Virus record (IMG/VR): IMGVR_UViG_3300036766_002086
Coordinates: 1-20,142 of that record
Origin: a virus
Length of the DNA stretch: 20,142 nucleotides
Reading direction: 5' to 3' (one strand)
Shown here: positions 1-20,142 of the stretch, one piece after another
Layout: each line of letters begins with the position of its first letter
How positions within the stretch are numbered: the stretch's first letter is position 1
Notes under the pieces: generated by a model
The model's input: the letters and a program-made list of their open reading frames with translations, nothing else
Told to the model about the DNA's origin: nothing
The model's database searches: none
Program-made: the position numbers and the translations under genes

Positions 1-515
1 ATCTTGTCATCGCCGACGGTGTTTTTCCTTGTCACCATGTAAATGACCGCGTCCGCCTGGGTGGGATCCAGTTCGTTTTGAATGACCGTTGCAATGTTCG
101 GCGTTATGATGTCATAGACGATCCGCCCTCCCCGCACCCCGACCTTGAGCAGGGTCTCATTGAGCAGATTGCTGTAGCGATTGACCTTTTTCAGCTTCGT
201 GTCAAGTTTCGAGTAGTTGAGGATCTCCTGGTATCGCTCATCTTTGCTAAATTCCCTGATGGGCTGCGCCTTGTAAACGGTCGAGATTTCATTGATCACG
301 CGCTTGAGGATATTTTGGCTCTGATTCACATGGTAATAGAGGCGCTCATAGTTGTCCTTATGGAAAAGCGCCTTAATTTTCTCCCGGATGATCTCCTCGT
401 AGTCGTCCCTGTAGAGATCAAGCTTATTCTGCGCTTCATCCTGGCGCTCTTTGTCCGCAATCCACTTCGACTTCAAAAACTCGCGCCTAATCATCTCTTC
501 AGCCAAAAGCGCCAT
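1..515 (-). CDS. Phage portal protein, N-terminal part (runs off left edge)
   Basis: The frame is open from an ATG at 515 to the window edge, about 171 codons, so only the N-terminal part is seen. The protein begins MALLAEEMIRREFLKSKW and is highly charged and helical, followed by a segment containing NILKRVINEISTVYK, which resembles the early part of phage portal proteins that form the dodecameric DNA entry ring of the capsid. The ATG follows the terminase stop codon with no gap (TAA then ATG), and terminase-then-portal is the standard phage order. Identification rests mainly on this position and on general resemblance; no diagnostic catalytic motif exists for portals. It could be another early head protein, but portal is by far the likeliest. 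Confidence 0.7.
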   Translation of the reverse strand, partial: MALLAEEMIRREFLKSKWIADKERQDEAQNKLDLYRDDYEEIIREKIKALFHKDNYERLYYHVNQSQNILKRVINEISTVYKAQPIREFSKDERYQEILNYSKLDTKLKKVNRYSNLLNETLLKVGVRGGRIVYDIITPNIATVIQNELDPTQADAVIYMVTRKNTVGDDK

Positions 516-1913
516 TTATAAAGCCCTCACTTCAGATTTAATCATCGGGAAACGATTTACCGCGTAGTATTCAAAAGCCTTCATTATGTGCGTCGCCCAG
601 TTTTCCTCGTATCCATCTGATATGACCCGGCCCTGATCATCCGTCGGATGTTTATAGTTGGAAATGCACTCTTGAAACCGGACGCACTTCTCGCTGACCC
701 TGACGTAGGGCATGATTCTCTGACCGGCCGTTATGCATTCAGAGATAGTCGCGCCGTGCTTAACCCTGATATGAATCCCCAGCTCTCCAAGCCAAGAAAT
801 CCAGCTCTTCATGTTTACCTGCCTTTGTTTTCCGGCCGGGTCTCCAAAGTGGATGATATCTTTGGGCTTCAAATATCCCTTATCGTCTTTAACCTTGTAC
901 GGCTTTGCTTTGATCACATCCGAGTAAAAGGGCGGAGATTTCTCTGTTTCCTCGAGCTCGTCAATGATCCTTATCTCCGGAAGCGGCTGCCCGGGAATGG
1001 GCGCTTCTTGAATCCAGAGGACCGCCGTGGGGTTGCCTACGCCGAAATCCCAGCCCAAGTAGAGCGGGAGATCCTGGTCGTACTCGTATTTCCCGATCTG
1101 CTTGCTGAAATCGAACATATAGTAAATCTGACCCGCAATAGATTGCTCGTAGCTGATATCAAGTTCCCTGGCGATTTGGTCCCTGGTCATATTCGCGCGT
1201 TGCGCTTGATACCAAGTGTCCGACCTTTCGGGATGCATGCTCCAGTGAAGGCGTCTTTTTAAAAATGTGGAATTTTTGTCAAACCGGATTCTGGCAAAGC
1301 ATCCGCCTCGGCCGTATGGAGTTGAATTCATGTAAGTCCCGTTCTTACAGGCCTGGATGATCGAGCTGAAGACCATCTCTGACTTCGGTATCAAAGCGGC
1401 CTCATCCATGAGCGCCCGATGCCAAGTCCCGGATCGGCCGGCGTTTGGGTTCGAGCTCTCACCTATGATGAAGCTCCCGGTCACAGGATTCGCGATCTTG
1501 AGATAAGAGAAGACAAGCGGCATCTTGAGGAAAGAAGGAAGTCTCTCCCACATGAAACGAACTCTGCCCAGGAGCGAATTGGGAGTTGAGAGAGAACCTC
1601 CATCGTCGACAAGATTTTCCTTTCTCGAGGTCACGAAATCCGCGACGTTCTCCTTGAAGCTTATGTCCCAGAGGTAGAGGGCCATGAAGGCCCATGAGAT
1701 CATCATCTGGCGCGATTTTTCGTAGTGGGAGTTCTGCGGCTCTTTGTTTTCCTCGAGGAAATCTACCAGGTATTGGTATCGAGGAAAGAGTTTTATCTCG
1801 TTTTTCTCAACATCAAGGGTATGACAGTAATTCAAGGCAAAATAGGACGGGCTTTCTTCGCAGCGCAGCCACTCTTCGATGTAATAATTTTTCTCTTGAG
1901 CGTTTACCTGCAT
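516..1913 (-). CDS. terL: Terminase large subunit (packaging ATPase/nuclease)
   Basis: This 465-aa protein is the motor that translocates phage DNA into the prohead and cuts the concatemer. The N-terminal ATPase has a Walker A-like EKSRQMMIS (residues 65-73), a Walker B ALMDEAA (167-173) with catalytic Glu171, and a coupling motif MNSTP (195-199). The C-terminal RNase H-like nuclease has GWDFG (287-291) and a second acidic cluster in HFGDPA (355-360). The length is typical of TerL. The Walker A has Met-Met where many families have Gly, as in other KSRQ-type terminases. The start is 2 nt after the TerS stop, and the stop abuts the portal ATG. Confidence 0.95.
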   Translation of the reverse strand: MQVNAQEKNYYIEEWLRCEESPSYFALNYCHTLDVEKNEIKLFPRYQYLVDFLEENKEPQNSHYEKSRQMMISWAFMALYLWDISFKENVADFVTSRKENLVDDGGSLSTPNSLLGRVRFMWERLPSFLKMPLVFSYLKIANPVTGSFIIGESSNPNAGRSGTWHRALMDEAALIPKSEMVFSSIIQACKNGTYMNSTPYGRGGCFARIRFDKNSTFLKRRLHWSMHPERSDTWYQAQRANMTRDQIARELDISYEQSIAGQIYYMFDFSKQIGKYEYDQDLPLYLGWDFGVGNPTAVLWIQEAPIPGQPLPEIRIIDELEETEKSPPFYSDVIKAKPYKVKDDKGYLKPKDIIHFGDPAGKQRQVNMKSWISWLGELGIHIRVKHGATISECITAGQRIMPYVRVSEKCVRFQECISNYKHPTDDQGRVISDGYEENWATHIMKAFEYYAVNRFPMIKSEVRAL

Positions 1914-1914
1914 G

Positions 1915-2313
1915 TTATTTTGCCTTCGTTTTTTCCAGTTCTTTTTTTGCCTTCCAGATATCTTCGGCTTTAATTCCTATGTCTACCGATCCAGAATGCT
2001 CGACATTTTGCCTATCCCGCCACAGGTCCGGCCGGCGGTTCTTCAGCCAAAAGATGATCGCTGTCGTGTCGCCATTTTTCGCCTTTTCGTAAAGGCTCTT
2101 TGTTATCTGAAAATCAGCCTTGAGCTTTCCCCTTTTTAGGGACTGCAAAAACGCGGGATTCTTTTTCCAATAATTCAGGGTTCTGGGGCTTATCCCGAGG
2201 ATAACGGCGATCTCCTCATCGGTGAGCCCGAGGCTGGCGATGACTTCGACCTGCTCGAGGTTCACATCCTCGATCCTGACGGACCGCTTGAGCTTCATGA
2301 CCTTAACTTTCAT
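1915..2313 (-). CDS. terS: Terminase small subunit-like HTH protein
   Basis: This 132-aa protein lies directly upstream of TerL and is very probably the DNA-recognition subunit of the packaging terminase. Residues about 25-52 form a helix-turn-helix (LTDEEIAVILGISPRTLNYW), followed by a helical segment with ALKRGK- and IIFWLKNRRPDLW-like sequence typical of the small-terminase family that carries a resolvase-like HTH. The C-terminal end is a Lys/Glu-rich helix. The start overlaps the stop of the upstream methyltransferase gene by ATGA, which implies coupled translation. Function is inferred from HTH plus position. Confidence 0.8.
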   Translation of the reverse strand: MKVKVMKLKRSVRIEDVNLEQVEVIASLGLTDEEIAVILGISPRTLNYWKKNPAFLQSLKRGKLKADFQITKSLYEKAKNGDTTAIIFWLKNRRPDLWRDRQNVEHSGSVDIGIKAEDIWKAKKELEKTKAK

Positions 2314-3626
2314 CGCCTTATCTTCCTAATCTTTTCCTCGGGGATCCTCACATAGTCGGCGTAGCGTTTGATGATGACATCACAGTATTTGGGATCTATC
2401 TCCATCAGGAACGCGCGCCGGCCTGATTTTTCGGCGGCGATAAGAGTCGATCCCGATCCCCCAAACAAATCGAGGACGTTCTCTCCCTTTCTGGATGAAT
2501 ACTCGATCGCTCTCTCTGCGAGCTCCACAGGCTTCTCTGTCAAGTGAACCATGCAGGCAGGATTCACCTTTTTCACGGACCAGACGTCTGTGACATTATT
2601 TGGCCCGAAAAACTTATGGGCCGCTCCCTCCTTCCAGCCGTAAAAACACCACTCATGATTCCCGAGGAAGTCCTTGCGGGTGAGGAAAGGATGCTCTTTG
2701 ACCCAGATTATGGTTTGGCTGAAATACAGGCCGCTTTCCTTAAGCGCCGGTGGATAGTTCCCACAGTTCGCATATCCGCCCCAGATATAGAACGACCGTC
2801 CAGGCTCGAGGACCCTGGCGATATTCCCGAACCACATCCGGAGAAGCGCCTCAAATTCGCTGTCTGAGACATAGTCATTGACCAGAGGCCGGTCTTTCGC
2901 GCGCATTTTCACCTTGGGCTTCTTTTTTAGGCCATATCTGGCCGAGTCGAAAGCTTGATGATGCTTTAGGTTTCCCGCGGCTTTGGCCGCGAGGATGGCA
3001 TTTGAAGAGCGGGGTTCAACCTTCACATTGTACGGCGGGTCAGTGTTGACGAGGTGAATTCTGGCGCCGACGAGAAGTCGATCAACGTCCTTTTCTTTTT
3101 CGCTGTCTCCGCACATCAGTCTGTGGTTGCCAAGCTTGAATATCTCGCCGGGTTTGGTTATTGGCGGGGAATCATCGATCTCAGGGATGATGTTGGCTTT
3201 CTCATCAAAGTCCGGTCCAAAATCCTCTATGATGAATTTGAGGTTGACAGCCTTACCGATATCAACCTTGAAATCGTCAAGGTCGAGCTTCGCGAGGTGA
3301 GGGTAGACGAGCTCCGCGAGCGCCTGTTCTTCGTAATAGCCGGCGCGGTCGTTATCGGAGAGGGCATATTCAATTTTTTCGGCCTCGGACTTGGGCTTTA
3401 TGATGGAGATCTCGACTCCCCGGACTCCCAGTTCTTTTAAGGCCCGGATCCGCATATTCCCGCCCAGGGTGATATACTTCCCGTTTTCCTGGTAGCAGAT
3501 CAGGGGCTTATAAACACCGAGCTTTAGGATCTGCCGCTTGAGCCGCTCGAAGTCCTCTTGCTTGATTCCCCGAGGGTTCTTTTCCCAGGGCTCCACTTTC
3601 TCGATCGGGACTTTCCGGATCTCCAT
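2310..3626 (-). CDS. ParB-like domain fused to beta-class DNA N4/N6 methyltransferase
   Basis: The 438-aa protein has an N-terminal ParB/sulfiredoxin-like domain (about residues 1-90, with GGNMRIRAL near 55-63) and a C-terminal amino-methyltransferase domain. The catalytic DPPY is at 196-199 and the AdoMet-binding DLFGGSGST at 386-394. The order DPPY before FGGSG is that of beta-class enzymes that methylate N6 of adenine or N4 of cytosine. I chose the ATG at 3626 over an in-frame GTG at 3629 because it forms a TGATG overlap with the upstream stop. Such fusions often sit beside phage terminase genes. The likely role is modification of phage DNA against host restriction, possibly linked to packaging. 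The target sequence cannot be read from the protein. Confidence 0.93.
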   Translation of the reverse strand: MEIRKVPIEKVEPWEKNPRGIKQEDFERLKRQILKLGVYKPLICYQENGKYITLGGNMRIRALKELGVRGVEISIIKPKSEAEKIEYALSDNDRAGYYEEQALAELVYPHLAKLDLDDFKVDIGKAVNLKFIIEDFGPDFDEKANIIPEIDDSPPITKPGEIFKLGNHRLMCGDSEKEKDVDRLLVGARIHLVNTDPPYNVKVEPRSSNAILAAKAAGNLKHHQAFDSARYGLKKKPKVKMRAKDRPLVNDYVSDSEFEALLRMWFGNIARVLEPGRSFYIWGGYANCGNYPPALKESGLYFSQTIIWVKEHPFLTRKDFLGNHEWCFYGWKEGAAHKFFGPNNVTDVWSVKKVNPACMVHLTEKPVELAERAIEYSSRKGENVLDLFGGSGSTLIAAEKSGRRAFLMEIDPKYCDVIIKRYADYVRIPEEKIRKIRR

Positions 3627-3883
3627 CACTTCACCACCGCTCCCTTAATTTCCTTGATGTCTTCTTTTATTTCTTTGATGTCTTGCTCAAACCTGATTTG
3701 TCTTGTCTCGAGGATCGCTATTTTCTCTCCCCGTTGCTGGCATATCTTTGCCGAGCCGGGCTTAGACCCATTATTCTCTGCATTTCTTTTCGCCTCATTT
3801 TTCCCTTTCAGGATCATCAGCCATGTCGCCATGTTTGAAACGGCCGCCATTCCCACCGCTGCCCAGGTGACCGGTTCCGTCAT
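3626..3883 (-). CDS. Small membrane protein with C-terminal coiled coil (lysis region)
   Basis: This 85-aa protein has one hydrophobic segment (about residues 7-25, WAAVGMAAVSNMATWLMIL), a basic stretch, and a C-terminal heptad-like helix (IRFEQDIKEIKEDIKEIKG). I chose the ATG at 3883, one base after the upstream stop, because AAAGGGG lies at ribosome-binding distance; an in-frame start at 3913 would overlap the upstream gene. The location between the endolysin and terminase genes suggests a lysis accessory role such as holin, antiholin or inner-membrane spanin. No family is recognised and the role is inference from position and topology. Confidence 0.7.
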   Translation of the reverse strand: MTEPVTWAAVGMAAVSNMATWLMILKGKNEAKRNAENNGSKPGSAKICQQRGEKIAILETRQIRFEQDIKEIKEDIKEIKGAVVK

Positions 3884-3884
3884 G

Positions 3885-4166
3885 TCAATCCCCTTTGCGT
3901 TTAAGCTCCTCACGCAGTTTTTTTACTTCTTCCTTGAGTTCATAAACCCAAAGAATGAAAGCTTGGTTGACAATCGCGTTCCCATCCTTGTCGAAGCCCA
4001 AGGGATTTTGCCGGACCTCCGGGCCCGGGTTCAGGACATCATAAGAGGGATAGAGCGCCGGGTTGTAGGGCCGTGCGCATGAGCTCTCAATCAAAAAGCA
4101 GCTTACGTACAGTAGCAGGATCCCGATGCTCACAAGCGTCGAGAAGCGCTTTGCGTTTTTTTTCAT
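3885..4166 (-). CDS. Exported or membrane-anchored small protein (lysis region)
   Basis: The 93-aa product begins with a basic N-terminus followed by a long hydrophobic run (STLVSIGILLLYVSCFLI), a Pro/Tyr/Asn-rich middle and a charged C-terminal helix (LKEEVKKLREELKRK). It looks like a signal-anchor protein with most of its mass outside the cytoplasm. Cysteines occur at and just after the hydrophobic run, but neither context (YVSC or ESSC) is a good lipobox. The start has GAGGTGAAGG directly upstream and lies 80 bases inside the end of the upstream gene. An outer spanin-type function is possible but not shown. Confidence 0.6.
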   Translation of the reverse strand: MKKNAKRFSTLVSIGILLLYVSCFLIESSCARPYNPALYPSYDVLNPGPEVRQNPLGFDKDGNAIVNQAFILWVYELKEEVKKLREELKRKGD

Positions 4167-4275
4167 CCTTCACCTCATCGATGTATTCCTTCACTTCCTG
4201 CCAGATCTCCTCTAACCGTTCCGCAATTCCCTGGGCTGTCGTCAAAAGCGCAAGGATCTCCTTTAAGCTCGGCAT
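4087..4275 (-). CDS. Small helical hypothetical protein in lysis cassette
   Basis: This 62-aa protein is predicted to be almost wholly helical and charged (IAERLEEIWQEVKEYIDEVK). It has no membrane segment and no cysteine pair. Its ATG overlaps the endolysin stop (TGATG), and AAGGAG in the end of the endolysin gene serves as ribosome-binding site. Its last 80 bases overlap the start of the next gene in another frame. I do not recognise the family. Tight coupling to the endolysin suggests it is co-produced with the lysis proteins. Confidence 0.55.
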   Translation of the reverse strand: MPSLKEILALLTTAQGIAERLEEIWQEVKEYIDEVKDEKKRKALLDACEHRDPATVRKLLFD

Positions 4276-4721
4276 CAGCTCATCTCCTTGAAGGGATCGA
4301 TAATCTTGAAATTGTCTCCTCTGTACCGGAGGGGCCTCATCTTTATGAAGGCATTTTGTCTTATGGCGTCAGCCAATGTTTGGGTCGATGACCCGCCTCC
4401 CGAGGCCCCGACTAAAAGGTCATTGTCGATCATGATCTCCACGTGCCGGGCTTTGCCCTGGTTGTCGAGCCAGAAGACAAGACAGCCCGGATATCCCTGG
4501 TCTACCTGGAAGGGTTTGAAGATCGTGTAGAGGTCATGGGCCGTGTAATCCCGGCCATGAGCCAGACGCCCCACGGCCTGGAGGACCTCAACGGCGAGGC
4601 CCGAGCAGTCGAACCCGGCCATCGGATCATCCCCGCCCCAGAGATAAGGAATGTGAAGAAAACTCCAAAGATACTCCACCGCCTTTGTCCGGAGATACGC
4701 GGATTTCAGGACATCGCCCAT
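4275..4721 (-). CDS. NlpC/P60-family peptidoglycan hydrolase (endolysin or tail-associated)
   Basis: The 148-aa protein is a single NlpC/P60 cysteine peptidase domain, which cleaves peptide bonds in peptidoglycan stems. The catalytic Cys39 is in FDCSGL (37-42), preceded by PYLWGGDDP (25-33), and the catalytic His93 is in ARHVEIM (91-97). There is no signal peptide, so export would need a holin; a holin-like gene lies upstream at 5267-5602. The neighbouring small membrane proteins support a lysis cassette. NlpC/P60 domains also occur in phage tail assembly, but here the context is lysis and packaging. The Shine-Dalgarno before the ATG is weak. Confidence 0.85.
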   Translation of the reverse strand: MGDVLKSAYLRTKAVEYLWSFLHIPYLWGGDDPMAGFDCSGLAVEVLQAVGRLAHGRDYTAHDLYTIFKPFQVDQGYPGCLVFWLDNQGKARHVEIMIDNDLLVGASGGGSSTQTLADAIRQNAFIKMRPLRYRGDNFKIIDPFKEMS

Positions 4722-4839
4722 CTCGACAATATGATAAGGGGTGGTTTTTTGAGAGGTTTAACCTATAGGTGAAGAAAATTGAGGCAAAGGTTATGCCAAA
4801 ATGGCCCAAAGGTGAGGAAAAAAGGGGCTTGACTTGTTC

Positions 4840-5127
4840 TCAATCAAATAGCCTTTTTATGATGAATTTGCCGTTTTTCAATCGACACCAGATTTCTTTT
4901 GTGCAGTTTGAAGGGAGCTCATAAGCATTCACAATTTCTTCGTCTGATTTCTTCATCTCGTCAAGGACAATTCTAATTTTACGGATTTCTTTTTTCCTGA
5001 TTGCTTCGATTTGAAAGATGTGATTTTGAAGGATAATAACCCGAGCTGATCCGGGGGGATATGTCAATGTTTTTTCTGCGGCTATAATGGCTCTTTTAAA
5101 GCGTTGTTTAAGGGATTTTGCTGACAT
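4840..5127 (-). CDS. Hypothetical basic protein
   Basis: The 95-aa product is lysine/isoleucine-rich with no recognisable domain. It is notably more AT-rich than the genes on either side, has no overlap with its neighbours and has only a weak ribosome-binding site, unlike the rest of the block. These traits fit an independently acquired small gene (moron) or a poorly expressed ORF. The flanking gaps of 118 and 139 bases are the largest in the leftward block. Function unknown. Confidence 0.45.
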   Translation of the reverse strand: MSAKSLKQRFKRAIIAAEKTLTYPPGSARVIILQNHIFQIEAIRKKEIRKIRIVLDEMKKSDEEIVNAYELPSNCTKEIWCRLKNGKFIIKRLFD

Positions 5128-5215
5128 GCTGATTCTGATGATTTTCTCTGTGATAATCGATACACAATAAAGTTAAATTATCTTCTTCATCTGATAGTGA
5201 TGAATTTGGTGTAGC

Positions 5216-5247
5216 GGGCGCACAATGATGTCGGCGATTGTGCGCCC
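5216..5247. repeat. Perfect 11-bp inverted repeat (hairpin)
   Basis: GGGCGCACAAT at 5216-5226 pairs perfectly with ATTGTGCGCCC at 5237-5247 around a 10-nt loop. It lies about 20 bases after the holin-like gene in the direction of transcription. No T-run follows on either strand, so it is not a standard intrinsic terminator. It could be an RNA-processing or stabilising hairpin, or a binding site for a dimeric protein. Confidence 0.7.
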
Positions 5248-5266
5248 ACCTAACATCCAACAATAA

Positions 5267-5602
5267 TTAAGTCGTTGCGACTTTGGCCTTGAACAGCAGC
5301 GACACAATGAACCCGAGGACGACGTTGATAATGTCCACGGGCAAGGACAATCCGAAAGCGCTGTTTACCGCCGTCACGATGGCCGCGATAAAAGCCAGCC
5401 AGAACTTCGGATCCCGCCATTTTGCAGCTTGCTGTGCGATGGCCGCAATGTCCCGTTTTGCCTCAAAGAAAACATAGAGCAGGACGACGCCCAATGCCGT
5501 AGCAAATCCGGCGGCATCGATTCCCAAGCCAAATTGCTCTTTGAGGAAGACAAGCAGCGCGCCGACAATGGCCAGGATTGAAAGCAGCGTTTTTCTTTTC
5601 AC
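5267..5602 (-). CDS. Holin-like membrane protein
   Basis: The 111-aa protein has three hydrophobic segments: about residues 6-20 (LLSILAIVGALLVFL), 29-47 (DAAGFATALGVVLLYVFF) and 68-104 (two apposed stretches ending in GFIVSLLFK). It has a short charged tail. This size and topology match phage holins, which form the inner-membrane lesion that releases the endolysin. The start is a GTG preceded by a strong AAAGGAGGT at correct spacing. The NlpC/P60 hydrolase lies two genes downstream. No specific holin family motif is visible, so the assignment rests on topology and context. Confidence 0.65.
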   Translation of the reverse strand: MKRKTLLSILAIVGALLVFLKEQFGLGIDAAGFATALGVVLLYVFFEAKRDIAAIAQQAAKWRDPKFWLAFIAAIVTAVNSAFGLSLPVDIINVVLGFIVSLLFKAKVATT

Positions 5603-5619
5603 GCTTTACCTCCTTTCAT

Positions 5620-6075
5620 TCAGATTTTCCCTTCAATCTCCCCCTCTTTTATGCAAACCTCCCCAAACACTTTTTGCGCTTCCGGTTTGTCAAAGATATA
5701 TATCTCTGCTCTCTCATCCTCGGGACAATCGGCAGGCAGAATCCGGGAACCGTTAAGATAGGCGATGAGAGAGTCATTCTTAATGATCCCCGATCTCTCC
5801 AGGACATCACAGATTGATTGCAAAAGATTTATTAGGTCTGTGCTTCCCCCTGGGTGAGGGCGGCGATATATCAGGGCCATGAGATTCACCGGATAGTCGA
5901 TAGTTTCAATTTCCTCCTCGATCATTTGGGCTTTGAGCTCGAGGATCGCTCGGCCCTCCCATTCTGAGTATTTCGGATTGGGGAGAAGCCTAGTCTTGCC
6001 GCTTCCTTTCAGCCGGATGATTCTCTGGGATGTCTTTTTGCTCGGCGTGCGTCCCGTTATCTCGAGGTAGGTCAT
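5620..6075 (-). CDS. rusA: RusA-like Holliday junction resolvase
   Basis: This 151-aa protein matches the RusA family, dimeric Mg2+-dependent enzymes that cut four-way DNA junctions made during phage replication and recombination. The N-terminus has GRTPSKK (8-14), and the core has STDLINLLQSICDVLERSG (78-96) followed by IIKNDSLI (97-104). These supply conserved acidic residues Asp80, Asp90 and Asp101 spaced as in RusA. The start overlaps the upstream MazG-like gene (ATGA). Resolvase activity could also debranch DNA before packaging. Confidence 0.85.
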   Translation of the reverse strand: MTYLEITGRTPSKKTSQRIIRLKGSGKTRLLPNPKYSEWEGRAILELKAQMIEEEIETIDYPVNLMALIYRRPHPGGSTDLINLLQSICDVLERSGIIKNDSLIAYLNGSRILPADCPEDERAEIYIFDKPEAQKVFGEVCIKEGEIEGKI

Positions 6076-6341
6076 TTTGACAACCCCTTCTCGGGCTTAT
6101 AATCTTCAATGTGAAACAAAAACCTATAGACCATCGCGCCAGTTTGAACGGCTTCTTTTAAAACAGAAGCGATATCACCTCTTCCGTAATAATAATCAAG
6201 GCAAGCCTTGACTAGCTCTCCACATTCCTCCTGGATGATGGCCGCTCCGTGAACGATGTCTTGAGGCCATCCCGGAAATTTCTTTTCTGCTCTTTCAAGC
6301 TCATCCCAAATTAAATTGAAGGCTTCTTCTGTTTTATTCAT
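6072..6341 (-). CDS. MazG-like NTP pyrophosphohydrolase
   Basis: The 89-aa all-helical protein has the metal-binding EExxE motif (QEECGELVKA, residues 37-46) and a second helix with KEAVQTGAMVYRF (62-74), the two signatures of the MazG / all-alpha NTP pyrophosphatase fold. Family members hydrolyse nucleoside triphosphates to monophosphates; phage versions are thought to adjust nucleotide pools or lower alarmone signalling. It is short (one domain). It overlaps the upstream gene by 8 bases and the RusA gene by 4. Confidence 0.8.
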   Translation of the reverse strand: MNKTEEAFNLIWDELERAEKKFPGWPQDIVHGAAIIQEECGELVKACLDYYYGRGDIASVLKEAVQTGAMVYRFLFHIEDYKPEKGLSK

Positions 6342-6780
6342 CTTTCTTGCCCTGAGTGAGAAGTTTAAAATTCTGCTCTTTCAGTGCCGCGTAAAATGTC
6401 TTTTTGCCATTCCAAACATACGGCAAAAACACCTGAAGGAATTCAGCCTGTCTCATCTTGATAAGCGCCATCTGAAGCTCCACCCAATCTTGGATGAGCT
6501 TCCACGCCGTCCTCGCCGCCTGAGCTCTCAATCTTTTTTCCGTCTCTGCCCGTGGCCTTTTCATAGAAGACATAAAGACTTCATAAACAGCATCCACGTT
6601 GGCCGGTAGTTTGATAGCGACAAGCCTTTTTTCTGGCGAAGGAATAGAAAAAGAAATCGCTTCCAGCTCGCCATCTTTGTAATCCTTCATGATTCCAACT
6701 GCACCACCAGTGACCAGGGCCATCTCAATCCTTAGGATGGTCTTTTCAACGGGAACCGTTGAAGTGTAGTTCTTTATCAT
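6334..6780 (-). CDS. Conserved phage hypothetical protein
   Basis: The 148-aa protein resembles a hypothetical protein found widely in prophages of proteobacteria and firmicutes (recalled, not searched). Landmarks are an opening MIKNYTSTVPVEKT, a FSIPSPEKRLVAIKLPANVDAVYE segment, and ARTAWKLIQDWVELQMALIKMRQAEF followed by VFLPYVWNGKKTFYAAL. It appears soluble, with a beta-rich N-terminal part and a helical C-terminal half. No catalytic motif is evident. It sits amid DNA-metabolism genes with 4-base overlaps on both sides. Function unknown. Confidence 0.75.
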   Translation of the reverse strand: MIKNYTSTVPVEKTILRIEMALVTGGAVGIMKDYKDGELEAISFSIPSPEKRLVAIKLPANVDAVYEVFMSSMKRPRAETEKRLRAQAARTAWKLIQDWVELQMALIKMRQAEFLQVFLPYVWNGKKTFYAALKEQNFKLLTQGKKDE

Positions 6781-7088
6781 TTCAGCTCCCCCTGGGTAAT
6801 TCTCGAATCTTCAAATAAGGGATTCGTTCTCCGCGTTCGCCGAAAAGGGAGATCAAGCCGATTGTGGCAGCGCTGACAAAGCGCGATTAGGTTTATCCGC
6901 CTGTTATCTGTGGGATCCCCATTGATGTGATGGACGGTGATGACAACTTCTGAGCCCGTGACCGGATGAGAAGAACCGTTTGCCGCCCTGCACAGCTCGC
7001 ACTTCCAGCCGGCGCGCTCCCGGATGAGCAGCGAGATCCGGTCCCAATTGGGCGGATAGAGCGCCTTCCTTTCCGGCTTGATTGGCAT
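6777..7088 (-). CDS. Small HNH endonuclease
   Basis: The 103-aa protein is a compact HNH nuclease. A CxxC pair (Cys30, Cys33) and a CxxCH pair (Cys71, Cys74) form the structural zinc site, and VHHING (52-57, catalytic His53/His54) and Asn66 form the beta-beta-alpha-metal core. I chose the ATG at 7088 because it makes a TGATG overlap with the upstream gene; an in-frame start at 7127 would overlap far into it. HNH proteins near phage terminases can assist packaging, but this one lies far from TerL, so a homing or replication-associated nuclease is equally plausible. Confidence 0.85.
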   Translation of the reverse strand: MPIKPERKALYPPNWDRISLLIRERAGWKCELCRAANGSSHPVTGSEVVITVHHINGDPTDNRRINLIALCQRCHNRLDLPFRRTRRTNPLFEDSRITQGELK

Positions 7089-7645
7089 CAAAATATCTCC
7101 AACTGTCTTTGTTCCGATTTTGCGCACTTACGGTTTTGGGCATGGTATTTCATATGCGCAGAGTGCGATCGAAATATTTTCAGATTCTCAGGCCGATTGT
7201 CTTTTGGATCGCCATTTTCATGGTGGACCACTTCTTCCGGTATGAGTTTTCTTCCAAGTATCTTTTCTGCAATAAGGCGATGCTTTAAAATATATTTTTG
7301 GTGTCTTTTCCCAGTATAGATATAGCCTCTTTGATGCTTCCATTCTCCGCCTTTCCACCTATAGTGATTTGGACCTGATAATTTTTCCCTTACTTGATTT
7401 TTCCATTCTTCGGTTTTGGGTTTGCCATACTGAGGATTTCGCCACGGCTCTTTTTTATAAAGCAAGCGGAACGCATCGCTCCTTGTCCTTAATGGAATCC
7501 CAAGTCGATGAAGCCATGTATAAATTAATCGATGACGCCTGCCTAAAATCTTTGCGATTTCTGTTCCGCTGATACCGCGTTTTAAGTATTGTTCTTCAAA
7601 CCAATCGCGATGATTCTTGGCTTCTTCAAAATTTTTTATCTTCAT
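7088..7645 (-). CDS. HTH-HNH endonuclease (homing-type)
   Basis: The 185-aa protein has an N-terminal helix-turn-helix (about residues 25-52, ISGTEIAKILGRRHRLIYTW) and a C-terminal HNH_3-type nuclease with WKGG (97-100), KHRLIAEKILGRKL (121-134), VVHHENGDPKDNRPENL (139-155) and catalytic His141/His142. This arrangement is typical of free-standing phage homing endonucleases, which cut cognate DNA and spread by repair copying. The gene is more AT-rich than its neighbours, yet it is joined to them by short overlaps. A second gene of the same kind lies at 15226-15819. Confidence 0.88.
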   Translation of the reverse strand: MKIKNFEEAKNHRDWFEEQYLKRGISGTEIAKILGRRHRLIYTWLHRLGIPLRTRSDAFRLLYKKEPWRNPQYGKPKTEEWKNQVREKLSGPNHYRWKGGEWKHQRGYIYTGKRHQKYILKHRLIAEKILGRKLIPEEVVHHENGDPKDNRPENLKIFRSHSAHMKYHAQNRKCAKSEQRQLEIF

Positions 7646-8001
7646 AGCTGTTCTCTATAAAACAAATCACCCTGGCGCTCATTTTTTGGAACCAGTTTTG
7701 GATAAGCAGCAAAAAGCAAGCGACGCCGCTTCGCTGCATGAATCGGGCCTACGTGTGAAGAATATTCTCGCAAGAACCCCTCCAGTTCTTCCGTCGTCTC
7801 GGGAAGATAAAGCCCATACGGCATCGAAGAGGTTGAACAAATTGGAAGCCGCGAATACATGTCCCGGAACTTCCGGTCTGTGAGGTCAGGCGAGAAAATT
7901 TTCAGCTCGAAGAAAATTCTCTCTCGCGGGATAGCCCTTTCCCGGCCCTTGTGGGCCTGCATCATTTCCATGAATTTGATTTTGAGTCTCTCAATGTCCA
8001 T
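7642..8001 (-). CDS. Probable winged-helix DNA-binding protein
   Basis: The 119-aa protein has an N-terminal segment (ERAIPRERIFFEL through DRKFRDMYSRLP, residues about 21-52) that reads like a winged helix, followed by ICSTSSMPYGLYLPETTEELEGF, a pattern I associate with phage wHTH proteins in which a Gly-Tyr/Leu wing precedes a Glu-rich helix. The C-terminal half is basic and includes AAKRRR. A strong AGGAGACTGAT precedes the ATG. Likely a regulator or replication accessory; target unknown. Confidence 0.6.
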   Translation of the reverse strand: MDIERLKIKFMEMMQAHKGRERAIPRERIFFELKIFSPDLTDRKFRDMYSRLPICSTSSMPYGLYLPETTEELEGFLREYSSHVGPIHAAKRRRLLFAAYPKLVPKNERQGDLFYREQL

Positions 8002-8002
8002 A

Positions 8003-8191
8003 TCAGTCTCCTATATCGATTTTTTTATTTAGCGGAATCATATAGAACAAATCTTCAGTAGATTCACGTATAGTTTGAATGAGATCAACGGCTTCAACTG
8101 TGATTTTTTTTGTTTTATTCAAGAAATATTCAACGTCGTCCATGAGGTCTGATATCTCATCAATTCTTCCTCGCAAATCTTTCCCGGTCAT
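8003..8191 (-). CDS. Small helical hypothetical protein
   Basis: The 62-aa product is acidic and helical (DEISDLMDDVEYFLNKTKK, then VDLIQTIREST). Its ATG is 2 bases after the methyltransferase stop, and a strong GGAGGGAGAC ribosome-binding site lies in the end of that gene, so translation is well supported. No family is recognised. The position right after the cytosine methyltransferase makes a link to modification possible but unproven. Confidence 0.6.
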   Translation of the reverse strand: MTGKDLRGRIDEISDLMDDVEYFLNKTKKITVEAVDLIQTIRESTEDLFYMIPLNKKIDIGD

Positions 8192-8192
8192 T

Positions 8193-9296
8193 TCAGTCTC
8201 CCTCCTCTCTCGGCTCGATTTGCTCTATCATCGCTATTATTCTCATTATTTCGTATGCGACTTGGGGGACAATGGCGTTGCCGAGTGCTTTAAGTCTGTC
8301 CACCCGATGGGAAACCCCATCATCCACTCGACAAAGGCGGGTTGCAACTTCAGGCCAGTTTTCTTGCCAATCCTTCGTCCCAATAAAGCATTGTCTGGCA
8401 CATTTTCGAGATTGCCGGTATCCTTGAAATCTCTTTTGATCGGCGTCGGAAGCATCGCTATCTGTTTGCCCAATCTCGGATATCTTTTCCCGCTTGAAAT
8501 TTGATACCCCTCTTGATTTTTCGCCTCTGGTGTCATTAGCATCGTAATTTTTCGACTTAATGCCATACCGTTGTCCTTGCTGTGATATTGATTCTTTTCG
8601 TTCGCCAGACAGGTGGACAATAATCCAGACCCTGTCCCTGCGGTGCGGGGCATTGACGGCGCAAGCTGGAATAATAATCGGCCAGACTTTGTAACTCTTG
8701 CTTTCCATCTGTGATAGCAAGTTCTCGAATACCACACCTTGCTCAAGACTAAGGATTCCAGGAGGATTTTCAAAGATTGCCCAGGTTGGCTTGACTTCGG
8801 CCAAGACTCTAATAGCTTCTGGCCAGAGCCAACGGTCATCTCTCGTTCCTTTTCGCTTCCCGGCGACCGATGCTGGTTGGCAAGGAACTCCTCCGGTAAG
8901 CAAAGTTGTGCCCCAGAAACGGGAACCGTCAAAATCTCGGATATCGGGGATGAGAGGGATTCGATTCGGTAAGCCAAATTTGGAGTGAAGTCCGCTCGAC
9001 TTTGTGGGCTTTGCTTCTCTGCCCTCGGTGTTGGCAATAGCCCCAAAACCCGAATCTTTCTGGAAAGAGTCATCTGTGCCTCGCCCTCGTTTGCCCTGAC
9101 AACCGTTTTCCAATTGCTCCTCTCGTAACCGTCTTGTGTTCTTGGGGTTGGTAATAATTCTTGCCCCGAACCTCGCCTTGAGAATTTCTTGGCAGAACTC
9201 ATCTATCTCGCAAAATACTACCGTCTCAAATCCCGCCCATTCTGCGGCCAAGGCGAAACCGCCGATGCCAGAGAATAAATCGACATGAGTTAACAC
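8193..9296 (-). CDS. DNA (cytosine-5-)-methyltransferase
   Basis: The 367-aa protein is a C5 cytosine methyltransferase. Motif I is VDLFSGIGGF (5-14), the catalytic Cys139 lies in motif IV GGVPCQPAS (135-143), motif VI is FENPPGILS (175-183), motif VIII is HRRDRVW (218-224) and motif X is LGNAIVPQVA (338-347). Motif VI has ENP in place of the usual ENV. Segments at about 51-118 and 227-318 are low-conservation linkers with repeated Asp/Asn/Thr-rich elements (IANTEGREA, DANDTRGEK, DASDADQKR). The start is a GTG overlapping the upstream TAG stop. No partner restriction enzyme lies beside it, so protection of phage DNA is likelier than a restriction-modification pair. A second long ORF is embedded in another frame. 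Confidence 0.95.
   Translation of the reverse strand: MLTHVDLFSGIGGFALAAEWAGFETVVFCEIDEFCQEILKARFGARIITNPKNTRRLREEQLENGCQGKRGRGTDDSFQKDSGFGAIANTEGREAKPTKSSGLHSKFGLPNRIPLIPDIRDFDGSRFWGTTLLTGGVPCQPASVAGKRKGTRDDRWLWPEAIRVLAEVKPTWAIFENPPGILSLEQGVVFENLLSQMESKSYKVWPIIIPACAVNAPHRRDRVWIIVHLSGERKESISQQGQRYGIKSKNYDANDTRGEKSRGVSNFKREKISEIGQTDSDASDADQKRFQGYRQSRKCARQCFIGTKDWQENWPEVATRLCRVDDGVSHRVDRLKALGNAIVPQVAYEIMRIIAMIEQIEPREEGD
8246..9202 (-). CDS. Embedded alternate-frame ORF with LPTP repeats (318 aa)
   Basis: A 318-codon ORF lies wholly inside the cytosine methyltransferase gene on the same strand, in the +1 frame. It starts at ATG 9202, right after in-frame stops. The translation is protein-like: five repeats begin LPTP or a variant (17-20, 56-59, LSTC 195-198, LMTP 222-225, 251-254) and most end in a basic-hydrophobic stretch such as LSRKIRVL, LAYRI, LSRKITM, LGKQIAM or LGRRI. 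The C-terminus has VEWMMGFPIGWTDL (291-304). I recall database proteins with LPTP repeats and a VEWLMGFP-type end, often labelled as methylases or hypothetical. In the main frame the last element reads as VSHRVDRLK before motif X. The start has only a weak Shine-Dalgarno, so expression is unproven. Confidence 0.4.
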   Translation of the reverse strand: MSSAKKFSRRGSGQELLPTPRTQDGYERSNWKTVVRANEGEAQMTLSRKIRVLGLLPTPRAEKQSPQSRADFTPNLAYRIESLSSPISEILTVPVSGAQLCLPEEFLANQHRSPGSEKEREMTVGSGQKLLESWPKSSQPGQSLKILLESLVLSKVWYSRTCYHRWKARVTKSGRLLFQLAPSMPRTAGTGSGLLSTCLANEKNQYHSKDNGMALSRKITMLMTPEAKNQEGYQISSGKRYPRLGKQIAMLPTPIKRDFKDTGNLENVPDNALLGRRIGKKTGLKLQPAFVEWMMGFPIGWTDLKHSATPLSPKSHTK

Positions 9297-9571
9297 TAAT
9301 CCCCATCACTGAGTCTTGGGCTGAGCGTCACATGATTCCAGGTTACTGATTTTTCCGCTTCCCTATTTAAAGCGTCCATTATCTTCTGAATCTCTTCCAG
9401 CTCGGCTATCATTTCCCGTGTCTTCTCAATCATCGCTCGAACCTCCGCCCGCTCCTCATTCGGAAACCAAAAATTGAAATGCCGGTAAGAGATAAGAGCT
9501 CCTGCAATTAAGCCAATGACAAGACATAGAAGGCATGCGCAACCCGCGAAGAATAAATGCTTGCCTTTCAT
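9296..9571 (-). CDS. Single-pass membrane protein with coiled coil
   Basis: The 91-aa protein has an N-terminal hydrophobic segment (about residues 6-28, LFFAGCACLLCLVIGLIAGA) and a long charged helix (RAEVRAMIEKTREMIAELEE onward) likely to form a coiled coil. The hydrophobic segment has three cysteines but no clear lipobox. It overlaps the upstream gene by 4 bases and its TAG stop overlaps the methyltransferase GTG. Function unknown; topologically it resembles small phage membrane proteins involved in lysis control or exclusion. Confidence 0.65.
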   Translation of the reverse strand: MKGKHLFFAGCACLLCLVIGLIAGALISYRHFNFWFPNEERAEVRAMIEKTREMIAELEEIQKIMDALNREAEKSVTWNHVTLSPRLSDGD

Positions 9572-9924
9572 AATGCCTCCTTCTTTTTCTCTGGCTTTAC
9601 CGCCTTCCGTATTGACTCGAGCGATAAAGTGATGTTGTGCACCCTTCCCTCAAGCTCGTCGAGTTTATCCTGTTTGCTCTCGATCGCCTTTTGGGTTGCC
9701 TCGATCTCCTTTTGAAGGCCGGACCTTTCAGTCTCAAGAGTGTTAATGACCAAGTCCTGGTCGCCAAAGAGATTCTGTTGCCCTTTTGTGGCCATGATTC
9801 CTCCTTTTTTTTGCTCTTTGATTTTTTTCGATACGCAGGTTAAACAGAGGCCATTTTGAGTTGCCCCTTTTGCCCCGCATTTCGCGCAGGGTTTGTTTTG
9901 GTTAATGGTTATGGTTAAGGTCAT
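9568..9924 (-). CDS. Zinc-ribbon plus coiled-coil protein, with a strong internal start at 9795
   Basis: Read from ATG 9924 (TGATG overlap with the upstream gene) the product is 118 aa. An N-terminal zinc ribbon (CAKCGAKGATQNGLCLTC, residues about 13-30) is followed by a Gln/Glu-rich coiled coil (ERSGLQKEIEATQKAIESKQ and on). In the middle an A8 tract and a strong AAGGAGG stand just before an in-frame ATG at 9795, which would give a 75-aa protein of only the coiled coil (MATKGQQNLFGDQD...). The locus may therefore make two products, or it may be two fused genes. No enzymatic motif is visible. Confidence 0.65.
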   Translation of the reverse strand: MTLTITINQNKPCAKCGAKGATQNGLCLTCVSKKIKEQKKGGIMATKGQQNLFGDQDLVINTLETERSGLQKEIEATQKAIESKQDKLDELEGRVHNITLSLESIRKAVKPEKKKEAL

Positions 9925-10700
9925 CACAACCTCGGTTTCTTTTTGTATTTCGGATCGGCATATGGAAGATATTGTTCCCAGGTACCAGGAATTTTCTTTT
10001 TGGGATTTCCTACATATAGAAAAGTTTTGGCGTATTTTATAAATTGTCTTTCTGTTTCATTGCTATTCAAGCAATTGATATAGCCGGTTAAGGCATCCTC
10101 TAAGGTTTGTGGTGATATGCCATGATCAACCAAAAGCAACCACTTCTCCTTAGCCTTTCCCTTATCTTCATGGCGAGGATATCGGGCAAACCATTTTTCA
10201 AAAAGCGCGTCCTTGCTCTCAATACCTTTATTTTTATTTTTCAATTCATCTTCATTTTCATCTTCATATTCAATGGGTGTTATGTCTTTGCCATTTTCTT
10301 TGCCATCACTTTGCCATCTTGCTTCTGCGCCAGCCTTGCCAGCTTCAGAACGCATTTTTGATATTTGATCTTGACGTTGGCTTTCAGAAAACATTCGTCT
10401 GTTTATTATTGTCCCATCAGGCAATCGGCTAAAAACGCCATTATCTTCAAGTTCTCTTAAAAGGATTTCGATTTCCTCCTCGCTTTTCCCGAAACGTTTT
10501 GCCAGAATTTTGCCATCAATTTGCCTTCCAGCAACTACAAGTGCACCCTTGATTTCAGACTTTGCCATAATTCCGAGCATATTTACCCAAAGTCCTTGGG
10601 CAGCAAAACTGCAAATCTGAACATCAAAAGCGGAAAACCAATCATCCCAAAACCAAAGTGTTGCCGGGCGATGATCTTCTTTACGACTTTGTGAAGCCAT
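9924..10700 (-). CDS. Phage replication initiator / replisome organiser-like protein
   Basis: The 258-aa protein has an N-terminal winged-helix-like domain (LWFWDDWFSAFDVQICSFAA through NGVFSRLPDGTIINRRM, about residues 15-103) of the kind found in phage replication initiators, then a low-complexity acidic linker (ENEDELKNKNKG) and a C-terminal helical domain (LFEKWFARYPRHEDKGKAKEKW, about 167-188, and a TFLYVGNPKKKIPGTWEQY end) resembling lambda O / DnaT-like helicase-loading regions. It would bind the phage origin and recruit the helicase; the gene itself holds iteron-like repeats. No helicase gene is seen next to it, so host helicase use is inferred. Confidence 0.8.
   Translation of the reverse strand: MASQSRKEDHRPATLWFWDDWFSAFDVQICSFAAQGLWVNMLGIMAKSEIKGALVVAGRQIDGKILAKRFGKSEEEIEILLRELEDNGVFSRLPDGTIINRRMFSESQRQDQISKMRSEAGKAGAEARWQSDGKENGKDITPIEYEDENEDELKNKNKGIESKDALFEKWFARYPRHEDKGKAKEKWLLLVDHGISPQTLEDALTGYINCLNSNETERQFIKYAKTFLYVGNPKKKIPGTWEQYLPYADPKYKKKPRL
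10286..10568. repeat. Iteron-like CTTTGCCAT repeats (candidate origin)
   Basis: Exact CTTTGCCAT occurs at 10286-10294, 10298-10306, 10309-10317 and 10560-10568 (plus strand). Related TTTTGCCAG, TTTTGCCAT and ATTTGCCTT copies lie at about 10497-10531, spaced 11 bases. Within each cluster the spacing is 11-12 bases, close to one helical turn, next to an AT-rich stretch at about 10225-10275. All fall within the replication initiator gene, where lambda-like phages place their origin. Protein coding (Gly-Lys repeats on the minus strand) could explain part of it. Confidence 0.4.
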
Positions 10701-10730
10701 TTTTTATTTCCATTTTTTCTTTTATGGTTT

Positions 10731-10919
10731 TCATCTTTTCCGCCCTTTCTTCTCTTTTGTCTCTCTGGCCAAAAGATAAAAAAGCGCCTCAATCGAGATT
10801 GAATAAGTTCGCCGACAGCGCTTTGTTTTTAACCGAATATATCCATCCGGATCGAGTATGATAATGAACGGCCATTTAGACCTGAATTCTCGTTTGACTT
10901 GCCTTTTGAGTTCAGTCAT
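10731..10919 (-). CDS. Small basic hypothetical protein
   Basis: The 62-aa product (MTELKRQVKREFRSKWPFII...) is strongly basic, with a central hydrophobic beta-like stretch (PFIIILDPDGYIRLK) and a C-terminal helix. I chose the ATG at 10919 because GAAGGAG lies 7 bases upstream; a longer frame to 11018 would begin inside an unrelated segment. It ends 30 bases before the replication initiator gene. A DNA-binding role is possible from charge alone; no family recognised. Confidence 0.6.
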   Translation of the reverse strand: MTELKRQVKREFRSKWPFIIILDPDGYIRLKTKRCRRTYSISIEALFYLLARETKEKKGRKR

Positions 10920-11032
10920 TTTGTTTCTCCTTCGAGAAAAGGGGAAGGGACGGGAAAGGCCCCGAAGGAAGAAGGGTGATAACGGGCTAATCTTATTTGC
11001 CTTTCCTGTGGTGGACATCCCTTCCGTTTCAT
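10916..11032 (-). CDS. Possible tiny ORF (38 aa)
   Basis: An ATG at 11032, two bases after the stop of the upstream gene and behind AAAGGG at good spacing, opens a 38-codon frame (MKRKGCPPQERQIRLARYHP...) whose TGA overlaps the next ATG as ATGA. This linkage matches the tight coupling elsewhere in the block and fills the only gap here. The Pro-rich sequence shows no domain, so it could simply be a translational-coupling leader. Confidence 0.35.
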   Translation of the reverse strand: MKRKGCPPQERQIRLARYHPSSFGAFPVPSPFLEGETK

Positions 11033-11034
11033 GA

Positions 11035-11220
11035 TCAAACCCTTTTGTCTGGTCCGCCTTTTTTCTCTGAGATGGCCTCTATCGTTTTGAGCGCAGCGTC
11101 ATCGAAAAGGAGCTCTGACTTGCATTGAACACAGACCCGGAATCTGCCGATAATCGCCCAGGGCGTGACATCGAGACATTTCATGCAGTAATGGTATTCG
11201 CACTCTCTTGTATCGCTCAT
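11035..11220 (-). CDS. Small zinc-ribbon protein
   Basis: The 61-aa protein carries two CxxC pairs (CMKC near residues 12-15 and CVQC near 30-33) plus an extra Cys-His pair near the N-terminus (CEYHYC), typical of a zinc ribbon. The C-terminal part is helical and charged. Its start overlaps the upstream coiled-coil gene (ATGA). It is probably a nucleic-acid or protein-binding accessory of the recombination/replication block; role unknown. Confidence 0.7.
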   Translation of the reverse strand: MSDTRECEYHYCMKCLDVTPWAIIGRFRVCVQCKSELLFDDAALKTIEAISEKKGGPDKRV

Positions 11221-11933
11221 GATGGCCTCGCTTGCTCGTTTCTCGTTCCGATTCTCTGCATGATCGGCCGGTTGAAAACCCGGATCCCGGGGATGTTCGT
11301 TTTGTCTTTCATGGCTTTGACGATTTTGCGGATTTTGACTTCATCCGGAATCAGGTATTCCCTGGGAATCGCAGCCTCATCCACGATCTCAAAATCCCAG
11401 TTCTCGCGCATAGCCAAGCCTTTAGTTTTGGGAGCCTCCGGAACAATAGACGCCGGGGCGATCTTCTTTTCCTCATCGGCCGCTTGGGCAAGGATCCTGT
11501 CGGCCTCAGCCTGGGCTGCCTGACAGGCGGCCTCGTCTTTTTCAGCCTTAGCTCGATTCTCGGCTTCCATAGCTTTGCGAAGGGCCTCTTCCTCGAGCCG
11601 TTTCTTTTCTTGCTCAACTCGGATCCTCTCGAGCTCGGCTTCCCTGCGCTTCCTTTCCTGTTCGGCCTTGTAGGAAGCGATAGACCGGCTCAGCGCGTCA
11701 ATCACGGGCTTGAGCTTCCAGAGCTCTTGGTTTTCAGTATTGCAAATCTCCTTCCATGTGGCGTGAGCCTTGGCTTTGAGCGGAGCGAAGAAATCCTTGA
11801 TTTTCGTTTCCAGCTCTTTCGCAGCCAGGAGAAGCTCGCTCGCCTTGGCAAGACTTCCTTGATCGATTGCTCTGTAAGCTCCGGCAATGCCAACAAAATT
11901 ATTTACCTGTCTTTCAAGTTCAGTTGTTTCCAT
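11217..11933 (-). CDS. Recombination-module coiled-coil protein
   Basis: The 238-aa protein has a helical N-terminal region, a long Glu/Lys/Arg/Ala coiled coil (about residues 85-158) and a conserved-looking C-terminal domain with MRENWDFEIVDEAAIPREYL and an IPDEVKIRKIVKAMKDKTNI segment ending in IPGIRVFNRP. I recall this C-terminal pattern from phage proteins encoded beside RecT- or exonuclease-type genes, whose molecular role is not established. It follows the exonuclease gene by 2 bases, so the two are co-expressed. Confidence 0.75.
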   Translation of the reverse strand: METTELERQVNNFVGIAGAYRAIDQGSLAKASELLLAAKELETKIKDFFAPLKAKAHATWKEICNTENQELWKLKPVIDALSRSIASYKAEQERKRREAELERIRVEQEKKRLEEEALRKAMEAENRAKAEKDEAACQAAQAEADRILAQAADEEKKIAPASIVPEAPKTKGLAMRENWDFEIVDEAAIPREYLIPDEVKIRKIVKAMKDKTNIPGIRVFNRPIMQRIGTRNEQARPS

Positions 11934-11935
11934 GT

Positions 11936-12994
11936 TTAGATCCTTTCAATCTTCGTGATGATGATCTCTCTCGCCTCGGCGTAGGGCGCCTTCACTTCAT
12001 CCGGCATGTTGTAGAACTTTCGGTTTTGTATTTCGGTAGTGATGGCGATGTCGTTTACGATGGCGTTCTTCCCGTGATAACGGCCTGGTTTGTCTTTCGT
12101 TCCAACGAGCTTCTTGTGGAGGTCATCAAACTTCTCTTTTGCTTCCTTGAGCTCGAGATAGAACTCAAGAAGAGGTACATCGCCCTGAGAGATCTCCTCC
12201 ATTTCCGTGGCCTTGAGCGGCTGGCAGAGATGATTAAAATCGCAAAGATTACAAATCTGTGCCTCATAGGGGATAGGCTCAGGATAAGTGCCGGCCTCCA
12301 CGTGGCGGTTCACGTCTTCGATCTTGCGGAAGTCGGCATCTAAGCGGTCATAGTCAAGGAGCATGGGAAGGATCCTCGGCCGCTTCCCGAATGTCTTCAG
12401 GATGAAAAAGCCGAAGGGACTGTCGGAGGCGTAGAGATAGGCGTTCAGCTGGCTCGGATAGCCGCGGATCCACCAGGCGCGGTGACGCTTGATATCTTCT
12501 ATTGACTTTGTGCTTTCCCAGTAATTCGGATTTACTGTTTTGATCTCACACGGAACAGAGACCACGTTGGGGACACCTTGGATTTCGCGGTTCAGCGGGA
12601 GAAGCCCGTCAACCTTGCCTTTGATCTTGAGATCCGGGATCGTAAATGTCCTCTGCGATTCATTAAGCTGGAATCCGATATCTCCGAGGTCTTTCTTGAG
12701 CTGCCATTCGGCCCGGCTTCCTTCCTCAACCCTGTATTCGCCATCGATATCCATGAGCTGCCGCTCTCTCCAGTCAAGCCGGGCATGGACCAGGAATTTC
12801 TTGCAGGGATGACCAAATTCGGATGCCCAGTTCCATTCTGAATGATCCCAGGGCTCTCTTTTCCCCTGGCGCATGGCGTCCAACCGCTGGCCGATCTCCG
12901 CGGCGATCTCCTCAACCTGAGCTAAAATGAGATCACCATTCGCCGGGCTTCGAGAAATGACTTCTTCACGGGTGACAATATGATTTCCCATCAT
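11936..12994 (-). CDS. PD-(D/E)XK exonuclease with Cas4/AddB-like Fe-S cysteines
   Basis: The 352-aa protein is a RecB-like PD-(D/E)XK nuclease. The catalytic core has GKVDG (126-130, Asp129), the CEIK motif (149-152, Glu150 and Lys152) and YPSQLNAYLY (179-188, Gln182), the QxxxY motif of this superfamily. One upstream cysteine (Cys64, in HPCKK) and three downstream (Cys248, Cys251, Cys257, in ICNLCDFNHLC) match the 1+3 pattern that holds a 4Fe-4S cluster in Cas4 and AddB. In phages such enzymes resect double-strand ends to feed an annealing protein. The start overlaps the upstream 334-aa gene (ATGA), its likely partner. Confidence 0.88.
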   Translation of the reverse strand: MMGNHIVTREEVISRSPANGDLILAQVEEIAAEIGQRLDAMRQGKREPWDHSEWNWASEFGHPCKKFLVHARLDWRERQLMDIDGEYRVEEGSRAEWQLKKDLGDIGFQLNESQRTFTIPDLKIKGKVDGLLPLNREIQGVPNVVSVPCEIKTVNPNYWESTKSIEDIKRHRAWWIRGYPSQLNAYLYASDSPFGFFILKTFGKRPRILPMLLDYDRLDADFRKIEDVNRHVEAGTYPEPIPYEAQICNLCDFNHLCQPLKATEMEEISQGDVPLLEFYLELKEAKEKFDDLHKKLVGTKDKPGRYHGKNAIVNDIAITTEIQNRKFYNMPDEVKAPYAEAREIIITKIERI

Positions 12995-13995
12995 TTCCTC
13001 TCTTTCTGTTCATCAAAGAGGGACCGCTCGGTTGACTCGTCGTCCTTCGTCTCTCCAGCGACTTCTTTCATGACCGCCTTTTCCTCGTCGGCGTCAGCTG
13101 TGTCTATGACTTCTTCCTGCATCTCAAAATCCGCTGCTGCAGCTCCGCTTTCGGCCTGATTCAGAATTTCTGAGATATTTTTCGGTTCAAGCTCGTTCCG
13201 GTATCCATAGACCGTCACGCTCGCCCAAACGCCCTGCTCTTTACTCTCTTTGGGCAGCACCTGAGTAATCCCGATGGCCGGATGGTCCTTGAGAATGTTC
13301 CGCTCCACGATCTTCTGAGCGATCCTATCTCCGAACCGCTGCCGCTGAGTGTGCTCCTCGAGGCAATCGATGATGGCCTGATCCTCGTAATTGACCCAGA
13401 TCCCGAGCGGAGCCTCGGTTGGGAAGAAAGCCCAGGATCCGGTCTTTTTCTCCGGTTTCTTGCCTTCAATGCCATAAACGGCGCAATCGGGGTAAAGCGG
13501 CTCGCCGTTGTATTTCTTTGTTTTTTCGTTCCACGCTCTTTTTTTCATCTTCGCCTGGATTGACTGAATGAAATAGGTATAGACGTTGTAAAAGAGCGTC
13601 TTATCCACGACGACGATATTTCCTGCCGGCGAGAACCCGATCCCAATCTTGCGGACATTGACTGCCTCGATTGCTTTTGTTTTCGGGTTTCTCTCGATAT
13701 GAGGATTGGGCTGCGCAACGCCATCCACGATGACCCGTTGAGGCGTTACGATGCTGATGGAGGCGGTTTTGTTGAGGTGGACATATCCAGCGCTCGTGAT
13801 GATGTGCCGGTCCTGCATCTTGTAAATGTGACCCATGCGCTCATAAAGAGTCATGACTCCTTTGACCGGAGCCATGATTTGATTTCCCCGAACCGTGACA
13901 TAAAGCTTCCCGAAGTCCGCCGTTAAGGCGAGTTTTTTATCCTCGCCGTTTGAGGCGGGGACAATTTGCGTTTTTGGCTTTGTTTCTTTCATCAT
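12991..13995 (-). CDS. Unrecognised 334-aa protein, candidate ssDNA-annealing/recombination partner
   Basis: The protein lacks the motifs I would expect for RecT, Erf, Sak or RecA-like families. It has a mixed alpha/beta N-terminal region with HIYKMQDRHIITSAGYVHLN, a segment VNVRKIGIGFSPAGNIVVVD, a hydrophobic stretch TLFYNVYTYFIQSIQAKMKK (about 143-162), a tryptophan-rich middle (GSWAFFPTEAPLGIWVNY) and a very acidic C-terminal tail (about 285-334). An acidic tail after a nucleic-acid-binding domain recalls SSB-like proteins. The gene has a strong AAAAGGAG site and overlaps the exonuclease gene, so it takes the place that an annealase usually holds. The role is inferred only from this. Confidence 0.6.
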   Translation of the reverse strand: MMKETKPKTQIVPASNGEDKKLALTADFGKLYVTVRGNQIMAPVKGVMTLYERMGHIYKMQDRHIITSAGYVHLNKTASISIVTPQRVIVDGVAQPNPHIERNPKTKAIEAVNVRKIGIGFSPAGNIVVVDKTLFYNVYTYFIQSIQAKMKKRAWNEKTKKYNGEPLYPDCAVYGIEGKKPEKKTGSWAFFPTEAPLGIWVNYEDQAIIDCLEEHTQRQRFGDRIAQKIVERNILKDHPAIGITQVLPKESKEQGVWASVTVYGYRNELEPKNISEILNQAESGAAAADFEMQEEVIDTADADEEKAVMKEVAGETKDDESTERSLFDEQKERK

Positions 13996-14007
13996 TGTTC
14001 TCTCCTT

Positions 14008-14226
14008 TTACCTGGCGGCCAGAACGTCAACGATCCTGACGACGGCGCATTTGCCCTCAATCCACCATGCGCAGAATTCAAAACAGCGGCTTTCTTTCAG
14101 AGGGCAAAACCTCTTGACACTCACCTTTTTTTCTGCTACGTTCAAGGTATCTTTGGAGCTACGCTCTGTAGCTTCTCTTTGCCCGGCCTGAACCCCCAGG
14201 TTGGGCTTTTTGTTTTCTTGCGTCAT
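14008..14226 (-). CDS. Small cysteine-rich protein
   Basis: The 72-aa protein has a disordered polar N-terminal half and a C-terminal CPLKESRCFEFCAWWIEGK segment plus one more Cys, giving four cysteines (about residues 41, 48, 52, 59) that probably bind zinc. I recall similar CPL...C...CAWW...GKCA proteins in many prophages, with unknown role. It overlaps the upstream small ORF by ATGA and precedes the 334-aa recombination protein by 12 bases. Confidence 0.65.
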   Translation of the reverse strand: MTQENKKPNLGVQAGQREATERSSKDTLNVAEKKVSVKRFCPLKESRCFEFCAWWIEGKCAVVRIVDVLAAR

Positions 14227-14384
14227 TCCCTTTCCTCCTGCGGAGCGTCAGGACAATCCGGCAAGCCTTTCTCTCTCGCCTCGCGTCCTATCGCCAAGCA
14301 AGAAAAGGGACAGAAATGAGTGAGCGCCTTTTCGCATTCAAACTCCCACTCATTCCCGACAGCTGGACAATCATGCTTGTTCAT
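14223..14384 (-). CDS. Very small cysteine-rich protein (53 aa)
   Basis: An ATG at 14384, behind AAAAGGAGAAACA, opens a 53-codon frame (MNKHDCPAVGNEWEFECEKA...) with five cysteines, including CPFSC and DCP motifs. Its start and its stop both overlap neighbours as ATGA, and it exactly fills the space between them, which strongly supports a real gene. Probably a metal-binding mini-protein; function unknown. Confidence 0.65.
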   Translation of the reverse strand: MNKHDCPAVGNEWEFECEKALTHFCPFSCLAIGREAREKGLPDCPDAPQEERE

Positions 14385-14545
14385 TGTTTCTCCTTTTCTT
14401 TGTTCCCTTGCCCTGCGGCATTGAGCCGCGCCTTAAACCCATTTGTTTTCATTACCTGTGATTCGATCTCCTTTCTGAGAATTTCTTTAATCCGCTCAAG
14501 AAAAGCGGCGTCTTCTTGCGGGATAAGAATGAATAACGAGGTCAT
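14381..14545 (-). CDS. Small hypothetical protein (54 aa)
   Basis: The product begins MTSLFILIPQEDAAFLERIK and is mainly helical with a basic C-terminus. I chose the ATG at 14545 (ATGA overlap with the upstream stop, GGAGAAGGA upstream) over an in-frame start at 14626, which would lie deep inside the upstream gene. It may be a small antitoxin-like or regulator-like protein, but no family is recognised. Confidence 0.55.
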   Translation of the reverse strand: MTSLFILIPQEDAAFLERIKEILRKEIESQVMKTNGFKARLNAAGQGNKEKEKQ

Positions 14546-14775
14546 ATTTTTTCCTTCTCCTCGAGATATGCGACGAATTCGTTTAAAGCGGAGATGAGAG
14601 TCTTTAAAATCTTTTTTCTCTCCCAAAAACGCTTTCGGCAGTTCGGAGAGCAGAACTTTTGTTTTTTTCGCTTTGGAGCGAATTTATCTTGGCAGTTGAT
14701 ACATTCCCTATGCTCAACCTTAATCGCCTTGCCTTGGGCTTGAAAAAGCGTCCGAACGGATTGTTTTTTTGACAT
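14542..14775 (-). CDS. Small zinc-finger protein (FCS-like)
   Basis: The 77-aa protein contains a treble-clef-like finger, CINCQDKFAPKRKKQKFCSP ending in NCRKRFW (about residues 26-51), with two CxxC-type pairs and a basic loop, followed by a helix. The FCSPNCR element recalls zinc fingers that bind DNA or proteins. I chose the ATG at 14775 (TGATG overlap with the CII-like gene) over a GTG at 14778. Likely a DNA-binding early phage protein. Confidence 0.7.
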   Translation of the reverse strand: MSKKQSVRTLFQAQGKAIKVEHRECINCQDKFAPKRKKQKFCSPNCRKRFWERKKILKTLISALNEFVAYLEEKEKI

Positions 14776-15233
14776 CACAAAGCCTCTTTCCGTATCTTCT
14801 CTTTCAATTCCCCGGCTTTCTCCTGCAGCCGGGTCAGAAGCCTATGAATTTGCCTGCATTCATTTTTTGTGATCTGGCCATCATCGTAGGCCTGTTCTAT
14901 GGCTTCGAGAGTTTTTCCATTCAAGATGGAAAGGTCGATCTCATTCTGTTTTCTTTCGCTGGGAGATAGCTCTCCCTTTGGGGCCGGAACCGCAAGATAG
15001 CCAATTGGCTCGCAGAAGAAGTCCAAATACTCAATGTCCTTCGTGGCCTGGATAAGGTCGATGATTCTATCCGGAGGGATAATATTCTCTCCGCGGATAT
15101 ATCGATAAAGGGTGTCTGTGGCGATCCGCATTTCCTTGGCCACAAAATCAACTCTGTATTTCTTCTTGATAATAAAATTCACGTATAAAAGTGCGCTGAA
15201 CCCTGAGATCTGCGTACCGTTGATATTATTCAT
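14775..15233 (-). CDS. CII-like phage regulatory protein
   Basis: The 152-aa protein resembles the phage CII/CP76 regulator family. An N-terminal HTH-like region (DFVAKEMRIATDTLYRYIRG, about 29-48) is followed by IIPPDRIIDLIQATKDIEYL and FCEPIGYLAVPAP, a pattern seen in that family. The C-terminal half is helical (KTLEAIEQAYDDGQITKNEC), probably for oligomerisation. CII-type proteins help choose lysogeny by activating repressor or integrase transcription. Its place early in the leftward operon fits. Its start lies 8 bases within the end of the HNH gene. Confidence 0.75.
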   Translation of the reverse strand: MNNINGTQISGFSALLYVNFIIKKKYRVDFVAKEMRIATDTLYRYIRGENIIPPDRIIDLIQATKDIEYLDFFCEPIGYLAVPAPKGELSPSERKQNEIDLSILNGKTLEAIEQAYDDGQITKNECRQIHRLLTRLQEKAGELKEKIRKEAL

Positions 15234-15819
15234 TCCCGTCCGCCTTCATTCTTTCTATTCTTCTGTGTAGCCATGCGTGGAACGACCTGGTGCATATGAG
15301 AAGGTTCGAATGGCGATTGTCTGACCTATTACCATTTATGTGGTGGACGACCTCATCTTTTTTCATGGGTCGCCTTAGAATCGCCTCGGCAATTATTCTG
15401 TGCTCGGCGCGATATTGCGTGGTCCCATTCATGCAGTTCTGATATTGCAGAGAATAGCCGTGAGCCTTGGGAGTTCCCCCCTTCCAGCCAACGGCCTGGC
15501 TGGCCGTTTTGCCGTATTGAGGATGGCGTTCGCCGTGCATCCGCTGAGATATGACTTGCCGCCATTTTTCCGATTGACGTTTTCCCTTCATTGGGCTAAT
15601 GCGGCCTTTAAAGAGACGGCTTAAGTATTCCTTTTTCGACTGAGGCCAGGTTCGGCCTTGTTGATAAAAGCCGGGACTCCTTATTTCAATGCCGAATTTC
15701 CTAAGATGATCATAGATTGGATGATTAGATACTCCGCATATTTTGGCGATAGAAAGCGCCGATAATTTTTCTTCGATATATTTTTTATAGAGCCAAGCTC
15801 GATCTTGATATTGTTTCAT
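15226..15819 (-). CDS. HTH-NUMOD-HNH homing-type endonuclease
   Basis: The 197-aa protein has an N-terminal HTH (about 20-43, SALSIAKICGVSNHPIYDHL), a NUMOD3-like basic stretch (ISPMKGKRQSEKWRQVISQR, about 74-93), WKGG (112-115) and an HNH nuclease core with EHRIIAEAIL (139-148) and EVVHHINGNRSDNRHSNL (156-173, His159/His160). It shares architecture with the gene at 7088-7645 but is clearly diverged. It interrupts the early regulatory operon between the excisionase region and the CII-like gene. Its ribosome-binding site is weak, a trait of mobile homing genes. Confidence 0.88.
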   Translation of the reverse strand: MKQYQDRAWLYKKYIEEKLSALSIAKICGVSNHPIYDHLRKFGIEIRSPGFYQQGRTWPQSKKEYLSRLFKGRISPMKGKRQSEKWRQVISQRMHGERHPQYGKTASQAVGWKGGTPKAHGYSLQYQNCMNGTTQYRAEHRIIAEAILRRPMKKDEVVHHINGNRSDNRHSNLLICTRSFHAWLHRRIERMKADGNE

Positions 15820-15862
15820 AGGATTTGAAATCCGCGTGTTGAATTGCTTTTTAGATTGCTAT

Positions 15863-16063
15863 TCACTTGTTTCCCCTTTTAGAATCTGAATCATGAGAAT
15901 CTACATCTTTGTGGATGAGCGAACGGGGACTATTTTTCATTTTCCGTGGTTTAGTAAAGATCCACCCACCATCGTGGAAGCAAAGGTTCGGCGAAGCGAT
16001 AACGACGAGGAGAATGAAAGGCCCGAGGATAAAGAAAAACTGAACTAATTTGATCCAGCTCAT
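15863..16063 (-). CDS. Small membrane protein
   Basis: The 66-aa product has one N-terminal hydrophobic segment (about residues 5-24, KLVQFFFILGPFILLVVIAS) and a polar basic tail ending in DSHDSDSKRGNK. Its ATG overlaps the upstream stop (ATGA), and GGGG lies just upstream. No family recognised. Small early membrane proteins in this place can serve in superinfection exclusion, but the sequence does not prove it. Confidence 0.5.
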   Translation of the reverse strand: MSWIKLVQFFFILGPFILLVVIASPNLCFHDGGWIFTKPRKMKNSPRSLIHKDVDSHDSDSKRGNK

Positions 16064-16245
16064 ATTTTCCCCAGCCGCTTAGGAAAGGTGTTATCGGCTA
16101 TGAATTTCTCTATTTCCTCTTTCTGGAAGAGGACTCTTCCACCTACAAAGACAGCGCGGATTTTTTTCTGTATCCGGAGCCTCCAGAGGGAGGTTTTGCT
16201 GATCCTGAGAATGTTGGCTGTTTCTTCCTGGGTGAGTAGGGTCAT
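16060..16245 (-). CDS. Excisionase-like helix-turn-helix protein
   Basis: The 61-aa protein is a single MerR/HTH_17-type domain: LTQEETANILRISKTSLWRL (4-23) is the HTH and KKIRAVFVGGRVLFQKEEIEKFI (28-50) the wing and final helix. Such proteins act as phage excisionases (recombination directionality factors) or small regulators. The integrase is at the other end of the lysogeny region. Being in the early lytic operon fits excisionase, which must be made only on induction. It is 4 bases from the end of the upstream HTH gene. Confidence 0.75.
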   Translation of the reverse strand: MTLLTQEETANILRISKTSLWRLRIQKKIRAVFVGGRVLFQKEEIEKFIADNTFPKRLGKI

Positions 16246-16249
16246 ATGC

Positions 16250-16450
16250 TTATCTCTCCCTTATCAATTTCTTGATCCGATAAAGCCGCCTCATATTTGG
16301 GTGATGTTTTCCTGCCAGGAACTTATAGACAGAGGCCGCCCTTTTCCAACCGACCAACTCAGCAGCTTTCTGGAGCGTAATATCCTGGAGAATGATATAA
16401 TTCTGAAAATCCTGCCTGATTTTATTGATTTCTTCTGTCATTTTTTCCAT
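16250..16450 (-). CDS. Cro-like/early HTH regulator
   Basis: The 66-aa protein has an HTH-like segment (ITLQKAAELVGWKRAASVYK, about 24-43) followed by a basic C-terminus (HHPNMRRLYRIKKLIRER). It is the first gene of the leftward operon, divergent from the repressor, which is where Cro usually lies. ATG 16450 is used; ATG 16441 with AGGA upstream is also plausible, and a TTG at 16468 is unlikely because it lies within the promoter-to-gene leader. A near-consensus promoter lies upstream. Confidence 0.65.
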   Translation of the reverse strand: MEKMTEEINKIRQDFQNYIILQDITLQKAAELVGWKRAASVYKFLAGKHHPNMRRLYRIKKLIRER

Positions 16451-16471
16451 CCTATTTTCCGTCCACAAGAA

Positions 16472-16500
16472 ATATTAATAAAAAGATTTTCCTTTGTCAA
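16472..16500 (-). promoter_or_regulatory. Leftward early promoter (sigma70-type)
   Basis: On the minus strand a perfect -35 TTGACA (16500-16495) and a -10 TAATAT (16477-16472) are separated by exactly 17 bases, giving a strong predicted promoter reading into the Cro-like gene and the long leftward operon. The -35 overlaps the first of two candidate operator repeats, as expected for repressor control. Confidence 0.75.
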
Positions 16501-16541
16501 GAAAAATTTTAAAAAAATTATTCCCTTGTCAGGAAGATTTT
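16494..16541. repeat. Candidate operator direct repeats
   Basis: TTGTCAAGAAAAATTTT (16494-16510) and TTGTCAGGAAGATTTT (16526-16541) are imperfect direct copies offset by 32 bp, about three helical turns, in the divergent repressor/Cro-like intergenic region. The first overlaps the leftward -35 box. They are good candidates for repressor or Cro binding, though part of the likeness could come from AT richness. Confidence 0.45.
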
Positions 16542-16547
16542 GATATC

Positions 16548-17339
16548 ATGATTTTGAATTCTATGGGCGATCCAAAAACCCTTTCTGATTTTTTAATAGA
16601 AAAAACTAAAAATCAAACACTTGCCAGCATTGCTAAAGCAATTGGTTATTCTGATAGTTTTTTAAGCAAATTACGTGCAGGACATTATGAATCAGCAGGG
16701 ATCAATGTTGCTATTGACCTTTCTCTTTATTTCCATGAACCTCTTGAAAAGATACTTGCCCTTATTGGAAAAGAAAAATATTATGAAAAGTTAAAGCGCA
16801 ATCTTGCCAGGGAATTTCAAAAAGAACCTCATCTCACTTTTAACTCTCCTGAGGGCGATTATGAGGGAATAAAACTCTTCCCAGATCCCATCAGCCTAGG
16901 CCCGGGCTACGAGCTCAGCGAGATGGTCCCTGAGGACTATGCCCCCCTCCTAAAGTCCATGCTACCAAAGGGCTGGAAAAGCGACAAGGATCGGATCGTG
17001 GCTTTCAGGACAAAAGGCATCAGCATGAAGCCGACCATCAACGACGGATCTATTGTCTGGATCGACCGGATGGACGTTGTCCCGAAGATAGGGGAGGTCT
17101 ATGCTTTCCTGCTAAAAGATTTTGGGAATATTGTGACCATCAAACGATTGATCAAAATAGACCGGCATTTTATGATAATCGATGGAGACAATAGCAATGC
17201 GGAAGATAGGAAAGCAGAAGATTTAAAAGATTTTCCGATGGTGCTCAATCTGAAGGAATACGAGCATGACGGCGTTTCTCCGGTCAGGGGAAGGGTGATC
17301 TGGGTATTGAATCGGTTGATTGAGAAACCGAAGAAATAA
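16548..17339 (+). CDS. S24/LexA-type phage repressor
   Basis: The 263-aa protein is the probable lysogeny repressor. The N-terminal HTH (about 24-47, TLASIAKAIGYSDSFLSKLR) binds DNA; the C-terminal part is a signal-peptidase-like S24 domain with Ser159 in GISMKPT and Lys199 in VTIKRL as the catalytic dyad for self-cleavage on SOS induction. No clear Ala-Gly or Cys-Gly cleavage site is seen between the domains. ATG 16548 has AGGA upstream at long spacing; ATG 16563 is an alternative, and an upstream TTG at 16494 falls in the operator repeats and is rejected. Base composition shifts near 16870 (about residue 108) from AT-rich to GC-richer, suggesting a domain swap. Confidence 0.88.
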   Translation: MILNSMGDPKTLSDFLIEKTKNQTLASIAKAIGYSDSFLSKLRAGHYESAGINVAIDLSLYFHEPLEKILALIGKEKYYEKLKRNLAREFQKEPHLTFNSPEGDYEGIKLFPDPISLGPGYELSEMVPEDYAPLLKSMLPKGWKSDKDRIVAFRTKGISMKPTINDGSIVWIDRMDVVPKIGEVYAFLLKDFGNIVTIKRLIKIDRHFMIIDGDNSNAEDRKAEDLKDFPMVLNLKEYEHDGVSPVRGRVIWVLNRLIEKPKK

Positions 17340-17355
17340 ACTCAAGGGAGAAACT

Positions 17356-18162
17356 ATGGAAAAAGAATTAAAAAAACAATTAAAACTATTTGCTCCTATT
17401 TTCAAGGATGCTCAGGATCAGGGAAAGAGAGAAGCAGATGTCGTAATGTATGTAGTGCAATTCTTTAAAGATGCCTTGGGATATGACATATTTACTGAAA
17501 TCAGCAAGGAATTCCAGATAAAAGAAAAATATTGCGATATCGCCATTAAACTCCAAGGACAAGTAGAAATGTTAATAGAAGTAAAACAGGCCGGCCTTAG
17601 ATTATCTGATAGGCATATTGAACAAGCTGAAAGCTATGCCATGAAGAGCGGCACTAAGTGGGTTCTCTTAACAAACGGTACAGAATGGAAATTATTCCAT
17701 ATAAGCTTCAGCGAAACCGAGGGCATCGAGCGAGCCGTGGTATTTAAAATAGATTTATTGAAAGACCTTGAGGAGCGGCCTGACGAAGTTTTCGAGAAAT
17801 TTGGACTTCTACAAAAACGAAATTATCTAAAAGGCGCTCTCGACAAATATTGGACTAAGAAAACGATGCTCGAACCGGGAGCTCTTGCCCAGGCCCTATT
17901 TAGCCAGATGGTTCTTAAGGCCTTAAACCGCGAAATCAACCGGGGGGCCGAAGCTAAGGTAAGCTTCGATGATATTGTCAAAGCGCTAAAGAATCTTCTG
18001 GATAAGGAAATACTGGCTGATCTTGCAGATATTAAGATCGGCAAAAAGCGACGGGCAAAGCGCCAATCAATAAAGAAGACTGAGGTAGAAGAATTGAAAC
18101 CTCAAGAGATTCAGGCCGTTGAAAACAAAGAAAAAATAGAAGAAAAAGAAGAAATAAAATAG
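17356..18162 (+). CDS. Solo HsdR N-terminal-like PD-(D/E)XK nuclease-domain protein
   Basis: The 268-aa protein matches the N-terminal nuclease domain of type I restriction subunit R. Key elements are KEFQIKEKYCDIAI (51-64, Asp61), MLIEVKQAG (72-80, Glu75 and Lys77), HIEQAESYA (87-95, QxxxY) and WVLLTNGTEWKLFHI (102-116). No helicase domain follows; the C-terminal half is helical and ends in a Lys/Glu-rich tail. ATG 17356 is chosen because AAGGGAGAAACT precedes it. It sits directly after the repressor, co-oriented, in the lysogenic cargo position. It may act in superinfection defence, or only bind DNA or nucleotides; stand-alone members are common and poorly understood. Confidence 0.75.
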   Translation: MEKELKKQLKLFAPIFKDAQDQGKREADVVMYVVQFFKDALGYDIFTEISKEFQIKEKYCDIAIKLQGQVEMLIEVKQAGLRLSDRHIEQAESYAMKSGTKWVLLTNGTEWKLFHISFSETEGIERAVVFKIDLLKDLEERPDEVFEKFGLLQKRNYLKGALDKYWTKKTMLEPGALAQALFSQMVLKALNREINRGAEAKVSFDDIVKALKNLLDKEILADLADIKIGKKRRAKRQSIKKTEVEELKPQEIQAVENKEKIEEKEEIK

Positions 18163-18163
18163 G

Positions 18164-18343
18164 ATGGGCCTCAAAGCCTGCAGTGGCATTGCCGTCTGTC
18201 CGGCCTGCAGCGAGATGCTCTATTATTCGGGGATGACGGATATAGAAATCTATGACGCCAAGTGCATGAGCTGCCACAAGAAGTGGCAGGTGGTAAAGTA
18301 TCCGGACGGCCGGAAAGAGATCCGGGAAAAAATAATCCAATAA
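18164..18343 (+). CDS. Small zinc-ribbon protein (59 aa)
   Basis: The ATG is 1 base after the stop of the HsdR-N-like gene. The 59-aa product has two CxxC pairs (CPAC about 12-15 and CMSC about 34-37) and a following basic beta-like region (HKKWQVVKYPDGRKE), a classic zinc ribbon. It is more GC-rich than the gene before it. The tight link suggests co-expression with the nuclease-like protein. Function unknown; nucleic-acid binding is plausible. Confidence 0.7.
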   Translation: MGLKACSGIAVCPACSEMLYYSGMTDIEIYDAKCMSCHKKWQVVKYPDGRKEIREKIIQ

Positions 18344-18355
18344 GGGGGTGGCAAA

Positions 18356-18742
18356 ATGAAAAAAGTCTTCACATTGGCGGTACTTTGTGCTTTTGGCTTG
18401 GGCGGATGTGCCTTGGCGGTGAAAGATCCGACACTTGCCGAACTGGACGCCGCGGATTATGGGATGGCGCCCGAGAATCCCCAAGATCAAGCTATGGCCT
18501 ATCTCAAGGAAACCTTATTCGACCCCATGTCCGCAGTGGTAGAGTGGCAAGACGAGTGCGTCAAAGGATGGTGGCGTTGGTATGAAATTCCAGGCAATCT
18601 TTTTTCCTCATCGAAACTTTATTTTGGATGGAAACTTAATGCTAAAGTCAATGCCAAAAACCGTATGGGCGGCTATGTAGGTTTTAAAATCTACACGTTT
18701 TGTTTCCGCGACGGGAAACTTCTGCACGTTTTCACGTCATGA
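18356..18742 (+). CDS. Prophage lipoprotein
   Basis: The 128-aa precursor has a lipoprotein signal peptide (MKKVFTLAVLCAFGLGGC) with an LGGC lipobox, lipidated Cys18 and Ala at +2, which would favour outer-membrane sorting in a diderm. The mature part resembles small prophage-encoded lipoproteins with an ETLFDPMSAVVEW element and a GWKLNAKVNAKNRMGGYVGF core followed by FCFRDGKLLHV. It is preceded by AAGGGGGTGG. Such proteins between repressor and integrase are typical lysogenic-conversion cargo; a role at the cell envelope such as superinfection exclusion is inferred. Confidence 0.8.
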   Translation: MKKVFTLAVLCAFGLGGCALAVKDPTLAELDAADYGMAPENPQDQAMAYLKETLFDPMSAVVEWQDECVKGWWRWYEIPGNLFSSSKLYFGWKLNAKVNAKNRMGGYVGFKIYTFCFRDGKLLHVFTS

Positions 18743-18769
18743 TCTAGCCGCATCCAGCAAAGTCAAATA

Positions 18770-19927
18770 ATGCCCCGCCGCCGAGAAGGTCCAACAAAAC
18801 TTAAGCAGACAGGCTATTATTTCTTTGACGAATACGTAGGTTTTCCTCCTAACAGGAAGAGGATCCGCTTCTCCCTCAAGACCAAGGATCCGCTGAAGGC
18901 CAAGTTTCTTTGGGAACAAGAATATCGAAAGCAGTGGTCTTCGTACTATGGGATAGAATCGCCGGAAAAGCCTAAAAAGGTCTCGTTCAAGGATGCCGCC
19001 AGGGACTTCGTGGAATATGAGAAGAACGTCAAGCGGATCAAAGAGTGGAAGCTCCAGGAGGATAGGCTCAATAAGATCTCCGAGATTTGGGGAGACCTAA
19101 GCCTTTCCGATATCAAAAGAGAGCACCTCATAAAACTGGATGACCACCTCAAAAGCCTGGGCAGATCAAAGGCTACGATCAACCACTATTTCACGCTCCT
19201 GAAGTCGCTTTTCAATTACGCGATCAAAAAGAAGGTATTCTCGGGAGATAATCCTGTCGATGAGATGAAGCCATACCTGGTTGAAGAAAAACGCCGGGAA
19301 TACAGCCCTGAAGAGATCCGGAGGATAATCGAGGCGGCCGAGCGGATCGAGAAAGAGGCCAAAAAAAACGCGGTATTTCAGAAGCACGCTAAGAGGATTG
19401 TCCTCCTACTTCTTTATACCGGCATGAGGCTCGGTGAGGTGTTAAACCTAAGGTGGGAAAATATCAAGGACGATAAGATCATCCTCAAACGGACAGAGAC
19501 GAAGCAGAGGAGAGAGAAGATCATCCCTCTCACGGACTCCATCCGCGAAGTCCTTGAAACCTTGAAGGACGGTCGGAGAAAAGACGGCTATGTTTTTCCC
19601 ATGAAGGGAAGGGACAGAAAGACGGTATGGACAAAGGACACAATCAATAAAATCAGGAAATATTCCGGGATCCCGGACTTCATCTTTCACAACATCCGCC
19701 ACACGGCTTCCACCATCATGGTATCGGAAGCGCTGGGCAGGGGAGCCTCCCTTGCAGATATCATGAAGGTTCTCGGGCACAGCCAGGTAGAGACCACCCT
19801 GAAATACGTCCATACGGATTTCGAGCGGATGAAGAGGGCAATAGAAATATTAGGGGAGAAGGCGTTGACAAAAACAGGGAAAACAGCTAATATTTCAACG
19901 CCGAAAGCTGAGGATCGAGACAGTTAG
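18770..19927 (+). CDS. int: Tyrosine recombinase phage integrase
   Basis: The 385-aa protein is a tyrosine integrase catalysing attP x attB recombination. An N-terminal arm-binding region (to about 68) is followed by a SAM-like core-binding domain (about 70-155) and the catalytic domain with Arg220 in TGMRLGE, a Lys near 245, HNIRH (307-311, His307 and Arg310), LGHS (335-338, His337) and the nucleophile Tyr346 in TLKYVH. The length is normal. The ribosome-binding site before ATG 18770 is weak. It lies last in the rightward set and 91 bp before a tRNA-Asp gene, an expected integration target. Confidence 0.95.
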   Translation: MPRRREGPTKLKQTGYYFFDEYVGFPPNRKRIRFSLKTKDPLKAKFLWEQEYRKQWSSYYGIESPEKPKKVSFKDAARDFVEYEKNVKRIKEWKLQEDRLNKISEIWGDLSLSDIKREHLIKLDDHLKSLGRSKATINHYFTLLKSLFNYAIKKKVFSGDNPVDEMKPYLVEEKRREYSPEEIRRIIEAAERIEKEAKKNAVFQKHAKRIVLLLLYTGMRLGEVLNLRWENIKDDKIILKRTETKQRREKIIPLTDSIREVLETLKDGRRKDGYVFPMKGRDRKTVWTKDTINKIRKYSGIPDFIFHNIRHTASTIMVSEALGRGASLADIMKVLGHSQVETTLKYVHTDFERMKRAIEILGEKALTKTGKTANISTPKAEDRDS

Positions 19928-19976
19928 GGAAAATAGCGGAAAGTGCTGTTTTAGTCAAGATAGAGAAATCGGAAAT

Positions 19977-19982
19977 TATAAT
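19977..19982 (+). promoter_or_regulatory. Candidate tRNA promoter -10 box
   Basis: A perfect TATAAT lies 36 bp upstream of the tRNA 5' end, in the 91-bp stretch between integrase and tRNA. The -35 region is poor (TAGTCA at 19952-19957 with 19-bp spacing, or GTCAAG with 17). It may drive the tRNA independently of the integrase. No terminator is evident between int and the tRNA. Confidence 0.4.
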
Positions 19983-20018
19983 AAGCTGATAATAAAGCAC
20001 TTAAAGCCGCGAACCGGC

Positions 20019-20096
20019 GGGGTCGTAGTTCAGTTTGGTTAGAACGCTGGCCTGTCACGCCAGAGGTCGCGAGTTCAAGTCTCGTCGGCCCCGCCA
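20019..20096 (+). tRNA. tRNA-Asp (GUC), CCA encoded
   Basis: The sequence folds as a standard cloverleaf. The acceptor stem GGGGTCG (20019-20025) pairs with CGGCCCC, discriminator G is at 20093, and CCA follows at 20094-20096. The anticodon stem CTGGC/GCCAG encloses loop CTGTCAC with anticodon GTC at 20054-20056 (Asp). The T arm is GCGAG-TTCAAGT-CTCGT. The gene looks intact and functional. It is probably a host gene marking the prophage boundary, or alternatively a phage-borne copy at attP. Confidence 0.95.
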
Positions 20097-20142
20097 GTTT
20101 TCTAACCTTAGTTGACAAGCTGAAAAAAGCTGAAATATAATA

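Follow-up and report, generated by a model that had tools for sequence, protein, structure and literature searches.

A phage C5-cytosine methyltransferase gene with a second frame under selection that probably encodes a partner subunit

A methyltransferase locus probably read in two frames

The window examined here, a viral contig of 20,142 bases, carries a C5-cytosine DNA methyltransferase gene in which a second open reading frame of 318 codons is nested. The two overlapping frames are both under selection, and we consider it highly probable that the locus codes for a two-polypeptide C5-cytosine DNA methyltransferase whose chains are translated separately from the same DNA and then assemble. 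The outer frame would supply the alpha chain, which comprises the AdoMet-binding and catalytic core (motifs I-VIII) together with motif X. The inner frame, which is read in +1 and would be translated on its own, would supply a beta chain in which LPTP units, a middle block and motif IX make up the small DNA-reading domain. The two chains would join to form one enzyme, and the LPTP units may set its target sequence.

To our knowledge, long same-strand overlaps of two conserved genes have rarely been documented in phages, and the overlap pattern described here is repeated across phages and across prokaryotic contigs from many phyla. Many genes that bear the label of a complete 'DNA cytosine methyltransferase' probably encode half an enzyme, and therefore cloning of alpha alone would be expected to fail. 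Likewise, many 'hypothetical protein' or duplicate methylase calls probably represent the other half. These loci also offer a system for studying overprinting, given that one domain occurs free, fused and nested.

Layout of the outer and inner genes

All parts of the two frames lie on the minus strand. Other genes of the window encode a phage integrase, an S24-type repressor and HNH proteins. The outer gene (alpha, P0001; 367 codons, 8193..9296) matches the Pfam family DNA_methylase (PF00145, E=3e-40) as well as M.HhaI, with the latter match covering motifs I and IV-VIII. Alpha has motifs I-VIII and X, including those by which C5-methyltransferases are recognised. The AdoMet-binding motif I (DLFSGIGGF, 9255..9281) is located outside the inner ORF. 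Motif IV (GGVPCQPAS, 8868..8894), with the catalytic cysteine in its PCQ sequence, and motif VIII (APHRRDRVWII, 8619..8651) were placed by the alignment with M.HhaI, and motif VI is of the ENV/ENP type (ENPPG, 8757..8771). Motif X (RLKALGNAIVPQVAYEI, 8247..8297) conforms to the GNxV pattern and was located by its BLASTP match with that of a monomeric relative (P0004). No motif IX-like segment was seen in alpha, and the DNA for motif IX reads in the +1 frame.

On re-reading of the sequence, the inner ORF (beta, P0002) proved to be as given in the initial annotation, with 318 codons on the minus strand at 8246..9202, in the +1 frame relative to the methyltransferase, and a C-terminus of VEWMMGFPIGWTDL. 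The five LPTP-type units that had been described are present as well, and a conserved middle block separates the first two from the last three. The N-site units 1 and 2 occupy 9041..9157 and 8957..9040, respectively. The middle block (8624..8947), which has two predicted strands and ends in CYHRWKARVTKSGRLLFQLAPSMPRT, overlaps alpha motifs IV-VIII. It is followed by the C-site units 3 (8540..8623, with a degenerate LLSTC), 4 (8456..8539, LMTP) and 5 (8357..8455), and then by the segment assigned as motif IX (GLKLQPAFVEWMMGFPIGWTDL, 8291..8356). The inner ORF faces motifs IV-X of the enzyme as well as the inter-motif linkers, a wider span than the linkers plus motifs VIII to X named in the initial description.

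Selection on the inner frame

Conserved enzyme motifs and codon bias might leave a +1 frame open as a by-product, with no second protein being made. Such an origin is made conceivable by the fact that the motifs involved are common to C5-methyltransferases and that GC-rich genes carry long shadow ORFs. We weighed the open frame against 5000 synonymous shuffles of the enzyme gene, in each of which the longest +1 open run was scored; this test is conservative because codon counts are kept. The longest runs in the shuffled genes averaged 100 codons, with a 99.9th percentile of 227 and a maximum of 288, and the 318 codons observed thus exceed every shuffle. Approximately 8.8 stops were expected from the shuffles in the span of the inner ORF and none was found. 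No same-strand shadow frame longer than 115 codons was present in the other genes tested within the window.

Viral homologues were gathered in two sets, one seeded by the inner protein and the other by the enzyme, and the enzyme-seeded set is the unbiased one. Among its 54 complete members, 296 stops were seen in the +1 frame versus 479 expected, and the longest +1 run averaged 244 codons versus 116 expected, with two thirds of the genes individually reaching P<0.01. The depletion occurs only in +1, given that the +2 frame of the same genes is normal (913 stops versus 906 expected). Several high-GC homologues are not significant when taken singly, as a by-product of composition would have it, but the effect persists at 40-50% GC, where +1 runs of 418 codons (L122, 45% GC) and 189 codons (L152, 40% GC) are found.

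Synonymous constraint was measured in 49 non-redundant enzyme-seeded homologues as the rate at which pairs with the same amino acid share a codon, expressed as the ratio of the observed rate to that expected from codon usage. This ratio is 1.05 over motifs I-III, and therefore synonymous sites are saturated there. It is 1.22-1.52 over motifs IV-VIII and 1.48 in the linker, is highest (2.31) opposite the beta motif IX (EWMMG), and declines to 1.14 over motif X and 0.99 beyond the inner ORF. The excess begins and ends together with the inner ORF. Opposite EWMMG, conservation of the beta frame (0.425) is greater than that of the alpha frame (0.379), against a shuffled null of 0.203. A pairwise test with close homologues overstates the constraint on beta because synonymous codons are shared by descent, and weight was placed on the distant sets. 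A structural DNA or RNA element alone would not keep one frame free of stops over 200-400 codons.

Excess synonymous constraint confined to the overlap, and an alternate frame that stays open across homologues, had been named in advance as the checks on dual coding, and both were observed. The shuffles and the normal +2 frame exclude the alternative that had been raised at the same time, namely that enzyme motifs and codon bias make the pattern. Restriction of the constraint to the overlap, the enrichment of ribosome-binding signals at nested ATGs, and the fact that other phage enzymes carry the same sequence in frame as their C-terminal half (the last two described below) also speak against it. 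On this evidence, we regard a locus with no second protein as extremely improbable.

Putative translation start of the inner frame

Shine-Dalgarno sequences of at least five bases at a proper distance were found for 21 of the 51 genes (41%) whose first nested ATG falls at enzyme codons 44-62, compared with 103 of 1269 control ATGs (8%; P=6e-10). The enzyme sequence around these nested ATGs is barely conserved, and therefore coding for the enzyme does not account for the signal. In the window, the putative beta start (9200..9202) is the sole ATG upstream of the first LPTP unit, and inspection for a Shine-Dalgarno sequence at this ATG (9202) revealed no clear site. This weakens the case for the window's own copy, but not for the family. 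We infer that both chains are probably made in the phage represented by the window.

An inner frame that is real could also be expressed without a start of its own, if programmed ribosomal frameshifting fused it to alpha. One-frame relatives do hold everything in one chain, and in two loci (L189 and L190) a frameshift near motif IV links motifs I-IV to the LPTP frame. However, internal ATGs with Shine-Dalgarno sequences occur at a consistent position, alpha retains both its own open frame and motif X, and a +1 shift into beta would cost the nested form its motif X. Given these observations, we judge frameshifting to be improbable and favour a beta chain that would be initiated separately.

Identity of the inner protein

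Searches with beta alone gave no match in Pfam, NCBIfam or PADLOC, and a PDB sequence search with the beta profile also gave none. The protein is matched by PHROG_1008 (E=3.1e-33, with its best-matching part at positions 36-285 of the 329-position profile), which also matches two one-frame enzymes, P0003 (5e-60) and P0004 (3e-49), over their C-terminal halves. A profile of 77 inner proteins aligns, over the part comprising the LPTP region and motif IX, with monomeric phage enzymes (hhalign probability 98.3, E=1.5e-14). One-frame enzymes with LPTP units and EWMMG between motifs VIII and X are found in actinophages, and include prophiFVLQ01-1 gp6, Gordonia phage Phinally gp5 and Propionibacterium phage PFR1 gp45. 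In Mycobacterium phage Kampy, the LPTP units, EWMMG and motif X reside in a second gene (gp77), which overlaps the end of gp78 (motifs I-VIII). These comparisons show that beta shares ancestry with the part of its one-piece relatives that lies between motifs VIII and X.

A joint profile built from monomers and from split and nested fragments aligns FVEWMMGfPegW with LHPRECARVMGYPDSY of M.HhaI. The same profile aligns the longer pattern LxPxFVEWMMGFPxGW with M.HhaI KLHPRECARVMGYPDSY, which is motif IX, followed by motif X, and it is through this alignment that motif IX of the window was assigned. Structure prediction for the monomer L176 gave a model (mean pLDDT 77.5, pTM 0.79) that aligns with the whole of M.HhaI (Z 25.5, 3.3 A over 261 residues). 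Confidence is good for the parts of the model with motifs IX and X, but low for residues 204-272, which make up most of the LPTP region. The location of motif IX in the inner frame is therefore well supported, whereas we infer from their position that the LPTP units serve target recognition. When modelled alone, beta gives a pLDDT of 58 and a pTM of 0.28 and its fold is unconfirmed, as would be the case for a chain that needs a partner or has flexible parts.

The LPTP units do not resemble recognition domains of the textbook type, which might suggest that the product of the inner ORF, although genuine, acts outside methylation, for instance in anti-restriction or regulation. We hold this to be very improbable, given that the homologous region sits between motifs VIII and X in monomers, that beta ends in the motif IX that is missing from alpha, and that beta without a methyltransferase frame was not found among the fetched loci. 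The inner ORF most likely encodes the beta subunit of a two-polypeptide methyltransferase and holds the enzyme's own variable region plus motif IX, an identity that the initial annotation did not give.

Comparison with known methyltransferases

In work attributed to Lee et al. in 1995, the beta subunit of M.EcoHK31I is reportedly encoded within alpha in another frame. The window likewise has an ORF inside alpha, in another frame and under selection. M.EcoHK31I (YGGCCR) has motifs I-VIII and X and a predicted recognition domain on its large subunit, and only motif IX on its small subunit (PMC3404938). The likeness to the window is one of motif division, with motifs I-VIII and X on alpha and motif IX on a second polypeptide. 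However, the predicted recognition domain of M.EcoHK31I is on alpha, whereas beta of the window carries the variable LPTP region and the equivalent alpha segment is barely conserved.

M.AquI is also formed by two chains, as proposed for the window, and these are split in the variable region with motifs IX and X on the small subunit, or beta (PMC3404938). Motif X of the window is in the alpha frame, unlike that of M.AquI, and the locus is therefore not of the M.AquI type. Tandem mycobacteriophage pairs such as Kampy gp78/gp77 are AquI-like. The actinophage monomers (for example, prophiFVLQ01-1 gp6 and Phinally gp5) possess the same LPTP units, an EWMMG motif IX, and motifs I-VIII and X, but in one frame and one chain.

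The same nesting is evident as a second CDS in GenBank 'internal gene' features of the Paenibacillus phages Rani (gp51) and Lily (gp63), and in ORF28 within ORF29 of Escherichia phage K1H. These internal genes are labelled DNA methyltransferase with their role unstated, and the Paenibacillus matches to beta of the window have only about 33-38% identity. PHROG_1008 is named just 'DNA methyltransferase', in a description without nesting or a motif IX role. Our search of the literature on overlapping or nested phage methyltransferases found nothing beyond papers on split enzymes. The nested form is a widespread, largely unrecognised variant of the known two-polypeptide kind, with M.EcoHK31I as the characterised precedent.

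Architectures and distribution

A pattern-based classifier was applied to the fetched viral and prokaryotic loci, with the nested class defined by an alpha frame open from motif IV through X and beta in +1. It assigned 186 loci to the nested form, approximately 20 to a split form with motif X on beta and 9 to the monomeric form, although these counts are rough and are not frequencies because loci were seed-sampled, duplicates are included and some forms escape the regular expressions. Among the fetched loci the nested form outnumbers the others, and monomeric, tandem-split and nested forms are found side by side. Nested loci also occur in bacterial contigs of many phyla, in which one peptide pattern, applied to 84,980 species, identified 262 relatives.

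The initial annotation had referred to similar sequences annotated as stand-alone proteins and suggested that dual coding may be widespread. Separate-gene labels and a wide spread were indeed found, but each annotated case that was examined sits within a methyltransferase locus or is joined to one. Sequences first taken for stand-alone LPTP tails also proved to be +1 readings of methyltransferase genes (L164), and, apart from the tandem alpha/beta splits, the search yielded no free-standing homologue in which the enzyme frame is closed.

The linker between motifs IX and X is shorter in the nested form than in monomers, and therefore a single deletion with a change of frame between these motifs could convert one form into the other. 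The conserved middle block opposite motifs V-VIII is present in split and nested forms and absent from the monomers read.

In L189 and L190 (about 1400-2170), the frameshift that fuses motifs I-IV to the LPTP frame lies in a G-rich stretch near motif IV and leaves alpha broken; mutation, sequencing error and a switch are all conceivable explanations. In Mycobacterium phage DosHalletts (L161, 1302-1983), only the inner protein is annotated (gp71, hypothetical) and the open outer methyltransferase was missed. In Mycobacterium phage GigiOuiOui (L168, 884-1968), methyltransferase similarity of gp65 ends after motif IV, as if frameshifted, and the beta frame (gp66, with motif X) remains open.

Variation and apparent movement of the LPTP units

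The number of LPTP units in beta ranges from none to six across homologues. Unit 2 of the window, located before motif IV, has 88% identity over 26 residues to a C-site unit (after motif VIII) of L007, and unit 4 has 64% identity over 22 residues to an N-site unit of L018. Such cross-site matches suggest that units relocate within beta between an insertion site before motif IV and another after motif VIII, with both frames kept open. We propose tentatively, and with more doubt than confidence, that phages possess a large class of methyltransferases, for the most part unannotated, in which the target-recognition subunit is concealed in the +1 frame, and that LPTP cassettes move between the two sites of this subunit in frame for both proteins, such that DNA specificity may be reshuffled through the exchange of dual-coding cassettes.

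Other features of the window

A second DNA methyltransferase, in which a ParB-N domain is fused to an N6/N4 methylase, is encoded at 2310-3629 (-). Two HNH_3 endonuclease genes are present at 7088-7645 (-) and 15226-15819 (-), one of them with a NUMOD3 motif, and these resemble homing-type nucleases. A short protein with a Type I restriction R-subunit N-terminal domain (HSDR_N_2) is encoded at 17320-18162 (+) and adjoins the repressor gene. Finally, the gene at 11217-11933 (-) has an antisense frame that is almost fully open (235 aa at 11232-11939, +), which is likely a composition effect.
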